Shown: one piece after another, positions 1 to 64,000 of the stretch
How positions within the stretch are numbered: the stretch's first letter is position 1
Layout: every line of letters begins with the position of its first letter
DNA from: Haloterrigena sp. KLK7
Lineage (GTDB): Archaea; Halobacteriota; Halobacteria; Halobacteriales; Natrialbaceae
Assembly (NCBI RefSeq): GCF_037914945.1
Contig: NZ_CP149787.1
Location: forward strand, 1,736,001 to 1,800,000
Direction of reading: 5' to 3'
DNA length: 64,000 bases
The notes under the pieces: generated by a model
Databases searched by the model: none
What the model was told of the DNA's origin: nothing
What the model saw: only the letters and a program-made list of their open reading frames with translations
Made by a program: the position numbers and the translations under genes

Positions 1-306
1 GACCGGGAGGAGTACGACGACCGCGTCACCGGCGACGTCGTCGAGACCGCCCGCGACGCGCTGTTCGCGAACCTGCTCGCGGTCCGCGTCGGTACCCGCG
101 AGGAGTTCGATGACTGGCGGGCGGCGTACGACGGCGAGGTCGCGGTCGTCGGGAGCGAGAACGTCGAGCGCGTCGTCTGGCACGCCGGTCCCGAGGGCGA
201 GGCCGTCGCCGCGACCTTCCAGAACGAGGAAGAGGCGGCGGTCGCGACGCTCCGTCGGCAGGCGTTCGGACGGCTCTACCGGGAACTGGTTGCCGAACCC
301 GAGTAA
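1..306 (+). CDS. Conserved haloarchaeal protein, 5' end outside window
   Basis: Frame 1 is open from the first base to a TAA at 304-306 and gives about 101 residues, beginning DREEYDDRVTGDVVETARDA and ending RLYRELVAEPE. The composition is strongly acidic and helical with no membrane segment, so it is probably cytoplasmic. From memory the sequence resembles the haloarchaeal DUF5809 family, which has no assigned function; that name is a guess. The start codon lies left of the window, so length and N-terminal domain are unknown. The next gene follows after about 100 bases with its own TATA-like box, so the two need not be cotranscribed. Confidence 0.75.
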   Translation, partial: DREEYDDRVTGDVVETARDALFANLLAVRVGTREEFDDWRAAYDGEVAVVGSENVERVVWHAGPEGEAVAATFQNEEEAAVATLRRQAFGRLYRELVAEPE

Positions 307-379
307 TCGAACGCCGACCGGACGGCCGCCCTCCCGCTCGAGTCGCCGGACCGAACGCGATCCGATCGCCGAACGGCAC

Positions 380-387
380 CTATTACC
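380..387 (+). promoter_or_regulatory. TATA-like box of the NUDIX gene
   Basis: The AT-rich stretch CTATTACC ends about 26 bases before the ATG at 413. This is the spacing expected for a leaderless haloarchaeal transcript. Inferred from position and composition only. Confidence 0.45.
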
Positions 388-412
388 CGCTCGAGGCCGA
401 CAGCATCCGTCG

Positions 413-1018
413 ATGACTGCACCCGACGAGTTCGACGCGCCCGACGAGTGGACGCTCCGCGAGGAGGTCACCGAGTACGAGACGCCCTGGTACGACGGCG
501 GTTACGACCTGCTCGAGCAGCCCGACGGCACCGAGAAGCGTTACTACTGGGCGGACCTGCCGGACGCGGTCATCGTAGTCGCCCGGGTCGACGGCACCGC
601 CGTGGCGTCCATCGACGGCGAAACGGCGGACGCGAGCGGCGACGATCACCTCCTGTTCGTCGAACAGTACCGGCCGGCGATCCGCGAAACCCACCTCGAG
701 CTCCCCGCGGGAATCGTCGAGGACGGCGAATCCTACACGCACGCTGCCGCGCGCGAACTCGAGGAGGAGACCGGCTTCAAACCCTCGAGCACCGCGTTGC
801 TCCAGGAGTACGCGGTCGCGACCGGCGTCCTCCGCCACGATCGGGGCGTCGTCTTCGCCGAGGGACTCGAGCCCGGCGAGCGCGAACTCGATAGCAACGA
901 ATTCCTCGAGGTGACGACGGTGCCCGTCGAGGAGGCCCTCGAGCGCGCCCGCGAGCCGCCGGCCAACGACTCGACGCTCTCGGCGCTGTTGCTGGCGAAG
1001 GAAGACGGGCTGCTCTGA
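413..1018 (+). CDS. NUDIX hydrolase (ADP-ribose pyrophosphatase-like)
   Basis: A 201-residue protein. A complete NUDIX box runs from about residue 100 to 122: Gly100, five residues, Glu106, seven residues, then Arg114-Glu115, Glu118-Glu119 and Gly121. This fits the consensus GX5EX7REUXEEXGU, so all metal-binding glutamates are present and the enzyme should be active. The fold before the box (a conserved EQYRPAIRETHLELPAGIVE segment) is typical of the ADP-ribose/nucleoside-diphosphate-sugar pyrophosphatase branch. The exact substrate cannot be read. I chose the ATG at 413 because it follows a TATA-like box at leaderless spacing; upstream in-frame sequence is Arg/Ser-rich and looks non-coding. 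Confidence 0.9.
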   Translation: MTAPDEFDAPDEWTLREEVTEYETPWYDGGYDLLEQPDGTEKRYYWADLPDAVIVVARVDGTAVASIDGETADASGDDHLLFVEQYRPAIRETHLELPAGIVEDGESYTHAAARELEEETGFKPSSTALLQEYAVATGVLRHDRGVVFAEGLEPGERELDSNEFLEVTTVPVEEALERAREPPANDSTLSALLLAKEDGLL

Positions 1019-1162
1019 CGTCCGTCGAACGCGGTCGGGATCTCCCGTCGAACCCGAACGGGCTCGGGCGCGTCGCCTCGCCGCGACCGCGTCGTCGCGG
1101 GCACGACGGGTCGGGTCGAGTCGGGTCGGACCGCCGTCCGCGAGTGAGAACCGAACCGTGGG

Positions 1163-1168
1163 CTTATT
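1163..1168 (+). promoter_or_regulatory. TATA-like box of the rhodanese gene
   Basis: CTTATT lies 26-31 bases before the ATG at 1194 in an otherwise GC-rich stretch, consistent with a leaderless promoter. Confidence 0.5.
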
Positions 1169-1193
1169 CTGCCCGCGTTCTAACCCGAGCGTA

Positions 1194-1559
1194 ATGGACG
1201 GCGAAATCTCCCCCGAAGAGGTCAAGGACCTGCTCGAAGACGGCGCGGACGTCCGCGTCGTCGACATTCGCGACGAGCAGAGCTTCGAGCACAGCCGCAT
1301 TCCCGACAGCGAGAACATCCCGTTTCACGAACTGACGAGCCGCGTCGAGGAACTCGAGGGCGAGGACCACATCGTGACGGTCTGCCCCCACGGCAAGGCC
1401 AGCCAGCAGGCGGCCCAGCTCATCGGCTCCTACGAGGGCACCGCCGACGCCCGCGTCGAGAGCATGGAGGGCGGCCTCGACAAGTACGGTCTCCAGTTCG
1501 GCCTCGTCGGCGGCGGGGACGACGAAGCGGAGTCGACGAACGCCGAGTCCCCCTTCTAA
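1194..1559 (+). CDS. Rhodanese-like sulfurtransferase domain protein
   Basis: A single rhodanese domain of 121 residues, the usual size for the stand-alone form. The opening segment ISPEEVKDLLEDGADVRVVD and the RDEQSFEHSRIPDSENIP motif are characteristic. The active-site loop starts at Cys64 (CPHGKAS, residues 64-70), so the persulfide-carrying cysteine is present. Members transfer sulfane sulfur or act in redox and sulfur relay; the acceptor is unknown here. The acidic C-terminal tail after residue 105 is a halophilic extension. It converges with the SUI1 gene downstream. Confidence 0.9.
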   Translation: MDGEISPEEVKDLLEDGADVRVVDIRDEQSFEHSRIPDSENIPFHELTSRVEELEGEDHIVTVCPHGKASQQAAQLIGSYEGTADARVESMEGGLDKYGLQFGLVGGGDDEAESTNAESPF

Positions 1560-1697
1560 TCTCTCGGGTCCGCGTTTCGATCGACGGACGGATCGGCTCG
1601 AGAGCGGCCGCTCACGGGGGTGAAAAACGGAATCGGTGAAGAAGCGATACGGGAGACGGCCGCGGGGTTCGGAAGTCGTCTCAGATCATCGCGGGCA

Positions 1698-1991
1698 TTA
1701 GGCGACGTTGAAGCCGCGGTCCCGAAGGAACTCTTCGATGCGGCCGGTGTGGTTGCCCTGCAGTTCGATCTGGTCGTCCTCGACGGTCCCGCCACAGGCG
1801 AACTTGGACTTGAGATCCGACGAGAGACTGTCCAGGTCGACGTCCTTCGGATCGAATCCTTCGACGATCGTTACCTCTTTACCGTATCTGCGCTCGTCAA
1901 TGCGGATGTTGAGTTGCTGTTGTCCCTTGGCCACGTCCTCGCAGACGCAGAGTTCCTCGGGCAGCCCGCACGTCGAGCAGACTTCCGACAT
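1698..1991 (-). CDS. Translation initiation factor aIF1 (SUI1 family)
   Basis: A 97-residue SUI1/eIF1 homologue. An N-terminal CxxC...CxC zinc-knuckle-like segment ([13 protein letters not shown], residues 5-17) precedes the SUI1 core with [12 protein letters not shown] and the conserved [20 protein letters not shown] segment. aIF1 binds the 30S subunit and monitors start-codon selection. The N-terminal cysteines are common in euryarchaeal members. Length is complete for the family. The ATG at 1991 is supported by a TATA-like box about 25-33 bases upstream. Confidence 0.95.
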
Positions 1992-2015
1992 TACGTTCGC
2001 TGGTACGAATCGGCC

Positions 2016-2024
2016 ATATTAAAC
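2016..2024 (-). promoter_or_regulatory. TATA-like box of the SUI1 gene
   Basis: On the minus strand the stretch reads GTTTAATAT, 25-33 bases before the ATG at 1991. Strong AT contrast to its surroundings supports a leaderless promoter. Confidence 0.6.
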
Positions 2025-2075
2025 ACTATCGGGACCCGTATCCCGTCACGCGGTTCTTTTTGAGTGAGCGGGCGC

Positions 2076-4394
2076 TCAATTCTCCCGTTGGCCGCCGCCG
2101 GGGAGGCGCTCCCGCGCGAGTTCGTCGACGATCGCCATCGCCTCGTCGGCCCCCTCGCGATCGACGCCGCCGCCGTAAACCGCCCGTTCGTACCGCTCGA
2201 CGACGGTTTTCGTCCGCGTATCGACTCCCTCGTCGGCCTCCTCGGCCAGCGCCTCGAGATAGCCGCGCGCGGACTCCGAGCGCTCGCGGGGGCGGTACGC
2301 GGCGTCCAGCAGGCGCTCGAGCCGTCGATAGGCGCGTTCGGCGTCGCGGTCGGGATCGTCGCTGCGCCGTTGCCAGTAGAGGCCGACGGTCCGGCGGAGC
2401 CGCGCGACCGCGCCGGTGCGGTGGACGCCCGCGACCAGCCCGGTGAGGGCGACGAGGGCGACGGTGGCCGCCTCCCGGGAGATCGAGACGCGCTCGACGA
2501 GCGCCGCGAGCCAGCCGTCGCCGTCCTCCCCGTCGGTGGCAGAGCCGTTGTCCGCGTCCGGTTCGGCCGGACCGGGCTCCGGTGACGTGTCGTTTTCGCG
2601 CGTGTCGTTGTCCGGCCCGTCCCCAGTGTCGGGTTCGGAGTCGTTCCAGTCCTCGCTCTCGTTGCCGTCGACGATGTTCGTCGGCTCCTCGCCGGGTTCG
2701 TTCCGCGCCTCCTCGTCGGAGAGCGGAACGTCATCGCTCGAGTCGGTGTCGACGTCCTCGCTGCCGTCCTCACGGGCCTGCTCGACCCGCTCGTCGTGGG
2801 CCGCGTCGCGGGGCCCGGACGGCGTCGGGTCGAACGCGACCCAGCCGTGGTCGGGGAAGTAGACCTCGACCCAGGCGTGGGCGTCGGTCCCGCGGACGAC
2901 GTACTCGTCGTCGTCGACCTGCTGGCCGCTCGTGTAGCCGGTGACGTAGCGGACCGGGACGTCCTCGGCGCGGAGCATCTGGGCCATCGTCGTCGCGAAG
3001 TAGACGCAGTAGCCCTCGTCCATCTCGAGTAAGAACGCCTCGGCGACGTTGCCGTTCGGCCGGTCGACCTCGAGGGAGTAGCCCTTCGTCGACCGGAGGT
3101 AGTCCTCGATCGCGGCGGCTTTCTCGTACGGCGTGTCGGCGTCGGCGGTGATCTCCGCCGTTCGGGCCTCGAACTCGCTCGAGACCCCCTCGGGGGTCTG
3201 GAGGTACCGATCGGTGATCGGGTCGGGGTAGTTCGTTCCCGCGGTCCGGAGCTCGTCGGCGTCGGGATCGATGACCGCGCTCTCGACGGCGTACGTGTCG
3301 CCCTCCACGATGGGATCGCTCGGATGGATCTGCCCGTGGGTCGAGACCTCGGTGTGCTGGGTGAGGTCCCCGTCGACGGTGACCGGTTGCGGGGCGGCGG
3401 GCATGACGCCGAGCGTGGTTTCGGCGGTGACGAGTTGTTCCACGCGTTCGGACTCGCCAGGCGGCGACGCGATGGGACCCGAGTAGCCGTCGCGGTCGCC
3501 GGTCCGGACCCACTCGTCGCCGGTGAAGCGATCGTAGACGCCGGTCCGCCAGTAGGACGCCTGTTCGGCTTCGACCGTAAACCGGACCTCCGGGGAGAGG
3601 TCGACCGAACCGCCGATCATCGAGCGATCCGATGCGTGGTCGATGGTCCCCTCGAGCGTTCCGGCCTCGGTCCCGGCGAAGCGTCCCGGCGTTCCCGATC
3701 CGCCGGGGACGACCGTGACGGTCAGCGAGAGGACGATGATCAGCGCGAACAGGGCCGCGAGCAGGTCCGTCTGGGCGATCGAGCCGCCGCGGCGCTCGAG
3801 TTCGCCGCAGCCGACGGCGCTGACGGCGGCCAGCGTCCCCACCAGCGTGAGTACCGTCCCGGCGTCGCCGGTCAGGACGAGGAAGAGCAGCGCGATCCCG
3901 CCGGGAACGACGCCGAGCGCGTACCGACCCCGGACGGCGAGATACCACGAGAGGAAGACGGGCGCGGGGACGAACGCGAGCGTCCAGACGCCCGCGTCGA
4001 CCATCCGGAGCAGCGGGAGGCCGGTCGCGAGCGCGACCGCGTCCGAGAGCAGGACGTCGCTCGCCGAGAGCAGGACTCCGACGCCGAGGCCACTGGACTC
4101 GAGGTAGTAGGCGAAGCCGAGCGCGGCCGCGGCGAGCGCGATGACCGTCGCGGTCCGCGGCCGGATCGCCCACGCGAGCACCGTCGCCGCGACCAGCATC
4201 GCCCCGACGAGGGCCAACAGCGTCTCGGTCCCGCCGACGACGCGAGTCACGTCGCGCAGGACGCTCACGTACGACGCCGTCAGGAGCAACACGCAACAGA
4301 GCGCGAGCAGTCGGAAGGTTCCGGGACCGATCGATCCGTCCGGTGTGATCTCGATCGTCCGCTCGTCCGTCTGCGAGTTCGATTTCGTACTCAT
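2076..4394 (-). CDS. Membrane transglutaminase-like protein (DUF3488/transglutaminase core/DUF4129)
   Basis: A 772-residue protein. The N-terminal third holds several hydrophobic helices (roughly residues 25-230). An extracytoplasmic region follows, carrying a transglutaminase core with the triad Cys463 (EGYCVYFATT), His506 (GTDAHAWVEVYF) and Asp522 (AFDPTPSG). Then come an acidic low-complexity linker, one more membrane helix near residue 640, and a C-terminal cytoplasmic DUF4129-like region. All triad residues are present, so it may be a peptidase or cross-linking enzyme. It is the last gene of a MoxR-DUF58-transglutaminase operon; its ATG overlaps the preceding TGA (ATGA), which suggests translational coupling. 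The upstream in-frame region is the DUF58 gene in another frame, so ATG 4394 is preferred. Confidence 0.92.
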   Translation of the reverse strand: MSTKSNSQTDERTIEITPDGSIGPGTFRLLALCCVLLLTASYVSVLRDVTRVVGGTETLLALVGAMLVAATVLAWAIRPRTATVIALAAAALGFAYYLESSGLGVGVLLSASDVLLSDAVALATGLPLLRMVDAGVWTLAFVPAPVFLSWYLAVRGRYALGVVPGGIALLFLVLTGDAGTVLTLVGTLAAVSAVGCGELERRGGSIAQTDLLAALFALIIVLSLTVTVVPGGSGTPGRFAGTEAGTLEGTIDHASDRSMIGGSVDLSPEVRFTVEAEQASYWRTGVYDRFTGDEWVRTGDRDGYSGPIASPPGESERVEQLVTAETTLGVMPAAPQPVTVDGDLTQHTEVSTHGQIHPSDPIVEGDTYAVESAVIDPDADELRTAGTNYPDPITDRYLQTPEGVSSEFEARTAEITADADTPYEKAAAIEDYLRSTKGYSLEVDRPNGNVAEAFLLEMDEGYCVYFATTMAQMLRAEDVPVRYVTGYTSGQQVDDDEYVVRGTDAHAWVEVYFPDHGWVAFDPTPSGPRDAAHDERVEQAREDGSEDVDTDSSDDVPLSDEEARNEPGEEPTNIVDGNESEDWNDSEPDTGDGPDNDTRENDTSPEPGPAEPDADNGSATDGEDGDGWLAALVERVSISREAATVALVALTGLVAGVHRTGAVARLRRTVGLYWQRRSDDPDRDAERAYRRLERLLDAAYRPRERSESARGYLEALAEEADEGVDTRTKTVVERYERAVYGGGVDREGADEAMAIVDELARERLPGGGQREN

Positions 4395-5509
4395 GACGTC
4401 ACCCCTGGTTCGCCCGCTCCGCCGTCGGGTCGGTCTCGCTCCGTCCGATCGGGCGCTCCGGGCCCGCCCCGCGGGTCCGCCGCTCGGTCGCGGTCCCCGA
4501 CGAATCGCTCGAACGGGATCGTCCGGTCGTCGATCACGACCCGCGTCCCGTCGGCGTCGCTCTGGATCAGCACGTCCCCCTCGTCTCGTCGGCCCGCCTC
4601 GAGTTCGCCGGCCTCGAGGCGGGCCGTCGCCGCCAGCAGCCGTCGCCGGTGGTCGCGGCCCGAACCCGGCTCGCAATTGCCGTTCGGGAGCGCGAGGCCG
4701 ACGTCGACGTCGGCCTCGAGGAGGTGTACCGCGACGCTCGCGACTGCCGTCGCCAGCTCGTCGTCCCGGTCGGGCGTACACTCGGCGGCGATCGTCGCCG
4801 AGCCGCTCTTCTCGGTGTCAGCGTACTCCGTGACGACGAGATCGGCGTCGGGACGCTTGGCGGCGGACTTCCAGTGGACGTCCCGCAGCGAGTCGCCGCG
4901 CTGGTACTCCCGGAGGTGGTCGAACGCCTCGCGATCGCGGCCCGCGATCGCGTCGGTGACCGCTCGAACGTCGCTGCCGGGGCCGGACTGGACGTCGTAG
5001 ACGCGCGGATAGACGAGGACGGTCGTCGTCTCCTCGTCGGCGAACCGACGCCGGACGAGTCCGAAGACGTCGCTGACGGTGACCGTCGCCGGCCCCAGTC
5101 GGTGTTCGCCTCGCTCCTCGAGTCGGACGTCGTAGGTGACGCGGTCGTCGCCCTCGAGGGTCGTCTCGACGACGGCTTCGCCGTCCTCGATCGCGGTCGC
5201 CCCGCCGTCGGTGTCGAGCGCCGCGAGGCCGTCGCCGACGGTGTCGCGAACGGTCGCCGAAACCGTCGACGAGGACGCGAGCGCGATCTCGACCGTCCGT
5301 CGCTCGCCGTCGAACCCGTCTGGAACGGGCGCGCGCCTGATCTCGGGCCGGTCGGCCCGGGCGACCGTGACCAGTCCGGCGATCAGGACGACCGCCAGCG
5401 GGATCACGACGGCGTTGAGCGCGCGCGGCCCGAACTCCCGTCCCATCGCCATCGAGACGACCACGACGAACAGCGCCGTCCAGCCGCGGATCGTCAACCG
5501 CATCGTCAC
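4391..5509 (-). CDS. DUF58 domain protein
   Basis: A 372-residue protein with two closely spaced N-terminal membrane helices (residues 8-50), a beta-rich middle section, and the DUF58 signature YQRGDSLRDVHWKSAAKRPD near residue 210. DUF58 proteins have a von-Willebrand-A-like fold and work with MoxR AAA ATPases, presumably in assembling or activating a membrane-associated complex. The start may be GTG 5509, which overlaps the stop of the MoxR gene as GTGA, or ATG 5503 two codons later. Both starts and the downstream ATGA junction indicate one coupled operon. The C-terminal end is Arg/Asp-rich and probably disordered. Confidence 0.92.
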   Translation of the reverse strand: MTMRLTIRGWTALFVVVVSMAMGREFGPRALNAVVIPLAVVLIAGLVTVARADRPEIRRAPVPDGFDGERRTVEIALASSSTVSATVRDTVGDGLAALDTDGGATAIEDGEAVVETTLEGDDRVTYDVRLEERGEHRLGPATVTVSDVFGLVRRRFADEETTTVLVYPRVYDVQSGPGSDVRAVTDAIAGRDREAFDHLREYQRGDSLRDVHWKSAAKRPDADLVVTEYADTEKSGSATIAAECTPDRDDELATAVASVAVHLLEADVDVGLALPNGNCEPGSGRDHRRRLLAATARLEAGELEAGRRDEGDVLIQSDADGTRVVIDDRTIPFERFVGDRDRAADPRGGPGAPDRTERDRPDGGAGEPGVTS

Positions 5510-6480
5510 TCGACCGGCACGTGCCCGAGGGCGTTTTCGACGACCGTCGCGCCGTCGCGGTCGCGGTCGCTCGTCTTGATCCGGTGGGGGAGGACGACGG
5601 GCGCCTCCGTCTGGAGGTCGTCGGGAACGACGTAGTCGCGGCCGTTAGTCACCGCACGCGCCTGCGACGCGCGCAGGAGTGCGATCGTTCCGCGGGGACT
5701 GACGCCGACGCGGGCGTGCTCGCGGGTGTAGCCCGCCAACCGCGTCGCGTACTCCCGGACCGGGCGCTCGACGCGCGTTTCCGCGACGGTCTCGCGGGCC
5801 GCGACGATCGTCGCGCGGTCGGTCACCGGCTCGAGCGACTCGATGGGGTGGTGACCGACGGTCCGGCCCAGCAGCTCGGTCTCCTCCTCGGGGTCGGGAT
5901 ACCCCAGTCGGAGTTTCTTCATGAAACGATCGAGTTCCGCGAAGGGCAGGTCGTAGGTTCGGTTCGGCTCGATCGCGTTCTGGGTCGCGATGACCGTGAA
6001 CGGATCGGGCAGCTCGCGGGTGTCGCCGTCGACGGTGACCTGTTCTTCCTCCATGGCCTCGAGCAGCGCCGACTGCGTTTTGGGGGGCGCGCGGTTGATC
6101 TCGTCGCCCAGCACGACGTTGCCGAAGACGGGCCCGGGCTGGAACTCGAACTCGCGGTTCTGCTGGTTGAAGACGTTCACGCCGGTGACGTCCGTCGGGA
6201 GGAGGTCGGGGGTAAACTGGATTCGACGGAACTCGCAGTCGATCGAGGTGGCGATCGAGCGGGCCAGCATCGTCTTGCCGACGCCGGGGACGTCGTCGAG
6301 CAGGACGTGGCCGCGGCCGAGCATCGCCGTCACGACGTGTTCGACCACGCCCTCGTGGCCGACGATCACCTCGGCGACGTTCTCCTCGAGGTCGGCACAG
6401 AGGTCCGCGACCGTCGAGACCGCGAGCCGGTCGGCCGACGGCCCGGTATCGGACCGGGACTGCGGATTCGCGTCAGTCAT
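5506..6480 (-). CDS. MoxR-family AAA+ ATPase
   Basis: A 324-residue AAA+ protein. The Walker A motif is DDVPGVGKT at residues 62-70; Walker B is VVLGDEINRAPPKTQSALLE, followed by sensor 1 in FTVIATQN. The C-terminal lid domain contains SPRGTIALLRASQARA. This layout is diagnostic of MoxR ATPases, which act as chaperone-like remodelers for vWA/DUF58 partners. Here the partner genes follow immediately (DUF58 and transglutaminase). It is first in the operon, so the promoter should lie upstream of 6480, in the 230-base gap before the cold-shock gene. Confidence 0.95.
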   Translation of the reverse strand: MTDANPQSRSDTGPSADRLAVSTVADLCADLEENVAEVIVGHEGVVEHVVTAMLGRGHVLLDDVPGVGKTMLARSIATSIDCEFRRIQFTPDLLPTDVTGVNVFNQQNREFEFQPGPVFGNVVLGDEINRAPPKTQSALLEAMEEEQVTVDGDTRELPDPFTVIATQNAIEPNRTYDLPFAELDRFMKKLRLGYPDPEEETELLGRTVGHHPIESLEPVTDRATIVAARETVAETRVERPVREYATRLAGYTREHARVGVSPRGTIALLRASQARAVTNGRDYVVPDDLQTEAPVVLPHRIKTSDRDRDGATVVENALGHVPVE

Positions 6481-6709
6481 GGCTCGAGTACGTATACGGC
6501 GGGGACCCAGTCAAACCGCTCATCAGTACGTCAGTAGTGGCTCTGAAACATATGCTTTGCGTCGACGTCTCATTCGCCCCGCTCCGGGCCGCGAGAGCGC
6601 GACGCGTCGACGTCGACACGAAAAACGAGCCCGGTCCGAACGGCACCGACGATACTGCCGCTGCTACCCGGGTAACGATCAGAGAACGATACCACTACAC
6701 CGAGCCGTC

Positions 6710-6904
6710 TTACAGGCGTTCGAGGTTCGTCGCGCGGGGGCCCTTTTCGGCCTCCTCGATCTCGAACTCGACCTCCTGACCCTCCTCGAGGTCGGGGCCG
6801 CCGACGTCCTCCATGTGGAAGAACACGTCCTCGTCCGCGTCGTCAGTTTCGATGAATCCGTAGCCGCCAGTGTCGTTGAAGAATGCGACCGTACCTTGCG
6901 CCAT
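6710..6904 (-). CDS. Cold-shock protein (CspA family)
   Basis: A 64-residue cold-shock domain. The nucleic-acid-binding motifs are intact: RNP1-like GGYGFIETDD (residues 13-22) and RNP2-like DVFFHMEDV (26-34). It begins MAQGTVAFFND instead of the more usual Lys-containing start. CSD proteins bind single-stranded RNA and act as RNA chaperones. A close paralogue lies at 29431-29625 with the same length and motif layout. Start ATG 6904 is fixed by alignment to that paralogue and by a TATA box at leaderless spacing; longer in-frame starts would add unrelated sequence. Confidence 0.95.
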   Translation of the reverse strand: MAQGTVAFFNDTGGYGFIETDDADEDVFFHMEDVGGPDLEEGQEVEFEIEEAEKGPRATNLERL

Positions 6905-6929
6905 TGCACCTCTATAGAACCACGACGGA

Positions 6930-6938
6930 AATATAAAG
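6930..6938 (-). promoter_or_regulatory. TATA box of the first cold-shock gene
   Basis: The minus strand reads CTTTATATT, 26-34 bases before the ATG. It is among the clearest TATA boxes in the window and fits a leaderless, probably strong, promoter. Confidence 0.65.
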
Positions 6939-7010
6939 CTTCGGGAGCACACTCGCAGGCACACCCGATATCCCGGCGTCTCGTCGGGCCCAGGTGCCGA
7001 TTCCCGGGGG

Positions 7011-7385
7011 TCACCAGGATTTGCAGTCGGGACAGACGAGGTCCCCGTCCTCGCGCCAGACGCGCTCGGTCTCGTCCGCACAGCGGTGACAGGTGTACTC
7101 GCCCCAACCGTACGTCGAGAGCCCGGCGTCGCCGCTCGTCCCCTCGTCGGTATCCGCGGCGGGATCGTTCTCGACTGCGCCGTGGTCGGACTCGACCCGT
7201 TCCGGGTCGCTGTCATCGGACTCGGACTGTGCCGGACCACTGTCCCTCGAGTCCGAGTCGTGGTCCAACTCCGTGTCCGAATTCGGGTCCGAGTCGGTCT
7301 CCGAAGTCGAGTCGCCGTCACGAGCGCCGTCGGCGTCCGACGGCTCCGACCCGCCGAAATCCGTGAGTGTCGCGTCGTCGGTCAC
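7011..7385 (-). CDS. Acidic protein with C-terminal zinc ribbon
   Basis: 124 residues. The first 95 are extremely rich in Asp, Ser and Glu and probably disordered. The last 28 form a compact two-knuckle zinc ribbon: YTCHRCADETERVW followed by LVCPDCKSW, so two CxxC pairs about 18 residues apart. Such small ribbons bind zinc and often mediate protein or nucleic-acid contacts. No function can be assigned. The stop lies about 106 bases upstream of the cold-shock start codon, so the two could be cotranscribed, although the cold-shock gene has its own TATA box. Confidence 0.8.
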   Translation of the reverse strand: MTDDATLTDFGGSEPSDADGARDGDSTSETDSDPNSDTELDHDSDSRDSGPAQSESDDSDPERVESDHGAVENDPAADTDEGTSGDAGLSTYGWGEYTCHRCADETERVWREDGDLVCPDCKSW

Positions 7386-7516
7386 GGGCGAACGTACGGC
7401 CGGCGCCGGCTTAGTGGCTCCGCTCGCGTCTCGCGGTCGCCGTCTCGGTCGTGCGGACCGCTACCGTGCGACGACGGACCGGCACGGCCAAGTAGCATCG
7501 GTGAAAACCCTCGCAC

Positions 7517-7711
7517 ATGGACACCGTCACTCCGATGAACGTTATCGTGGACAACCTCACCGAGATGATCGACCTCTTCGGCGACGTCGCGATGGGCCAG
7601 GGGCTCGCGCCGCTGCTCGTTCTCGTCGGCGGACTCCTGATCGTCTTCTCGATGGGCGTCTTCGGTGCCCTCACCCTCGGCGCCGTCGGGAGCCTCTTCT
7701 CCTCGAGCTGA
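7517..7711 (+). CDS. Small single-pass membrane protein
   Basis: A 64-residue protein with a charged, Met-rich N-terminal third (residues 1-28) and one long Gly/Leu/Val-rich hydrophobic stretch from residue 29 to about 60 (APLLVLVGGLLIVF, then a Gly-rich tail). I do not recognise the family. Codon use matches its neighbours and the frame ends in TGA just after a SSS terminus, which argues for a real gene. It lies alone between two minus-strand genes and must have its own promoter. Confidence 0.7.
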   Translation: MDTVTPMNVIVDNLTEMIDLFGDVAMGQGLAPLLVLVGGLLIVFSMGVFGALTLGAVGSLFSSS

Positions 7712-7737
7712 CCCGATCCGACGACTCCGCGCCGGAT

Positions 7738-8766
7738 TCAGTCGGTCGATTCGCCGTCCGTCGCCGTCGCCAGCGCCTCGCTCGCGCGGTCGATCGCGTC
7801 CTCGAGGTCGGGCCCCAGCGGCGAGCCGACGACGATGCCGTCGACGTGCTCGAGCGCCGCCTCGAAGCGCTCGGCGACCGTCTCGGTCGTCCCGGCGATG
7901 CAGAACGCGTCGATCATCTCGGCGGTAACGAGATCGAAGGCCTCGTTCAGGTCGCCGCGCTCTAAGGCCGCGCTCACGTCTCCAGCCGCGTCGCGGTCGA
8001 TGTCGTGGCGCTCGAGGACGGGGTCGGCCGCGCCGCCGACGATGAACGCGACGGGCGGCCGGGCCGACTCGCGGGCCGCCCCCTCGTCGCCCGCGACGCT
8101 GACGCTCGCGAACGCCAGCGACTCGAATTCGCCGGCGTCGGTCGGACGGTCGGCGAGCCCACGCTCGAGTTCGCCGGCGGCCCACTCGAGGTCCCGCGGG
8201 TGGGCCGCGTTGATCAGGACGCCGTCGGCGTGTTTCGCGCTCATCCGGAGCATGTGGGGGCCCTGTGCGCCGACGTAGACCGGAATCTCCCCGGACGGCG
8301 GCTCGAGGTTCAGCGAGGCGTCGCGCGCGGTGAACGTTCCCTCGAGGGTGACGGTCTCGCCGGCCCAGAGCTCCCGCGCGAGGTCGAACGTTTCGAGAAC
8401 GCGCCGGAGCGGCCGATCACGCTCGACCCCGAGATTCGACAGCGAGGAGCGGTCGCCGGCGCCGACGCCGAAGACGGCTCGCCCGTCGCTGACCTCGTCG
8501 ATCGTCGCCGTCTGCGCGGCGAGTTTCACGGGATGGGTCTCGTAGGGGTTGACGACGCCCGGCCCCAGTCGAATCTCGTCGGTCGCCGACGCCATCCTCG
8601 AGAGCACGACGAACGGATCGCGGTTGAAGTAGTGGCTGCTCGCGAAGGCGGCGTCGAACCCCTCGGCCTCCGCGCGGGCCGCCAGCTCGGCGATGCGGTC
8701 GGGCGGGTGTTCGGGCGTGAGTTCGATGGCCCAGGTCGCGTCGCCGCTCGAGGCGCGGCCGCTCAT
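7738..8766 (-). CDS. F420-dependent LLM-class oxidoreductase (Mer-like)
   Basis: A 342-residue luciferase-like (LLM) TIM-barrel protein. Recognisable segments include ELTPEHPPDRIAELAARAEA near the start, the conserved ATDEIRLGPGVVNPYETHP segment, and FGVGAGDRSSLSNLGV. These match the 5,10-methylene-tetrahydromethanopterin reductase (Mer) group, which passes hydride from reduced coenzyme F420. Haloarchaea use folate-type C1 carriers, so the carrier here is probably a folate. A cofE gene 1.1 kb upstream on the same strand supports F420 use. ATG 8766 is chosen over GTG 8781, which would add only five residues. Confidence 0.85.
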   Translation of the reverse strand: MSGRASSGDATWAIELTPEHPPDRIAELAARAEAEGFDAAFASSHYFNRDPFVVLSRMASATDEIRLGPGVVNPYETHPVKLAAQTATIDEVSDGRAVFGVGAGDRSSLSNLGVERDRPLRRVLETFDLARELWAGETVTLEGTFTARDASLNLEPPSGEIPVYVGAQGPHMLRMSAKHADGVLINAAHPRDLEWAAGELERGLADRPTDAGEFESLAFASVSVAGDEGAARESARPPVAFIVGGAADPVLERHDIDRDAAGDVSAALERGDLNEAFDLVTAEMIDAFCIAGTTETVAERFEAALEHVDGIVVGSPLGPDLEDAIDRASEALATATDGESTD

Positions 8767-8925
8767 TCTCCGATCCCCCACGTGCGTTCCGGCTGTCGGC
8801 TGCGGTCGGCGTCGACCGTACGGATCATGTCCGCAGGGTCGGCCAGCGCGGTGAAAAGCCCACCGTCACCGGAGACGGTGGCCGACGTCGCAGACGGGAG
8901 TGCGACGGGGAGCGACCGCCGCCGG

Positions 8926-9774
8926 TTACTCGGCGCGCGCCCGGAAGAACAGCGCCGCACCGCGGCGGTCGAACTCGATCGCGGAGAACCCCGCCGCTCG
9001 GAGCGCCTCGCGGAGCTCCGAGACGGTGAACGGTTCCGCGCCGAGCGTCCCTCGAGCGACCGCGCGAACGGGCGCCAGATCGAGCACGTACTCGTCGACG
9101 AGCGTCGTGCCGACGAACCGGCCGCCGGGTCGCAGGACACGGTAGGTCTCGTCCAGCGCCGCGGCGACGTCGGGAAGGATATGCAGCGCCCAGCAGCAGG
9201 CTACCCGATCGAACGCGTCCGCGTCGAGCCACAGCCGATCGGCGCTCATCCGCGCGAACGCGACTGTTTCGACCCCCTCCCGAGCGGCGTATCGCTGCGC
9301 CCGCTCGAGCATTTCCCCGGAGATGTCGACCCCGAGGACGGCTCCGGCGTCGGCCGCGACGCGTCGCGCGATCCGGCCCGTGCCGCAGGCGACGTCGAGC
9401 ACGGTCAGCGCCTCGGGTTCGCCCTCGCTCTCGCCCTCGTCCTCGTCGTCGCCCTCGATTTCGCACGCGGTCTCGGCTCCGGCCTCGAGGTCGAGCATCG
9501 ACGCGATCGTCGAGCGATCGTCTCGCGGCGCGGTCGCGCCGCCGATGAAGCGGTACAGCGGCCGGAACCAGACCGGCGTCTCGTAGACGGGCGCCAGTCG
9601 GTCGAAGAACGTCTCGTGTGAGGAGTCGCCCACCCCGTCGGGGACCGGAAAACGCGGGATCCCGTCGACGATCGGAATCGTCGCCCCGCAGTTCGGACAG
9701 GAGAGTTCGCCGTCCCGCCCCGACAACCGCCGACCGCAGCGCCGACAGCGATACGCCGAATCGATCGCGTCCAT
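8926..9774 (-). CDS. Class I SAM methyltransferase with N-terminal zinc ribbon
   Basis: A 282-residue protein. Residues 9-36 contain two CxxC pairs (CRRCGRRLSGRDGELSCPNC), followed by an IPIVDGIPRF segment like the Trm112/UbiE-associated ribbon. A Rossmann methyltransferase domain follows with motif I VLDVACGTGRIARR (around residue 145), motif II GVDISGEML and a post-I RVLRPGGRFVG segment. The family methylates small molecules or lipids; the substrate is unknown. An acidic insertion (EGDDEDEGESEGEPE) just before motif I is a halophilic loop. It sits between the Mer-like gene and cofE on the same strand. Confidence 0.88.
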   Translation of the reverse strand: MDAIDSAYRCRRCGRRLSGRDGELSCPNCGATIPIVDGIPRFPVPDGVGDSSHETFFDRLAPVYETPVWFRPLYRFIGGATAPRDDRSTIASMLDLEAGAETACEIEGDDEDEGESEGEPEALTVLDVACGTGRIARRVAADAGAVLGVDISGEMLERAQRYAAREGVETVAFARMSADRLWLDADAFDRVACCWALHILPDVAAALDETYRVLRPGGRFVGTTLVDEYVLDLAPVRAVARGTLGAEPFTVSELREALRAAGFSAIEFDRRGAALFFRARAE

Positions 9775-9874
9775 CGTCGCGATCTACGACGCCATCGGCC
9801 TTGAGTCCCACCGCCGACAGCGCTGACGGCCGGCGCTCGAGACCGCCCTCCAAACAGCGCGCTTCGCGTCGGGC

Positions 9875-10645
9875 TCAGCCGTCGAACTCCCACTCCCGAA
9901 GCGCCTCGCGGACGAGGTCGTTCTCGACGTCTCTGAACAGTTCGTCGCTGCCCCCGTGGTCGCCGAACTCCCAGTCGCGGACGGCCACCGCGGGGACGCC
10001 GCCCGCGCCCTCGCCGGTCACGAGGTTCGCGGCGGCGGCGAGTTCGTCGACGACCGACTGGACGGTGACGCCGAGTTCGTGGCCGTCGCGGTCCTCCTCG
10101 CCGCGCCAGTCCCGGCTGGCGGGCATGCCGGCCCAGCCGATCGCGACGCCCGTCTGGCCGTGGCGGAACGGCCGCCCGCAGGTGTCCGTGACGACCACCG
10201 CGACGTCCTCGATTCCGCGTTCCTCGAGGCCCGCGCGGATGCGCTCGGCGCTCTCGCTGGGCTTTCTGGGCAGTAGCAGGATATCGTGGTCCGGCACGTT
10301 CGAGCGATCGATCCCCGCGTTCGGGCAGATGTGGCCGAAGCGCGTCTCGGCCAGCAGGAACGGGACGTCGATCAGCAGTTCGGCGCTCTCGTCGAGCACC
10401 GCCTGTGCGAACCGCGGGTCCTTCTCCTCGCCGGCGATCTCCTCGATCCGGTCGGCGATCTCCCGCGCCCGGCCGCTCACGGGGTAGTCCTCGAGATCCG
10501 CCGTCCGGCCCTCGGCCTTCGAGACGATGGTGCTCGCGACGGTGAGCACGTCGCCGGGCTCGAGGTCCGTCTGCTCCGCGACGAGTTCGGCGACGTCGTC
10601 GCCGGGACGGACCTCTGGCAGGCCCGTCACTGGGTCGAGTTCCAT
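9875..10645 (-). CDS. cofE: Coenzyme F420-0:L-glutamate ligase CofE
   Basis: A 256-residue enzyme that adds glutamates to F420-0 in a GTP-dependent reaction, the final steps of coenzyme F420 biosynthesis. Recognisable segments are GDVLTVASTIVSKAEGR, the FGHICPNAGIDRSNVP segment with conserved Asn/Asp, and VVVTDTCGRPFRHGQTGVAIG. Length matches the archaeal single-domain form without the bacterial FbiB extension. It lies upstream of the methyltransferase and the F420-type oxidoreductase on the same strand, giving an F420-linked neighbourhood. Confidence 0.95.
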   Translation of the reverse strand: MELDPVTGLPEVRPGDDVAELVAEQTDLEPGDVLTVASTIVSKAEGRTADLEDYPVSGRAREIADRIEEIAGEEKDPRFAQAVLDESAELLIDVPFLLAETRFGHICPNAGIDRSNVPDHDILLLPRKPSESAERIRAGLEERGIEDVAVVVTDTCGRPFRHGQTGVAIGWAGMPASRDWRGEEDRDGHELGVTVQSVVDELAAAANLVTGEGAGGVPAVAVRDWEFGDHGGSDELFRDVENDLVREALREWEFDG

Positions 10646-10711
10646 ACTCGAGGGTGGGAATGCGGCGACAAAAGGTTGATCGAAACCGTCAGGGGCGAGT
10701 CCCGGACTCGC

Positions 10712-12427
10712 TCACTCGCCGCTCGAGGTCTTCTCGTCCGTCCGATCGCCCTCGAGCGCCGTCTCATCCCGTTCGTCGGGATCCCCATGTCCGCCGCCGC
10801 CGGGCGTCCGAACGGTCACGGTCGTCCCGGCGTCGACGTCGACGGTCGTCTTCGCGGAGACGGGCTCTCCGTCGATCAGGTTCTCGCCGGTCGCACCGCT
10901 CTCGCCGCCGGCGACGCCCTTCGGCGCGTGGCGCCGGCGCTCGGTCAGCAGCGACACCGTCGCCGGCGTCTCGACGGTGACGGTTCGCTCGAGGCCGAGT
11001 CCGCCGCGGAATCGCCCGCGGCCGCCGCTATCGGGTCGGAACGCGTAGCGCTCGACCCGGAGCGGGTATTCCGTCTCGAGGGACTCGACGGGCGTGTTCA
11101 GCGTGTTGGTCATGCCGACCTGGACGCCGTCCATCCCGTCGCGGTCCGCTCGAGCGCCGAAGCCGCCGCCGATGGTCTCGTAGTAGGTGAACGACCCGTC
11201 CCGCGCGCCGATGGTGAGGTTGTTCATCGTCCCCTGGCCCTGCGCGGGCACGCGGTCGGGGACGGCCTCGGCGAGCGCGGTGAAGACCACGTCGGTCACG
11301 CGCTGGCTGGTCTCGACGTTGCCGCCGACCACGGCCGCGGGCGGCTCCGGATTCAGCAGCGAGCCCTCGGGCGCGTGCACGCTGACGGGCTCGTAACAGC
11401 CGTGATTCGGCGGGATCTCGGGGTCGGTGAGACAGCGCACGACGAAGTAGACCGCGCTCGTCGCGACCGCAAGCGGCGCGTTCAGGTTCCCCTCGAGCTG
11501 GCCGTCGGTTCCCGAGAAGTCGACGTCGACCGTCGCACCGTCGATCGTGACCGCGACCGAGATCTCGACGTCGTCGTCGGTGACGCCGTCGCCCTCGAGG
11601 ACGTCGGTGGCCTCGTAGGTGCCGTCGGGCAGGGCCCGAATCTCGTCTTCGATCCGCTCTCGGGAGTAGTCGATCACGGCGTCGAACCCGGAGCGAACGG
11701 TCTCGCGGCCGTGCTCGTCGAAGAGCGCGGCGAGCCGGTCCTCGGCGCGCTCGTTCGCCGCCCGCTGGGCGCGCAGGTCGGCCCGGCGCTCGCGGGCGTT
11801 GCGGACGTTCGCGAGCACGAGCGAGCGGACGTCTTCCCGGGGCTCGCCGCCCTCGACGATCCGCGTCGGCGGGAGGCGGAGCCCCTCCTGGTAGATCTCC
11901 CGGGCGCCCGCGGGCATGCTGCCGGGAGTCATTCCCCCGACGTCCGCGTGATGGGCGCGGGAGACGGCGTAGCCGACGATCTCGCGGTCGTCCCCGCGTT
12001 CGCCGCCGTCGTCTCGACTCTCGCCGCCCGCCGTTTCGGGTGCAATCGGCGAGACCATCGTCACGTCAGGCAGGTGCGTCCCGCCCCGGAACGGGTCGTT
12101 GAGGACGAACACGTCGCCGGGTCGCGGGTCGTACTCGAGGACGGCGTCGACGGCCGCGGGCATCGCGCCCAGGTGAACCGGGATGTGCTCGGCCTGGGCG
12201 ATCATCCGGCCCTCGGCGTCGAACAGGGCGGTCGAGCAGTCCCGGCGCTCCTTGATGTTCGGCGAGTAGGCGCCGCGGATCAGCGTCTGTCCCATCTCCT
12301 CGGCGACGCTTTCGAGCTGGTTGCGCAGCACCTCGAGGGTCACCGGATCGATTCCCTCGGCGTCCGTCGCGTTCGGTTCGTCCGGTTCGGTCGTCGCGTC
12401 CGCGGTCTCGTTCGGATCTGGCGTCAT
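10712..12427 (-). CDS. hyuB: Hydantoinase/oxoprolinase subunit B
   Basis: A 571-residue HyuB-type protein. Diagnostic segments are [20 protein letters not shown] near residue 25, the following [20 protein letters not shown], and the near-C-terminal [20 protein letters not shown]. The family forms heteromers with HyuA and cleaves cyclic amides such as hydantoins or 5-oxoproline using ATP; the substrate is not readable. Its ATG overlaps the TGA of hyuA (ATGA), so both subunits are made by coupled translation. The C-terminal 45 residues are acidic and variable. Confidence 0.92.
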
Positions 12428-14553
12428 TCGGAATCACCCCCTCGCGTCATGACGAGGGTTCCGTCCGCGAGGATCTCGCCCGCCCAGGTCGGCGGGACGA
12501 CGGTCGTGCTCTCGGCCTGCTCGAGGATCGCCGGGCCGGAGACCGTCGCGCCGGCCTCGAGGCGGTCTCGGTCGTACACGGTCGTCTCGCGCGGCTCGGT
12601 CCCCGCGCCGGGGAAGTGAGCGTCTCGCGTTCCGACGAGCGCGTCGCCGGGGCCCTCGTGGCGGACGGTCGGCTCCGACCCCGGAACCGTCGCCGTCGCG
12701 CGGAGGTTGACGACCTCGATCGACTCGTCCAGCGCGTAGCCGTAGGCGCGCTCGTGGGCCTCGTGGAACCGTCGCTCGACCGCGTCCGCGTCGAACTCGT
12801 CGTCAGCTGACACCGTCAGCTCGAAGCTCTGGCCCGCGTACCGGCAGTCAGCGGCCAGTTCGACTCGCGCCGCGTCCGGATCGGAGGCGTCGGCCAGCAC
12901 GTCCGCGACGAGGTCGTCGTAGACGGCCTCGGTCTCCGTCGCGTCGGCCGTCTCGAGGTCGACGCCGACCGTCCGCACGGCGTCGTAGCTCTCGTCGGCC
13001 GCCAACAGGCCGAACGCCGAGAGGACGCCGCCCGGTCGCGGGACGACGACGCGGTCGACCTCGAGCGAGTCGGCCAGCGCGGCGGCGTGCATCGGACCCG
13101 CGCCGCCGAAGGCCACCAGCGCGAACTCGCGGGGGTCGTGGCCGCGCTCGACCGTCACCGAGCGGATCGTCCGGGTCATCGTCGCGTTCGCCACGCGGTA
13201 GACGCCGCGTGCGGCCTCGAGCGCGCCGTCCAGTCCGGCCTCGTCGGCCAGGCGCTCGAGCGCGTCGCGGGCCGCTTCGACGTCGAGGGTCATCTCGCCG
13301 CCCAGCGCGGTCTCGGGGCCGATGTAGCCGAGCACGACGTTGGCGTCGGTGACGGTGGGTTCGGTGCCGCCGCGACCGTAGCAGGCGGGACCGGGGTCGG
13401 CACCCGACGACTTCGGGCCGACGCGGAGCGCCCCGCCGGCGTCGACCCAGGCGATCGAGCCGCCGCCGGCACCGACGGTGTTCACGTCGACCATCGGCGT
13501 CCGGATCGGCAGTCCGTCGATCTCGGCGTCGGTCGTCCGCTCGGCTTGCCCGTCTCGGACGAGGCTCACGTCGCTCGAGGTGCCGCCCATGTCGAAGGTG
13601 ACGAGCCCCTCGACGTCCGCGTCGTCGACGGTCGCCGCGGCGCCGACGACGCCCGCGGCCGGCCCCGATAGGGTCGTCGTCACGGCGTGCTCGCGGACCG
13701 TCTCGGGGTCGGCGATGCCGCCGTTGGCCTGCATGATCCGCGGCGCCGGCACGCCCGCCGCTTCGGCTTCCTCGACTAGCCGGCCAACGTAGCGGTCGAT
13801 CGCGGGTCGCACGTAGGCGTCGACGGCCGTCGTCGACGTCCGCTCGAACTCGCGGAACTCTGCAAGCACCTCGTGGGACGCGGAGACCGGCACGTCGAGC
13901 TCCTCGCGCAGGATCTCGGCGACGCGCTCCTCGTTCTCGGGGTCGGCGTAGGCGTGCAGCAGCGAGACCGCGACGGCTTCGACGTCCGACTCGCGCAGCG
14001 TCGCCGCGAGGTCTCGGATCTCGTCGGGGTCGACGGGCTCCTCGACGCCGTCGGCCGTCGTCCGCTCGCTCACCTCGAAGCGCCGTTCGCGCGGGACGAG
14101 CGGTTCGGGTTTCTCGGCCTCGAGGTCGTACAAGTCGGGGCGGTCCTGCCGGCCGATCTCGAGGACGTCGCGGAAGCCCTCGGTCGTGACGAGCGCCGTC
14201 TCCGCGCCGCCGCGCTCGAGCAGCGCGTTGACGGAGACGGTCATCGCGTGGGCGAACTCGTCGATCTCACCGGGATCGATCCCCGCGTCGTCGCAGGCCT
14301 TGCGAAGGCCCTCGAGGACGCCCAGGTGTTGCGGGTCGGTCGAGGGCACCTTCGCGGTGACGAGGTCGTCGTCGACGGAGAGCGCGACGTCGGTGAAGGT
14401 GCCGCCGACGTCGACACCGATTCGGACGTCGGTCCCGTCGCTCGAGGCGGGCGAGCCGCCGTCGGTGCGGAGCGCGCGGTCGTTCGCCGATTCGGTTCGC
14501 GTCGCGTCGGACGCGTTCGCGTCTGTTGTCGTGTGCGTGTTTGTATCCGTCAT
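12424..14553 (-). CDS. hyuA: Hydantoinase/oxoprolinase subunit A
   Basis: A 709-residue HyuA-type subunit. After about 45 low-complexity residues comes the ASKHA-fold phosphate loop VRIGVDVGGTFTDVAL. Further conserved segments are ERGGAETALVTTEGFRDVLE, DMGGTSSDVSLVRDG, and ALVAFGGAGPMHA. This subunit binds ATP and activates the amide. The gene starts four bases after the stop of the NRAMP-like gene and overlaps hyuB, so transporter, A and B form one transcription unit. The N-terminal Thr/Asp-rich stretch might be removed if translation starts at a later codon, but no other ATG precedes the P-loop. Confidence 0.93.
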   Translation of the reverse strand: MTDTNTHTTTDANASDATRTESANDRALRTDGGSPASSDGTDVRIGVDVGGTFTDVALSVDDDLVTAKVPSTDPQHLGVLEGLRKACDDAGIDPGEIDEFAHAMTVSVNALLERGGAETALVTTEGFRDVLEIGRQDRPDLYDLEAEKPEPLVPRERRFEVSERTTADGVEEPVDPDEIRDLAATLRESDVEAVAVSLLHAYADPENEERVAEILREELDVPVSASHEVLAEFREFERTSTTAVDAYVRPAIDRYVGRLVEEAEAAGVPAPRIMQANGGIADPETVREHAVTTTLSGPAAGVVGAAATVDDADVEGLVTFDMGGTSSDVSLVRDGQAERTTDAEIDGLPIRTPMVDVNTVGAGGGSIAWVDAGGALRVGPKSSGADPGPACYGRGGTEPTVTDANVVLGYIGPETALGGEMTLDVEAARDALERLADEAGLDGALEAARGVYRVANATMTRTIRSVTVERGHDPREFALVAFGGAGPMHAAALADSLEVDRVVVPRPGGVLSAFGLLAADESYDAVRTVGVDLETADATETEAVYDDLVADVLADASDPDAARVELAADCRYAGQSFELTVSADDEFDADAVERRFHEAHERAYGYALDESIEVVNLRATATVPGSEPTVRHEGPGDALVGTRDAHFPGAGTEPRETTVYDRDRLEAGATVSGPAILEQAESTTVVPPTWAGEILADGTLVMTRGGDSE

Positions 14554-14557
14554 TCGA

Positions 14558-15763
14558 TTAGAGGAGCAAGACGTCGTAGAGCGTTCGAAGACCGATACCG
14601 ATCACGACCAGCGTGACGAGTCCGCCCAGCACGTTCTGGAGGGTGCTGTTCGTGTACTCGCCGAGCAGGTCGTCGTTGTTCATCGCGTAGATGAGGAAGA
14701 CCGCGAGGATAGGCAGCAGGAGGCCGTTGGCGACCTGCGCGAAGACGATGACCTCGACGGGGTTGTAGTCCAGCGCCGAGAAGACGATACCGACGCCGAG
14801 GATCGCCATCCAGATCGCGCGGAACCGGGTCGACTGCAGGTCCCGTTCCCAGCCCAGCGCGCCGGCGGTGGCGTAGGCGCCGGCCAGCGGCGCGCTCATC
14901 GAACTCGTGAAACCGGCCGCGAAGAGGCCGATCGCGAAGAACGTCAGCGCGTAGCCGCCGAAGACGGGCTCGAGTTGGTCGGCCATCTCGCCGACGTCGC
15001 TGATCTGGGTTCCCTCGGGGAACACCGCGGCCGCGGTGACGACGATCGCCGTCGTGATGACGCCGCCGACGATGACCATCGCGATCGTGTCCGTGCGACA
15101 CTCCGCGAGGTCCGCGGCACCGTCCCACCGCTCCTGGACCGTGCTCGCGTGCAGGAACAGGTTGTAACCGACGACGGTGGTTCCGACGAGTCCGGCGATC
15201 AGGTACGCCGACCCGTCGGGAACCGTCGGCACGAGGCCGCTCCCGAGCGCGGTGAGATCGGGCCGGACCATGACGGCGTTGAGTACGAACGCCAACCCCA
15301 TGACCGTGACGAGGCCGATGAAGACCCGCTCGATCAGTTCGTAGCTGCCCGTCCACAGCAGCCCGGCGGCGACCAGTCCCATGATCGGCCCCCAGACGTT
15401 CTCGCTGACGCCCGTGATCGTCGCCAGTCCGGCGGCGCCGCCGACGATGTTCCCGGTCTGGAACGCCGCCGTGCCGATCCCGATCGCGCTCACGACGAGC
15501 GTGATCGTCACGCCCCTCGCGAACGGGTTCGAGAACTCGTTTCGAAACGCTTCCCCCAGTCCCTCGTTCGTGATCAGGCCGAGTCGCGCGCTCATCTCCT
15601 GGAGGACGATCGTCGCCAGAATCGAGAACGCGATCGTCCACACGAGCAGGTACGCGTACTCCGCGCCGATCACGCTCGCCGTCGTGACGGTTCCCGGACC
15701 GACGAACGCCGCCGCAACCAGCGCCCCCGGGCCGATCGCCTTCAGTCGGTCAGCAATACCCAT
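14558..15763 (-). CDS. NRAMP-fold transporter lacking the canonical metal-binding motifs
   Basis: A 401-residue protein with about eleven hydrophobic helices and clear NRAMP/SLC11 similarity: GPGALVAAAFVGPGTVTTAS in helix 1, and GLVGTTVVGYNLFLHASTVQ in helix 6. In true metal transporters these read DPGN and MPH(N). Here the helix-1 Asp is Gly22 and the Asn is Thr25; the helix-6 Met is Val198, with Pro and His replaced by Gly and Tyr. The metal site is therefore absent. Located immediately before hyuA-hyuB, it more likely imports an organic substrate of those enzymes. The relatives near bacterial 5-oxoprolinase genes (for example B. subtilis ycsG) are a precedent. ATG 15763 is preferred over ATG 15826, which would add an unconserved tail. 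Confidence 0.9.
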   Translation of the reverse strand: MGIADRLKAIGPGALVAAAFVGPGTVTTASVIGAEYAYLLVWTIAFSILATIVLQEMSARLGLITNEGLGEAFRNEFSNPFARGVTITLVVSAIGIGTAAFQTGNIVGGAAGLATITGVSENVWGPIMGLVAAGLLWTGSYELIERVFIGLVTVMGLAFVLNAVMVRPDLTALGSGLVPTVPDGSAYLIAGLVGTTVVGYNLFLHASTVQERWDGAADLAECRTDTIAMVIVGGVITTAIVVTAAAVFPEGTQISDVGEMADQLEPVFGGYALTFFAIGLFAAGFTSSMSAPLAGAYATAGALGWERDLQSTRFRAIWMAILGVGIVFSALDYNPVEVIVFAQVANGLLLPILAVFLIYAMNNDDLLGEYTNSTLQNVLGGLVTLVVIGIGLRTLYDVLLL

Positions 15764-15765
15764 GA

Positions 15766-15781
15766 TGTGTGTCCACACACA
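15766..15781. promoter_or_regulatory. Inverted repeat just upstream of the NRAMP-like gene
   Basis: TGTGTGTCCACACACA has perfect 7-base arms around CC and ends two bases before the ATG at 15763. A TATA-like run (minus strand CTTAAC, 15810-15815) lies about 50 bases upstream of the ATG, so the repeat would fall between the transcription start and the start codon. It could be an operator for the ribbon-helix-helix protein encoded next door or a short RNA hairpin covering the start. Confidence 0.5.
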
Positions 15782-15917
15782 GTCTTCGGTGAAACGAGCA
15801 AAAGGATTGTTAAGAACCGAACACACGACGGGTCGCGTCGCTCGAGCGAGAACGGACCGCGTATGAAGACGTATGAACTCGTATGACTATCCGTAGTCGG
15901 TGAGTATCGAGCTCGAG

Positions 15918-16460
15918 TCAGTCCGGTCGCTCGGTGACGATCACCTTCGAGACGCCCCGATCGATTTCGATCTCCGTCGGCATGTCGACGGTGCTGCGTT
16001 CGATGAACCGGGTCATGAACCACCGAATGGCCTCCGACGGGAAGACGATGTGGTAGACGTCGCCCTCCTCGCGGCGTACCTCGAGGAACCCACAGAAGGA
16101 GAGCCACTCGAGCACCTCGCCGACGTTCTCGAACCGCTGGGCGTACTCGCGGGCGTGGTAGTCGGAGACCCGATCGGCCGCCGCGACGAACTCCGGATCG
16201 GGGTCGCCGCCGTCGTAGCAGTGCTCGAGGAAGGCGTGTAGAAAGTCGATGTCCAGCAGGACGTGCTCGCCGGAGGTCAGCATCCGGTAGTACTGCTCTA
16301 AGTTGTCGCTGGGCCGGCCGCTGGCCGCTTCGAAGTTCGCTGCGTAGAACGTCAGCGCCCGGCGAACGAGCTCGCTCTGTCCGTGATTGGTCTCGGACAG
16401 CAGCGCCTCGAGGGCCGTATGCGAGTCCTCGTCGAGCGACACCGTGACGCGTTCGGTCAT
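15918..16460 (-). CDS. Ribbon-helix-helix transcriptional regulator
   Basis: A 180-residue protein. Residues 1-45 form a CopG/Arc-type ribbon-helix-helix domain: beta strand TERVTVSLDED, then helix HTALEALLS and helix QSELVRRALTFYAANF. The remaining 135 residues are helical and acidic and carry no motif I recognise; they may sense a ligand or another protein. It is encoded 154 bases upstream of the NRAMP-like gene on the same strand, so it is a reasonable local regulator of the transporter-hyuAB unit or of itself. ATG 16460 begins exactly at the expected RHH strand; the longer frame upstream has no domain character. Confidence 0.85.
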   Translation of the reverse strand: MTERVTVSLDEDSHTALEALLSETNHGQSELVRRALTFYAANFEAASGRPSDNLEQYYRMLTSGEHVLLDIDFLHAFLEHCYDGGDPDPEFVAAADRVSDYHAREYAQRFENVGEVLEWLSFCGFLEVRREEGDVYHIVFPSEAIRWFMTRFIERSTVDMPTEIEIDRGVSKVIVTERPD

Positions 16461-16570
16461 ACCACGACCTCGAACGCGAAACGGGTATAGTTCACGGGAT
16501 CCGTTGGCGCTCGGACGTCCCGTCGCTCCGTCACTCGGCCACTCCGCCACGCCGCCCTCCGTCGCGACGC

Positions 16571-17125
16571 TCAGTCGGTCCGCTCCTCGACCGCGAGCGA
16601 GCCGTCCTCGACGGTCGCGACGAGCATCGTCGCGCGGTCGGCGGGGCTTGCACCGGTCGCGCTGCCGGGATTGAGCACGCGAATTCCATCGCCGGACGCC
16701 GTCCGACCGCCGGCCGCGTCTCGCTCATCACTGTCGACGACCGTATCGACCACTTCGTGAGTGTGCCCGGCGACCGCGACCGGATCGGCGTCCGCGCCGG
16801 CTTCACCGCGGACGATCTCGACGACTCGCTCGAGCCAGCCGCGCGGCGACCCGGTGCCGTGGGTGACGACGAACGTCACGCCGCCGACTGTGAGGGTCGC
16901 GGTCGTCGGGACGTCGAGCGTCGCGGGGTCGACGTTGCCGCGAACGGCCGTCAGACTCGAGGGACCGCCCGCGAGATCGACCAGTCGCTCGTAGGTCTCG
17001 CTCGAGTCGAAATCCCCCGCGTGGATCGTGCGGTCGGCGCGTTCGATCTCGTCGACGACCCAGTCGGGAATCGTCCGCTCTCGAGACGGGACGTGCGTAT
17101 CGGAGACGATCGCGATGCGCGGCAT
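16571..17125 (-). CDS. YfcE/MJ0936-type metallophosphoesterase
   Basis: A 184-residue calcineurin-like phosphoesterase. The metal ligands appear in order: SDTH (residues 8-11), HAGDFD near residue 37, the GNVD segment, VTHGTG and AGHTHEVVD. All five blocks of the family are present, so it should be an active phosphodiesterase/phosphatase with a binuclear metal centre. The family acts on phosphodiesters such as bis-pNPP in vitro; physiological substrates are mostly unknown. A 20-residue acidic insertion (SDERDAAGGRTASGD) separates the GHTH motif from the final strand. Divergent from the NUDIX-eIF2B gene, with only 61 bases between the two starts. Confidence 0.92.
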   Translation of the reverse strand: MPRIAIVSDTHVPSRERTIPDWVVDEIERADRTIHAGDFDSSETYERLVDLAGGPSSLTAVRGNVDPATLDVPTTATLTVGGVTFVVTHGTGSPRGWLERVVEIVRGEAGADADPVAVAGHTHEVVDTVVDSDERDAAGGRTASGDGIRVLNPGSATGASPADRATMLVATVEDGSLAVEERTD

Positions 17126-17186
17126 GGGCGAGTGTCCGACGCCCAGTCCCGAAAGCGATTCCCTCCGGGCGGCCATGGTCTCGCCT

Positions 17187-18638
17187 ATGAGCGAGTCACC
17201 GGGCTCCGGTCGCGATCGCGACCGCGACGAGTCCGCCGGCGGCGAATCGGACGCGACGCACGTCGTCACCGCGTTCTGCAGGAACGGCGGCGAGGTCCTG
17301 CTGTTGCGACGCAGCGACGCCGTCGGCACGTATCGAGGGCAGTGGGGCGGCGTCTCGGGGTTCGCGGAAGGCCGCCCCGACGAGCAGGTTCGCGTCGAGA
17401 TCCGCGAGGAGACCGGCCTCGAGGCCGACGACGTCTCGCTCGTCCGCTCCGGGCGGCCCGTCGAGTTCGAAGACACCGACCTCGAGCGCGAGTGGGTCGT
17501 CCACCCGTACCTGTTCGACGCGGAGTCCCGCGAGGTCGAGTTGAGCGAGGAACACGACGCCTTCGAGTGGGTCTCCCCGACGGCGATGCTCGACCTCGAG
17601 TCCGGACTGGAGGCCGAGAACGCACTCGAGACCGCTGTCGAAGACGAAATCGACGAAACGGTCCCTCAACTGTGGCCCGCCTACGAGCGCGTCGCGCCGA
17701 CGGTCCGCTCGATCGCGGCCGACGACGAGCACGGAGCCGCCGCCCTGTCGATCCGCGCCCTCGAGGTGCTTCGCGATCGGGCGGGACTGCTCGTCGCCGA
17801 GCGTGGCGAGGCGACGTCGTCGCCTCGAGACGACGACCGGGGATCTCGTGAGTTCGGCGCCGACCCCGATGAAGAGCGGGACGAACTCGCCGAACTCGCC
17901 CGTCGGCTCCTCGAGGCCCGCCCCTCGATGGCCGTTCTCCGGAATCGGATCAATCGGACGATGGCCGAGGCGGCGGCCGCCGCCGACGACGGTGCCGCCG
18001 GCGCCCCGGCCGTCCTCGAGTCGGCGCTGTCGAACGTCGACCGCGCGCTGGCGGCCGACGGCGACGCCGCGGCGACCGCCGGCGATCGGATCGACGGCGC
18101 CGTCGCGACCCTCTCGCGGTCCGGCACCGTCCTCGAGGCGATTCGAAGCGGCGACCCCTCGCGCGTGTTCGTCGCCGAGTCCCGGCCGGCGCGGGAGGGG
18201 ATCGACGTGGCCGAAGCGCTGGCCGCGACCGACGACCTCGACTGTCCCGTGGCGGTCCACACCGACGCGGCCGCGGCGCACGTCCTCGCGAGCGAGGGCG
18301 TCGACCGCGTCGTCGTCGGCGCCGACACGGTGCTCCCCGACGGCTCCGTCGTGAACAAGACCGGCACCCGTGGACTGGCGATCGCCGCCGCCCGCGAGGA
18401 CGTTCCGGTCTCGGTCGTGGCCGCCACCGACAAGGTCTCGACCCGCGAGGACGTGAACCTCGAGTCCGGCGATCGGTCGCTGGTCTACGACGGCGAGGCC
18501 TCGCTCGACGTGCTGAACCCGACCTTCGACGTGACGCCCGCCGATTGCGTCGACGAGATCGTGACCGAGCGCGGCGCGCTCGAGACGAGCGACGTCGGGG
18601 AGATCGTCGAGGAGTTGCGGGGACTCGAGGACTGGTAG
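17187..18638 (+). CDS. NUDIX domain fused to eIF2B-alpha/R15P-isomerase-like domain
   Basis: A 483-residue two-domain protein. Residues 24-160 form a NUDIX fold; the box around residues 58-79 keeps the metal glutamates (VEIREETGL) but is two residues short and lacks the Arg and first Glu. Residues 230-483 match the eIF2B alpha/beta/delta superfamily, with FVAESRPAREGIDVAEALA and VVGADTVLPDGSVVNKTGT. In archaea that superfamily includes ribose-1,5-bisphosphate isomerases and methylthioribose-1-phosphate isomerases, so a role in nucleotide-derived sugar phosphate metabolism is plausible and a translation role less so. ATG 17187 is chosen as the first ATG before the acidic tail that leads into the NUDIX domain. 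Confidence 0.88.
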   Translation: MSESPGSGRDRDRDESAGGESDATHVVTAFCRNGGEVLLLRRSDAVGTYRGQWGGVSGFAEGRPDEQVRVEIREETGLEADDVSLVRSGRPVEFEDTDLEREWVVHPYLFDAESREVELSEEHDAFEWVSPTAMLDLESGLEAENALETAVEDEIDETVPQLWPAYERVAPTVRSIAADDEHGAAALSIRALEVLRDRAGLLVAERGEATSSPRDDDRGSREFGADPDEERDELAELARRLLEARPSMAVLRNRINRTMAEAAAAADDGAAGAPAVLESALSNVDRALAADGDAAATAGDRIDGAVATLSRSGTVLEAIRSGDPSRVFVAESRPAREGIDVAEALAATDDLDCPVAVHTDAAAAHVLASEGVDRVVVGADTVLPDGSVVNKTGTRGLAIAAAREDVPVSVVAATDKVSTREDVNLESGDRSLVYDGEASLDVLNPTFDVTPADCVDEIVTERGALETSDVGEIVEELRGLEDW

Positions 18639-18714
18639 TTCTCGCTCGAGCCGCGGAATCGCTCAGCGCGGTCCATTCGTGGGGTTTTTGCCCGCTTCGA
18701 CCCTAGACGGATTC

Positions 18715-18778
18715 GGTGGCGATGACGAAGTGTTACCCCCACTCAGCCCCTTGTGATGAAGCCTTTCACTGAGCCACC
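18715..18778 (+). ncRNA. Candidate box C/D guide RNA
   Basis: A 64-base segment opens with GGTGGC (18715-18720) and closes with GCCACC (18773-18778), a perfect six-base terminal stem. Inside are a C-box-like GCGATGA (18719-18725, one mismatch), a D'-like CTCA (18742-18745), a perfect C' box GTGATGA (18753-18759) and a perfect D box CTGA (18769-18772). This order and the closing stem are those of archaeal box C/D methylation-guide RNAs. The D' guide segment would be 16 bases and the D guide only 9, which is short. No target was identified. It lies in the 220-base gap before the dehydrogenase gene. Confidence 0.5.
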
Positions 18779-18791
18779 ATCGGTTCGAGAC

Positions 18792-18809
18792 CCGTAGCGC
18801 CCGCTACGG
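18792..18809. promoter_or_regulatory. Palindrome, first copy, upstream of the dehydrogenase gene
   Basis: CCGTAGCGCCCGCTACGG has perfect eight-base arms around CC. The 13-base core recurs at 18849-18861, 55 bases further on. It lies upstream of the presumed TATA region, a position suited to a regulator site, and could also act as a hairpin behind the candidate C/D RNA. Confidence 0.55.
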
Positions 18810-18848
18810 ACCGTTCCGTTCGCCCAAACTTTGAACCCCGACTCGAGC

Positions 18849-18861
18849 GTAGCGCCCGCTA
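18849..18861. promoter_or_regulatory. Palindrome, second copy, overlapping the dehydrogenase start
   Basis: GTAGCGCCCGCTA repeats the core of the 18792-18809 palindrome and its last base is the A of the ATG. If the transcript is leaderless, this places the site over the transcription start, an ideal position for a repressor. Confidence 0.5.
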
Positions 18862-19790
18862 TGCAGTTCGAACTCGAGCGACTCGGCGTTCACGACTCGG
18901 TCGAGGCGGTGTTTCCGCCGTCGGAACTCGCGGACTATCTCTCGGACCTGTCGATCGCGGTCGACGTGATCAGTGACGACGAGATCGCGGCGTGCGACGC
19001 CGTCGTCACCTTGGAGCACCGCGAGGCGTTCCTCGAGTGCGACTGGATCCACTCCATTCAGGCCGGCGTCGACCGGTTTCCGTTCGACGCCTTCGAGGCC
19101 AACGACGTGGTATTGACCAACAGCACGGGCATCCACGATCGGACGGTCGGGGAGACGGTCGCGGGCTACCTGCTCTCGTTCTCGCGGCGACTCCACGACC
19201 TCATCGCCAACCAGCGGGAGCGCCGCTGGGAGCGCCCCGCGTGGGACGACGGCTTCACGCTGCCCGGCAAGACCGCGTGCGTCGTCGGCACCGGGACGCT
19301 CGGCCGCGGCGTCGCGGAGACCCTCGGCGGACTCGGACTCGAGGTGCGGGGCGTCCGTCGGTCAGACGAGCCCGTCCCCGGTTTCGACGAGATCTACACG
19401 AACGACCGCCTGCTCGAGGCCGTCGGAGACGCCGACTTCGTGATCGTGACGGTGCCGCTGACCGACGAGACCCGTCACCTCTTCGACGCCGAGGCGTTCG
19501 ACGCAATGGGCGCGGACGCCTACTTCGTCAACGTCGCCCGCGGCCCGGTCGTCGACGAACCGGCGCTGATCGACGCCCTCGAGTCCGATTCTATCGCGGG
19601 CGCGGCGCTGGACGTCTTCGAGGAGGAACCGCTCCCCGAGGACTCCCCGCTGTGGGGGATGGACGAGGTGATCGTCACGCCCCACTGCGCGGCCTATACA
19701 GTGGACTACTTCCGCGACGTCGGCGATATCGTCCGCGAGAACGCCTCGCGGCTCGAGACCGGTGAAGCGTTCCACAACCGCGTGGTCTGA
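18861..19790 (+). CDS. D-2-hydroxyacid dehydrogenase
   Basis: A 309-residue NAD(P)-dependent enzyme that interconverts D-2-hydroxyacids and 2-ketoacids. The Rossmann motif is VVGTGTLGRGVAETL. The three catalytic residues of the family are visible: Arg in VNVARGPVVDEPAL, Glu in the EEEPLPEDSPLWG segment, and His in VIVTPHCAAYT. Length and motif order fit the haloarchaeal D2-HDH branch. ATG 18861 is chosen because the first strand starts at MQFELERLG; the upstream in-frame ATG would add ten residues covering a palindrome. Regulation is suggested by two copies of that palindrome, one overlapping the start. Confidence 0.93.
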   Translation: MQFELERLGVHDSVEAVFPPSELADYLSDLSIAVDVISDDEIAACDAVVTLEHREAFLECDWIHSIQAGVDRFPFDAFEANDVVLTNSTGIHDRTVGETVAGYLLSFSRRLHDLIANQRERRWERPAWDDGFTLPGKTACVVGTGTLGRGVAETLGGLGLEVRGVRRSDEPVPGFDEIYTNDRLLEAVGDADFVIVTVPLTDETRHLFDAEAFDAMGADAYFVNVARGPVVDEPALIDALESDSIAGAALDVFEEEPLPEDSPLWGMDEVIVTPHCAAYTVDYFRDVGDIVRENASRLETGEAFHNRVV

Positions 19791-19811
19791 CCCGCGCTCG
19801 ACGCGGTCGTC

Positions 19812-20996
19812 TCACAACCGATCGTCGTCGTCGCCCGCGAGCCGACGATAGGCGGCGGCGCCGGCGAGACTGAGCGTCGCGACCGCGCCCGTCCCTGCCA
19901 GAATCGGCGTTTGGTGCTCTCGGATCGCCGACGCGACCCGATCGTCGTCGGCGTCCGATTCGGCCTCGTCGGTCGCACTGGATTCCTCGTCGCTCTCGTC
20001 CGACTCCACGACGGGTCCGTCGCCGTCTCCCGTTCGCTCCTCGAGGTCGACCAGCGCCTCGCGGAGCGTCACGATCTCGAGGTCGCGCGCTTTCGCCGCT
20101 CGGATCGCGAATCGGATCCGCTCGGGGGTCGTTTCGTCGAACTGACTGTGGCCGACCGCGATGCCGAGGGCGTCGTTCGCGGCGACGTCGTCGAAGAAGG
20201 CCTCGATCTCGGCTTCGGTCACCGCGTTCCCATCGATGCTCGAGCGGCCGAGCGCGTGCGGATCGAGTCCGTCGAGCGGGTTCAGGCCGTCGCCGCCGCG
20301 GTTCGCGAACGCGGCGTAGTGGTCCCGAACGACGTCCTCGACCAGCCCGTCGCTGCGACCGAACGGCGAGACGAACCCGTCGACCTCGACGCCCAACTCC
20401 TCGAGCGCTTCCTTCGAGCCGACGACCTCGTCGCGGATCCGGTCCTCGGTGAAGCGGACGTACGCGGTCTCCGCGTCGAACGACTCGCCGATCGGCTCCG
20501 CGAGGTCGAGGTAGATCCCGTCGTCGTCGTTTCGGCCGCCGCCGGCGACGACGTTCTCGACGGTTCGGTCGCCGTCGCTGATCACGATCTCCTCGCCCTC
20601 GTGTTCGGCGAGGAAGCTCCCGTCGAGGGAGAGCCGTTCGTCGCCGGCGTCGGCCGGCGCGGTCAGATAGAGGTTGCCGACCGCGACGTGACTGGTCGTG
20701 TGGGCCATGATCTCCCAGCCGGCGTCGTCCAGTTCCCGCAGGTGTTCCGGGAGCAGTCCCCAGGAGGTATCGACGTGATCGACGACGGCGGCACAACACG
20801 CGGGGACCCCCTCGTCCCGGTGGACGGGGAACGTGTCAGTCCAGTCCTCGCGCCAGCTATCGTCGTACACGAACACGACTCGGCCGTCCGTGTTCGTTTG
20901 AGCGGAGCCCGTGACCGCTCCGGTCCCGAGTCCGGCCATCGTCAGGGCGCCCGTCGCGCCGAGCCGACAGACGTCGCGTCGTCCGAGACCGCTCAT
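19812..20996 (-). CDS. Tat-exported polysaccharide-deacetylase-like protein with C-terminal anchor
   Basis: A 394-residue protein. A twin-arginine signal (GRRDVCRLGATGALTMAGLG) is followed by the start of a NodB-like domain, VVFVYDDSWREDW. The fold is interrupted by a beta-rich segment (about residues 115-175, with ERLSLDGSFLAEHEGEEIVI and a Gly-Asn loop) before DGFVSPFGRSDGLVEDVV and GIAVGHSQFDETTPERI resume it. An acidic stalk and one hydrophobic helix near the C-terminus would anchor it to the outer face of the membrane. Substrate may be a cell-surface glycan, but canonical DDxxxH metal residues are only partly recognisable, so activity is uncertain. Confidence 0.8.
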   Translation of the reverse strand: MSGLGRRDVCRLGATGALTMAGLGTGAVTGSAQTNTDGRVVFVYDDSWREDWTDTFPVHRDEGVPACCAAVVDHVDTSWGLLPEHLRELDDAGWEIMAHTTSHVAVGNLYLTAPADAGDERLSLDGSFLAEHEGEEIVISDGDRTVENVVAGGGRNDDDGIYLDLAEPIGESFDAETAYVRFTEDRIRDEVVGSKEALEELGVEVDGFVSPFGRSDGLVEDVVRDHYAAFANRGGDGLNPLDGLDPHALGRSSIDGNAVTEAEIEAFFDDVAANDALGIAVGHSQFDETTPERIRFAIRAAKARDLEIVTLREALVDLEERTGDGDGPVVESDESDEESSATDEAESDADDDRVASAIREHQTPILAGTGAVATLSLAGAAAYRRLAGDDDDRL

Positions 20997-21108
20997 CGCC
21001 GGCCCCCTCGACCGTCGGCCGTTCCGCGTTCATTCCGTCGACGTGTCGAAGCGGACCGAGTGGTCCGTACGCTGTCGTCCATAGCCGTGCCGTCGGCTCC
21101 CCGGGTCG

Positions 21109-21120
21109 TTATTATTATAG
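21109..21120 (+). promoter_or_regulatory. AT-rich promoter element in the divergent gap
   Basis: TTATTATTATAG stands out in a GC-rich 197-base gap between two divergent genes. It would place a start about 50 bases before the GNAT ATG at 21194. The opposite orientation towards 20996 cannot be excluded. Confidence 0.4.
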
Positions 21121-21193
21121 CGCTAAGTGCGGTACAACGGACGATTCGGCTCGATCCCCGTACTCGCCGAGCCGATCCACGACTCGACTGACG

Positions 21194-21709
21194 ATGGCTT
21201 CACCGCGACTCTCACTCCGCGAGGCGACGGCCGCAGACGCCGAGTCGATCGCCGACGTCCACGAGGCGTCGATCCGCGTCCTCGGTAGCGACGGGTACGA
21301 CGACGAGCAGGTCCGGGCGTGGCTCGCGAACGTCCATCCCGATCGGTACCCGCTCGAGGAGAACGGGTTCCGCGCGGTCGTCGCCGACCACGAGGGCGAC
21401 GGCGTCGTCGGCTTCGGCCTGCTCGACTGCGAGCCCGCCGGCCGCGACGATCCGTCGACCGGCGAGATCGCGGCCGTCTACGTCCATCCGGACCACGCGC
21501 GGCGGGGCGTCGGTCGCGCGATTCTCGAGGCGCTCGAGTCGGCCGCCCGCGAGACCGGTCTCGAGACGCTCGTGTTGACCGCCTCGAGGAACGCCGTCGG
21601 ATTCTACGAGCGTCAGGGGTACGAGGGCGTCGAGACGGTCGCCCTCGAGATGCGAGACGACGTGGCGCTGGCGTGTCTGCGGATGCGAACGCGGCTGGTA
21701 CCCGAGTGA
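21194..21709 (+). CDS. GNAT-family N-acetyltransferase
   Basis: A 171-residue GNAT domain. It opens with the typical LSLREATAADAESIADVHEA, contains strand beta4 EIAAVYVHPDHARRGVGRAIL with the acetyl-CoA loop RRGVGR, and ends with SRNAVGFYERQGYEGV. The acetyl-CoA site is intact; the acceptor cannot be predicted. Similar stand-alone enzymes acetylate amino-acid derivatives, antibiotics or protein N-termini. It has no operon partner: it diverges from the deacetylase and converges on engB. Confidence 0.9.
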   Translation: MASPRLSLREATAADAESIADVHEASIRVLGSDGYDDEQVRAWLANVHPDRYPLEENGFRAVVADHEGDGVVGFGLLDCEPAGRDDPSTGEIAAVYVHPDHARRGVGRAILEALESAARETGLETLVLTASRNAVGFYERQGYEGVETVALEMRDDVALACLRMRTRLVPE

Positions 21710-21742
21710 ATCGACTACTCGAGTCGGCTGGTGCGAACGCAC

Positions 21743-21786
21743 GAAGCGTCATTCGGCCGGGAGCGAAGCGTCATCTGGCCGGGAGC
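21743..21786. repeat. Two adjacent 22-base direct repeats
   Basis: GAAGCGTCATTCGGCCGGGAGC (21743-21764) is followed directly by a second copy (21765-21786) differing only where TTCG becomes CTGG. They lie just after the GNAT stop codon and are non-coding. Origin is likely slippage or a small regulatory duplication. Confidence 0.7.
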
Positions 21787-21940
21787 GCGTCTCGAGTATC
21801 GGCGAGAGACGCGCGACCCGGGGAAGGGCAGGCTGTTCCACTGGACTGACCGCGAGCGACCGAAGGGAGCGAGCGGGCCGACGACCGACGTGAAGAGCGC
21901 AGCGCGCTCGGAACGGAGAGAGGAGTGCTTTTCATCGAAG

Positions 21941-21981
21941 TTTTGCCGAGGGCGCGGCTGTGCCGCGCCCGCAGAGCAAAA
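21941..21981. terminator. Stem-loop between convergent GNAT and engB genes
   Basis: GGGCGCGGC (21950-21958), loop TGT, GCCGCGCCC (21962-21970) forms a perfect nine-base stem. It is bracketed by TTTTGC (21941-21946) and GCAAAA (21976-21981), so each strand presents a stem followed by a T-run. That symmetry suits a bidirectional terminator between the two converging genes. Confidence 0.6.
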
Positions 21982-21989
21982 GTTCGGTT

Positions 21990-22607
21990 CTAGAAGAACT
22001 TGAACAGATCGTCCCGGTTCTGCTCGTGCAAGTGCGTGCGGACGGCCTCGTTGAGGGAGCTGATCTGCCCGTTCTTGGCGGTGATCGGCGCGATGGTCTC
22101 CTGCCACTGTTTCCACGGCGGGTAGAGGCCGAGGCGGTCGCAGAGCTCGTTCAGTCGCTCGTCTTTATCGTCGACCTTGTCCATCTTGTTGACGGCGACG
22201 ACGGTCGGGATCCCGACGTCCCGCAGGAAGTGGAACATCTCGACGTCGTAGGGGATCTCGTCGGGACCGGAGTGGCGGTCGATGATGTCGACGGCGCTCT
22301 TGCCGTCGACGACCAGAACCCCGACGAGGATGTCGTCGGCGTACTCCTCGACGTACTGGACGATGTTCGTCTTGATCTCCTCGCGGTACTCCTCGTCGAC
22401 GCCGCTCATGAAGCCGAAGCCGGGGAGGTCGGTGATGACGAAGTCCTCGGCGGCCCAGTCGTAGTGGTTGGGCTGGCGCGTGACGCCGGGCTTGCCGCCG
22501 GTGTCGAACTTGTGGCCGGTGAGCTCGCGCATGAGCGTGGACTTGCCCACGTTCGAGCGACCGACGAGCACCGCCTCGGCCTCGCGGTCGGGTCGCGTAT
22601 CGAACAT
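21990..22607 (-). CDS. engB: Ribosome-biogenesis GTPase EngB (YihA family)
   Basis: A 205-residue Ras-like GTPase. G1 is [12 protein letters not shown] (Walker A residues 16-23), G2 is within [16 protein letters not shown]3 is [13 protein letters not shown]4 is [11 protein letters not shown], and G5 is in [10 protein letters not shown]. This is the EngB pattern; bacterial members help 50S assembly, and archaeal members are assumed to do likewise. The C-terminus ends LFKFF, a length normal for the family. Start ATG 22607 gives the shortest N-terminus before the P-loop. Confidence 0.95.
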
Positions 22608-22658
22608 ACGCCGCCGTAGGGGCGTCGCGGGTTTATACGTCGTGATCGGCCTCGCGGA

Positions 22659-23132
22659 CTAGATGGCCGTCGCGATGAGGGCGCCACCGACCGTCGACGC
22701 GACCGCGAGCGCGGCGATCGCGACGAGTCGGGTTCGCGACGGCGACGCCTCGAGGTCGACGTGACGGCTGTCGCGGGCGATCTGGATGCCGACCCACGCG
22801 ATCGAACCACAGCCGACGAGCAGCGCTGCGTCCGCGAACTGGGCCGTGGTCGCGCCGCCGGTCCAGAGGCTTCGAACGCTCGAGACGGCGACGACGAGCG
22901 CCGCGAGGACGTCCGCAGCGCCGACGAGGACGTTCCACGGAAGCGTCACTGGACCGAGCGCGACGCTCTCGCGGACGCCGCCGACGATCGAGAGCCCCCC
23001 TGCGACGGCGAGCCCGGCCAGCAGCCCGGCCGTCACCGGATCCGTGACCGCATCGCGCCCGAACGCGGCGAGATAGCCGCCGACGAGAGCCAGCGCCCCG
23101 ATACCGAACCACGGAGCGAAGCGTCGAATCAT
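22659..23132 (-). CDS. Four-to-five-helix membrane protein, function unknown
   Basis: 157 residues with hydrophobic stretches at about 10-25, 32-50, 62-80, 98-115 and 132-155 (for example GIGALALVGGYLAAF and LVAIAALAVASTVGGALI). Loops are short; the only charged one is ARDSRHVDLEASPSRTR before the last helix. I do not recognise the family. It lies 51 bases upstream of engB on the same strand and could share its transcript. Confidence 0.75.
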   Translation of the reverse strand: MIRRFAPWFGIGALALVGGYLAAFGRDAVTDPVTAGLLAGLAVAGGLSIVGGVRESVALGPVTLPWNVLVGAADVLAALVVAVSSVRSLWTGGATTAQFADAALLVGCGSIAWVGIQIARDSRHVDLEASPSRTRLVAIAALAVASTVGGALIATAI

Positions 23133-23242
23133 ATTAGCTGGTTGTCCTGAACGGGAGAAGTAGCTACCGATACGATCGATTGCGAACGACCGGGATCGAT
23201 CGATCGCCGCGAAATTCGTCGCCTGCGCGGCGAAAGCGCCCC

Positions 23243-23251
23243 AAGTTATGA
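23243..23251 (+). promoter_or_regulatory. TATA-like box of the first DUF389 gene
   Basis: AAGTTATGA lies 25-33 bases before the GTG at 23276, the leaderless position. It supports that GTG as the true start. Confidence 0.5.
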
Positions 23252-23275
23252 TCCCGGGGGTACTCAGCCACCCAC

Positions 23276-24568
23276 GTGCGGCTCGTTCAGTTGACAGTAC
23301 CGACGGGGAAACGGGAGACGATCCTCGAGGCGCTCGACGACCGAGAGATCGACTACGTCCTGACCGACGAGGAGAGCAATCGGGGGTACACCGCGGTCGT
23401 CTACTTCCCGCTGCCGGATCCGGCCGTCGAACCGGTGCTCGACGAACTCCAGGACGTCGGCGTCGACGAGGACGCCTACACCGTCGTCGTCGACGCGGAG
23501 ACGGTCGTCTCGCGGCGCTTCGAGGCCCTCCGCGAGGAGTACGAGAACGGCGACGTCGCGACCGACCGCATCTCGAGGCAGGAGCTGCAGTCCGAGGCGG
23601 ATTCGCTGACGCCGACGTTCTCGGTCTATACGATCATGACGATCATCAGCGCCGTCGTCGCGACCGCGGGTCTGTTCCTCGATTCGCCGGCCGTCGTCGT
23701 CGGATCGATGGTGATCGCGCCGCTGATCGGGCCGGCCCTCGGCGCGAGCGTCGGCTCCGTGATCGACGACGAGGAACTGTTCAGGGAGAGTCTCTTCTAC
23801 CAGGTCCTCGGGGTCGGCCTCGCGATCGCCGCGGCGGCGATCTTCGCACTGATCGTCAGAGTGACCAACATCGTTCCGCCGTCGCTCAACATCAGTACGG
23901 TCGGCGAGATCTCCGAACGGCTCGCCCCGGATCTGCTCTCGCTGGCGATCGCGCTGGGCGCCGGCGTCGCGGGGATCATCAGCATCGCGACGGGGACCGC
24001 CGTCGCGCTGGTCGGCGTCATGATCGCGGCGGCGTTGATCCCGCCCGCCGCGGCCGCCGGCATCGCCATCGCGTGGGGCGAGCCGTCCGCGGCGATCGGG
24101 GCGACGGCGCTCGTGTTCGTCAACATCCTCTCGGTGAACCTCGCCGGACTCGTGACGCTGTGGTGGGCCGGCTACCGCCCGGAGAGCCTGTTCTCGCTCG
24201 GCGAGACGGAGCAGCGCGTCCGGAGACGGGTGGTCGGTCTGGCCGTGATCGTCCTCGTCTTCGCCGTCTTCCTCGGCGCCATCACCTACTCGTCGTACAC
24301 CGCCTCTACGTTCGAGCAAAACGCCAACGAGGAGGCCGAACTCCTCCTCTCCGAGGGGGAGTTCGCCGAGTACCAGCTCCTCGAGTTCGAGGTGGTGATG
24401 GACGAGGACTACCCGTTCGTCAGTCCCCAGCGCGTGGTCGTCACCGTCGGCGGTCCGCCCGGCGAAGCGCCGCCCGAGCTGGCCGATCGGTTACACGAAC
24501 GGATCAGCCAGCACACGGACGAGGAGGTCGACGTCCAGGTCAGGTACGTCGGGCTCCTCGAACGCTGA
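23276..24568 (+). CDS. DUF389 membrane protein (TIGR00341 type)
   Basis: 430 residues from a GTG start. An N-terminal soluble alpha/beta domain (residues 1-105, MRLVQLTVPTGKRETILEAL) is followed by about six membrane helices; the conserved DUF389 block is SPAVVVGSMVIAPLIGPALG. A second conserved block is GVMIAAALIPPAAAAGIAIAW. The C-terminal 90 residues return to a soluble fold. The biochemical role of DUF389 is unknown. A paralogue of the same architecture lies at 46465-47781; the two share the first residues MRLV and both blocks almost unchanged. Confidence 0.92.
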   Translation: MRLVQLTVPTGKRETILEALDDREIDYVLTDEESNRGYTAVVYFPLPDPAVEPVLDELQDVGVDEDAYTVVVDAETVVSRRFEALREEYENGDVATDRISRQELQSEADSLTPTFSVYTIMTIISAVVATAGLFLDSPAVVVGSMVIAPLIGPALGASVGSVIDDEELFRESLFYQVLGVGLAIAAAAIFALIVRVTNIVPPSLNISTVGEISERLAPDLLSLAIALGAGVAGIISIATGTAVALVGVMIAAALIPPAAAAGIAIAWGEPSAAIGATALVFVNILSVNLAGLVTLWWAGYRPESLFSLGETEQRVRRRVVGLAVIVLVFAVFLGAITYSSYTASTFEQNANEEAELLLSEGEFAEYQLLEFEVVMDEDYPFVSPQRVVVTVGGPPGEAPPELADRLHERISQHTDEEVDVQVRYVGLLER

Positions 24569-24689
24569 GCCGTCCACCTGGTCGGGTTCGCTCTCGTGCT
24601 CTCCGACTCCGGTCGCCGGCGACCCAGACGCCGACGGCCGGTAGGATTATCCCGTTTCCGTCCCGTCGTCTCTTCGAGCCCGCTCCCCG

Positions 24690-25454
24690 ATGGTCCGAAC
24701 CGCCGTCGTCCAGTTGCTGTTGTTCACCGCCGCGATCACCGCTGCGATGCTGTTCGCGGGGACCGTCGCCACGGAGGCCGGACTGTACGCTCAATCGGTC
24801 GACGACGAGGGCGACAGGGACGTCGCGACCCTCGATACCGAAATCGCTATCATCAATCATCCCGCGGCCGGGACGACGTACAACGAGACCGGCGACGAAC
24901 TGACGATATACGTCAAGAACGTCGGTGACGGCTCGCTCGAGCCCGCCGCGGTCGACCTCCTGATCGACGGCGAGTACGTTCGACCCAACGAGACTCGCGT
25001 GCTCGAGGGGACGGATCCCGTCTGGCGCGAGGAGGCGGTCCTGGAGCTGACCGCGCCGTCGTCGCTCGAGCCGGGGACCCACCGCGTCGTCGTCGGTACC
25101 AACGGGGCTCGAGACCGCCTCGAGTTCGAACACCGGATCGCCTACTGGCTCAGCCCCGCGGGGCAGAACGGAACTGCCGACAGCTGTGACGCCGAGACGT
25201 GTACCGTCTCCCTGAACGAGACCGACGACGACGGTCTCACGCTCGAGATGGCGACCGATCCCGATCAGCCGAACGAGTCGGTCTCGTACGCGAGTTCCAA
25301 TACCACCGTCGCGACGGTCGACCCCGAGAACGGGACGACCGACGCTGCCGGGACCGACTCGACGACGCTCAATCTGCACGAGACCGGAGAGACGACCGTC
25401 ACGCTCGACGTCGGGTGGGACACCGACGAGATCGTGATCAGGGTCGAAGAATAG
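24690..25454 (+). CDS. Membrane-anchored Ig-like protein resembling archaellum FlaF/FlaG
   Basis: 254 residues. An N-terminal hydrophobic helix (TAVVQLLLFTAAITAAMLFAG, residues 4-24) leads into a beta-sandwich (DTEIAIINHP to about 155) with CARDB-like features such as ELTIYVKNVGDGSLEPAAVD. A second beta domain with Thr/Asp-rich repeats follows, including a Cys pair (DSCDAETC). The first part resembles the extracellular stator-type FlaF/FlaG proteins of archaella, but no archaellum genes are nearby, so it may be a stand-alone surface protein. Several NxS/T sites suggest N-glycosylation. Confidence 0.75.
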   Translation: MVRTAVVQLLLFTAAITAAMLFAGTVATEAGLYAQSVDDEGDRDVATLDTEIAIINHPAAGTTYNETGDELTIYVKNVGDGSLEPAAVDLLIDGEYVRPNETRVLEGTDPVWREEAVLELTAPSSLEPGTHRVVVGTNGARDRLEFEHRIAYWLSPAGQNGTADSCDAETCTVSLNETDDDGLTLEMATDPDQPNESVSYASSNTTVATVDPENGTTDAAGTDSTTLNLHETGETTVTLDVGWDTDEIVIRVEE

Positions 25455-25514
25455 CCGAGCAGTAGCCGGTGTAGACGGTTCCGGTGACTGCCTTACCGAC
25501 GGTGGAGTGGGGCG

Positions 25515-25874
25515 TTATCGACGGCGCAGTCGCTCGAGATGGCGCAACGGCGAGCCGCCGTCGGCGTCGTCCGAATCCGATTTCGAATCGCCATCGTTGC
25601 CGTCGTTCGTACCCGTATCCGTGTGTGCGTCCGCGTTCGTCTCGGATTTCCGTCCGCTTCGTCCGAGTCGGCGCCGAATCCAGGCTCTCGGCCCGCCGAT
25701 CCGATTCACGAGATACGTCGGGAAGTAGCAGACGAGCGCGCCGAGCGTCAGGTAGAACGCGGCCCACTCGTACCGTCCCGTGCGGACGGACTCGAGTCCC
25801 AGAAAGAACATCGGGCCGGCCATCGAGAAGCCGGCGGCGGTCTGGAGCATCCAGAGGATTCCGGGGCCTCTCAT
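25515..25874 (-). CDS. Small two-helix membrane protein with acidic tail
   Basis: 119 residues. Two hydrophobic helices (about 7-27, LWMLQTAAGFSMAGPMFFLG, and 36-58, AAFYLTLGALVCYFPTYLV) are joined by a short Arg loop. The rest is Asp/Thr/Asn-rich and disordered, ending LRHLERLRRR. Family not recognised. It stands 24 bases downstream of the NOG1-type GTPase gene, on the same strand, and probably shares its transcript. Confidence 0.75.
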   Translation of the reverse strand: MRGPGILWMLQTAAGFSMAGPMFFLGLESVRTGRYEWAAFYLTLGALVCYFPTYLVNRIGGPRAWIRRRLGRSGRKSETNADAHTDTGTNDGNDGDSKSDSDDADGGSPLRHLERLRRR

Positions 25875-25898
25875 CGGTGCGGTACCCGTCCAGTCACG

Positions 25899-26888
25899 TT
25901 ACTCCTCGAAGGGGAGTTCGGGCTCGTAGTCGACCGCCTCGATGGCCGCCTCGAGGACCGTCTCGACGTCCTCGCCGGTCTCGACGCTCATGGTGTAGTC
26001 GGCGTCGAGTTCGTCGAGCAGGTCCTCGTCCCAGACCTCCCGGCGATCGATCTTGTTCGCGACGGTGAGGACGGGGACGGAATCGAACTGATCGACGATC
26101 GAGTCGCGGAGCTCGAGTTGTGACGAGAGGGGGTAGCCACACTCGCCGCTGGGATCGATCATCACGAGCATGCAGTCCGCGAGGTGCTCGATGGCGCTGA
26201 CCGCCTGGGACTCGATCTCGTTGCGCTCGGCCGGCGGCCGGTCGAGCAGTCCGGGCGTGTCCACGAGTTGATAGCGGAGGTGCTCGTGCTCGAAGTGACC
26301 GAGGCCGATCCCCTTCGTGGTGAACGGGTAGGAAGCGGTCTCGCCGCGGGCGCTGGTGACGTCGTTGACGAACGAGGACTTGCCGACGTTGGGGTAGCCG
26401 GCGACGACGATGGTCGGCTCGTCGGGGTCGATCTCCGGCAGGTCGCGCAGATCGTTTCGCGACTCGTTGATGTACAGCAGTTCGTCGTCGATCTGCTCGA
26501 CGATGTCCGCGAGCCGGGCGAAGGCCTGCTTGCGGTGTTTGCGCGCGGTGTCCACGTCGGTCTTGCGCAGGCGGGGCTGGTACTCCTCGTGGATCTCGCG
26601 GGCCTTCCGGCTGGCCCACATCACTTCGGAGAGGCTCTGGCGGAGCTTGTCGACGTCGACGATCGCGTCCGCGAGTTCGTAGTAGAACGGGTGGGCGTCG
26701 TACTCGAAGTCCGGCCACGCCGTCACCACGTTCTCCAGGTTGTCCGAGATGATGTTGGCCGCCGTCTGGAGCATCGACTGCTGGGCCTCGAGGCCGCGTT
26801 TGGCCTTGCCGGCCCGCGCCGCCCGCGAAAACGCCTTGTCGATCAACTCTTCCGACGTGGGCGTCGTCGGAAGGTCTTCGAAAATCAT
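25899..26888 (-). CDS. NOG1-type GTPase
   Basis: 329 residues. The first 155 are a helical domain typical of NOG1 (MIFEDLPTTPTSEELIDKA). The GTPase domain contains G1 VVAGYPNVGKSSFVND, G2 in ETASYPFTTKGI, G3 VDTPGLLDRP and G4 VANKIDRRE. NOG1 proteins bind pre-60S/50S particles and act in large-subunit maturation. The acidic C-terminus (YEPELPFEE) is short, as in archaea. ATG 26888 is chosen because the recognised N-terminal domain begins there; longer in-frame codons upstream overlap the divergent DUF5518 gene. Confidence 0.93.
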   Translation of the reverse strand: MIFEDLPTTPTSEELIDKAFSRAARAGKAKRGLEAQQSMLQTAANIISDNLENVVTAWPDFEYDAHPFYYELADAIVDVDKLRQSLSEVMWASRKAREIHEEYQPRLRKTDVDTARKHRKQAFARLADIVEQIDDELLYINESRNDLRDLPEIDPDEPTIVVAGYPNVGKSSFVNDVTSARGETASYPFTTKGIGLGHFEHEHLRYQLVDTPGLLDRPPAERNEIESQAVSAIEHLADCMLVMIDPSGECGYPLSSQLELRDSIVDQFDSVPVLTVANKIDRREVWDEDLLDELDADYTMSVETGEDVETVLEAAIEAVDYEPELPFEE

Positions 26889-26969
26889 AGCCGTACGTAA
26901 TACGCGCGCTCTTAAAAGGTCGTTCGTTACGCGCCGTCCCCTTATCGTCGCTCGGCACCTCTCTCGAGT

Positions 26970-27374
26970 ATGACCAATTGGCGCGCCGTGTTTATCGGCT
27001 TCCTGCTCGCGACCGTCTTCGGAATCGTCGGGCTCGTCATCCCTGGGATCGGCCAACTCGCCGCGGGACTGATCGGCGGGTTCGTCGCCGGCTACATGGC
27101 CGGCGGCGGTCTCGGCAGCGGCCTCTGGCACGGACTGCTCGCGGGATCGCTCGGCGGAATCATCGGCGGCCTCCTCATCGGCGTCGCCGTCGGCCTCGCC
27201 GGCCTCGCGCTCGGCCCCGTCGGGGGTGCGATCTCCGGCGCCGCCGGTCTCGGCATCTTGGCGCTCGCCGTCGGGATCTCGCTGGTGATGGCCATAGAGA
27301 GCGCGGTCGCGGGAGCCATCGGGGGCATGCTCAACTCCGGCCGTTCCGGCCGTGGCGGGCGGAACGCCTACTAA
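26970..27374 (+). CDS. DUF5518-like membrane protein
   Basis: 134 residues, extremely Gly-rich, with three to four hydrophobic helices (AVFIGFLLATVFGIVGLVIP; the Gly-zipper stretch AGLIGGFVAGYMAGGGLG; and a long Leu/Gly helix pair from residue 55 on). The Gly-rich glycine-zipper look is that of the DUF5518 proteins common in haloarchaea; that assignment is from memory. The C-terminus (NSGRSGRGGRNAY) is basic, unusual in this proteome. Function unknown. Confidence 0.8.
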   Translation: MTNWRAVFIGFLLATVFGIVGLVIPGIGQLAAGLIGGFVAGYMAGGGLGSGLWHGLLAGSLGGIIGGLLIGVAVGLAGLALGPVGGAISGAAGLGILALAVGISLVMAIESAVAGAIGGMLNSGRSGRGGRNAY

Positions 27375-27591
27375 CGGTCGCCCGTTCGAACCGATCGATC
27401 ACCGCTCGAGCGGCGAGCGGCGATCGACTGCTGTGCGTTTCGGATCGCCTCGAGAACGCATCGTTCGGCGCCGTACCGCAGTCGATCACTGTTCTCCGCG
27501 CTCAGTCGTTCGGTAACCGCTTCGCGGGCCTCGTCGGGACTCGCTCGACCGATCCCGGAAGCGGTGTGGACACCGGAACCCAAATCCCGTC

Positions 27592-27936
27592 TCAGGCCGA
27601 CGCCATCTCCCGACAGCTCTCGGCGCACTTCGGCAGGATCTCGGCACAGGCCTGACAGTGGTCGTCGTCGTGTTGCTCGCACTCCTCGGCGCACTCCTCG
27701 CAGAGGTCCGCACAGATCTCGCCCAGCTCCTCGTGGTAGCCCGAGTTGCGGGCCATGAACCGTGCGTGTAACGAGGCGATATCCGCCACGTCCCGACAGA
27801 GTCGGATACAGCGGGCCATTCCGTCCTCGTCCGCGCAGGCGTCGGCACACCACTCGCAGACCTGGGCGGCCTCGAGGCAGTTGTCGATACACTCCTGCAT
27901 GTGGTCGTCGGCGTGGTCGATCTGTTGGAGCGCCAT
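27592..27936 (-). CDS. Four-helix-bundle copper-binding protein (Csp/DUF326 type)
   Basis: 114 residues with 15 cysteines, most spaced as CxxxC along helices: ECIDNCLEAAQVCEWCADAC, RCIRLCRD, then ICADLCEECAEEC and HCQACAEILPKCAESC. In copper-storage (Csp) proteins such cysteines line the inside of a four-helix bundle and hold many Cu(I) ions. No signal peptide is visible, so a cytoplasmic Csp3-like store is expected. A GTG at 27951 would add five residues; ATG 27936 is preferred. It sits alone, next to a repeat-rich intergenic region. Confidence 0.9.
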   Translation of the reverse strand: MALQQIDHADDHMQECIDNCLEAAQVCEWCADACADEDGMARCIRLCRDVADIASLHARFMARNSGYHEELGEICADLCEECAEECEQHDDDHCQACAEILPKCAESCREMASA

Positions 27937-28135
27937 CGCGTCGACTGACACCCGGAGCAGGCATCAAGCTATGACGGGCGCTTGCAAGGACGAAACCCGC
28001 GTAACCGCCGGTATATGACGGAAGTATTCGACCGACGAGGACGCTACTCGACCGGAGCGGATCTACCGGATGGAAACTGAGTGCGGTGGCGCGCGCTGAG
28101 AGACAGTGAGCGATCAGCGAACTGGCTCTCGAACC

Positions 28136-28193
28136 GTGCGAGGGATGAGCGAGTGAGTGGAACGAACGAGCGAATCGGTTGGGGAGGGTGTGG
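28136..28193 (+). repeat. Dispersed intergenic repeat, copy A
   Basis: The segment starts with GTGCGAGGGATGAGCGA and ends with CGAATCGGTTGGGGAGGGTG plus TGG. The 23-base end (28171-28193) recurs exactly, in reverse orientation, at 39472-39494, and the GCGAGGGATGAGCGA start recurs too. Upstream of both copies an ACAGTGAGC word is present. Confidence 0.75.
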
Positions 28194-28234
28194 CGACCCC
28201 TGTATCCACGGTAGCAGAACGCTTCGTTTCGTTT

Positions 28235-28309
28235 CAGTTCCACTCGAGATTCCCCAGTACAGTTCCACTCGAGACGCCCCGGTACAGTTCCACTCGAGAC
28301 TCGAGTTCG
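28235..28309. repeat. 25-base tandem repeat, about three units
   Basis: Units begin at 28235, 28260 and 28285, each with CAGTTCCACTCGAGA. The first two continue as TTCCCCAGTA and CGCCCCGGTA; the third diverges after CTCGAG. Non-coding, about 50 bases after the end of hisE. Confidence 0.8.
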
Positions 28310-28357
28310 ACTCCGTCTCGACGCGAGCGAGAACGCCCTCACGCGCGCCTCGAGCCC

Positions 28358-28642
28358 TTAGCGCCGCGCCTCGAGTTCGGACTCGAGGTCCTCGAGGCTC
28401 ATCTCCTTCATCGAGAGCAAGACGAGCAGGTGGTAGACGATGTCGGCGGCCTCGTAGGCGATCTCCTCGTCGTCGTCGTCTTTCGCCGCGAGAACGAGCT
28501 CGGTCGTCTCCTCGCCGAGTTTCTCCAGCACCGCGTTCTCGCCCTTCTCGTGGGTGAACAGCGAGGCGGTGTAGGAGTCCTCGGGCAGCGTTTCCTTGCG
28601 ATCCTCGATCACGGCGAACAGCTCCGCGAGCGTGTCGTCCAT
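28358..28642 (-). CDS. hisE: Phosphoribosyl-ATP diphosphatase
   Basis: A 94-residue all-helical HisE/MazG-fold enzyme of histidine biosynthesis; it hydrolyses PR-ATP to PR-AMP. The metal-binding helices are clear: KGENAVLEKLGEETTELVLA and EIAYEAADIVYHLLVLLS. Its length is standard for the single-domain form. The ATG immediately follows the TAG of the DUF151 gene with no gap, so the two are surely cotranscribed and probably coupled. Other his genes are not in this window. Confidence 0.95.
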   Translation of the reverse strand: MDDTLAELFAVIEDRKETLPEDSYTASLFTHEKGENAVLEKLGEETTELVLAAKDDDDEEIAYEAADIVYHLLVLLSMKEMSLEDLESELEARR

Positions 28643-29110
28643 CTACATGTCACCCGATACGTTGCGAATATCCTCGAGTTGCTCGAACTTTTCGCTCTCG
28701 TCGCGGCCGTCGTCGAAGACGTCCTCGGTGACCTCGATCTCGGCGTTCGTGCGGGCCGCGAGCGCCAGCGAGTCGCTCGGTCTGGCGTCGATGACGGTCT
28801 CGCCGCGGGGCGTCTGGACGTGGAGATCGGCGATGTAGGTCCCGCCCTGGCCGTCCTCGCGCTGCTCGATCTCGTTGATGACGACGCGATCGATGCGGCT
28901 GCCCAGCTCCTCCATCACGTCGAGCAGGAGGTCGTGGGTCAGCGGCCGACCGATGTCGTCGGCCTCGAGGCCGCGGGCGATGCTCGTCGCCTCGTTGAAG
29001 CCGATGAAGATCGGGATCACGTCGTCCTCGCCGTCGACGGCGAGGACCACTACCGGAACCGGTCCCTCCGGGGTTCCCGCGACCCGAACGGCGTCGATAG
29101 AAGCCTGCAT
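28643..29110 (-). CDS. Bifunctional-nuclease family protein (DUF151)
   Basis: 155 residues of the BFN/DUF151 fold. Conserved segments: VVVLAVDGEDDVIPIFIGFN, EATSIARGLEADDIGRPLTH with its DLLLDVMEELG helix, and ARPSDSLALAART. Plant and bacterial relatives show nuclease activity or act as antitermination and stress factors; the haloarchaeal role is unknown. It lies directly upstream of hisE with zero spacing. ATG 29110 (MQASIDAVRVAG) is the domain start; longer upstream frames are Arg/Ser-rich and unlikely. A 16-base inverted repeat precedes this start. Confidence 0.9.
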   Translation of the reverse strand: MQASIDAVRVAGTPEGPVPVVVLAVDGEDDVIPIFIGFNEATSIARGLEADDIGRPLTHDLLLDVMEELGSRIDRVVINEIEQREDGQGGTYIADLHVQTPRGETVIDARPSDSLALAARTNAEIEVTEDVFDDGRDESEKFEQLEDIRNVSGDM

Positions 29111-29430
29111 ATCGTGACCCTCGCGTGCGAGGGAGAAAACATGTCCGGTCGCGAATGCATGCACGCGAATGAATCCCCACCGGCGCTCGAGCGCCGCGCT
29201 TCCGGTCGGCGTACTGGTCGAGCGCCGTACTCCGGCCGTCGGCCGTTCGGTGGTCACTCGACTCGAGGCGGGTACGCGTGCGTTCAGCCGTCCCACATCG
29301 TCGGCGCACTCGCTCTCCGGAGCGTCGGAGCGACGTCGACGGTTCGCTCGAGCGATCGCTCTCGGTGAGTTGTGGATAGAAGAAACGAAGTCACGTGCTG
29401 CCGCTTCTCAACGACACTGTGAGTCCGTAA
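29111..29430. other. Intergenic region upstream of DUF151-hisE
   Basis: No supported gene in 320 bases. Next to the DUF151 start lies a 16-base inverted repeat and a short AT-rich run (GAGAAAAC, 29133-29140). The rest shows only GC-rich sequence with CTCGAG words. Confidence 0.65.
29118..29133. promoter_or_regulatory. Inverted repeat before the DUF151 start
   Basis: CCCTCGCGTGCGAGGG has perfect seven-base arms around GT and ends seven bases before the ATG at 29110. The AT-rich GTTTTCTC (minus strand) lies just upstream, so the repeat covers the presumed transcription start. Confidence 0.45.
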
Positions 29431-29625
29431 TTAGTTGCGGACGACGTTCGTCGCGCGGGGGCCCTTGGGAGCCTGTTCGATGTCGAATTCGATCTCGGTT
29501 CCTTCCGTGAGGTCCTCGCCGCCAACGTCTTCCATGTGGAAGAACACGTCGTCGTCGGAGTCGTCAGTCTCGATGAAACCGTAGCCGCCTGTGTCGTTGA
29601 AGAAGTCAACCTTACCGTTTGCCAT
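29431..29625 (-). CDS. Cold-shock protein (CspA family), second copy
   Basis: 64 residues: MANGKVDFFNDTGGYGFIET opens the domain, with RNP1-like GGYGFIETDD and RNP2-like DVFFHMEDV intact, and the end KGPRATNVVRN. It differs from the copy at 6710-6904 mainly in the C-terminal half (EDLTEGTEIEFDIEQAP versus PDLEEGQEVEFEIEEAE). The Lys5 typical of cold-shock proteins is present here and replaced by Thr in the first copy. Own promoter upstream; alone in its transcription unit. Confidence 0.95.
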   Translation of the reverse strand: MANGKVDFFNDTGGYGFIETDDSDDDVFFHMEDVGGEDLTEGTEIEFDIEQAPKGPRATNVVRN

Positions 29626-29652
29626 TGCGACTAAACGAAGACGGAATACACG

Positions 29653-29660
29653 GTTAAGTG
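29653..29660 (-). promoter_or_regulatory. TATA-like box of the second cold-shock gene
   Basis: The minus strand reads CACTTAAC, 28-35 bases before the ATG at 29625. It fits a leaderless or nearly leaderless start. Confidence 0.5.
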
Positions 29661-29899
29661 TTCCGCATTCGTTCGGAAAATGCCGAATCTGGTGTTCGAA
29701 TATTTCTTAGACGCGCTATTGAGCCACATTTTGTTCATGCACTGTCGGTTGTGCGGGCAATAGCTTCCGATCCGTCGGACTCGCCCGGAGCTTCTGTGGA
29801 ATCCCCAGTTCGAGCGATCCACCACGAACCGGCCGTCGGCCCCGGTATCGGGACGCGTCTCCCAACGAGGCTTTACGTCTCCTCCGACTGCTAGGTCCT

Positions 29900-30595
29900 G
29901 TGGATTCTAACGATGTTCGGCGTCAGTGGGCGGAGCGGTCCGGCGAGTACTCACCGGAATACTACGCCTACTACGGTCCGAACGAGACGAGCGACGTTAT
30001 TCTCCGGACCCTCGAGCGATTCGTCGATCGAACCGCGCCGGTTCTGGAACTCGGCTGCAGTTCGGGCCGTCATCTCTCGCACCTCTACGAGAACGGATTC
30101 GATTCTCCGGTGGGAATCGAACTCAACGCCGACGCGTTCGACGTCATGGCGGACCACTATCCCGACCTCGCCGCCGACGGGGAGTTCTATCACGCCGCGA
30201 TCGAGGACGTCGTCCGCGAGTTCGACGACGACCAGTTCGGTGCGGTCTACTCGGTCGAGACGCTCCAGCACCTCCATCCCGACGCCGAGTGGGTCTTCGA
30301 GGAACTGGTCCGGATCACGGACGACCTCCTCATCACCGTGGAAAACGAGGGGGAACTCGAGCGGGACGCGACCGACCAGAGCGATACCGAACGGTCCGAC
30401 CTCGAACGGAACGCGACCGGTCACGCGGAACCGACCGAACCAGAAGACGTGAGTTACGTCAACGACGACTTCCCGCTCTACTACCGCGACTGGAGCGCGA
30501 TCTTCACCGAGCTGGGCTTCGACGAGGTCGACGTCCAGACGGGCAAGCGGGACACCATCCGCACGTTTCGACCGGCGGCCGCGTCCGATCGCTGA
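29900..30595 (+). CDS. Class I SAM-dependent methyltransferase
   Basis: 231 residues from a GTG start. Motif I is PVLELGCSSGRHLSHLYENG (residue 48 on), the acidic motif II end is VGIELNADAF, and the post-motif YSVETLQHLHPD segment is typical of class I small-molecule methyltransferases. A 25-residue Asp/Glu/Thr-rich insertion (about 156-180) is a halophilic loop. The N-terminal RRQWAERSGEYSPEYYAYYG helps position it in the methyltransferase-11/25 group. Substrate unknown. Divergent from the second cold-shock gene. Confidence 0.88.
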   Translation: MDSNDVRRQWAERSGEYSPEYYAYYGPNETSDVILRTLERFVDRTAPVLELGCSSGRHLSHLYENGFDSPVGIELNADAFDVMADHYPDLAADGEFYHAAIEDVVREFDDDQFGAVYSVETLQHLHPDAEWVFEELVRITDDLLITVENEGELERDATDQSDTERSDLERNATGHAEPTEPEDVSYVNDDFPLYYRDWSAIFTELGFDEVDVQTGKRDTIRTFRPAAASDR

Positions 30596-30753
30596 CTGTC
30601 GCTCTCCGATTCGAGTCGATTTCGGTTCGTTCTGGCTCCCAGGCCGTTCTCGCCGTCGGTCCGTTCCTCGCTTCTGTCGTCTGCTCTCTCGAGCGACCGG
30701 ATCGAACCCGCTCTGCTCGTTGCGAACCCGCGGGTCGCGACCCGCGACCGCGC

Positions 30754-31083
30754 TCAGTTCGCTAGCGGCTCGACGGCGATGCGTCCGCCGCTCGAGACGG
30801 TCACCTGACAGCCCTCGTAGTCGAAGGAAACTTCGACGGGCCGGTCTCGATCGGCGGTCACGAGGTCGGCGAGGGCTTCGGGGTCGACGGTCCCGTAGAG
30901 CGGTGCCATCGCGGTGGGATCGCAGTTCGTGACGGCCGAGACGGCCTCGACGACCGCGACGACCGTGTCGGTCCCGTCATCGAATCGACTGTGAAACGTT
31001 CCAGCGGTGGGATCGTACCCCGTGCTCTCATCACTGATCGGTCGGGACGCGGGAGGCCCAGTGTGTGCCGTCTCTTCGCTCAT
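30754..31083 (-). CDS. HalOD1 output-domain protein
   Basis: 109 residues. After an unconserved 30-residue lead, the halobacterial output domain 1 pattern appears: VVAVVEAVSAVTNCDPTAMA, PLYGTVDPEALADLV, then VEVSFDYEGCQVTVSSGGRI. HalOD1 proteins are haloarchaea-specific signalling modules whose partners are mostly unknown. It follows the PAS/HTH regulator on the same strand with 42 bases between stop and start, and a perfect palindrome lies in that gap. ATG 31083 is preferred; the upstream codons extend into the regulator gene. Confidence 0.88.
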   Translation of the reverse strand: MSEETAHTGPPASRPISDESTGYDPTAGTFHSRFDDGTDTVVAVVEAVSAVTNCDPTAMAPLYGTVDPEALADLVTADRDRPVEVSFDYEGCQVTVSSGGRIAVEPLAN

Positions 31084-31119
31084 TGCTACCAGTATCGCAG
31101 ATACGGTGGTAAGCGGTGC

Positions 31120-31135
31120 CACTGACTAGTCAGTG
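31120..31135. promoter_or_regulatory. Perfect 16-base palindrome before the HalOD1 gene
   Basis: CACTGACTAGTCAGTG is its own reverse complement. It overlaps the TAG stop codon of the PAS/HTH regulator gene (31126-31128) and lies 37-52 bases upstream of the HalOD1 start, where a regulator near the core promoter would bind. Confidence 0.55.
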
Positions 31136-32274
31136 TTCGCCCGTGCGGACTCCTCGAAGAGGTGGCGGCAGACGGTTCGCTCTGCCTTCCGAAGGTGTTG
31201 GTTGAAGGTCTGGCGGGTGACGCCGAACCGGTCGGCGAGCTCGTCGCCGGTGCTCGTCCGCGGCGTGTCGAAGTAACCGCTGTAGTACGCGGCGTCGAGC
31301 GCCGCCAACTGCCGGTCGGTGAGCGCGTCGGCGACGATGTCGTAGAGCAGTTGGGGCGAGTAGACGAGTTCCTCGGACACCAGTTCGACGGTGTCGTGAA
31401 ATCGTCGGATCTCGTCGGCGGCCTGCCGGTGGTCCACGTCGCCGGGCAGCTCGCCGCGGAACCTGACCTCGTCGGAAGCGACGACGATCTCGCGGGGGCG
31501 GCCGCCGAGCGCCGAGAACACGTGGGCGACCGTCTCCGATTCCGAGTGCGCTTCGATGCGGTGGTAGCCGTCGACGGAGCTGAGCAACCGCGCGTCGAGG
31601 TAGTGGGGAACCTCTTCGACGGCAGTGATGAAGTCGCTCGCGGAGCGGTCCGACGTGCCCATGTACTGGACGGTGGTTCCGTCGGGCAGCGAGACGACGG
31701 AGTCGATTTCGATCCGCGTCCGCCCGTCCTCGACCCGAAGCGAGGGCGGGACCGCCGACTCGTCCGCGCGGAACTCGACCAGTCGGACGTGGTCGCTGGT
31801 CAATCGCTTCTCGCGTCGCTTCAACGCCGTCACGTCCTCGAAGGCTACGACGACGTACTCGACGGCACCGTCCTCGTCGAACAGCGGAGCGGCGTTGCTC
31901 GAGAACCACCGCTCGCTCCCGTCCGGGCGTTCGATCCAGTGTTCGAACCCGAACCAGGGCTCGCCCGATTCGAAGACGCGCACGACGGGGTGGTCGTCCG
32001 CGGAGACGGGCGTTCCGTCGTCGTAGGTGATGCGCCACTCGGACGGCTCGTACGGTCGGTCGACGAGGTCCTCGCGCGAGCGTCCGAGCAGCTCCGACGC
32101 GCGGTCGTTAGCGTCGACGATCGTCCCCGTCGAATCGATTACGACGGTACCGATCGGACACGCGTCGAAGACCCGTCGCGCGAGGTCCGCGGGCGGCGTT
32201 CCCGTCGACTCGTTCTCGGTCGTCCCCGACCCGGACGAGTCGTCGTGAACGTCGCCTGCCGGCGTGTCCGTCAT
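31126..32274 (-). CDS. PAS-domain bacterio-opsin-activator (Bat)-like regulator
   Basis: 382 residues. A PAS domain occupies about residues 35-150 (FDACPIGTVVIDSTGTIVDA, ending VEYVVVAFEDVTALKRREK). A Bat-associated domain follows, beginning SDHVRLVEFRADES. The C-terminus is an HTH_10 motif (ALTDRQLAALDAAYYSGYFD, then GDELADRFGVTRQTFNQHLR). Such proteins sense small signals or redox state and regulate transcription. ATG 32274 is preferred; a GTG at 32391 would add 39 Arg/Asp-rich residues. A TATA-like run (minus ATTTATCC, 32374-32381) is consistent with a leader of about 75 bases. Confidence 0.88.
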   Translation of the reverse strand: MTDTPAGDVHDDSSGSGTTENESTGTPPADLARRVFDACPIGTVVIDSTGTIVDANDRASELLGRSREDLVDRPYEPSEWRITYDDGTPVSADDHPVVRVFESGEPWFGFEHWIERPDGSERWFSSNAAPLFDEDGAVEYVVVAFEDVTALKRREKRLTSDHVRLVEFRADESAVPPSLRVEDGRTRIEIDSVVSLPDGTTVQYMGTSDRSASDFITAVEEVPHYLDARLLSSVDGYHRIEAHSESETVAHVFSALGGRPREIVVASDEVRFRGELPGDVDHRQAADEIRRFHDTVELVSEELVYSPQLLYDIVADALTDRQLAALDAAYYSGYFDTPRTSTGDELADRFGVTRQTFNQHLRKAERTVCRHLFEESARANTD

Positions 32275-32430
32275 CGCGTTCCCGTCCGCCCGCCGTCCGC
32301 GGACGTCGTCTCGAGGCGAGCGCTCGACGTCTCGGTCGGTCGATGCTGGCTCATAGCGTCGGTAGGGGATCGACGGATAAATGCGTACCACTGGTCGTAT
32401 CGGTTTGCCGGCGCTGTCAGCCCCGTTCCG

Positions 32431-33411
32431 TCACGTCGACCGATGCCGGTCCGCCGGGAAGATCCGCTCCGGGAGATACGCGGAGACGACCCAATTCGGG
32501 GCGTTGACGACCTCGTTGATCTTCAAATCGACGGCGGCCGAGCAGAGGATATAGGCCTCGCTCCGCTCGAGCCCGCGTTCGTCCCGCAGGTGATCGACCA
32601 TGTTCCGGACGGCGGCTCTGGCGGCCTCCCGCAGGTCGTCGGCGATCCCCGTCGTCCCGTACATCGGCTCGTCTCGACCGCTCGAGGTGAACGGGCCCGT
32701 CGTCTCGAACTGCGGCTGGTCGATCGACAGGTCCGACCGGAGGTCGAACCGACAGGTGACCGTCATCGGCGTCTCGATGCCGTTTCCGCAGACCTCGCCG
32801 TCGCCCTGGGCGGCGTGGCCGTCGCCGATGCTGAACAGGGCGTCCTCGACCGCGACGGGGAGGTACAGCGTCGACCCCGCCGTGAGCTGTTTGATGTCCA
32901 CGTTCCCGCCGACCGACCGCGGCGGGAACGTCTCGTGAGCGCCGTCTTCGGCCGGCGCGACGCCCATGATGCCGGGAAACGGATCGAGCGGCACCTCGAT
33001 GCCGTTCGCGAAGCGACCGACGCCGTCCGCGAGGTCCCAGACGTGCAGCGCCGGTTCGGGGAACTCGTCGGCCAGGAGCCCGAGCTCCGCTTCGCCCGGG
33101 AGAACCAGCGTGAACCCCCAGTCCCCGTGTTCGACCTCGAGCAGTTCGACCTCGAGGACGTCGCCCGGTCGAGCGCCCTCGATCGCGACCGGGCCGGTCA
33201 GGGAGTGCACCCGGTCGATGTCGAGGTCGGCGACGTCCGCGACCGTCGAGTCGGGACCGAGCTGGCCGCCCGTCGAGTCCGTGCACGTAAAGCGGACGAC
33301 GTCGCCCGGTTCGATCGTCCGCACCGGCTCGAGACCGTTGTCCCACGCGCTGTGAATCGTCTCGTCGGTGGCGTCGATCTCGTGATCCGGTCGACCGCGT
33401 TCGCTGGACAT
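32431..33411 (-). CDS. Acetamidase/formamidase-family protein
   Basis: 326 residues. Conserved family segments: AWDNGLEPVRTIEPGDVVRF, the THSLTGP-like VHSLTGPVAIEGARPGDVLE, FPGIMGVAPA, and the metal-binding-like FSIGDGHAAQGDGEVCG block, followed by GIETPMTVTCRF. The family hydrolyses small amides (formamide, acetamide) to ammonia and acid. The Glu/His residues of the GDGHAAQGDGE block are intact, so it is probably active. It is separated by about 150 bases from the Bat-like regulator downstream and by 136 bases from pdxT upstream, all on the minus strand. Confidence 0.9.
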   Translation of the reverse strand: MSSERGRPDHEIDATDETIHSAWDNGLEPVRTIEPGDVVRFTCTDSTGGQLGPDSTVADVADLDIDRVHSLTGPVAIEGARPGDVLEVELLEVEHGDWGFTLVLPGEAELGLLADEFPEPALHVWDLADGVGRFANGIEVPLDPFPGIMGVAPAEDGAHETFPPRSVGGNVDIKQLTAGSTLYLPVAVEDALFSIGDGHAAQGDGEVCGNGIETPMTVTCRFDLRSDLSIDQPQFETTGPFTSSGRDEPMYGTTGIADDLREAARAAVRNMVDHLRDERGLERSEAYILCSAAVDLKINEVVNAPNWVVSAYLPERIFPADRHRST

Positions 33412-33547
33412 ATGCCACTCACACGCCGCGTGACGGGATAAAACGGTCGCTCGGATCAGTCCGGTGACGATCGGTCTCGTCGGCGATCGGACTCGAGCGG
33501 TAGTCGAGACCGCCCTCGCCGAGCGCCTTCGTCGCCCGCCGGGCCGA

Positions 33548-34177
33548 CTACTGCGCTCGCTCGAGTCCGGGGACGTCGGCGTCGTCGTTCTCGAAGAAGG
33601 CGAGCCCGTGGACGCGGCTGTCGGGGGTGAGTTCGGGGTGGAACGCGGTGCCGACGACCGACCCCTGTTTCACGGCGACCGGCCGGTCGTCCCACGAGGC
33701 GAGCACCTGTGCGTCCCCGCTCGCGACGTCGTCGATGGCCGGCGCGCGGATGAATACCGCCGGATAGGGGTCGTCGTCGGCCAGGCCGTCGACCGTCAAC
33801 GGCGCCTCGAAGCTGTCCTTCTGGCGGCCGAAGGCGTTGCGCTCGACGGAGACGTCGAGCAGTCCGAGTTCCTCGACGCGGTCGTCGTTCGGCTCGCTCG
33901 AGGCGACGATCAGTCCGGCACAGGTCGCCAGCAGCGGCTTGCCGGCGGCGACGTGGTCTCGAATCTCGGGGGCGATCCCCTCGCCGTGAAGGAGTCGGGA
34001 GATGGTCGTCGACTCGCCGCCGGGCATCGCCAGCAGGTCGCAGTCGGGGACGATCCCGGACTCGCGGATCTCGCGGACGGTGACGTCGCGGTCGCGGGCC
34101 GCGGCGGCGCGTTCGATGGCGGCGGCGTGTTCCTCGACGTCGCCCTGGACGGCGACGACGCCAGCGGTCAGTGACAT
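33548..34177 (-). CDS. pdxT: Pyridoxal 5'-phosphate synthase glutaminase subunit
   Basis: 209 residues of the class I glutamine amidotransferase PdxT (SNO). MPGGESTTISRLL holds the oxyanion region, the nucleophile Cys lies in KPLLATCAGLIVAS, and the catalytic His and Glu in VVGTAFHPELTPD. It supplies ammonia to PdxS for PLP synthesis; pdxS is not in the window. The family segment NAFGRQKDSFEAPL is also present. ATG 34177 (MSLTAGVVAVQGD) starts exactly at the family N-terminus; earlier in-frame ATG adds nine residues. Confidence 0.95.
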   Translation of the reverse strand: MSLTAGVVAVQGDVEEHAAAIERAAAARDRDVTVREIRESGIVPDCDLLAMPGGESTTISRLLHGEGIAPEIRDHVAAGKPLLATCAGLIVASSEPNDDRVEELGLLDVSVERNAFGRQKDSFEAPLTVDGLADDDPYPAVFIRAPAIDDVASGDAQVLASWDDRPVAVKQGSVVGTAFHPELTPDSRVHGLAFFENDDADVPGLERAQ

Positions 34178-34483
34178 GGCCGCGGCTAGGGAGGGGGACG
34201 GCAAAAAGGTCGCGTCACCGGTCGTTCTTCGTCACGTGCAGAACGCAACCGGTTTCTCAACCTCGCTACACCTCCGACCCTCAGTGCCGGCTGGAAGAAT
34301 GTCTAATCCGCTACTATATGGTGGATCACTGCTGACTATCGAACGAATCACTCGAACCGGAGAGCGGTTCTCACGGCGAGTACTGCCGATAGCGAGAGGG
34401 TCGGGCGGACCGCCCGCGCCTCGAGATGCCGTGACTGAACGCAAATAAAATCGTTTTTATATATGTATCATTGATACACGGCT
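34178..34483. other. Intergenic region between pdxT and the CitMHS gene
   Basis: No supported gene in 306 bases. The final 40 bases hold an unusually AT-rich promoter with an operator-like palindrome, listed separately. Another AT-rich patch (GCTACTATATGG, 34310-34321) lies mid-gap and may belong to a further promoter. Confidence 0.65.
34454..34478 (+). promoter_or_regulatory. TATA box and operator of the CitMHS gene
   Basis: TTTTTATATA (34454-34463) is followed at once by TGTATCATTGATACA (34464-34478), a perfect palindrome with seven-base arms and central T. The ATG begins six bases later, at 34484. A repressor on this site would cover the space between TATA and the start. Confidence 0.75.
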
Positions 34484-35809
34484 ATGATAGACTCTGGCGT
34501 ATCACTCGGTCTCATCGGATACGGTGCGATCCTCCTCATCCTGTTATTGGTAATCCGAAAGCGACTGTACGTGATCCCCACGTTGATCGTAGTGCCTGTC
34601 CTCGCCGCGCTGGTCGCCGGATTCTCGTTTCAGGAGATCGGATCGTTCGCGGAGGAGGGGCTCCAGGGAATCGTCGGTATCACGGCGATGTTCGCGTTCG
34701 CCGTCTGGTATTTCAGCATCATGCGCGACAACGGGCTGTTCGACCCGTTCGTCGCGCGGATCGTCGACAGCATCATCGGGAGGCCGGCGCTGCTCACGGT
34801 CGGGACCGTCGGACTCGCGATGATGACGCATCTGGACGGCGCCGGCGCGACGACGATGCTCATCACGATTCCGGCGTTGCTACCGCTGTACGACGCGCTC
34901 GATGTCGATCGACGGATCCTCGCCGCGCTCGTCGCCCTCACCGCCGGGACGATGAACATGCTCCCGTGGGGCGGACAGGTCGTCCGCGGTGTCGCGGCGA
35001 TCGATCCGGCGACCGTCTCGAATATTTTCAACCCGATGATCCCCGCACAGGCCGCCGGAATGCTCTCCGTCTTCGGTATCAGCGCCTACTTCGGACGACA
35101 GATCCGGAAGGATCTGGATTCCGTCACCGCCTTCGAGGGCGTCGACGAGGAGTCGCTCATCGACGAGGCGATCGACGGTCGCGAGATCGAAATCGACTGG
35201 AAGTGGGCCTTCAACCTCCTGCTGACGGTCGCGGTCCTCGGCGCGCTGATCGCCGGCGTCACGTCCCCGGAGGTCTCCTTCATGATCGGCGTCGTCATCG
35301 CACTCGTCGTCAACGTACCGGAGTACGAGCGGCAGAAGGAGGTCCTCGAGTCCTACGCGCCGGACGTGATGACGTACGTCGGCATCCTCTTCGCCGCCGG
35401 CGTGCTCATCGGCGTGCTCGAGGAGAGCGGGATGATCACCGAGATGGCGAACATTCTGGTCCTGCTCATCCCCGACGCGCTCGGCGCGCACCTCCCGGTC
35501 GTCGTCGCGATCGTCTCGCTGCCCGCCCGACTCCTGTTCAGCCCCGACGCCTTCTACTTCGGCGTGCTGCCGGTTCTCGCCGAGACGAGCGCGGCGTACG
35601 GTCACGATCCGGTCGCGGTGGTGCGCGCCTCGCTCGTCGGCCAGACCGTCGGCTTCCCCGTGTCACCGTTTACGGGCGCGACGTACCTCCTCATCGGGCT
35701 GGCGGGGGTCGAGCTCGGTGAACACATCAAGTTCACGCTCCCGCTCATGGTCATCCCGTCCGGCGTGATTCTCCTCGTCGGGCTGCTGCTGGGTGCGATT
35801 CCCCTGTGA
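34484..35809 (+). CDS. CitMHS-type citrate/carboxylate transporter
   Basis: 441 residues with about eleven membrane helices. CitMHS family blocks are visible: MMTHLDGAGATTMLITIPAL in the first half, and AARVLIGV-like AAGVLIGVLEESGMITEMA and LLFSPDAFYFGVLPVLAE in the second. Such carriers move Mg/Ca-citrate or related di/tricarboxylates with protons. The cytoplasmic loop around residues 200-240 is acidic (EGVDEESLIDEAIDGREIE). It is transcribed alone from a strong AT-rich promoter carrying a palindromic operator, which suggests substrate- or nutrient-controlled expression; the regulator is not adjacent. Substrate itself is inferred from family only. Confidence 0.88.
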   Translation: MIDSGVSLGLIGYGAILLILLLVIRKRLYVIPTLIVVPVLAALVAGFSFQEIGSFAEEGLQGIVGITAMFAFAVWYFSIMRDNGLFDPFVARIVDSIIGRPALLTVGTVGLAMMTHLDGAGATTMLITIPALLPLYDALDVDRRILAALVALTAGTMNMLPWGGQVVRGVAAIDPATVSNIFNPMIPAQAAGMLSVFGISAYFGRQIRKDLDSVTAFEGVDEESLIDEAIDGREIEIDWKWAFNLLLTVAVLGALIAGVTSPEVSFMIGVVIALVVNVPEYERQKEVLESYAPDVMTYVGILFAAGVLIGVLEESGMITEMANILVLLIPDALGAHLPVVVAIVSLPARLLFSPDAFYFGVLPVLAETSAAYGHDPVAVVRASLVGQTVGFPVSPFTGATYLLIGLAGVELGEHIKFTLPLMVIPSGVILLVGLLLGAIPL

Positions 35810-35925
35810 ACGGCCCCAGCGGTCGCGACCATCGCCGTAGGCCGTCCGGAGAGATGTCCCCGAGTCCACGGCGGTGACGGCTGCCGGTCGACCCGTCCGA
35901 CGCCGTCGACCGGCTCGCTCGATCG

Positions 35926-36780
35926 CTATTCCGTCCGCAGTCGAATCCGAATCCCGTCGGGGTCGCCGCACTCGAGACCCTCTTCGCTCTCCTCGACGGT
36001 CACGCCCGCGGCCTCGAGTCGATCCCGAATCCGCTCACGCGCCTCGCTCGAGGGAACGACGAGGTCGAACCGAGAGAGGCCGCGAGCGTCGGCCGGCGCG
36101 GGACTCGAGCGCCCGTTCCAGGTGTTGAGACCGAGGTGGTGGTGGTAGTCGCCGGCGGCGACGAACAGCGCTTGCGGGGTGGCCGTCTTCACGTCGAAGC
36201 CAAGCGCGTCGACGTAGAACGCGCGGGCGGTCTCGAGCGACGAAACCTCGAGGTGGACGTGACCGAGGGTCGTCCCGTCCGGGACGGTGTCGCCGACTCC
36301 GTCGTCGGCGGCGGCCGCGACCGACTCGAGGTCGAGCGGCCACGAGCCGATCTGGATGCCGCCCTCGCCGTCGCGGGGCCACTCCGCTCGCGGGCGGTCG
36401 CGGTAGAGTTCGACCCCGTTCCCCTCGGGGTCGTCGAGGTAGAGCGCCTCGCTGACGCCGTGGTCGGACGCGCCGGTGAGCTCCCAGCGATCGCGGACGC
36501 GGCCCAGCGCGTCCCCCAGCGCCTCGCGGCTGGGGAGCAGGACGGCGTTGTGATAGAGTCCCGTGGCGTCGGCCGGCCGCGGTCGGGCGTCCGGCGCGTG
36601 TCGTAACTCGAGCAGCGGCGCGTCGCCGGCGCCGAGCACCGTCACCGACGCGTCCCGCGAGCGCACCGAGAGGCCGATCACGTCCCGGTAGAACGCCACC
36701 ATCGCCGATTCGTCGCTGACCGTCAGTACGCTCCGACCGAAGCGAGTCGCCGCCGGCAGCGGGTCCCGAAAGTCGCTCAT
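35926..36780 (-). CDS. Double-VOC (glyoxalase/dioxygenase-superfamily) protein
   Basis: 284 residues made of two vicinal-oxygen-chelate modules. The first runs from FGRSVLTVSDESAMVAFYRD to LYLDDPEGNGVELYRD; the second from LGHVHLEVSSLETARAFYVD to the end. The second carries YHHHLGLNTWNG and GDPDGIRIRLR. Candidate metal ligands (His and Glu in the ends of each module) are present. The order and length fit CatE-like catechol-2,3-dioxygenase relatives, although substrate is unknown and many such proteins are glyoxalase-like. It converges with the CitMHS gene. Confidence 0.88.
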   Translation of the reverse strand: MSDFRDPLPAATRFGRSVLTVSDESAMVAFYRDVIGLSVRSRDASVTVLGAGDAPLLELRHAPDARPRPADATGLYHNAVLLPSREALGDALGRVRDRWELTGASDHGVSEALYLDDPEGNGVELYRDRPRAEWPRDGEGGIQIGSWPLDLESVAAAADDGVGDTVPDGTTLGHVHLEVSSLETARAFYVDALGFDVKTATPQALFVAAGDYHHHLGLNTWNGRSSPAPADARGLSRFDLVVPSSEARERIRDRLEAAGVTVEESEEGLECGDPDGIRIRLRTE

Positions 36781-36913
36781 ACGGTGGATACGCGCCGCTC
36801 CCATATAGGCTGTCTGACCGCGCAGTCAGATAGCGAGCGAGCCGCGAGCGGCCGATAGCGGAGCGATACCGCTGCTCGAGCGCGGTAGTGGGTGTCGAGA
36901 AGTGGGCGTCGGT

Positions 36914-37075
36914 CTACGAGACGAACGTCAGCAGCTGTACCAGCACCCCGATCATCACGCCGGTCGCGATGACCGTCTTGGGGTCGATTTTGATCGCATT
37001 CGAGTCCTCGGAGTCGAAGTACCGGACGAGTCCGGCACTGGACATCAGCCCACCGCTGTTCTGTCCTTTATCCAT
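36914..37075 (-). CDS. secG: Preprotein translocase subunit Sec61-beta (SecG)
   Basis: A 53-residue protein read on the minus strand, beginning [20 protein letters not shown] and ending LVQLLTFVS before a TAG. The N-terminal cytoplasmic segment with [10 protein letters not shown] and [12 protein letters not shown], followed by a single membrane helix ([18 protein letters not shown]), is the archaeal Sec61-beta signature. It is the small, non-essential subunit of the SecYEbeta channel. A TATA-like box lies at leaderless spacing. It is easily missed because of its length. Confidence 0.92.
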
Positions 37076-37100
37076 ACCCGCCACTATGGGCCGGTGGAAC

Positions 37101-37109
37101 TAAATCTTT
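37101..37109 (-). promoter_or_regulatory. TATA-like box of the Sec61-beta gene
   Basis: The minus strand reads AAAGATTTA, 26-34 bases before the ATG at 37075. It lies in the divergent gap with the thioredoxin gene. Confidence 0.55.
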
Positions 37110-37164
37110 CGTCCGGCGGTATCACTGGCGTCACTGCTTGCGGCAATCGTATACCGGTGGGAAA

Positions 37165-37173
37165 CCCTTATGC
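37165..37173 (+). promoter_or_regulatory. TATA-like box of the thioredoxin gene
   Basis: CCCTTATGC, preceded by GAAA (a BRE-like word), lies 29-37 bases before the ATG at 37202. Confidence 0.5.
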
Positions 37174-37201
37174 GCGCCGCGTCGGAACTAGCGATGAACC
37201 G

Positions 37202-37471
37202 ATGACTGTCACACTCAAGGACTTCTACGCTGACTGGTGTGGCCCCTGTAAGACCCAGGACCCGATCCTCGAGGAGCTCGAGGAGGACTGGGAGGGCCGA
37301 TTTGAGGTCGAGAAGATCAACGTCGACGAACAGCAGGACGTCGCCAACGAGTACCAGGTTCGCTCGCTGCCGACCCTGATCATCGAGAACGACGACGGCA
37401 TCGTCGAGCGCTTCGTCGGCGTCACCCAGCGCGACGACATCGAGGACGCGCTCGAGTCGGCCGGCGCGTAA
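37202..37471 (+). CDS. Thioredoxin
   Basis: 89 residues with the redox site WCGPC at residues 12-16, directly following the FYADW strand, and the cis-Pro segment VRSLPTLIIEND. The domain is short because the usual N-terminal strand-helix is missing, a common form among archaeal thioredoxins and glutaredoxin-like proteins. It reduces protein disulfides; the partner reductase is not in the window. ATG 37202 is the only start without an early stop codon. Divergent from Sec61-beta. Confidence 0.92.
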   Translation: MTVTLKDFYADWCGPCKTQDPILEELEEDWEGRFEVEKINVDEQQDVANEYQVRSLPTLIIENDDGIVERFVGVTQRDDIEDALESAGA

Positions 37472-37539
37472 GCGACCGGGCTCCTCGAGTCTCCGTTTTC
37501 GCGAGAACACGTCCCGACCAGCGGCGCCGCTGGCGTCGC

Positions 37540-38268
37540 CTACGGTTCGTCCGAGTCGATGTCGTCGGCACCGGTCTCGCCGTCGGACGCGGGCTCGTCG
37601 TCAGCGCCGAACGTCTCGTCGGCCGGCGGCTCTTCGGTGGCGCCGAACACGTCCTCCGAGTCCGCCTCGTCTGTCTCGTCTCGCTCGTCCGTTTCGCCCG
37701 TCTCGTCGACGGGGATCTCCTCGTCGGCGTCCACCTCGGCGGCGTCGCTCCCGTGAATGACGTCCGTTCCGTCGGCTATTTCGACGGTGGTGACGGTGTC
37801 CGCGTTCGTCCCCGATTCTCTCGCCGCCGATTCCTCGAGGTCGAACTCGTCGGTGGCGAGCTCGTCGCCGCCGACGCTGACCGTTCCGTCCTCGATCTCG
37901 ATGACGACACCGTCCTCCTCCGGTCCGCGACCGATCAACTGATTCGCGGTCGACTCGACCTCCTGGTTGACCGACCAGACGAACCGCAGCACCGACTCGA
38001 GTTCGTTGCCGGCTTCGCGGACGCCGCGCTGGGGGGAGAGTTCGCCGAAGCTCCGGGCGCCCTCCGGGTGGAGGTACTGGATCGGGTGGTCGTTCGGAAC
38101 CTCTCGCAGGTCGACGTCGAACGACCAGACGTAGGGGAGCAACTGGATGGCATACCCCTGCGGTTTCGGCGCTTTGCGACCGATGGCCGTCGAGGCGACG
38201 CCGATGGCCGTCGATCCCGAGTCGGTATCGTAGTAGACGCCGGGAAGGCCGGGTATCGAAACACGCAT
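37540..38268 (-). CDS. Haloarchaeal protein with long acidic tail, function unknown
   Basis: 242 residues. The first 130 form a compact domain (VSIPGLPGVYYDTDSGSTAI at the start, then YAIQLLPYVWSFDVDLREVP and HPEGARSFGEL), followed by a beta-rich piece (VVIEIEDGTVSVGGDELAT). The last 110 residues are almost only Asp, Glu, Thr, Ser and Gly and must be disordered. I recognise no family or catalytic motif and no membrane segment. It stands between thioredoxin (convergent) and the SDR gene (same strand, 87 bases upstream). Confidence 0.8.
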   Translation of the reverse strand: MRVSIPGLPGVYYDTDSGSTAIGVASTAIGRKAPKPQGYAIQLLPYVWSFDVDLREVPNDHPIQYLHPEGARSFGELSPQRGVREAGNELESVLRFVWSVNQEVESTANQLIGRGPEEDGVVIEIEDGTVSVGGDELATDEFDLEESAARESGTNADTVTTVEIADGTDVIHGSDAAEVDADEEIPVDETGETDERDETDEADSEDVFGATEEPPADETFGADDEPASDGETGADDIDSDEP

Positions 38269-38355
38269 ACGCGAGCCAAGGGGTCGGCTACGGGTGAGTC
38301 TACAGCCGGCACCTGCTACCTCACTTTTAAGTGATTTCCGGCGACCGACGCCCGT

Positions 38356-39099
38356 TCAGAAGCCGTCGGCGAACTTGTCCCGGCGGTTGACGTCGATCTC
38401 GCTGATACTCGAGCCCTTCCGACTCGCGGCGAAGCGAATCGCCTCGGCGACCTCCTCGGGGTCACTGGCCTCGTCCTCGTCGAAGACCTCCTCGAAGGTC
38501 GACCCGTCGGTGGTCTCGAACTCCGAGCGCACCTCGGCGGGGTTGACCACGGTGACGCCGACGCCGTCGTCGCCGACCTGCGCCGCGACGCTCTTGGCGA
38601 AGCCGCGGGTCCACCACTTCGTCGCTGCGTACACTGGATTGAACGACCGCGGGTACTGACCGGCGAAGCTCCCGACGAAGATCAGGTGGCCGTCGCGCTC
38701 GCGGACGTGCGGGATGGCGGCCCGCGTCGCGTAGAAGAGGCCGTCGACGTTCGTCTCCTGCATCGTCTCGTAGTCGTCGGTCGACATCGATTCGACGTCG
38801 CTGCCCCGCGAGAGCCCCGCGTTGTTCACCAGCACGTCGATCCCGCCGAAGGTCTCGACCGTCTCCTCGATCAGCGCATTCACGTCGTCCTCTTCGCGGA
38901 CGTTCGTCGGAACGACCAGCGTCTCGACGCCGTGCTCGGCCTCGAGGTCGGCCGCCAGTTCCGTCAGGCGGTCCTCGCTGCGGGACGCGAGGACGACGTC
39001 GGCGCCCGCGGCGGCGAACGCGCGGCAGGTCGCCGCGCCGATGCCCGCGCTCGCGCCCGTGACGATCGCCGTCCGCTCCGTGAGGTCGGTCGCAACCAT
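38356..39099 (-). CDS. Short-chain dehydrogenase/reductase
   Basis: 247 residues of the classical SDR family. Cofactor motif TGASAGIG at residues 14-21, NNAG in VLVNNAGLSRG, active-site Ser in FVGSFAGQYP and the YAATK motif (Tyr/Lys) follow in order. The ASRSEDR segment after beta2 (Ser-Arg) suggests NADP preference. Substrate unknown: SDRs of this class reduce ketones, sugars or polyols. The C-terminus ends RRDKFADGF. No clear operon partners. Confidence 0.92.
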   Translation of the reverse strand: MVATDLTERTAIVTGASAGIGAATCRAFAAAGADVVLASRSEDRLTELAADLEAEHGVETLVVPTNVREEDDVNALIEETVETFGGIDVLVNNAGLSRGSDVESMSTDDYETMQETNVDGLFYATRAAIPHVRERDGHLIFVGSFAGQYPRSFNPVYAATKWWTRGFAKSVAAQVGDDGVGVTVVNPAEVRSEFETTDGSTFEEVFDEDEASDPEEVAEAIRFAASRKGSSISEIDVNRRDKFADGF

Positions 39100-39432
39100 A
39101 GTCGATACTCACGCGAGCGACCCCTAAAACGCGCGGGTTGCGGCACGCTCGTCGCCGCTCGCCGACTATCTCGGGGGCCGTTTCCACTCGAGTACCGTCA
39201 GCCTCGAGGCCGAGTCCAACCCGGTGACGGTCCGGCTGTTGGACCGGCATCTGGCATCTGGCGGTCGTCGTCACCGCCTACTGAGATTCACCGTGACGGG
39301 CGTCGGCCTGTTCGCGGTCGCGAACAGCGTGACGGTGATCGCGTTCGGTGAAGGACTGTTCCGATGGCACGTGGCTGGGTTGGGACCGTTCTCGTCGACG
39401 GTTCCGTGGTCGAATCCGATAACGGGACTCCC

Positions 39433-39464
39433 ACGACTCGTGGCAACGACGACTCGTGGCAACG
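39433..39464. repeat. Perfect 16-base tandem direct repeat
   Basis: ACGACTCGTGGCAACG occurs twice head to tail, at 39433-39448 and 39449-39464, directly beside the dispersed repeat copy B. Such a short perfect duplication could be a target-site or slippage product. Confidence 0.75.
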
Positions 39465-39471
39465 GGGATTT

Positions 39472-39530
39472 CCACACCCTCCCCAACCGATTCGTCCTCA
39501 CTGCGTTCGGTCGCTCATCCCTCGCGGATC
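39472..39530 (-). repeat. Dispersed intergenic repeat, copy B
   Basis: Read on the minus strand it contains CGCGAGGGATGAGCGA and ends CGAATCGGTTGGGGAGGGTG plus TGG, matching copy A at 28136-28193. The terminal 23 bases are identical; the middle differs but has the same GAACG/AGTGAG words. Confidence 0.7.
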
Positions 39531-39659
39531 GAGCCGCGGCTCACTGTGCGTTCGCCGCGGCTCCGCGCGCCATTCTGCCGCTCGAAAGGAGGAGAGACAC
39601 GTGGGCTCGAGCACCGGCTCGAACGCTACTCCGAGAACGGACGGCCTGATTCAGCCGCG

Positions 39660-41189
39660 TCAGTAGCCCTCGAGTTCGTACAGGTCGCCGTACTTCGAGG
39701 TGACGTACTCGAGGAAGTGGTCGGCGGTCAGTTCCTCGCCGGTCGCGCGTTCGATCAGCTCCTGAGTCGTGTACCGCTTGCCGTGCCGGTGAACGTTCTC
39801 GCGGAGCCAGCCGTTGAGTTCGTCGAAGTCGCCCTCGCGAATGTCGTCGTCGAAGTCGCCCAGTTCGTCCTCGGCGGCGGCGTAGAGCTGTGCGGCGAGC
39901 ACGGAGCCAAGCGAGTACGTCGGGAAGTAGCCGAAGGAGCCGTGGGACCAGTGGATGTCCTGCAGGCAGCCCTCCGCGTCGGTCTCGGGCCGGACGCCGA
40001 GGTACTCCTCGTACTTGTCGTTCCAGACCTCGGGGACGTCTTCGACCGCGAGGTCCCCCCGAATCAGGTCGCGTTCGATCTCGAAGCGGATCACGATGTG
40101 GAGGTGGTAGGTGAGTTCGTCCGCCTCGACGCGGATGAGGTTGTCGTCGTACACCTGATTGGCGGACTCGTAGGCCGCCTCGGGCGAGACGTCCTCGAGG
40201 GAGGGGAACCGCTCGCGGGCGATCGGCAGGAAGTGCTCCCAGAAGGGACGGGAGCGGCCGACGTGGTTCTCCCAGAGCCGCGATTGGGACTCGTGGACCG
40301 AGAGGTCCCGCGCTTCGCCCAGCGGGGTGCCGTAGCCCTCGTCGGGAAGCCCGAGCGTGTAGTTGGCGTGGCCGAACTCGTGGATCGTCGACGTGATCGA
40401 ACCCAGCAGGTCGTCCTCCTCGAAGCGGGTCGTCACGCGGGCGTCGAACTGCGTCCCCGAGGAGAACGGATGCGGCGCGGTGTCCAGCCGACCGCGGTCC
40501 CAGTCGTAGCCGAGCGAGTCGAGGACGTCGCGGGCCAGCGCCTCCTGATCGTCGTCGTCGAACTCCCCCGCGAAGGCCTCGGTCTCGAGGTCCGTGTCGC
40601 TCTCGTCGATCGCGTCGATCAGCGGCACCAGCTCCTCGCGCAGGCGTTCGAGGACCCGTTCGGCCGTCTCGAGGTCGATGTACGGCTCGTAGTCCGAGAA
40701 CAGCACCTCGTAGGGGTCGGCGTCGGGGTCGATGTGATTCGCGTACTCCCGTTTCAGCTCGACCAGCTTCTCGAGGACGGGCGCGAACTCCTCGAAGTCG
40801 TCGTTCTCCTTGGCCCGCTTCCAGGCCGGGTGGGCGTTCGTCGTCGCCTCGGAGATCTCCTCGACGAGGGCCTGCGGGACGCTGGTCTCGCGGTCGTACT
40901 TGCGCCGGACCTCGCGGACGACGGCGGCTTGCTCCGCCTCGAGGTCGCTGTCTTCCAGCTCCTCGAGCAGCTCGCCGGTCTCGTCGGCCGTCAGCAGTTC
41001 GTGGCTGATCGAGGACAGCGCCGAGAGCTGTTGCGCTCGGGCGGGGGTCCCCTCGTCGGGCATCACGACTTCCTGGTCCCACTGGAGGATACCCGACGCG
41101 TTCGAGACGTTCGCGATCCGCCGCACGCGCTCTTCGAACGCCGCGTAGCTGTCGTCGGCCGCCTCGTGCTGGGCCTGATCGGTCGCCAT
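39660..41189 (-). CDS. Carboxypeptidase Taq-type metallocarboxypeptidase (M32)
   Basis: 509 residues, all helical, the size of M32 enzymes. The zinc motif is TIHEFGHANYTLGLPD, that is HExxH in the M32 HExGH form, followed by the downstream SVHESQSRLWENHVGRS block that supplies the third ligand Glu. Other family segments are ILQWDQEVVMPDEGTPARAQ near the start and WSHGSFGYFPTYSLGS near the end. It removes C-terminal residues from peptides, using a divalent metal. The protein is cytoplasmic and transcribed alone. Confidence 0.95.
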   Translation of the reverse strand: MATDQAQHEAADDSYAAFEERVRRIANVSNASGILQWDQEVVMPDEGTPARAQQLSALSSISHELLTADETGELLEELEDSDLEAEQAAVVREVRRKYDRETSVPQALVEEISEATTNAHPAWKRAKENDDFEEFAPVLEKLVELKREYANHIDPDADPYEVLFSDYEPYIDLETAERVLERLREELVPLIDAIDESDTDLETEAFAGEFDDDDQEALARDVLDSLGYDWDRGRLDTAPHPFSSGTQFDARVTTRFEEDDLLGSITSTIHEFGHANYTLGLPDEGYGTPLGEARDLSVHESQSRLWENHVGRSRPFWEHFLPIARERFPSLEDVSPEAAYESANQVYDDNLIRVEADELTYHLHIVIRFEIERDLIRGDLAVEDVPEVWNDKYEEYLGVRPETDAEGCLQDIHWSHGSFGYFPTYSLGSVLAAQLYAAAEDELGDFDDDIREGDFDELNGWLRENVHRHGKRYTTQELIERATGEELTADHFLEYVTSKYGDLYELEGY

Positions 41190-41489
41190 GGGCGACTGCT
41201 ACACGCGGGCGCCGTATCAACGTCGCGGTTCCGGCGGTTTCACGGCCCTCGTCGTCGCGCCCGGTTCGGGTCCCCGCTGTTCGCGAGCCGTCGACCGAAC
41301 CGCCGCTTCGACCGACCCGATCGGTCGCCTCGAGTCCGCCGAGCGAGAGCTGTCGCGATCGATGACAGTGCCACCGTCGTCTCATCGGCCCGTTGCGGCG
41401 ATGTGTCTCCGATATCTGCGACCGATGACCGATGTATAGAACTTGCAAGCAGTGGACTGTTCGGGCCATCTGACGTGTATTCGGGTACA
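41190..41489. other. Intergenic region between M32 and a membrane-protein gene
   Basis: No supported gene in 300 bases. Near its right end GTATAGAACT (41434-41443) is a TATA-like word about 50 bases before the ATG at 41490, followed by CTTGCAAG, a perfect eight-base palindrome. Confidence 0.6.
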
Positions 41490-41858
41490 ATGGTCGCTGC
41501 ATCACCAATCGGATCGGCAATCGTCTTCATCGTGAGCCTGCTGATCGGTGCACTGGGAATCTACATCGGCGCCCGCGTCATCGTCGGGTCCGACGATTAC
41601 GACCACGCGATCGTCACCGCGTTGATCGGCGCGATCGTCTGGGGACTCGTCGGCTTCTTCGTGGGCTGGATACCCCTGCTCGGGCCGTTGCTGGCGCTGC
41701 TGGCGTACATCGCCGTGATAAACTTCCAGTACCCCGGCGACTGGACCGCCGCGGCGATGATCGGTCTCGTCGCCTGGGTGACGGTCCTGGTCGTCCTCTA
41801 CGGCCTCGCCGCGCTCGGGATCACCGCCTTCGACGCCGTCGGTATCCCCGGCGCCTGA
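41490..41858 (+). CDS. Four-helix membrane protein, function unknown
   Basis: 122 residues with four hydrophobic helices (SAIVFIVSLLIGALGIYIGA; HAIVTALIGAIVWGLVGFFV; PLLGPLLALLAYIAVINF; and AAMIGLVAWVTVLVVLYGLA) and very short loops. The GSDDYDHA loop after the first helix is the only strongly charged part. Family not recognised. ATG 41490 starts exactly where hydrophobic character begins. Confidence 0.8.
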   Translation: MVAASPIGSAIVFIVSLLIGALGIYIGARVIVGSDDYDHAIVTALIGAIVWGLVGFFVGWIPLLGPLLALLAYIAVINFQYPGDWTAAAMIGLVAWVTVLVVLYGLAALGITAFDAVGIPGA

Positions 41859-42023
41859 TCGCGTCTCCGTGGCGATTTCGGTGTGTTTTCCCCGGCTTCG
41901 GCCCGGTTCCCGGGCCAGTTCGGTGTCCGCGACGGAAATCACCGCGCTTCGAACGGCCGGATAGTACGCTTCGGGCAGCCAGTAGTCCCATAGACGTAAA
42001 CGGATCCACGCCGAATCACGACC

Positions 42024-42938
42024 ATGGACACTCGCATTCTCGTTCCGACCGACGGGAGCGACTCCGCGAGGGCGGCCCTCGAGCACGCGCTCGACATCGC
42101 CGCCGATCAGGACGCGATCGTGCACGTCCTCAACGTCGCGGACACGAACGAGCCGAGTCTCACGCGTCTCGGCACGCAAGTCGTCGACGCCTTAGAGGAG
42201 GAGGGCGAGGGGATCGTTTCGGCGGCCGCCGAACTGGCCGAAGAGCGCGGCGTGCCCGTCAGCACGCACGTCGTTCAGGGCGAACCGCGCGAGACGATCG
42301 TCCGGTTCGTCACGGCCGGTAGTGACGAGTCGCAGCCGGACCACGCGGACGGCGTCGCGTTCGATTTCGTCGTCATGGGCGCCCACGGCCGACGCGGACT
42401 GGGAGAGTACATCCTCGGCAGCGTCACGGACTACGTCGTCAACCGGAGCGAGGTGCCGGTGCTGACGGTTCGCGCGGCCGACGACGCGACGGTGACGTAT
42501 CCCTATACCGACGTCCTCGTGCCGACCGACGGGAGCGTTCACGCGACCGCGGCGGTCGAACTCGGAGCGCGGTTCGCCAACCGCTGTGGCGGAGCGTTGC
42601 ACCTGCTGTCGGTCATGGACGAACTGCCGGAAGTCGCCGACGCGGAAACGGCTCCGCTCCCCGAGCAACTCGAGGAGAACATCCAGGAGGTGCTCGACGA
42701 CGACGCGGCGACCGCCGAGGCGGCGGGCGCCGGCGACGTCAGGACCGCCATCGCGACCGGCTCGGTGCCTCGAGAGGTCATCTCGTACGCCGACGACGAG
42801 GAGATCGATCTCATCGTCATGGGCACCCACGGCCGGACCGGTCTCGACCGGCACCTGCTCGGCAGTTTCACGGAGCGCGTCATCCGCACGTCGCCGGTTC
42901 CCGTTCTCACGACGCGTCGCCCCGACGAGATGGACTGA
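42024..42938 (+). CDS. Universal stress protein, tandem UspA domains
   Basis: 304 residues with two UspA domains. Each has the ATP-binding signature G-x2-G-x9-G-S: MGAHGRRGLGEYILGSVTDY in the first and MGTHGRTGLDRHLLGSFTER in the second, and each opens with ILVPTDGSDSARAAL or VLVPTDGSVHATAAVE. Tandem USPs bind ATP and are usually induced by stress or energy limitation. The segment between domains is acidic. Monocistronic as far as visible. Confidence 0.94.
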   Translation: MDTRILVPTDGSDSARAALEHALDIAADQDAIVHVLNVADTNEPSLTRLGTQVVDALEEEGEGIVSAAAELAEERGVPVSTHVVQGEPRETIVRFVTAGSDESQPDHADGVAFDFVVMGAHGRRGLGEYILGSVTDYVVNRSEVPVLTVRAADDATVTYPYTDVLVPTDGSVHATAAVELGARFANRCGGALHLLSVMDELPEVADAETAPLPEQLEENIQEVLDDDAATAEAAGAGDVRTAIATGSVPREVISYADDEEIDLIVMGTHGRTGLDRHLLGSFTERVIRTSPVPVLTTRRPDEMD

Positions 42939-43177
42939 GTCCGACCGTTCGCGATCGGACCGGTACCGCGATCAGTTCGAGTTCGAAAAGCGGACAGTCA
43001 CCGCCAGCGCACCCGACAACGGAGACGAGAAAGCCTATAAGCGGACCGGAGAGCGTCCTACGTAGCCAACTGACGGGTCCGACCCGTCGTTCTACCGATG
43101 GACACTCGAACGATCGCTGACGGGGGTGACCGGCCATCGAGCGACAGACGCTGATCGCTCTCGGAGCCGTCGCCGTC

Positions 43178-44377
43178 GTGCTCGCCGTGCTGGCCCTCGG
43201 ACCGACCGCCGCCACGTCGTCGGGCGGCCACGCGGCCGACCGACAGGAAACGCTGGTGACTACCGAGGGCGAGTCGTCGCTGTGGCCGTACACGAGCAGC
43301 GGGACGAGCTTCGAGGAGCGGACGCTCGCGATCAACGTGCTGATCAGCGGCGATCCGGCGGAGACGCGCCGCCACCTGGAAGAACGGAGTCGCGGCGACT
43401 GGAACGAGACCGCGCCCGAAGAGGAGGACGTGAGCGAGACGGACTCCGAGGAGGTCGTCGGGACCGAAACGGCCTGGAGCAGCGCCGACGGCTCGACGCG
43501 GTACGTCTACGTCTCCACGGACGACGAGTCGGCCGAGGGCGTGTGGCTCGACGAGAGCTATCAGCTCCACGACGGCGACTATCTCGGCTCTCGCGAGCAC
43601 ATCCGCGCCTACGAGTCGCCCGATCCCGACGAGGAGTGGACCGCGATCCAGGCCCACAGCGAACACTGGGACTGGTTTCGACTCAGTCACACGGTCGACA
43701 GCGCCGAGGACTCACAGCGATACGTCGAACGCGAGTTCATGGATCGGCGATACGTGTCGAACGTCTCGCGCGTTCACCTGGGCAACGGCCGCGGCTTCGA
43801 TTCCGACGGCTGGGTGACGGTCGTCGACCTCGAGAACGGCGGACCGCCGTTCCACTTCGCGCTCGTCGGCCTCCTCCCGGGCCTGCTGCTCGCGAGTCGA
43901 GTATCGACGCGGACCTCGTTCCCGAATCCGCTCGCCGCTCGCATTCCCCGCGCACTGCGATTGGCGGGGTCGCTGCTCGGCCTCTACCTCTTCGTTCGGT
44001 TCGGCGCGATCGCCGTCGAGGGGCGACTCGAGGGGATCGATCCCCGGTTCATCGCGGCGGCGTTCTATCCGCTGCTCGCCGTCGGCTTACCGGTCTGTAC
44101 GTACTACTTCGCGCGGTCGCTCGACCGGCCGACGGCCTTCGCGGCCGGTTCGATCGGCTTCGCGATCGCGATCCTCTTCGATTACACGCTGCTCGGCGTG
44201 ACGCGGCTCCCGCTCAACGTGCTCGTCCATCGGTTCTCGACCGCAGTCGCGCTCGGATTCATCGCCGTCGGGGCGTCACACACCGTGCGGGTCGATCCGG
44301 AGAATCACGATTTCGTGCGCCTCGGCGCGCTCCTCTGGGTCGTGACGTTACTCGTGCCGCTACTTCGATTCCTATAG
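43178..44377 (+). CDS. Exported/membrane protein with five C-terminal helices; 5' end disturbed
   Basis: 399 residues from the first in-frame GTG. That start cuts a signal-like hydrophobic segment: codons just upstream continue as IERQTLIALGAVAVVLAVLA after an in-frame TGA at 43127. A GTG at 43126 is in a different frame, and removing one C from GGCC (43132-43135) would give a clean start reading MTGIERQTLIALG. So the true start is probably upstream with a one-base frameshift, or a non-AUG start is used. The middle is a large acidic extracellular domain; helices follow from about residue 225. Function unknown. The stop overlaps the convergent gene by six bases. Confidence 0.7.
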   Translation: MLAVLALGPTAATSSGGHAADRQETLVTTEGESSLWPYTSSGTSFEERTLAINVLISGDPAETRRHLEERSRGDWNETAPEEEDVSETDSEEVVGTETAWSSADGSTRYVYVSTDDESAEGVWLDESYQLHDGDYLGSREHIRAYESPDPDEEWTAIQAHSEHWDWFRLSHTVDSAEDSQRYVEREFMDRRYVSNVSRVHLGNGRGFDSDGWVTVVDLENGGPPFHFALVGLLPGLLLASRVSTRTSFPNPLAARIPRALRLAGSLLGLYLFVRFGAIAVEGRLEGIDPRFIAAAFYPLLAVGLPVCTYYFARSLDRPTAFAAGSIGFAIAILFDYTLLGVTRLPLNVLVHRFSTAVALGFIAVGASHTVRVDPENHDFVRLGALLWVVTLLVPLLRFL

Positions 44378-44701
44378 CCCTCGACCGCCCGGCGGCGACT
44401 CGAGGTCGTCGGGGCTCACGTACGGGCGCACCCACGGGGACGTCACTTGCGTGTAGCCGACGACGCCCACGAAGGTGGCGAGGTAACACAGCCAGCGGGG
44501 GACGCCGAACCCCTGCATCCAGATCGTCATCACCAGCGCCCAGCTGGCCAACACGATCGTGTCGCGACAGATCCGTTCGCCGTTGTGTCGGAGGTACGCC
44601 CCCAATCGGCGGCGTCGAGACTCGAGGACCGGACGACCGTCGTCTGCCGGATCGGTGTCGGCGCGTTCCGTCCCGGGCTGGAGGGGTTCCGTTTCGCTCA
44701 C
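44372..44701 (-). CDS. Two-helix membrane protein, function unknown
   Basis: 109 residues from GTG 44701 (MSETEPLQPGTERADTDPAD). An acidic-to-basic N-terminal 40 residues precede two hydrophobic helices (about 53-70, IVLASWALVMTIWMQGF, and 73-90, LCYLATFVGVVGYTQV). The C-terminus is Pro/Gly-rich. A longer frame from 44869 would add Ser/Arg-rich sequence without protein character. It overlaps the end of the convergent gene by six bases. Family not recognised. Confidence 0.7.
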   Translation of the reverse strand: MSETEPLQPGTERADTDPADDGRPVLESRRRRLGAYLRHNGERICRDTIVLASWALVMTIWMQGFGVPRWLCYLATFVGVVGYTQVTSPWVRPYVSPDDLESPPGGRGL

Positions 44702-44855
44702 CGTTGGTGCGGTGGTTCGGGAGCGTTCGCATACGCTTTTCGGTCGCGAAAGCGCTCCGGAGCGGCGTGAGACGCGGCGAGGCTCGCCGCGAGCGGGGTC
44801 TGAACGGCTACCGTGCACTCCCCCCGTTTCGGGCGTCGACGGTGCTGACGTAGTA

Positions 44856-44948
44856 GTTAAAAAAAGCACTAATACCTCGCTCCGGAAAGGAAACCTGATG
44901 GGTACCCAGCTGACGTTTCGAGACTCGAGGGTGATCGACCGTGGCTGA
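44856..44948 (+). promoter_or_regulatory. Promoter and possible leader ORF of the sulfotransferase-like gene
   Basis: GTTAAAAAAAG (44856-44866) is the strongest AT patch before the GTG at 44941. An ORF of 16 codons (44898-44948, MGTQLTFRDSRVIDRG) starts about 35 bases later and overlaps the GTG start by eight bases. It could be a leader peptide coupled to the main gene or chance. Confidence 0.35.
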
Positions 44949-46371
44949 CCGTTCGCAATCGCCGCTCGCGGCCGGTCGGTCGGGAATTTCCCGCGCCCGG
45001 TCGGCGCTCTCGCGGAATTACCTCCGCGTCGCGTTCCTGGCCGTCATCCTCCTCTCGGCCGCCGTCGTGGCGAACGCGTCGATGAGCGACGATCTCTCGA
45101 CCGCGTCCGCGGCGGACGTTCCAGAGGCACCGGAGACGGAGAACCACACGGTCGTCACCGAGTCGGGACGGGCGGGAACGATCACCGCCTACGCGCCCGA
45201 CGGCGAGGTGCTGTACTACAACAACACGCGCACGAAGTACTTCGACGTCGACCCCGTCGAGGGCGATCCGTTGACCGTCGAGTACACGGCGACGGACACG
45301 ATCCACAGCGAGGGGCCGACCTGTAGCGCTCCGCCGTGTGCGCGAAACGTCATCGAGCGCGCCGACCTCGAGACCGGCGAGGTCGAGGTCGTCTACGAGC
45401 GCTACGATTACAAGGAGACCGCCGGCGAGTGGCACGACTCGGACCGCATCAACGAGACGCACGTGGTCGTCGCCGACATCGTCGCCGACCAGGTCTTCAT
45501 CGTCAACACGGAGACGGAGGTCGTCGAGTGGCTCTGGGACGCCCAGAGCGACTTCCCCGTCGAAGAGGGCGGCCCGTACCCGGAGGACTGGGCCCACATC
45601 AACGACGTCGAGTACATCGACGAGGGCCAACACGAGGGTCGCATCATGGCCAGCCTCCGGAATCAGGATCAGGTCGTCTTCCTCGATCGGCAGGAAGGCT
45701 TAGTCGAGGACTGGACGCTCGGCGACGAGAACGACTACGACGTCCAGTACGAACAGCACAACCCCGATTACATCCCCGAATCGCAGGGCGGTCCGGCCGT
45801 CGTCGTCGCCGACTCCGAGAACGGTCGCGTTCAGGAGTTCCAGCGCGAGGACGGCGAGTGGAACCGCACTTGGCAGTGGGAGGACGATCAGATCCAGTGG
45901 CCCCGCGACGCCGACCGACTCCCCAACGGGAACACGCTCATCGCCGACAGCCACGGCAACCGCGTGATGGAGGTCAACGAGTCCGGCGACATCGTCTGGG
46001 AGGTTGCATCGACGCTCCCCTACGAGGCCGAACGACTCGAGACCGGTCCCGAGAGCGAGGGCGGGCAGAGCGCGGCCGAACTCGGCCTCGAGTCGCGAAC
46101 CGCCGACGAGAGCGGCGGCGGCGGCGAGAGCAGCGGCCTCTTCGGTTTCGATCCGCTCGGTTGGGCCGGTGACTTCCTCGAGAACATCCTGCCCCACCGG
46201 ATCCACAACGGACTCCTCTTCGCGTCGCCGGTCTGGATGGGCTCTTCCGAGTTCGCCGCCGTCGGCATCGCGATCCTGACCGGACTGGCGTGGATCGGCC
46301 TCGAGACCAGATGGAAGCTCCGCGACGCCGGCGTCCGGTTCCGACTGCCGTTCTACCGGCGAGGCGACTGA
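44941..46371 (+). CDS. Arylsulfotransferase-like membrane protein
   Basis: 476 residues from a GTG start. An N-terminal signal/anchor helix (LRVAFLAVILLSAAVVANAS) is followed by a beta-propeller-like domain with repeated Asp/Glu-rich blades (TITAYAPDGEVLYYNN; HVVVADIVADQVFIVNTE; HINDVEYIDEGQHEGRIMA; GNTLIADSHGNRVMEVNESG). These blades match the arylsulfotransferase (ASST)/NHL-type family, which transfers sulfate or is simply a propeller. A Gly-rich linker and a C-terminal helix pair (LLFASPVWMG to WIGLE) anchor it to the membrane. The sulfotransferase activity is not established. Confidence 0.82.
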   Translation: MADRSQSPLAAGRSGISRARSALSRNYLRVAFLAVILLSAAVVANASMSDDLSTASAADVPEAPETENHTVVTESGRAGTITAYAPDGEVLYYNNTRTKYFDVDPVEGDPLTVEYTATDTIHSEGPTCSAPPCARNVIERADLETGEVEVVYERYDYKETAGEWHDSDRINETHVVVADIVADQVFIVNTETEVVEWLWDAQSDFPVEEGGPYPEDWAHINDVEYIDEGQHEGRIMASLRNQDQVVFLDRQEGLVEDWTLGDENDYDVQYEQHNPDYIPESQGGPAVVVADSENGRVQEFQREDGEWNRTWQWEDDQIQWPRDADRLPNGNTLIADSHGNRVMEVNESGDIVWEVASTLPYEAERLETGPESEGGQSAAELGLESRTADESGGGGESSGLFGFDPLGWAGDFLENILPHRIHNGLLFASPVWMGSSEFAAVGIAILTGLAWIGLETRWKLRDAGVRFRLPFYRRGD

Positions 46372-46464
46372 TACCGCCCGGTAGCGCTGTCGGGTCTCCG
46401 CTCGTTCGATCGGCCGTCGGTTCTCGAACTCTCGTGGAACCCTTCCCGAGCGGAGTCTCAGGGA

Positions 46465-47781
46465 TTAGCCTCGCCCGACGTAGTACACGACGACCTCGGC
46501 GCGATGGGACTCGACGAGCGGTCCGGTCGGCAACCGAATCGCCGACTCGGCGCGGATGCTCGCTCGAGACCGGATCTCGTCGCCGATCCGCGGCGGCTCG
46601 GTGCCGACCGGATACGAGACGCGAACGACGATCCGTTCCGGCTGGCGGATCGGGACCGGATCGTCGTACTCGACCGCGATATCGATGAGCGCGAGCTCGT
46701 CGTACTGGGGCGACTCGACGATGTCGGTCACGTCCTCGTTCACGTCCTCCTCGTACACCCCGGTTCGGTAGGTGTCGTAGGTCACGACCCCGAGAAACGC
46801 CGAGAGGACGACGATCGTGACGACGAGGGCGACGGCGCGCTTTTCCGTCGCGACGCGGGCCTCGTCCTGTTGGAACCAGTCGTCCGGCCGATACCCCTTG
46901 TACCAGAGGACGGCGAGACTGGTGATGTTGATCGTGAGGATGTTGACGAGCACGAGGACGGTCGCGGCGATAGCGACTTCTGGCGCGCCCCACGCGATAC
47001 CGATGCCGACGACGCCGAGGGGCGGCACGAGCGCGGCGGCGATCATGACACCGACGAGGGCGGCCGACGTGCCCGCAGTGAGCGTCCACGCGCCCGCTAC
47101 CCCGGCGCCGATTGCGATCGCGAGTGAGAGTAAATCCGGGGTCAAACGGCCCTGAATTTCCGCTATCTCGAAGATGTCGAACATCGGTGAGACGAGCCCG
47201 GTCGTCCTGACACCGAACGCGAAGACGACCGCGGTGAGGATGCCGACGCTCAGCCCGACCGCCTGAAGCTTGATCCCGCGCCGGAACAGGGCGCGGTCGT
47301 TGATGACCGTGCCGACGCTCGCGCCGAGCGCCGGGCCGATCAGCGGGGCGATCACCATCGACCCGACGACGACCGCCGGCGAGTCGAGCAACAGGCCGGC
47401 GGTCGCGACGACCACGCTCATGATCGTCATGACGAGGTACGTATTGAATCTGGGCGTGAGATCCTTCGCTTGGGCCTGTAGCTCCTCGCGGGAGATGCGC
47501 CCGGTGTTCTGCGCGTATCGCTGCTCGAGTTCGTCGTACTGCTCGGAGACGACGGTCTCCGCCTCGACGACCACAGTGTAGGAATCCTCCTCGAGCCCCG
47601 TGTTCCGGAGTTCGTCGAGGACGGACTCGACGGCGGGCGCCGGCAGCGGGAACGTAATCACGACCGAGGGCTCCTCGCGACTCTCCTCGTCGACGAGGGT
47701 GTAATCGAGCCCTTCGTCCTCGAGCGTCTCCTCGACGGCGTCCCGCTTCTGTCTCGGGATCAGGATTTCCACGAGCCGCAT
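46465..47781 (-). CDS. DUF389 membrane protein, second paralogue
   Basis: 438 residues with the same plan as the protein at 23276-24568: soluble N-terminal domain (MRLVEILIPRQKRDAVEETL), six or so helices with SPAVVVGSMVIAPLIGPALG and GVMIAAALVPPLGVVGIGIA, and a soluble C-terminal domain. The two paralogues share long blocks in the helices but differ in the C-terminal domain. Function unknown. Start ATG 47781 gives the family N-terminus. Confidence 0.92.
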   Translation of the reverse strand: MRLVEILIPRQKRDAVEETLEDEGLDYTLVDEESREEPSVVITFPLPAPAVESVLDELRNTGLEEDSYTVVVEAETVVSEQYDELEQRYAQNTGRISREELQAQAKDLTPRFNTYLVMTIMSVVVATAGLLLDSPAVVVGSMVIAPLIGPALGASVGTVINDRALFRRGIKLQAVGLSVGILTAVVFAFGVRTTGLVSPMFDIFEIAEIQGRLTPDLLSLAIAIGAGVAGAWTLTAGTSAALVGVMIAAALVPPLGVVGIGIAWGAPEVAIAATVLVLVNILTINITSLAVLWYKGYRPDDWFQQDEARVATEKRAVALVVTIVVLSAFLGVVTYDTYRTGVYEEDVNEDVTDIVESPQYDELALIDIAVEYDDPVPIRQPERIVVRVSYPVGTEPPRIGDEIRSRASIRAESAIRLPTGPLVESHRAEVVVYYVGRG

Positions 47782-47894
47782 GGTCGCACGTCCACAATGC
47801 CGTGGAAAAACGTTCGTCCGGCATCGCGTCGCATCGGTGCGGAACCGTGGGGTGGTCTCGGCTACGCGAACCGACCGCTCGAGCGTCCGCCGCG

Positions 47895-48419
47895 CTAGAA
47901 GGCCAGCAAGTAGCCGCCGAACAGGTAGAGCCCGGCGAGGATCGACTGGAAGGAGAGCGATCCGAGCGCCGACAGGGCGACGAACGTCCGGCCGTCCATC
48001 TCCGAGAGCCCGGCGGGAACGGTGAGCAGCCCTCTGACGACCAGCATCGTGTTACTGGCGGCGACGGCGATCCCGCCCCAGCGATCGAACCAGCCGTCGA
48101 AGCGCTCGAGTCGCGACTCGGTGAGCGGGAACCACCGCTTCTGGATGACGTACTCCCGTCCGGCGCGACGGACGAGACAGAACAGCAGGAACTGCCCGAG
48201 CGTCGTGCCGACGACCGCGACGGCGACGATCGCGACCGTCTTCGGAATCGATGACCCCATGAGCGCCAGCGCGGACGGGACGACGAGTTCGCTCGGCATG
48301 AACCGCAGCATCATCGCGCCCTCGAGGATACAGATCCCGAGCAACACCGCGAACGCGAACTCCGACGCGAACAGCGACTCGAGCCAGGTCGGCATCCCCT
48401 CGAGCTGCAGCGGTACCAT
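47895..48419 (-). CDS. DedA-family membrane protein (VTT domain)
   Basis: 174 residues. The VTT/DedA core is visible in ILEGAMMLRFMPSELVVPSA and the GTTLGQFLLFCLVRRAGREY region, followed by an amphipathic stretch and last helices (GLLTVPAGLSEMDGRTFVAL; ILAGLYLFGGYLLAF). DedA proteins are lipid scramblase-like or act in membrane homeostasis. The member here is a little short and lacks the Arg-rich N-terminal extension of some bacterial ones. ATG 48419 is assumed; an internal ATG is possible. Confidence 0.88.
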   Translation of the reverse strand: MVPLQLEGMPTWLESLFASEFAFAVLLGICILEGAMMLRFMPSELVVPSALALMGSSIPKTVAIVAVAVVGTTLGQFLLFCLVRRAGREYVIQKRWFPLTESRLERFDGWFDRWGGIAVAASNTMLVVRGLLTVPAGLSEMDGRTFVALSALGSLSFQSILAGLYLFGGYLLAF

Positions 48420-48543
48420 ATCCCGGTCCTATTCCCTCCCGAATGTAAGCGTTGTTGGTTCTCGTAGGTCCTCGATCGCCGCCCCCTCCTCGAGTGTCAC
48501 CGGGCCGCAATCTATGTGGGGATGCCGTCCGAAGGTCACGCCG

Positions 48544-49065
48544 ATGGACGCGACGCGAGTCCTGTTTCTCACCGGCGCGTTCGCGACCCACGCGGTCGTC
48601 GGCTACGCCCTCGTTCGAGGGTTCAGCGACGCCGATCCGCGACTCGGCGTCGTCCTGGGACTCCTCCCGGACGCCGACTTCCTGTTCCCCGCGGCGTGGG
48701 GGTGGCCGCTGGTCCACCGCGGACTCACGCACACGCCGCTGTTCGCGGTCGCCGTCGTCGCCGGCGCGTACGCGATCCGTCGGGACCGGACGGTCGCGCT
48801 CGCCGTCGGGCTGGGGATCGGGTCGCACCTCGCGATCGACTCCCTCTCGTCGAAAGGCATCGACTGGCTGTTCCCGTTCGCAGCGACCGCGGGCCCCGGG
48901 GTTCCGATTCACGGACCGACGGCGACGGCGGCGCTCTGGACGGCGTCGATCGGCCTCCTCGCGTGGCGGGCGGAGGGCTCGCTCGCCGCGTCGGTACGCG
49001 GCCGATCAGACCGCCGGACCGACCGTTCCGAGCCGTCCGATCGTCAGGCCGAGCGACGCGAGTAG
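48544..49065 (+). CDS. YdjM-type (DUF457) membrane protein
   Basis: 173 residues with four hydrophobic helices and the DUF457 metal-hydrolase-like motifs: GLLPDADFLFP near residue 40, HRGLTHTPLFAVAVVAG, and SHLAIDSLSSKGIDWLFPF. The family is annotated as membrane-bound metal-dependent hydrolase, with His/Asp ligands visible here. The C-terminus is a basic/acidic tail that overlaps the end of the convergent DUF457 gene by 60 bases. ATG 48544 gives a short N-terminus directly before helix 1. Confidence 0.85.
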   Translation: MDATRVLFLTGAFATHAVVGYALVRGFSDADPRLGVVLGLLPDADFLFPAAWGWPLVHRGLTHTPLFAVAVVAGAYAIRRDRTVALAVGLGIGSHLAIDSLSSKGIDWLFPFAATAGPGVPIHGPTATAALWTASIGLLAWRAEGSLAASVRGRSDRRTDRSEPSDRQAERRE

Positions 49066-49503
49066 CGCGGTCGCTCCGAGCAGGAGGAACGCCCGATTGA
49101 TCCGGCCGTTCTTGGATTTGAACCAGTCGAGCGTGACGTGGTACCGCGAGAGCGGCGCGAAGGGGCTGATCCCCATCGGCGTCACGACGTCTCCCGCGAG
49201 GTGGGCGACGATGCTGCCGGTCCCGACGACGAACCCGAACCGGAAGGCGAGCGGCGTCGAGCGAGCGACCTGCGCCGTCGCGACGCCGGCGAGCAGGCCG
49301 ACGAGGAGGGCGAACCAGATCGTGTGGGTCGGCCCGCGGTGGGGAATCCGCGGCAGCGGCTGGTCGATATCGGGGAGGTTCGCCAGTCCGACGGCGAGGA
49401 CCGCGCCCAGAAGCGCCATCTCGAGCGACCAGACGCGGCTCACCGGCGGGACGAACGGAGCGTACAGGAGGGCGTTGAATCCGACGTGGCCACCTCGGTA
49501 CAT
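49006..49503 (-). CDS. YdjM-type (DUF457) membrane protein, convergent partner
   Basis: 165 residues with the DUF457 layout: FNALLYAPFVPPVSRVWSLE, LANLPDIDQPLP with its Asp pair, IPHRGPTHTIWFALLVG and AHLAGDVVTPMGISPFAPLS. It resembles the plus-strand neighbour at 48544-49065 in motif order (HRGPTHT versus HRGLTHT) and is probably a distant paralogue. The final 20 codons overlap that gene's 3' end. Confidence 0.85.
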   Translation of the reverse strand: MYRGGHVGFNALLYAPFVPPVSRVWSLEMALLGAVLAVGLANLPDIDQPLPRIPHRGPTHTIWFALLVGLLAGVATAQVARSTPLAFRFGFVVGTGSIVAHLAGDVVTPMGISPFAPLSRYHVTLDWFKSKNGRINRAFLLLGATALLASLGLTIGRLGTVGPAV

Positions 49504-49598
49504 GCGTGTCGACGATCGACCGTCCGTGCCGGACGGGGATCAACCGCTCGGTCGTCCGTTCCAACGAGGAGCGATCGTCGGTCTCCGGGCCGCGACGG

Positions 49599-50618
49599 TC
49601 ACTCGAGGGCCTTGACGCCGAACGCGGACACCGACAGACCGCCGATCAGGACGGGCATCCAGTAGATCGCCCCCCGGAAGATGAGCACGGCCGCGGTGAT
49701 CACGGACGCCTCGATGCCGGTCGTCGGCACGAGCAGCGTGACGAACGCGGCCTCGATACCGCCGAGTCCGCCGGGAAGCGGGGCGGCTCCCGCGAGGTTC
49801 GCGAGCGGGATCACGAACAGCAGGACGTACAGCGGGACGGGCTCTCCCAGCGCGGCGAACGCGGCCATGAGCGCGACCGTCTGAAAGAGCCAGCCGGCCA
49901 GCGAGAGTCCGACGACGGCCGAGAGTCGCCACCGATCCGTCCCGACGCGCTCGATGTTCTCGAAGAACCGGCCCATTCGATCCGCCAGATCCGCCTCGAG
50001 CGTCTCGCTCTGGAAGCGAGCGAGCCCGAGTCGACTGAGACGGGGGGCGATGAGAGCCGGGAGACGTTTGATGATCGCCTCCCGGTACCGCCAGACGACC
50101 GCCATCACGAGGACGATGGCCGCGATCAGCACGACCGCCGAGCCGACGGCCGTCTCGAGGCGCTCGGCGACGGTGGCGGTGGTCGCGTAGTAGCCGACCC
50201 CGACGAGGATCAGCGAGACCGAGGGGACGACGTTGAGCACGTCGACGCTCGCGATGCCGGCGAGGCCGGTCTCGTAGCGCGCGTCGGAGACCTTCGAGAT
50301 GAGCAAGGCGGCGACCGGTTCACCGCCGGCCTGCCCGAACGGGGTGACGTTGTTGGCGAAGACGGCGCCGGCGTAGACGAAAAACGCCTTGCCGATCGGC
50401 AACTCGACGTCGAGGGCGACCAGCACGGTCCGGAGCATCAGGCTCCACGCGGCCAGCCAGCACAGCGCGAGGGCGAAGGTCGCGACGACCAGCGAGGGCG
50501 TGGCCGAGAGCAACGAGTCGATGACGTCGCGCGCGCCGACGGCGAAGAACAGCACGGCGAAGACGGCGATCGTCCCGAAGCCGCCGATGAGCAGTCTCCG
50601 CCGGTTTCGCTCGTTCAT
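49599..50618 (-). CDS. UPF0104-type flippase-like membrane protein (AglD/lysylphosphatidylglycerol-synthase TM domain)
   Basis: 339 residues with about eight helices. Characteristic segments are FVYAGAVFANNVTPFGQAGG near residue 80 and the conserved PLPGGLGGIEAAFVTLLV near residue 290. Homologues in haloarchaea include proteins of the N-glycosylation pathway thought to move or process lipid-linked sugars, and the bacterial LPG synthase membrane half. It is transcribed away from a hydrolase and glycosyltransferase cluster, from which it is separated by 219 bases. Substrate unknown. Confidence 0.9.
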   Translation of the reverse strand: MNERNRRRLLIGGFGTIAVFAVLFFAVGARDVIDSLLSATPSLVVATFALALCWLAAWSLMLRTVLVALDVELPIGKAFFVYAGAVFANNVTPFGQAGGEPVAALLISKVSDARYETGLAGIASVDVLNVVPSVSLILVGVGYYATTATVAERLETAVGSAVVLIAAIVLVMAVVWRYREAIIKRLPALIAPRLSRLGLARFQSETLEADLADRMGRFFENIERVGTDRWRLSAVVGLSLAGWLFQTVALMAAFAALGEPVPLYVLLFVIPLANLAGAAPLPGGLGGIEAAFVTLLVPTTGIEASVITAAVLIFRGAIYWMPVLIGGLSVSAFGVKALE

Positions 50619-50804
50619 AGCGGACGTGGATCGTCAGCGGACTTGAAACGTCTGATTACCGTTGGCGAACGACCGGAACGAAATCATCCAATACAGCCCC
50701 GATCCGGGCCGAAAATCGACCACATCGCCGGTTACGGGATGGACCGGCCTCCCAGCGCTCTTTTGCTTGCTACCAACCCGCAGACTGGCTCGGACAGTTG
50801 GCGC

Positions 50805-50813
50805 GTTTTATTT
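50805..50813 (+). promoter_or_regulatory. TATA-like box of the sulfatase-like gene
   Basis: GTTTTATTT lies 25-33 bases before the ATG at 50838, at leaderless spacing, in the divergent gap with the UPF0104 gene. Confidence 0.55.
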
Positions 50814-50837
50814 GGATGGACTCAATTGTCCTCCGTA

Positions 50838-52475
50838 ATGGACGACACGCAGCAATCCAACGTGCTCTTCGTCGTGTTGGACACGGTCCGGAAGGATCGC
50901 CTGGGTCCGTACGGCTACGAGCGGGGGACGACGCCCGAACTCTCCGCGTTCGCCGAGGAAGCGACCGTCTTCGAATCGGCCATCGCGCCCGCGCCCTGGA
51001 CGCTGCCGGTCCACGCCTCGCTGTTCACCGGCCGGTATCCGAGCCAGCACGGGGCCGATCAGGGGAGCCCGTACCTCGAGGGCGACGCCACCCTCGCCGC
51101 GGTCCTCTCGGCGGCCGGCTACGACACGGCGTGTTACTCCTCGAACGCCTGGATAACCCCCTACACCGGCCTCACCGACGGGTTCGACGCGCAGGACTCG
51201 TTCTTCGAAGTCCTCCCCGGCGACGTCCTCTCGGGGCCGCTGGCCAGCGCCTGGCAGACCGTCAACGACAACGACTACCTCCGCGATCTGGCGTCGAAAC
51301 TCGTCAGGCTCGGCGCGATGGCCCACGAGAAACTCGCCAGCGGCGAGGGGGCGGACACGAAGACGCCGTCGGTCATCGACCGAACGAAGTCCTTTATCGA
51401 CGACAGCGAGAGCGACGAGGGCTGGTTCGCGTTCGTCAACCTGATGGACGCCCACCTTCCCTACTACCCGCCCGAGGAGTACCGCGAGGAGTTCGCCCCC
51501 GGCGTCGACCCCGGCGAGGTCTGCCAGAACTCCAAGGAGTACAACTCGGGCGCCCGCGACATCGACGACGAGGAGTGGGACGACATCCGGAGCCTGTACG
51601 ACGCCGAGATCGCCCACATGGACGCCGAACTCGGACGCCTGTTCGACTGGCTGCGCGAGACCGGTCAGTGGGAGGAGACGACCGTCGTCGTCTGCGCCGA
51701 CCACGGCGAACTCCACGGCGAACACGACCTCTACGGCCACGAGTTCGCCCTCTACGACCAGCTGATCAACGTCCCGCTGCTGGTGAAACACCCCGCCCTC
51801 GAGGCCGACCGGCGCGACGACCTCGTCGAGTTGCTCGACTGCTATCACACGGTCCTCGAGGCACTCGACGTCGATCCCGACGACGCGCTCGCGCCGACGG
51901 ACGACGTCTCCGTCACCGGCCGCGATTCGACGCGATCGCTGCTCTCGAGCGAGTATCGCGCCTTCGAGGGGGCCGCGGAGCCGGATCCCGGACAGCGCGC
52001 GGTACTCGAGGCCGCGGACGGCGAGACGTCCGGCGACAGCGAGGGACGAAGTCCCTCGAGCAGCCGGACCCAGTCCGGCGACGACGACTACGCGTTCGTC
52101 GAGTACGCCCAGCCGGTGATCGAACTCCACCACTTGGAGGAGAAGGCCAGCGAGGCGGGGATCGAGCTGCCCGACGACCACCGCGCCTACTCCCGGCTGC
52201 GCGCGGCCCGCAGCACCGACGCGAAGTACGTCCGCGCGGATCGCATCCCCGACGAGGGGTACCGACTCGACGAGGACCCCGCGGAATCGACGCCCGTGGA
52301 TCCGTCCGACGACGAGGTCGTCGCCGACACTGAACGCGCGCTCGCCCGCTTCGAGCAGGCCGCCGGCGGCGCGTGGATCGACCCCAGCGAGACGGACGCC
52401 GAGGACGCCGACGCGTTGGCCGAGGCCGACGAGGAGACTCGCGACCGCCTGCGCGAACTCGGCTACCTCGAGTAA
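50838..52475 (+). CDS. Sulfatase-family (alkaline phosphatase superfamily) hydrolase
   Basis: 545 residues. Metal-site segments are NVLFVVLDTVRKDRLGPYGY near the start and VVVCADHGELHGEHDLYGHE near residue 295. In place of the usual Cys/Ser-x-Pro-x-Arg nucleophile motif, the protein has PWTLPVHASLFTG, so Thr55 is the likely nucleophile position and His59 replaces Arg. No signal peptide is visible, so the enzyme is probably cytoplasmic. Substrate may be a phosphate or sulfate ester of a glycan. Acidic linker segments (ERGTTPE, GDSEGRSPSSSRTQSGDDD) are present. It begins the glycan cluster on the plus strand. Confidence 0.9.
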   Translation: MDDTQQSNVLFVVLDTVRKDRLGPYGYERGTTPELSAFAEEATVFESAIAPAPWTLPVHASLFTGRYPSQHGADQGSPYLEGDATLAAVLSAAGYDTACYSSNAWITPYTGLTDGFDAQDSFFEVLPGDVLSGPLASAWQTVNDNDYLRDLASKLVRLGAMAHEKLASGEGADTKTPSVIDRTKSFIDDSESDEGWFAFVNLMDAHLPYYPPEEYREEFAPGVDPGEVCQNSKEYNSGARDIDDEEWDDIRSLYDAEIAHMDAELGRLFDWLRETGQWEETTVVVCADHGELHGEHDLYGHEFALYDQLINVPLLVKHPALEADRRDDLVELLDCYHTVLEALDVDPDDALAPTDDVSVTGRDSTRSLLSSEYRAFEGAAEPDPGQRAVLEAADGETSGDSEGRSPSSSRTQSGDDDYAFVEYAQPVIELHHLEEKASEAGIELPDDHRAYSRLRAARSTDAKYVRADRIPDEGYRLDEDPAESTPVDPSDDEVVADTERALARFEQAAGGAWIDPSETDAEDADALAEADEETRDRLRELGYLE

Positions 52476-52626
52476 CGGGCGCTCCGGATCGTCTCGAGTA
52501 ACAGCGTCCGAATTCGACGCCCAGATCCCTGTTTACGAGCCGATACTGATCGGAACGGGAAAGTTGCGGTGACTGTCCGGACACCAGTAAGCATACGTTT
52601 GTCGACTCGAAACCCCAACCCAACCG

Positions 52627-53487
52627 ATGGAGGACCAGCATTTCCTCGAGTCAGAGTGGGACTACTGTCTGGTGCTGGACGCGTGCCGGTACGACGTGTT
52701 CCGCGACGTCTATGACGAGTATCTCGACGGGACACTCGAAAAGCGATGGAGTACCGGCTCGTCCACGCCCGAGTGGGCGTACCGGACGTTCACCGACGAG
52801 CACGATATCGCGTACTTCTCCGGAAACCCGTTCATCAACGACCTCGGAATCCCGCTGAACGAACTCAAGTGGGGCGCCAGCTGCGACTACGAGTGGACAG
52901 CGTCCGAACACATCAGCGACGTTTTCGACGTCTGGAAGTCAGGCTGGGATGACGACCTCGGAACGGTCCCGCCGGAGGGGCTGGCGGAGGCGTTCCGAAA
53001 CAATCGAGGCGCCGTCGAACGGGCCGACCGGACGGTGCTCCACTACATGCAGCCCCACGCGCCGTACCTCTCCCGCGGGAAGGGACAGAAGCTCAAGCAG
53101 ATCCAGAAGGGGATCCGGCGACAGGAGGAAGCCGAGAAGGCGACCGACGGCGGGGACGGCACGCTCTCGTCGATCAGCGACACGATCCGACCGAAAGTGG
53201 AGAGTCGACTCGAGGACAGCGAACTCGCGCAGAAAGCGGGCCTCTGGCTCGAACTCGATCCGACGGACCTCGTCAAGAACGGCACGCGGGAGGCGGCGCT
53301 GGAACTCTACGAGGAGAACCTGCGGATCGCTCTCGAGGCCGTCGCCGACTTGATTCCGGAACTGGACGGGAAAGTCATCGTGACCGCCGACCACGGCGAG
53401 GCCTTCGGCGAGGAGGGCGTCTGGGAACACCACATCGAGACGCACATCCCGCCGCTCATGGAGGTGCCGTGGCTCGAAGTCGCGTAA
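52627..53487 (+). CDS. Short alkaline-phosphatase-superfamily protein
   Basis: 286 residues. The start HFLESEWDYCLVLDACRYDV and the end VIVTADHGEAFGEEGVWEHH match the metal-binding ends of the sulfatase/alkaline phosphatase superfamily. The central part lacks the WTLPxH block of the neighbouring enzyme, with TGSSTPEWAYRTFTDEH in its place. It may be a separate phosphodiesterase-like member or an accessory protein. Same strand and 151 bases after the first hydrolase; followed by two glycosyltransferases. Many close relatives lie in exopolysaccharide or S-layer-glycan clusters in haloarchaea. Confidence 0.85.
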   Translation: MEDQHFLESEWDYCLVLDACRYDVFRDVYDEYLDGTLEKRWSTGSSTPEWAYRTFTDEHDIAYFSGNPFINDLGIPLNELKWGASCDYEWTASEHISDVFDVWKSGWDDDLGTVPPEGLAEAFRNNRGAVERADRTVLHYMQPHAPYLSRGKGQKLKQIQKGIRRQEEAEKATDGGDGTLSSISDTIRPKVESRLEDSELAQKAGLWLELDPTDLVKNGTREAALELYEENLRIALEAVADLIPELDGKVIVTADHGEAFGEEGVWEHHIETHIPPLMEVPWLEVA

Positions 53488-53571
53488 CGTCCCGCCCCGC
53501 CCGACGTTCCTGCACCGTCCCATGATCCCACCGAGCGCGACCGAGTTCACCACAGCCACGAGACAGTCGAG

Positions 53572-54561
53572 ATGAAGATCAGCCACTACTTCGAACTCGA
53601 GGAGCACGTCACCGGCGGTATCCACGAGTCGGTCGTCCACCAGCGGAAGATGCTGGACCGGCTGGATCTGGAGTACACGACCGAGCCGACGCTGGACGCC
53701 GACGTCCTCCACTGCAATCTCATGGGTCCGCGCTCGGTCTGGTACGCGCGGCGGGCGCGGTCGCGGGGGATCCCCGTCGTCGCGCACACCCACGTCACCG
53801 CCGAGGACTTCGGGGACAGCTTCCGGTTTACCAACGCGATCGCCCGACCGCTGAGACCGTACCTCGAATGGGCCTACGGGCAGGCCGACGCCCTCGTCTG
53901 TCCGTCGGAGTACAACCGGCGGCTGATCGAGACGTACGCCGACGCGCCGACGACTGTCGTTTCGAACGGCGTCGACGGCGAGAAGCTCGACGGGTTCGAG
54001 TCGCTCGAGGCGGAGTACCGCGAGCGCTACGATCTCGAGTCGCCCACCGTCTTCCTCGTCGGCCACGTGATCAAGCGCAAGGGCCTCGAGACGTTCGTCG
54101 AACTGGCCCGCCGACTGCCCCACCTGGACTTCGCGTGGTTCGGCCCGCTTGACCTCTCGCTCAAGGGCCGTGAGACGACGCGGCTCATCGAGGAGTCTCC
54201 GGACAACTGCACGTTCACCAGCTACATCGACGACGTCCGCGGCGCGTTCGCAGCGGGAGATATCTTCTGTTTCCCCACCTACGAGGAAAACGAGGGGATC
54301 GCGCTGCTCGAAGCGATGACGGCCGGCAAGCCGATCCTCGTCCGCGACATCGAGACGTTCTCCTGGCTCGAGGACGGCGAGGACTGCCTGAAAGTGGCGG
54401 CGTCGGACGCCGGCGTCGACGCGTTCGCGGACGCCATCGAGCGACTCGAGGATCCCGACCTCCGGGAGCGACTCGGATCGAACGCGGCCGAACGGAGCGA
54501 GGCGTTCTCGCTCGAGTCGGTCGCGAACCAGTACCGGACACTTTACGACGAGGTGACCTGA
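53572..54561 (+). CDS. GT4 glycosyltransferase
   Basis: 329 residues with the GT-B fold of family 4. The N-terminal half has KISHYFELEEHVTGGIHESV and the AHTHVTAEDFGDSFRFTNAI loop. The C-terminal half has the nucleotide-sugar segment TVFLVGHVIKRKGLETFVEL and the Glu-x7-Glu motif in EENEGIALLEAM. It transfers a hexose from an activated donor to a lipid-linked or protein-linked acceptor. The stop TGA is directly followed by the ATG of the next glycosyltransferase, so both are cotranslated. Confidence 0.92.
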   Translation: MKISHYFELEEHVTGGIHESVVHQRKMLDRLDLEYTTEPTLDADVLHCNLMGPRSVWYARRARSRGIPVVAHTHVTAEDFGDSFRFTNAIARPLRPYLEWAYGQADALVCPSEYNRRLIETYADAPTTVVSNGVDGEKLDGFESLEAEYRERYDLESPTVFLVGHVIKRKGLETFVELARRLPHLDFAWFGPLDLSLKGRETTRLIEESPDNCTFTSYIDDVRGAFAAGDIFCFPTYEENEGIALLEAMTAGKPILVRDIETFSWLEDGEDCLKVAASDAGVDAFADAIERLEDPDLRERLGSNAAERSEAFSLESVANQYRTLYDEVT

Positions 54562-55665
54562 ATGAAAATTGGGTTCTTCACGGACAGTTACTTCCCCGAA
54601 ATCGATGGCGTCACGTATACGATCAAACTCTGGCGAGAGGAGCTCGAACGGGACGGACACGAGGTGTACGTCGTCTACCCGGACGGCGACTACGAGCCCG
54701 GCGATCGCGAGGTCCCGGTCAGATCGGTGTCGAACCCGTTCTACCCCGGCTATCGGATCCCCGTGTTCAAACGGCCGTCGACGCTCCCCGAACTGGACGT
54801 CGTCCACTGTCACGGGCCGGCGACGGTCGGCATGCTCGGTCGGTACTACGCCCGGAAACACGACCTGCCCGCGGTGTACACCCACCACACGCCGATCGAG
54901 GAGTACTTCCACCAGAACGTCAAGTTCGAGTCGGTCGCCAACGCGCTCTCGAAACTGTACGTCCCGATGGAGAACGCGTTCCTCCGGAGTTTCGACATCG
55001 TGACCGCTTCCACGAGCCGAATCGAACGCGACGTCGAGCACGTCCAGCTCCCGGTGGGCATCGACATGGAATTTTTCCAGCCGACCGACGAGGACTGGTA
55101 CCCCGATCGGACGGTGATCGGCTACAGCGGTCGGCTCAGCATGGAGAAAAACGTCAGCGAGATCCTCCGCCTCGCCGATGCGCTGCCGGAGTACGACTTC
55201 GTCATCGTCGGCGACGGCCCCTATCGCGACTGTCTCGAGCGCGAGGCCCCCGACAACGTCGAGATCCGCGGCTTCCTCCCCCGCGAAGAGTTGCCGATCT
55301 TCTACTCCTCGATCGACGCCTTCGTCACCGCCTCGACGGCCGACACGCTCGGGCTCTCGACGCTCGAGGCCAACGCCTGTGGCACGCCCGTCGCCGCGAC
55401 CGACGTGCCGCCGTTCGACCGAACGATCGGCTCCGACAACGGCGAGCGGTTCGCGTACGGCGATTGCGAGGCGATGGTCGACGCCGTCGAGACCTGTCTC
55501 CGGATGGACCGCGACACCAGAGCGGCTATCGAGCGGTACGACGTCCGGCACACGCTGGACCACCTCGAGCACCTCTACCGCAACGTCCGGTCCTCGGCGA
55601 ACACGTCCCCGACCGACGTCACCGACGAGTGGTTCTCCGACGATTCGCACGGCTCGCCGAAGTGA
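54562..55665 (+). CDS. GT4 glycosyltransferase, second
   Basis: 367 residues, GT-B fold. Opening KIGFFTDSYFPEIDGVTYTI with the conserved DG/Y loop, the THHTPIEEYFHQNVKFESVA acceptor segment, and the donor site region with VIGYSGRLSMEKNVSEIL and TADTLGLSTLEANACGTPVA (Glu of the EX7E-like motif). The family includes alpha-glucosyl/mannosyl-diacylglycerol synthases and exopolysaccharide transferases. It begins immediately at the stop of the preceding gene (TGAATG). The C-terminal tail is acidic. The cluster suggests two consecutive sugar transfers. Confidence 0.92.
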   Translation: MKIGFFTDSYFPEIDGVTYTIKLWREELERDGHEVYVVYPDGDYEPGDREVPVRSVSNPFYPGYRIPVFKRPSTLPELDVVHCHGPATVGMLGRYYARKHDLPAVYTHHTPIEEYFHQNVKFESVANALSKLYVPMENAFLRSFDIVTASTSRIERDVEHVQLPVGIDMEFFQPTDEDWYPDRTVIGYSGRLSMEKNVSEILRLADALPEYDFVIVGDGPYRDCLEREAPDNVEIRGFLPREELPIFYSSIDAFVTASTADTLGLSTLEANACGTPVAATDVPPFDRTIGSDNGERFAYGDCEAMVDAVETCLRMDRDTRAAIERYDVRHTLDHLEHLYRNVRSSANTSPTDVTDEWFSDDSHGSPK

Positions 55666-55753
55666 GTGGCCGGCGACCCGATACGAACGACCCGTTCGGA
55701 GAGACGGGACGACGGAACCGTTCGGCGATACCGTCTCGATCCGTTCTGCGACC

Positions 55754-57013
55754 CTATCTCGGCCAGGTTTCCGCCACCCGCCGGTAGGTCTCCCGACACC
55801 GCTCGAGGACGGCGACGGAGACGCTCTCGTCTTCGGTGTGGGCCTCGCCGGGTTCGGCGGCGCCGCAGATCACGCACTCCGTGCCGGCGTCGGAGAGCCA
55901 TCCCGCGTCGGTCGCGTGGGGTTTGGTCACGTGCTCCGGCGTTTCTGCCTGTGCCGCGTCGGCCGCCTCGAGGACCGTCTCGGCGAACGCGTCGTCACCA
56001 CAGCGCATCGGCGGTAGGTCCTGGTCGACGGTCCACTCGACGCCCTCGAGGTCGGTCACGCGTTCGAGGGCGGCTCGCTCGCCCGGAACGGTCCGTTCGT
56101 CGACGGTCAGGTCGCAGCGATCGGGGACGACGTTCATCGCCGAGCCACCCTCGATCTCGGTGACGACGAGGCTCCCCTCGAGGCGCTCGCCCGCCGCCTC
56201 GATCGACGGGGGCTCGAGATCGCGGACGCGGTCGACGGCGTCGGTCGCGCGGTAGACGGCGTTCTCGCCGGCGCCGACCTCGCTGGCGTGGGCGGCCTCC
56301 CCGCGGGCGGTGATCGTGCTGCCCCGCCGTCCCTTGTGGGCGACCGCGACGTCGGTGACGCCCGGACCCGAGTAGCCCGTCGAGCCCTCGCCGACGATGG
56401 CGTAGTCGGGGCCAAACCCCCGGTCGATGGCGTGGCGCGCGCCGACGCCGCCGACCTCCTCGCCGACGAAGCTCGCGAAGACGAGTTCCCTCGCTCCGGC
56501 TTCGTCTCCGTCTCCGTCACGACCCGCGGTTTCGGCTCCGGCTCCCGCTCCCTCGCCGCTCCCGATCGCGGCGTCGCGAAACGCGAGCATCGCGGCCGCG
56601 ACGGCGCCTTTCATGTCCGCCGTCCCGCGCCCGTAGAGCCGGCCGTCCCGTCGCTCGACGACGTACTCGTCGCCCTCGAGCTGTGCGTCGGCCGGCTCGA
56701 CGACGTCGTGGTGACCGACGAGCGCCAGCGATCGTCCCGTCGTCGTCTCGCCTCCCGAACGCGCACTCGAGTCCGCGTCCGAACCTGCGTCCGCGCCCAC
56801 CCGCCGGCGGGCGATCACGTTCCCGACCTCGTCTCGCGCCACGTCGGCGTCGGTCTCGCGGCGGAGCCACGCTTCGATGTAGTCGCCCGCGGCCGTCTCG
56901 TCCTCGTGGCTGGGGATCGAGACGAGCTCGCGGGTCAGATCGACGACCTCCATGGACGAGTCGTCGACGGGCGGCGAGTTGAGGCCACCGGTCGCGATCG
57001 GTGAGGCAACCAT
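55754..57013 (-). CDS. M20-family metallopeptidase/deacylase (ArgE/DapE type)
   Basis: 419 residues. Zinc ligands are visible as LVGHHDVVEPAD (His/Asp), YGRGTADMKGAVAAAM (Asp), FVGEEVGGVGARHAI (Glu pair) and the late VTKPHATDAGWLSDAG segment (His). The fold is that of acetylornithine or succinyl-diaminopimelate deacylases, though many are generic peptidases, and the substrate is unresolved. A large Gly/Asp-rich insertion in the first half (SGEGAGAGAETAGRDGDG) is a halophilic loop. ATG 57013 is supported by a GGAGG three bases upstream; ATG 56953 is the alternative, 20 codons later, where the family usually begins. Confidence 0.9.
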   Translation of the reverse strand: MVASPIATGGLNSPPVDDSSMEVVDLTRELVSIPSHEDETAAGDYIEAWLRRETDADVARDEVGNVIARRRVGADAGSDADSSARSGGETTTGRSLALVGHHDVVEPADAQLEGDEYVVERRDGRLYGRGTADMKGAVAAAMLAFRDAAIGSGEGAGAGAETAGRDGDGDEAGARELVFASFVGEEVGGVGARHAIDRGFGPDYAIVGEGSTGYSGPGVTDVAVAHKGRRGSTITARGEAAHASEVGAGENAVYRATDAVDRVRDLEPPSIEAAGERLEGSLVVTEIEGGSAMNVVPDRCDLTVDERTVPGERAALERVTDLEGVEWTVDQDLPPMRCGDDAFAETVLEAADAAQAETPEHVTKPHATDAGWLSDAGTECVICGAAEPGEAHTEDESVSVAVLERCRETYRRVAETWPR

Positions 57014-57117
57014 CCGCCTCCTATCGAGCGCGAAGACTCTCTCGAGCTCGAGCGCATCGAATACGGGGACTACGGACGTCGCAGATCCCGCCGCTGCGGC
57101 TTTCGCAGGTGGAACAC

Positions 57118-57126
57118 CCTTATAGG
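57118..57126 (+). promoter_or_regulatory. TATA box of the PIN-ATPase gene
   Basis: CCTTATAGG lies 22-30 bases before the ATG at 57148, a leaderless position. Confidence 0.6.
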
Positions 57127-57147
57127 CGTCCGTCGACCAGTTAGCGT

Positions 57148-59025
57148 ATGAACGTCGTGCCGGATACGAGCGTGGTCATCGACGGCCGCGTCTCGGCGAC
57201 GATCGACGATGGGCAGTTCGAGGGAGCGACGATTTCGGTGCCGGAAGCCGTCGTCGCGGAACTCGAAGCGCAGGCGAACGACGGGATCGACACCGGCTGG
57301 GACGGGCTGGAGGAACTCCAGCGTCTCGCCGACCTCGCCGACGAGGGCGTCATCGAACTCGAGTACGTCGGCGAGCGGCCCAACGCCATCGAGCGGGGCC
57401 ACGCCTCCGAGGGCGAGATCGACGCCCTCATTCGGGACATCGCCGAGGACCTCGGCGCCACCTTCCTGACCAGCGACGTCGTCCAGGCCGAAGTCGCCCG
57501 GGCGAAGGGGCTCGACGTCCAGCACGTCTCCCCCGAAACACGCGAGGTGGAGACGCTCACCGTCGAGAACTACTTCGACGACCAGACGATGAGCGTCCAC
57601 CTCAAGACGGGCGCCGTCCCGAAGGCCAAGCGCGGCGAACTCGGCGAGATGCGCTACGAGCGGATCGCCGACGAGCCCCTCGACGAGGCGACGATGGACG
57701 AGTACGCCCGCGAGGTCGTCGACGCCGCGAAGGAGTCCTCCGAGGGCTTTCTCGAACTCTCGGAGCCGGGCATGAAGATCGTCCAGTTCCGCGACTACCG
57801 GATCGCGATCGGCCGACCGCCCTTCTCCGACGGCATCGAGATCACCGCCGTCCGGCCGATCGCCCAGACCGACATCGAGGACTACGAGAACGCCGACGAA
57901 CTGAAAGAACGGCTGCTCGAGCGCCAGCGCGGCGTGCTCATTTCGGGCGCCCCCGGAGCAGGGAAGTCGACGTTCGCGCAGGCGGTCGCCCGCTTCATCT
58001 CGGATCACGACTACGCGGTCAAGACCATGGAGAAACCGCGGGACCTGCAGGTCGGCCCCGACATCACCCAGTACACCGAACTGGGCGGGCAGATGGCCAA
58101 GACGGCCGACGCCCTGCTGATGGTCCGGCCCGACTACACGATCTACGACGAGGTCCGCAAGACCGACGACTTCGAGGTCTTTGCAGACATGCGGCTGGCG
58201 GGCGTCGGCATGATCGGTGTCGTCCACGCGACGCGACCGATCGACGCCCTCCAGCGACTGGTCGGCCGGGTCGAACTCGGGATGATCCCGCAGGTCGTCG
58301 ACACCGTCGTCTACATCGAGGCCGGCGAGGTCGAGACCGTCTACGACGTGAAGACCGAGGTCAAGGTCCCCGCCGGACTCACCGAGGAGGACCTCGCTCG
58401 GCCGGTCATTCAGGTCACGAACTTCGAGACGGGCGACCCCGAGTACGAGATCTACACCTTCAACCGCCAGGTCGTCACCGTCCCGCTCAAAGACGAGGAC
58501 GGCGGCCCCGCAAACGAGTCCGGCGTCGATCGGATCGCCAAACAGGAGATCGAACGGGAGATCCGCTCGATCGCCCGCGGCTACGTCGACGTCGAACTCA
58601 AGAGCCAGGACAAGGCCGTCGTCTACGTCGAAGAGGACGACATCTCGACGGTCATCGGCAAGGGCGGCGGTCGCATCACCGACGTCGAGAACCGCCTGGG
58701 AATCGACATCGACGTCCGGACCCACGACGAGAACCCCAACTACGGCGCCGGCGGGGGCGGCGGCAGCGCCAGCGCGGACGGCGCCGGTGCCAGCGGTTCC
58801 CAGGCCGGACAGATGGTCACCCCCGAGATCACCTCGCGACACATCGTCATCCCCGTCGACGGCAACCACGGCGAGACCGTCGAGGTCCAGGCCGGCGGCG
58901 AGTACCTCTTCACCGCGACGGTGAGCCGCGGCGGCGAGATCCAGGTGTCTCGAGGGAGCGCGATCGCCGACGAGTTAGAGCAGGCGATCGATCGAAAGGA
59001 GCCGGTGACGGTCGTCCCGTCATAA
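57148..59025 (+). CDS. PIN-domain/KH-domain ATPase
   Basis: 625 residues. A PIN nuclease domain occupies about residues 1-130 (acidic residues in VPDTSVVIDGRVS, FLTSDVVQAEVAR), followed by a linker and a RecA/VirB11-like ATPase with Walker A GAPGAGKST at 267-275 and PDYTIYDEVRKTDDFE. A KH RNA-binding domain follows (VVYVEEDDISTVIGKGGGRI). The C-terminus holds a Gly/Ser-rich linker and a beta-rich tail ending EQAIDRKEPVTVVPS. Members of this archaeal family combine nuclease, ATPase and RNA binding, probably in RNA processing or RNA quality control. The last 90 bases are duplicated downstream. Confidence 0.94.
   Translation: MNVVPDTSVVIDGRVSATIDDGQFEGATISVPEAVVAELEAQANDGIDTGWDGLEELQRLADLADEGVIELEYVGERPNAIERGHASEGEIDALIRDIAEDLGATFLTSDVVQAEVARAKGLDVQHVSPETREVETLTVENYFDDQTMSVHLKTGAVPKAKRGELGEMRYERIADEPLDEATMDEYAREVVDAAKESSEGFLELSEPGMKIVQFRDYRIAIGRPPFSDGIEITAVRPIAQTDIEDYENADELKERLLERQRGVLISGAPGAGKSTFAQAVARFISDHDYAVKTMEKPRDLQVGPDITQYTELGGQMAKTADALLMVRPDYTIYDEVRKTDDFEVFADMRLAGVGMIGVVHATRPIDALQRLVGRVELGMIPQVVDTVVYIEAGEVETVYDVKTEVKVPAGLTEEDLARPVIQVTNFETGDPEYEIYTFNRQVVTVPLKDEDGGPANESGVDRIAKQEIEREIRSIARGYVDVELKSQDKAVVYVEEDDISTVIGKGGGRITDVENRLGIDIDVRTHDENPNYGAGGGGGSASADGAGASGSQAGQMVTPEITSRHIVIPVDGNHGETVEVQAGGEYLFTATVSRGGEIQVSRGSAIADELEQAIDRKEPVTVVPS
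58936..59025 (+). repeat. 3'-end duplication, copy 1 (within the PIN-ATPase gene)
   Basis: The final 90 bases of the gene, coding for EIQVSRGSAIADELEQAIDR and the last nine residues, are repeated at 59172-59258 with only a few base changes. Confidence 0.85.
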
Positions 59026-59095
59026 GGGATCTTGCCGCGAGGGGTGCGCGGTTCGGAACGAACGAAGTGAGTGAGAACCGCGAGAATGCGAGCGG

Positions 59096-59115
59096 CCTTT
59101 TTAGCGTAGCTTTTT
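59096..59115 (+). terminator. T-rich terminator behind the PIN-ATPase gene
   Basis: Two five-T runs, 59098-59102 and 59111-59115, flank AGCGTAGC about 75-90 bases after the TAA. Archaeal terminators often consist of such runs. A related but interrupted version follows the second repeat copy. Confidence 0.5.
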
Positions 59116-59171
59116 GGAGGAGTGGTGAGCGAGTGAAACGAGCGAACCCGACGAGAAAAAGGTACGTGTGC

Positions 59172-59258
59172 GAGATCGAGGTGTCTCGAGGGAGCGCGAT
59201 CGCCGACGAGTTAGAGCAGGCGATCGATCGGAAGGAGCCAGTGACGGTCGTTTCATAG
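59172..59258 (+). pseudogene. Duplicated 3' end of the PIN-ATPase gene
   Basis: 87 bases almost identical to 58936-59025, encoding EIEVSRGSAIADELEQAIDR then KEPVTVVS before TAG. The open frame that includes it starts at 59067 in GAACGAAC-type intergenic sequence and is not a believable gene. The bases after it (from 59259) resemble those after copy 1 (GCGAGCGGC, AGCGTAG, then a T-rich run). This is a partial tandem duplication with a 236-base period. Confidence 0.8.
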
Positions 59259-59290
59259 AGAACCGTCCTGCGAGCGAAGCGAGCGGCTTC

Positions 59291-59569
59291 TCAGCGTAGG
59301 TTTTCGGACTCGAGCCACTGGGTGATCGTCGGCAACAGCCGGGCGACGGCCACCAGCTTCGCGTCCCGGTTCTCGAGGGAGGCGAGTTCGTGGGCCAGCA
59401 CCGCCTCGAGTTCGTCGTCCTCGAGCGTCGCGAGCAGTTCGCTGGTCACGACGACGCGAGCCGCTCCGCGGTCCGCGAACGGGATCGATACGGCGGAGCC
59501 CGGATGTGTTGCAGTTCGCCATCCCAACTGTTGGCGAATACCTGTATTCTCCGGCGAACGACGTACCAC
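59291..59569 (-). pseudogene. Relic of an M48 (HtpX-like) zinc peptidase
   Basis: An open frame of 92 codons. Its centre reads RVVVTSELLATLEDDELEAV followed by LAHELASLENRDAKLVAVA. This is the HtpX/M48 pattern, but the zinc motif HExxH is broken: it reads HELAS, with the second His lost. Only a fragment of the domain remains; membrane helices and the third zinc ligand are missing. The first 25 codons do not look like peptidase sequence. It is best read as a decayed, truncated gene beside the duplication scar. Confidence 0.75.
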
Positions 59570-59658
59570 CGCGGTGGACGTTTACGGATTACCGATCGGT
59601 ATCGGTTTCCGTTCGGACATCATGTGGCGGATTGTCTATTACTTATTTAAGGATAAAG

Positions 59659-59666
59659 CATATATA
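59659..59666 (+). promoter_or_regulatory. AT-rich promoter of nadE
   Basis: CATATATA lies about 50 bases before the ATG at 59715, within a markedly AT-rich patch (59626-59680, with CTTATTTAAG just upstream). It would give a leader of roughly 25 bases. Confidence 0.45.
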
Positions 59667-59714
59667 CGAGACGAATGTCTGAATCCAGTGTACAACAAAT
59701 GGTGGTTGATCGCT

Positions 59715-60605
59715 ATGGGCGCTGAGAGGAAGACGATCGTCGATGCTGGAATCGGGCGTACGACCGGGTCGTTCATCACGGATCGACCGGGACTCGAGCT
59801 GGTCCGCTCGCGGATCATCGACGACATTCGGACGACGGTCGAGGACGCGGGCGCCGCGGGCGTCGTCGTCGCGATGAGCGGCGGGATCGATTCGACGGCG
59901 ACCGCGGAGCTGGCCGTCGAAGCCCTCGGGAGCGACAAGGTCCTCGGACTCGGGCTCCCCTGCCACAAGAGCGAGCGGGTCGGCGTGAGCGAGGCCAGAA
60001 CGATCGCGGAAGGGTTGGGCATCGACTTTCGCGAAATCCAACTGCGACCGATCCTCGAGGCGTTCGAGGAGACGGTCGCGAGCGAACTCGACGCAGGGGA
60101 GGACGCGGACGCCCGTCCCGACGAGCGAAACCACGCGCTCGGCAACGTGATCGCACGGTTGCGGATGTGCTGTGCCTACTACGCGGCGAACCGCCAGCGC
60201 CGGCTCGTGCTCGGCACCGCCAACCGCTCCGAGTTGCTGCTCGGCTATTTCACCAAGCACGGCGACGGGGCGGCCGACGCGTACCCGCTCGGCGACCTCT
60301 ACAAGACCGAAGTGCGGGCGCTCGCGAAGCGAATCGGCGTTCCGCGACGGATCGTCAGCAAGGAGCCGACGGCGGGATTCTGGGCGGACCAGACGGACGC
60401 CGACGAACTCGGCGCCACCTACGACGTCATCGACCCGCTGTTGCAGCGGCTGGTCGACGAGAACCAGTCGATCGGCGACGCCGCGGCGACGCTCGATATC
60501 GATCGCGAGACGGCCCGATCGATCGCGTGGCTCTGTGCCGAAACCGAACACAAGCGGTCGACGCCGCCGACGCCCGGCATCGCCGACCGCGGCGTCGAGC
60601 GGTAG
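59715..60605 (+). CDS. nadE: NH3-dependent NAD+ synthetase
   Basis: 296 residues of the N-type ATP pyrophosphatase family. The PP-loop SGGIDST lies at residues 55-61. Further conserved segments are LGTANRSELLLGYFTKHGDG, ADAYPLGDLYKTEVRALA and SKEPTAGFWADQTDADELG. It amidates deamido-NAD with ammonia and ATP. The glutaminase domain of bacterial relatives is absent, normal for archaea. ATG 59715 is preferred as the first clean start after the promoter; longer frames run into the peptidase relic. Confidence 0.95.
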   Translation: MGAERKTIVDAGIGRTTGSFITDRPGLELVRSRIIDDIRTTVEDAGAAGVVVAMSGGIDSTATAELAVEALGSDKVLGLGLPCHKSERVGVSEARTIAEGLGIDFREIQLRPILEAFEETVASELDAGEDADARPDERNHALGNVIARLRMCCAYYAANRQRRLVLGTANRSELLLGYFTKHGDGAADAYPLGDLYKTEVRALAKRIGVPRRIVSKEPTAGFWADQTDADELGATYDVIDPLLQRLVDENQSIGDAAATLDIDRETARSIAWLCAETEHKRSTPPTPGIADRGVER

Positions 60606-60681
60606 CAGCTGGCCGGTGACCGCCGCGAACGCGGTCCCGCCGTGCACCGGACGCGACCCCAGCGGAAGCGCCACGCCCCCG

Positions 60682-61095
60682 TCAGCGGCCCTCGAGATCC
60701 CGGTACAGATCCGTGTTTCGCCACCAGAACAGTCCCCAGGAGAGCATGAATCCGACCGCCATGGCGGTGACATCTCTGACGAACGGCGGGAGTCCTCTCC
60801 CCTCGATCGCGACGAGTACCATGCCCGCTCCGATCGCTGCGCCCATGATGACGAACACGAGATCGCCGACGATGTGTTCGCGCGAATGGTTCCAGTACTG
60901 TTGGCGGTCCTCGTCGTACCAGATGCCGACGTAGATCAACACGGGCGCCATCGACGTGATGACGGTAACGACGTGGTACCGCTCGGGAACTCCCGCCGGA
61001 CCGAGGACGGCCAGATTGAACGCGTTCGCGGCGACCGCCATCGCGAACAGCCCCAACAGGAGCCATCCCCATCGCGGAAGCGTCTCCTTGTCCAT
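60682..61095 (-). CDS. Four-helix membrane protein, function unknown
   Basis: 137 residues with four hydrophobic helices (GWLLLGLFAMAVAANAFNLA; YHVVTVITSMAPVLIYVGIW; IVGDLVFVIMGAAIGAGMVL; and TAMAVGFMLSWGLFWW). The loop between the second and third helices is highly charged (YDEDRQQYWNHSREH). I do not recognise the family. It converges with nadE and lies 49 bases downstream of the winged-helix gene on the same strand. Confidence 0.8.
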   Translation of the reverse strand: MDKETLPRWGWLLLGLFAMAVAANAFNLAVLGPAGVPERYHVVTVITSMAPVLIYVGIWYDEDRQQYWNHSREHIVGDLVFVIMGAAIGAGMVLVAIEGRGLPPFVRDVTAMAVGFMLSWGLFWWRNTDLYRDLEGR

Positions 61096-61144
61096 ATCGG
61101 TGGACGATCACCGACCGAAAATAATCCTCCCGGTTTCCGCGCCG

Positions 61145-61438
61145 TTATTCGGCGCAGCAGGCGTCCTTTTTCGGGGACTCCTCGACGCCGTTTCCGTCGG
61201 CCGCCACCGGCTCCTCGAGTCGATAGAGGCTCTGGCGAGCGTCCGCAAAGTAGATATCCTCGTCGACGATCCCGATCTCCTCGAGGCGCTCGAGCGCGTA
61301 GCGGACGGTCCGGGCCGACAGCATCGATTCCTCGACGATCTGTTTCTGGGTCAGCGGCCCGTCGTACTCGAGAACCTTGAAGACCAGTTTGGCGCTCGGT
61401 GGCAAATCTTCGATGTCCTCCCCGTCGGTCTCTGCCAT
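61145..61438 (-). CDS. Winged-helix (MarR-like) transcriptional regulator
   Basis: 97 residues with a compact winged helix: PPSAKLVFKVLEYDGPLTQK, then IVEESMLSARTVRYALERLE for the recognition helix and IGIVDEDIYFADARQSLYRL for the wing. The C-terminus ends PKKDACCAE, a Cys pair that could sense redox or metal. The family regulates small operons in haloarchaea; its targets are unknown. ATG 61438 follows a TATA-like box at leaderless spacing, and an inverted repeat lies upstream. No neighbours share its strand closely except the membrane protein downstream. Confidence 0.88.
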   Translation of the reverse strand: MAETDGEDIEDLPPSAKLVFKVLEYDGPLTQKQIVEESMLSARTVRYALERLEEIGIVDEDIYFADARQSLYRLEEPVAADGNGVEESPKKDACCAE

Positions 61439-61741
61439 ATTACGAATCGAAAGCTCCCAGCAGCATAAAAGTTGAGCCTTACGAACCGTGAACATCGTAA
61501 AAGTTTCCAACAAATTCTAACCGGTAAAGTGGGTAGTGAAGGTCTATATTCTCCGATATCGGTATTTGACTCGATGGTCAGGGGTCGGTGAAATTTGGGA
61601 CGATCGAGAGAAGCGCGGCGATCGACCGTCGATTCACCGTCCCGATATCCCAGTGAGTCACCGGAACCGCCAGCGATAGCCGTCGGACGCCGAGGACGTC
61701 CGTCGGAGACGCAGTCGGCCGCGATATCCCGTTCCGCGCTC
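61439..61741. other. Intergenic region upstream of the winged-helix gene
   Basis: No supported gene in 303 bases. Its left 60 bases hold the promoter and operator-like repeats of the winged-helix gene. A TATATTC word and CGATATCG (a palindrome, 61555-61562) lie further right; nothing else is recognisable. Confidence 0.6.
61463..61500 (-). promoter_or_regulatory. Promoter and inverted repeat of the winged-helix gene
   Basis: Minus-strand CTTTTATG (61463-61470) is a TATA box 25-32 bases before the ATG. Just upstream TTACGA (61479-61484) and TCGTAA (61495-61500) form an inverted repeat with ten bases between arms. TTACGAAYCG recurs at 61440-61449, next to the start codon, so the site may be a repeated operator. 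Confidence 0.55.
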
Positions 61742-62917
61742 TCAGAGTTTTCGCCAGACGTCCTCGTCGTCGTCGAACCCGTCGTCCGGATCCGAGAACT
61801 CGTCGCCTCCCTCGAGTTCGAGTTCCTCCGGGGACAGCGGCGCGTCGGCGTCGACGACCGCGGATCCGTCGTCGAGGTCCATCTCGGGCCAGGCCGTTTC
61901 CTCCCACAGTCCGCGATCGCTGTAGTAGTAGACCACGCCGTCGTTGACGACGGCGAACAGCCCGCGTTGCGTGTCGTGGACGACCCGTTCGTTCGTGTCG
62001 ATCGCGACGTCGACGACGTCCTCGAGGGTGTCGAGCGAGACGTGGTAGTCGCCGATCCACATCGGGATCGACCCCCGGGAGATCCACTCGGCGTAGCGCC
62101 GCTCGTGGACGGCCCGGCGGGCGGCCGCCTGGTCGATCGGCGAGCGACGGGCGACGACGGCGGCGCCGGCCAGCGAGAGCGTCCCGAGCAGCGAGAGGCC
62201 GCCGATCAGCGCGAGGTTCCGCGACTCGGTCGTCTCCGTCGTTCCCGTCCGGTAGGTTCGGTCGTCCGACGTCGACAGCGAGTCCGCCAGCCAGTAGGCG
62301 TCGTCGGTCACCTCGAGCGTCGTCGACGTCTCCTGTACCCTCTGTCCCGCGCCCGTATCGTAGGCGGCGCGGAACTCGAGGCGGACGTCGACGTTCCCGA
62401 CGCCGGACACTTCGCGTTCGATCTCGCGTTGCCGTTCCCGAACGGACTCGACGTCGACGGTCGCGTTCGATCTCGCGACGCCGTTCTCGACCGTCGGTGA
62501 CTCGTCGACGAGCGTCCTGGTCTCGTTCCAGAACGCCGTGCCCTCGCGAACCGCTTCGAACCGCAGGGTCAGTTCGTGGCTCACGGTCCCGTCGTCGATC
62601 GGCGTCCCCGCGGTCGCGTTCGTCAGCCTGGTCTCCGAGCGGAGCGTCAGGTCCGGCGACGCGTTCAGCATGTAGACCCCGCTGTTCTCGAGCCGATCGC
62701 CCTCGTTCCAGAGCGTTCCGTTCTGCACGACGACGGCGCTCGTCTCGACGTCGCTCGAGACGCGTTCGTCGGCGTACTGGTGACTCGTCGACGTCGACGG
62801 GGTCGCGACGGCCCATCCCGAGGCGAGAAACGCGAGGACACCGATCGCGACGAGGGTGATAGCGATCGACCGCCCGTATTTGGCGAGCAACAGGTCGAGA
62901 CGCGGATTATCGATCAC
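61742..62917 (-). CDS. DUF5305-type membrane protein
   Basis: 391 residues from a GTG start. An N-terminal helix (IAITLVAIGVLAFLASGWAV) leads into a large extracytoplasmic beta-rich domain (HQYADERVSSDVETSAVVVQ; ELTLRFEAVREGTAFWNETR), one more helix near residue 240 (LALIGGLSLLGTLSLAGAAV), and a cytoplasmic region ending in an acidic Asp/Glu tail. The order is that of DUF5305, which in haloarchaea often accompanies SipW-like signal peptidases. The next gene upstream on the same strand is a signal peptidase I, so a surface-protein export unit is likely. Confidence 0.85.
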   Translation of the reverse strand: MIDNPRLDLLLAKYGRSIAITLVAIGVLAFLASGWAVATPSTSTSHQYADERVSSDVETSAVVVQNGTLWNEGDRLENSGVYMLNASPDLTLRSETRLTNATAGTPIDDGTVSHELTLRFEAVREGTAFWNETRTLVDESPTVENGVARSNATVDVESVRERQREIEREVSGVGNVDVRLEFRAAYDTGAGQRVQETSTTLEVTDDAYWLADSLSTSDDRTYRTGTTETTESRNLALIGGLSLLGTLSLAGAAVVARRSPIDQAAARRAVHERRYAEWISRGSIPMWIGDYHVSLDTLEDVVDVAIDTNERVVHDTQRGLFAVVNDGVVYYYSDRGLWEETAWPEMDLDDGSAVVDADAPLSPEELELEGGDEFSDPDDGFDDDEDVWRKL

Positions 62918-63060
62918 GTGTTAGACACCCCAGCCGAGGCCGTCCCGTACGGCGTTCGTTCCCCAGTTCGCCCGCACCGATCCCGAGACCGAATGCGCGG
63001 ATGCGTTCGTTCATTCATGCGATCCGACCATTATAACGATGGTGGCCACGGGCGAGCGGC

Positions 63061-64000
63061 TCACTCTCGGAGCCACTCGCGCACTTTCCGCTCGAGGCGA
63101 GTCGATACCGGGACGTGATCGCCCGCGGAGCGAACGCGCAGATCGTCGTGGCCGAAGACGACGAGGACGATCGCGACGGCGATGCCGACGATGACGCCGT
63201 TGACCGCGGCGATCGCGGCGAGCGGATGCAGTCCGTGCAGCCAGACGATCACCGGCGGCGGGAGTACCGCGAGATAGCGGTACTCGCCGACGTGGCGCGT
63301 GTACGTTCCGGTCTCGCCGGGTGCGGTCAGCGAGACCGTCGTCTCCCCGCTCGAGCGGATCCCGACGGTCTGCGTGGCGGGGTCGATCGCGACGTTGTTG
63401 CTCTCGGCCTCGTGGACGGCCACGACGGGGAGATAGCCCGCGTTGTCGACCGTGCGAGCGAGTTCGGTCGTCTCACCGGGGGCGATCACCTGCGGATCGT
63501 CGGTCGGCGAGTCGGTACTCACGAGTTCGTACTCGGCGGTGCCCGCGGGGACGACCATCGCCGCGGTGGCGAAAGTCACGAACACGAGCAAGACCAGCCC
63601 CAGCGCCGTCCAGAACGCGATCACGTTCTCCCGGGAGCGCGACCGTCGCGTCTCGCGTCGCGCCGGGCCGAGTCGCTCGAAGACCGTCCCGAACCCGAGC
63701 AGGGCGACGCCGATCGCGACGAGAGCGGCGCCGATCCCCTCCGCGTCGGCGGTCGTCGTCAGTCCGATCACCGGCGCGACGGTGCCGTAGGCCGACTCGG
63801 CGACGCCCCGGACGCTCGTGACCGCCGTGCCGAGATGCGGGATCGTCACGACCTCGCCGTTCACCTGCCAGGCTTTCGCGACGATCTGTCCCTCCGTGAC
63901 GTGGGGTTCGCCGCCGTCCTGATCGGTAAAGGGATTGGCGTCGCCCTTGGTGACGTACCCTTCGTCGGTCTCGTCGACCACGCGGTGGGTCGTCAGGCCG
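63061..64000 (-). CDS. Signal peptidase I (SipW-like), 5' end outside window
   Basis: About 312 codons are visible on the minus strand, reading GLTTHRVVDETDEGYVTKGD at the N-terminal edge and continuing with ANPFTDQDGGEPHVTEGQIV. THRVV (His box) and VTKGDANPFTDQD match the second half of archaeal/ER-type signal peptidases, where a His replaces the bacterial Lys. The catalytic Ser must lie beyond the window. After the peptidase domain comes a long C-terminal extension with membrane helices (VIAFWTALGLVLLVFVTFAT; PVIVWLHGLHPLAAIAAVNG), which is longer than in housekeeping signal peptidases. That size points to the SipW-like class. The gene is cut at its 5' end. Confidence 0.9.
   Translation of the reverse strand, partial: GLTTHRVVDETDEGYVTKGDANPFTDQDGGEPHVTEGQIVAKAWQVNGEVVTIPHLGTAVTSVRGVAESAYGTVAPVIGLTTTADAEGIGAALVAIGVALLGFGTVFERLGPARRETRRSRSRENVIAFWTALGLVLLVFVTFATAAMVVPAGTAEYELVSTDSPTDDPQVIAPGETTELARTVDNAGYLPVVAVHEAESNNVAIDPATQTVGIRSSGETTVSLTAPGETGTYTRHVGEYRYLAVLPPPVIVWLHGLHPLAAIAAVNGVIVGIAVAIVLVVFGHDDLRVRSAGDHVPVSTRLERKVREWLRE

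Follow-up and report, generated by a model that had tools for sequence, protein, structure and literature searches.

What does an Nramp-fold protein carry when its metal-binding residues have been replaced, and when its gene stands in one operon with an ATP-dependent cyclic-amide hydrolase? The question is raised by a locus in the window, the 64,000-nucleotide stretch of Haloterrigena sp. KLK7 DNA analysed here, in which such a gene (ATG at 15763, stop codon at 14558-14560, minus strand) follows a codirectional RHH regulator gene located 154 bp upstream and precedes hyuA and hyuB (Table 1). Four bases separate its stop codon from the ATG of hyuA at 14553, and hyuA overlaps hyuB by 4 bp; a sequence-only reading of this DNA had described the same arrangement, and the coordinates bear it out.

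Table 1. Features of the RHH-NRAMP-hyuA-hyuB locus, in positions of the window.
Feature	Position	Strand	Basis and remarks
hyuB, 571 aa, metal-dependent hydrolytic subunit	10712..12427	(-)	PF02538, 696 bits
hyuA, 709 aa, ATP-binding subunit of ATP-dependent cyclic-amide hydrolase	12424..14553	(-)	PF05378/PF01968/PF19278
Nramp-fold transporter, 401 aa, TM1 GPGT (22-25), TM6 VGY (198-200)	14558..15763	(-)	PF01566, motif alignment, tree, structural model; predicted 5-oxoproline importer
Promoter-like element TTCTTAACAATCCTTTT	15800..15816	(-)	Downstream of repeats, conserved; promoter function inferred
Candidate operator, three 10-bp direct repeats (G/T)TCATACGNN	15858..15887	(-)	Intergenic comparison
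RHH (CopG-type) regulator, 180 aa, conserved C-terminal domain of unknown role	15918..16460	(-)	PF01402, 24 bits (cut-off 20.5); alignment

The protein scores 328 bits against PF01566 (cut-off 29.8), and its structural model matches the Nramp structures of the PDB with TM-scores of about 0.8 (the highest, 0.84, with EleNRMT), which places it in the fold of this superfamily; the model speaks for the fold only and shows nothing usable of the pocket, since the predictions, five in all, differ widely in confidence and draw TM6 unbroken. In the alignment with DraNramp, D56 and N59 fall on Gly22 and Thr25, so that GPGT stands in place of DPGN, and M230 and H232 fall on Val198 and Tyr200, so that MPH is replaced by V198-G199-Y200; the proton-pathway residues E124 and E134 become V90 and N105. 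The two motif replacements, which the sequence-only reading had pointed out in an otherwise NRAMP-like protein, are thus exact to the residue, and GPGT and V[VI][GS]Y are near-invariant across the orthologues.

Loss of DPGN and MPH is already a described character, both of the 'G-motif' Nramp-related proteins (PMC12873925) and of Cellier's 'orphan' Slc11 outgroup in PF01566 (PMC10606218). The TM6 changes given there as diagnostic of the orphan group (A to T, M to V, H to Y) correspond to T195, V198 and Y200 of the window protein, and its TM3 changes A-Y/G-N, four residues apart, to F/Y101 and N105 of the window clade, residue 101 being F in the window protein and Y in many orthologues; related bacterial proteins share these TM6 and TM3 substitutions. 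The likeness is one of motif residues, the accessible text presenting the group as a phylogenetic outgroup only, with no stated substrate, operon or partner. By itself, motif loss proves nothing about metal transport, because Bacillus subtilis YcsG (MntG) is reported as an Mn importer: its promoter is a target of MntR, and its overproduction raises cellular Mn (PMC10448178). EleNRMT, which moves Mg without canonical DPGN/MPH (PMC12873925), resembles the window protein in this respect and in its Nramp fold, but has NDAGG in TM1 and APW in TM6 and falls outside the window clade by motifs and tree.

The canonical Nramp clade (100/99) leaves out the window transporter, and in two trees the transporter is also set apart from the PxpT-type proteins of pxp operons, which make up a distant clade of their own (100/100, branch about 4). 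Both trees were computed without YcsG and PxpT themselves, annotated PxpT-type proteins from plasmid pxp operons standing in for them. Membership of the window transporter in the PxpT/YcsG clade is rejected by these trees, for the stand-ins that they include. PxpT of Corynebacterium glutamicum, which is Nramp-related and required for growth on 5-oxoproline (PMC13274462), and YcsG ('G-motif 3') nevertheless share with the window group the Nramp-related fold, Gly for the metal-binding Asp in TM1, Tyr for His in TM6, Asn for Glu in TM3, and an operon with a 5-oxoprolinase. The differences lie in the details: PxpT-type proteins of pxp operons have GPGF, GGTVGGY and GntR-type regulators, against GPGT, TTVVGY, an RHH regulator and hyuAB in the window clade; the operon with pxpABC, a PxpT/YcsG trait, is absent from the window locus but present in bacterial members of its clade. 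The earlier analogy with ycsG therefore holds for function, not for descent, and the window clade is best read as a second, phylogenetically distinct family of putative Nramp-related 5-oxoproline importers.

Within haloarchaea, 57 of 59 orthologues (25 genera, 9 families) directly precede hyuAB, so that the gene order is conserved well beyond the window genome, as the sequence-only reading required; RHH-NRAMP-hyuA-hyuB is the order in most Halobacteriales genomes with the orthologue. Haloferax mediterranei, too, has an orthologue (E6P09_RS16855). Since this order recurs and the motifs are near-invariant, the arrangement is not due to chance. RHH and NRAMP together are an optional module that brings an iteron operator of its own, hyuAB synteny being kept without it in related genomes; at the NRAMP-less loci the RHH gene is missing too, and a search beside hyuAB gave no consistent substitute transporter. 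In Natrononativus the module is kept without a HyuA orthologue, with PxpA present, and across haloarchaea PxpA and NRAMP co-occur (Fisher p 1.2e-6; within families 5e-5; within genera 0.023; size-adjusted 8e-4). The mutual exclusion of PxpA and HyuA is not seen in haloarchaea (p 0.15), where many genomes have both, unlike the bacterial sample described below.

The RHH gene precedes NRAMP in most orthologous loci; the C-terminal domain of its product gives a weak fold match. Of 70 distinct RHH-NRAMP intergenic sequences, 48 contain a pair of these repeats (shuffle mean 0.045); none of 20 hyuA-only loci does. In the window genome the only perfect match is the RHH-NRAMP intergenic site; a second, weak site at C1:590879 looks like chance, and no such site was found before pxpABC. 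The promoter-like element recurs as CTYAACAACCCTTTT in the aligned RHH-NRAMP intergenic sequences.

The key new evidence is the linkage of one transporter clade to both pxpABC and hyuAB, motif loss itself being known. Bacteria of the Balneola class commonly carry members of the clade (support 97/95). The possible archaeal transporter class of the earlier proposal is therefore not confined to archaea, and its motif losses are already on record (PMC10606218, PMC12873925). In 29 of 30 Balneola-class loci pxpABC lies directly downstream of the transporter gene, and 19 of 24 bacterial loci of the same clade adjoin split or fused OPLAH-type hyuAB. One genome nested in the pxp-linked branch (G217) has no PxpA, and a fused HyuAB of 1281 aa adjoins its NRAMP, a swap of partner. 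Among 17 sampled bacterial genomes with a clade transporter, three have PxpA only and 14 HyuA only; none has both or neither. As the same clade is accompanied by two enzyme systems that are unrelated but have one known reaction in common, 5-oxoproline is indicated, and a metal-free Nramp build with relatives beside 5-oxoproline-splitting enzymes makes a pyroglutamate importer, rather than a metal carrier, the most likely role, as far as comparative evidence goes. The earlier idea of a cyclic-amide importer coupled to its hydrolase is thereby strengthened and narrowed to this substrate. Within the clade, members of a VVAY subgroup show linkage to neither PxpABC nor HyuAB; the substrate therefore need not be common to all members.

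The window genome has no PxpA (genome search), and the operon has hyuAB in place of pxpABC. The hallmarks of an ATP-dependent 5-oxoprolinase of the HyuAB/OPLAH kind are present: the HyuA ATP motifs DVGGTFTD, DMGGTSSD and GADPGP (57/57 aligned orthologues) and the HyuB metal tetrad D63, H118, D121 and H159, aligned with D41/H99/D102/H124 of caprolactamase (PMC8453981). Domains, ATP motifs and tetrad are common to OPLAH, caprolactamase and N-methylhydantoinase, and a choice among the three enzymes by sequence alone picks out no single substrate. Unlikely, though the strongest of the alternatives, is the import of a different cyclic amide opened by HyuAB (N-methylhydantoin, a 5-substituted hydantoin or another lactam), 5-oxoproline applying only to the PxpABC-linked relatives. 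The closest solved relatives of HyuAB are in fact N-methylhydantoinase (503/250 bits) and caprolactamase (394/202 bits), though the caprolactamase cut-offs are missed (524 and 272 bits against 1000); identity is at a similar level whether the relatives with other substrates are split, fused or characterised; split hyuAB of comparable identity are also carried by Ti plasmids, once next to genes for opine catabolism; and VGY in haloarchaea against VPY in pxp-linked bacteria could mark a change of substrate. Against this, bacterial VPY members are linked to both enzyme kinds, one enzyme swap lies inside the pxp-linked branch, and NRAMP tracks PxpA in haloarchaea.

HyuB has its conserved tetrad, and PMC8453981 describes PxpA as probably dependent on metal, so that the linkage, taken alone, could equally stem from a supply of metal; together with YcsG and EleNRMT, this speaks for an importer of divalent metal (Mn, Fe, Zn or Mg) feeding these enzymes, which we nonetheless hold to be improbable: G, T, V and Y replace all four side-chain ligands across the haloarchaeal clade, canonical DPGN/MPH Nramps occur separately in haloarchaea (L158, L163), the locus has no metal-type regulator, and in many genomes hyuAB works in the absence of the transporter, which is thus not needed for enzyme loading. 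Export of 5-oxoproline or another product, to which the same independence of hyuAB and the spontaneous formation of 5-oxoproline in glutamate-rich cells (PMC13274462) would lend themselves, is very improbable, as characterised Nramp-fold proteins are importers, PxpT is a precedent for uptake (PMC13274462), and use as a nutrient is what co-transcription with a degrading enzyme would suggest.

The observations counted for 5-oxoproline are the conserved order, both enzyme linkages, the G217 swap, PxpA co-occurrence, Natrononativus, the replaced metal and proton residues and the PxpT precedent; those counted against it are the HyuAB relatives, the metal-enzyme partners, Mn for YcsG, Mg for EleNRMT, the VVAY subgroup and the coexistence of PxpA and HyuA in haloarchaea.

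The operon is probably a regulated uptake-and-use cassette for 5-oxoproline (pyroglutamate), composed of importer, HyuAB and RHH switch. In the mechanism that we infer, which extends to substrate, binding mode, direction, coupling ion and, for the RHH protein, role and ligand, an Nramp-fold carrier in which the transition-metal site and the canonical proton-pathway residues are lost would use the TM6 Tyr and the glycine-rich, unwound TM1 (GPGT) to bind a small carboxylate-bearing lactam, its carboxylate predicted to rest on the GPG backbone, and import it; HyuA would phosphorylate the lactam with ATP, metal-containing HyuB would hydrolyse the ring to give glutamate, and the RHH protein, on the 10-bp repeats before the transporter gene, would switch the cassette.

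Across genomes, PF01566 proteins bear the annotation of divalent metal transporters, as do all the listed orthologues on haloarchaeal plasmids; if 5-oxoproline is what the clade imports, many genes of archaea and bacteria carry the wrong name. Haloarchaea would gain a route of pyroglutamate uptake and a candidate switch for its use, and an Nramp-related group with members described as uncharacterised would gain a transport function; evolution of the metal site in the LeuT fold would become testable on GPGT-VPY, GPGT-VGY, GPGF-GGY and DPGN-MPH carriers. Tentatively, and with somewhat less than even confidence, the 'orphan' Nramp outgroup may itself be a family of 5-oxoproline transporters that is independent of PxpT. 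In that case one amino-acid-like lactam would be the cargo of two separate non-metal Nramp-related clades, and it would be plausible that Nramp metal transport arose from a LeuT/APC-kind carrier of small organic acids.

The four genes are read from the minus strand in the order RHH, NRAMP, hyuA, hyuB; four bases separate the NRAMP stop codon from the hyuA ATG, and hyuA and hyuB overlap by four.

Genes of the cassette in the window and their Pfam matches
Gene	Coordinates	Strand	Pfam match
RHH	16460-15918	minus	RHH_1, 24 bits
NRAMP	15763-14558	minus	Nramp, 328 bits
hyuA	14553-12424	minus	Hydantoinase_A plus its N and C domains
hyuB	12427-10712	minus	Hydantoinase_B, 696 bits

In the alignment with DraNramp, residues D56, N59, M230 and H232 of the latter correspond to G22, T25, V198 and Y200 of the window protein, and V90 and N105 occupy the positions of E124 and E134, which belong to the proton pathway. 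The protein scores 106 bits against the NCBIfam 'Nramp family divalent metal transporter' model (cut-off 50) and falls far under the cut-offs of the MntH and nramp subfamily models. Its AlphaFold model (mean pLDDT 75), in which GPGT forms the break point of TM1, matches EleNRMT, DraNramp and BfraNramp (TM about 0.8), followed by three carriers of amino acids, LAT1, ApcT and AdiC. Nramp-related proteins without DPGN and MPH are already known as the 'orphan' and NRMT outgroups (PMC10606218) and as the 'G-motif' groups (PMC12873925), and the window protein agrees with the 'orphan' Slc11 outgroup at the substitutions listed in PMC10606218. The four other Nramp-family genes of the window genome also lack both motifs (they show GPAT with VHITLL, and GAGS with VYWPNFF), so that canonical Nramps are absent from it; at least two more such subfamilies occur in related haloarchaea, some of which also have canonical Nramps.

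An NRAMP orthologue is present in 59 of 195 Halobacteriales genomes, each from a different species (about 55-100% identity; non-orthologous Nramp-family genes, about 30%). Conservation of the NRAMP-hyuAB order across haloarchaea, on which the sequence-only reading had staked its non-metal role, is borne out: hyuA directly adjoins downstream in 57 of the 59 loci, with frameshifts or contig ends disrupting three of these. The exceptions are Natrononativus, which retains RHH and NRAMP and has PxpA, with no HyuA orthologue in its genome, and genome G140, where NRAMP stands by itself and HyuAB lies elsewhere. This orthologue is divergent (55%), has neither RHH nor hyuAB beside it, and lies near an arginase-family, a creatininase-family and an AsnC-type gene. 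In Haloferax mediterranei and Haloarcula marismortui the cassette is megaplasmid-borne. HyuA orthologues are more frequent than NRAMP (125/194 haloarchaeal genomes), and in seven loci of the Natrialbaceae type that lack the transporter, hyuAB retains its phosphoesterase and cofE neighbors with RHH and NRAMP both gone; RHH and NRAMP are thus an optional module, gained by, or lost from, the more widespread hyuAB.

In a maximum-likelihood tree, the window NRAMP and three bacterial subgroups form one clade (support 97/95). Canonical Nramps fall outside it with their own support of 100/99, as do the PxpT-type proteins encoded in pxp operons (support 100/100, branch about 4), which share with the window protein G, Y and N at DraNramp positions D56, H232 and E134, respectively. 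Downstream of a Balneola relative with GPGT and VVPY (44% identity), the next genes encode PxpA and a PxpB-PxpC-type fusion protein. Across the 245 genomes searched of its class, pxpA lies directly downstream in 29 of the best 30 loci, with a PxpB/PxpC match after it wherever the sequence examined is long enough; one locus (L251) reads NRAMP-pxpA-pxpB-pxpC with overlapping ends, its PxpA (322 bits, cut-off 226) and PxpB (150, cut-off 145.6) both above cut-off. In the second subgroup (VVPYN[LI]FLGS), 19 of 24 loci have hyuA/hyuB close by, some of the other five lying close to a contig end; in at least nine, hyuA/hyuB form single ORFs of about 1260-1320 residues. The third (GPGTVLTC, VVAY) has neither pxp nor hyu genes in 14 loci, a negative within the family; SHMT-like and TatC-like genes occur nearby in several.

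The partner can change within a branch. The NRAMP of one bacterial genome (G217) is nested within the pxp-linked branch (100/98), yet this genome has no PxpA anywhere, and its sole HyuA lies within a 1281-residue open frame adjoining the NRAMP gene. Of 17 sampled NRAMP-bearing bacterial genomes, 3 have PxpA without HyuA and 14 HyuA without PxpA. PxpABC and the HyuAB/OPLAH kind bear no sequence relationship (PMC8453981); their shared known reaction is the ATP-dependent opening of 5-oxoproline, and this is the strongest argument for 5-oxoproline as the substrate. PxpA, present in 30/194 haloarchaeal genomes, occurs in 21/59 with NRAMP vs 9/135 without (Fisher p 1.2e-6), an association that holds under permutation within families (5e-5) and genera (0.023) and after adjustment for genome size (p 8e-4); HyuA and PxpA show none in haloarchaea (p 0.15). 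As no NRAMP of the window clade adjoins pxpA in 15 haloarchaeal pxpA loci, one importer could supply both enzymes there.

The window HyuA retains DVGGTFTD, DMGGTSSD and GADPGP, and HyuB the caprolactamase-type metal tetrad, which is essential in caprolactamase (PMC8453981). The nearest solved structures to HyuA/HyuB are N-methylhydantoinase (503/250 bits) and caprolactamase (394/202 bits); the sequences are compatible with more than one substrate and do not single one out. Ti plasmids carry split hyuAB about 30-45% identical to those of the window, in one case adjoining octopine/nopaline transport and nopaline dehydrogenase genes, and these enzymes may open opine lactams.

The RHH-NRAMP intergenic region contains TTCAYAC direct repeats at 10-bp spacing. 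The pair recurs in 48 of 70 distinct intergenic sequences (shuffle mean 0.045), predominantly at spacings of 10 and 20, and in 0/20 hyuA-only loci. The region holds the only perfect match in the window genome, and nearly all matches in 20 further genomes lie at this locus; one genome retains the repeats without a detected RHH. The RHH protein is predicted to bind them. Four loci carry about 2.7-3.2 kb of inserted sequence between RHH and NRAMP, and in the three of these from Natrinema the iterons stay beside NRAMP. The C-terminal domain of RHH is conserved, and its model shows weak similarity to H-NOX/TRAPP-like folds (E about 1e-3, TM about 0.4); it is perhaps a small-molecule sensor.

In APC-type amino-acid carriers, the unwound, glycine-rich TM1 binds the substrate carboxylate. 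By analogy, TM1 of the window protein would bind the carboxylate of 5-oxoproline, and Y200 would line its lactam. Among 'G-motif' Nramp-related groups, all except the EleNRMT and MntG groups are termed entirely uncharacterised (PMC12873925); YcsG is reported as a Mn importer (PMC10448178), and PxpT is needed for growth on 5-oxoproline (PMC13274462). In the open-access literature searched, no paper links Nramp with hydantoinase, and earlier reports outside it are possible; as far as it shows, the tie of the window clade to both 5-oxoprolinase kinds in archaea and bacteria is new, as are the partner swap, the optional RHH-NRAMP module and the candidate operator. The RHH-NRAMP-hyuAB system is real, conserved and coherent in function, and the window clade, analogous to PxpT and outside the PxpT-type clade, most likely represents a second family of Nramp-related importers for 5-oxoproline.
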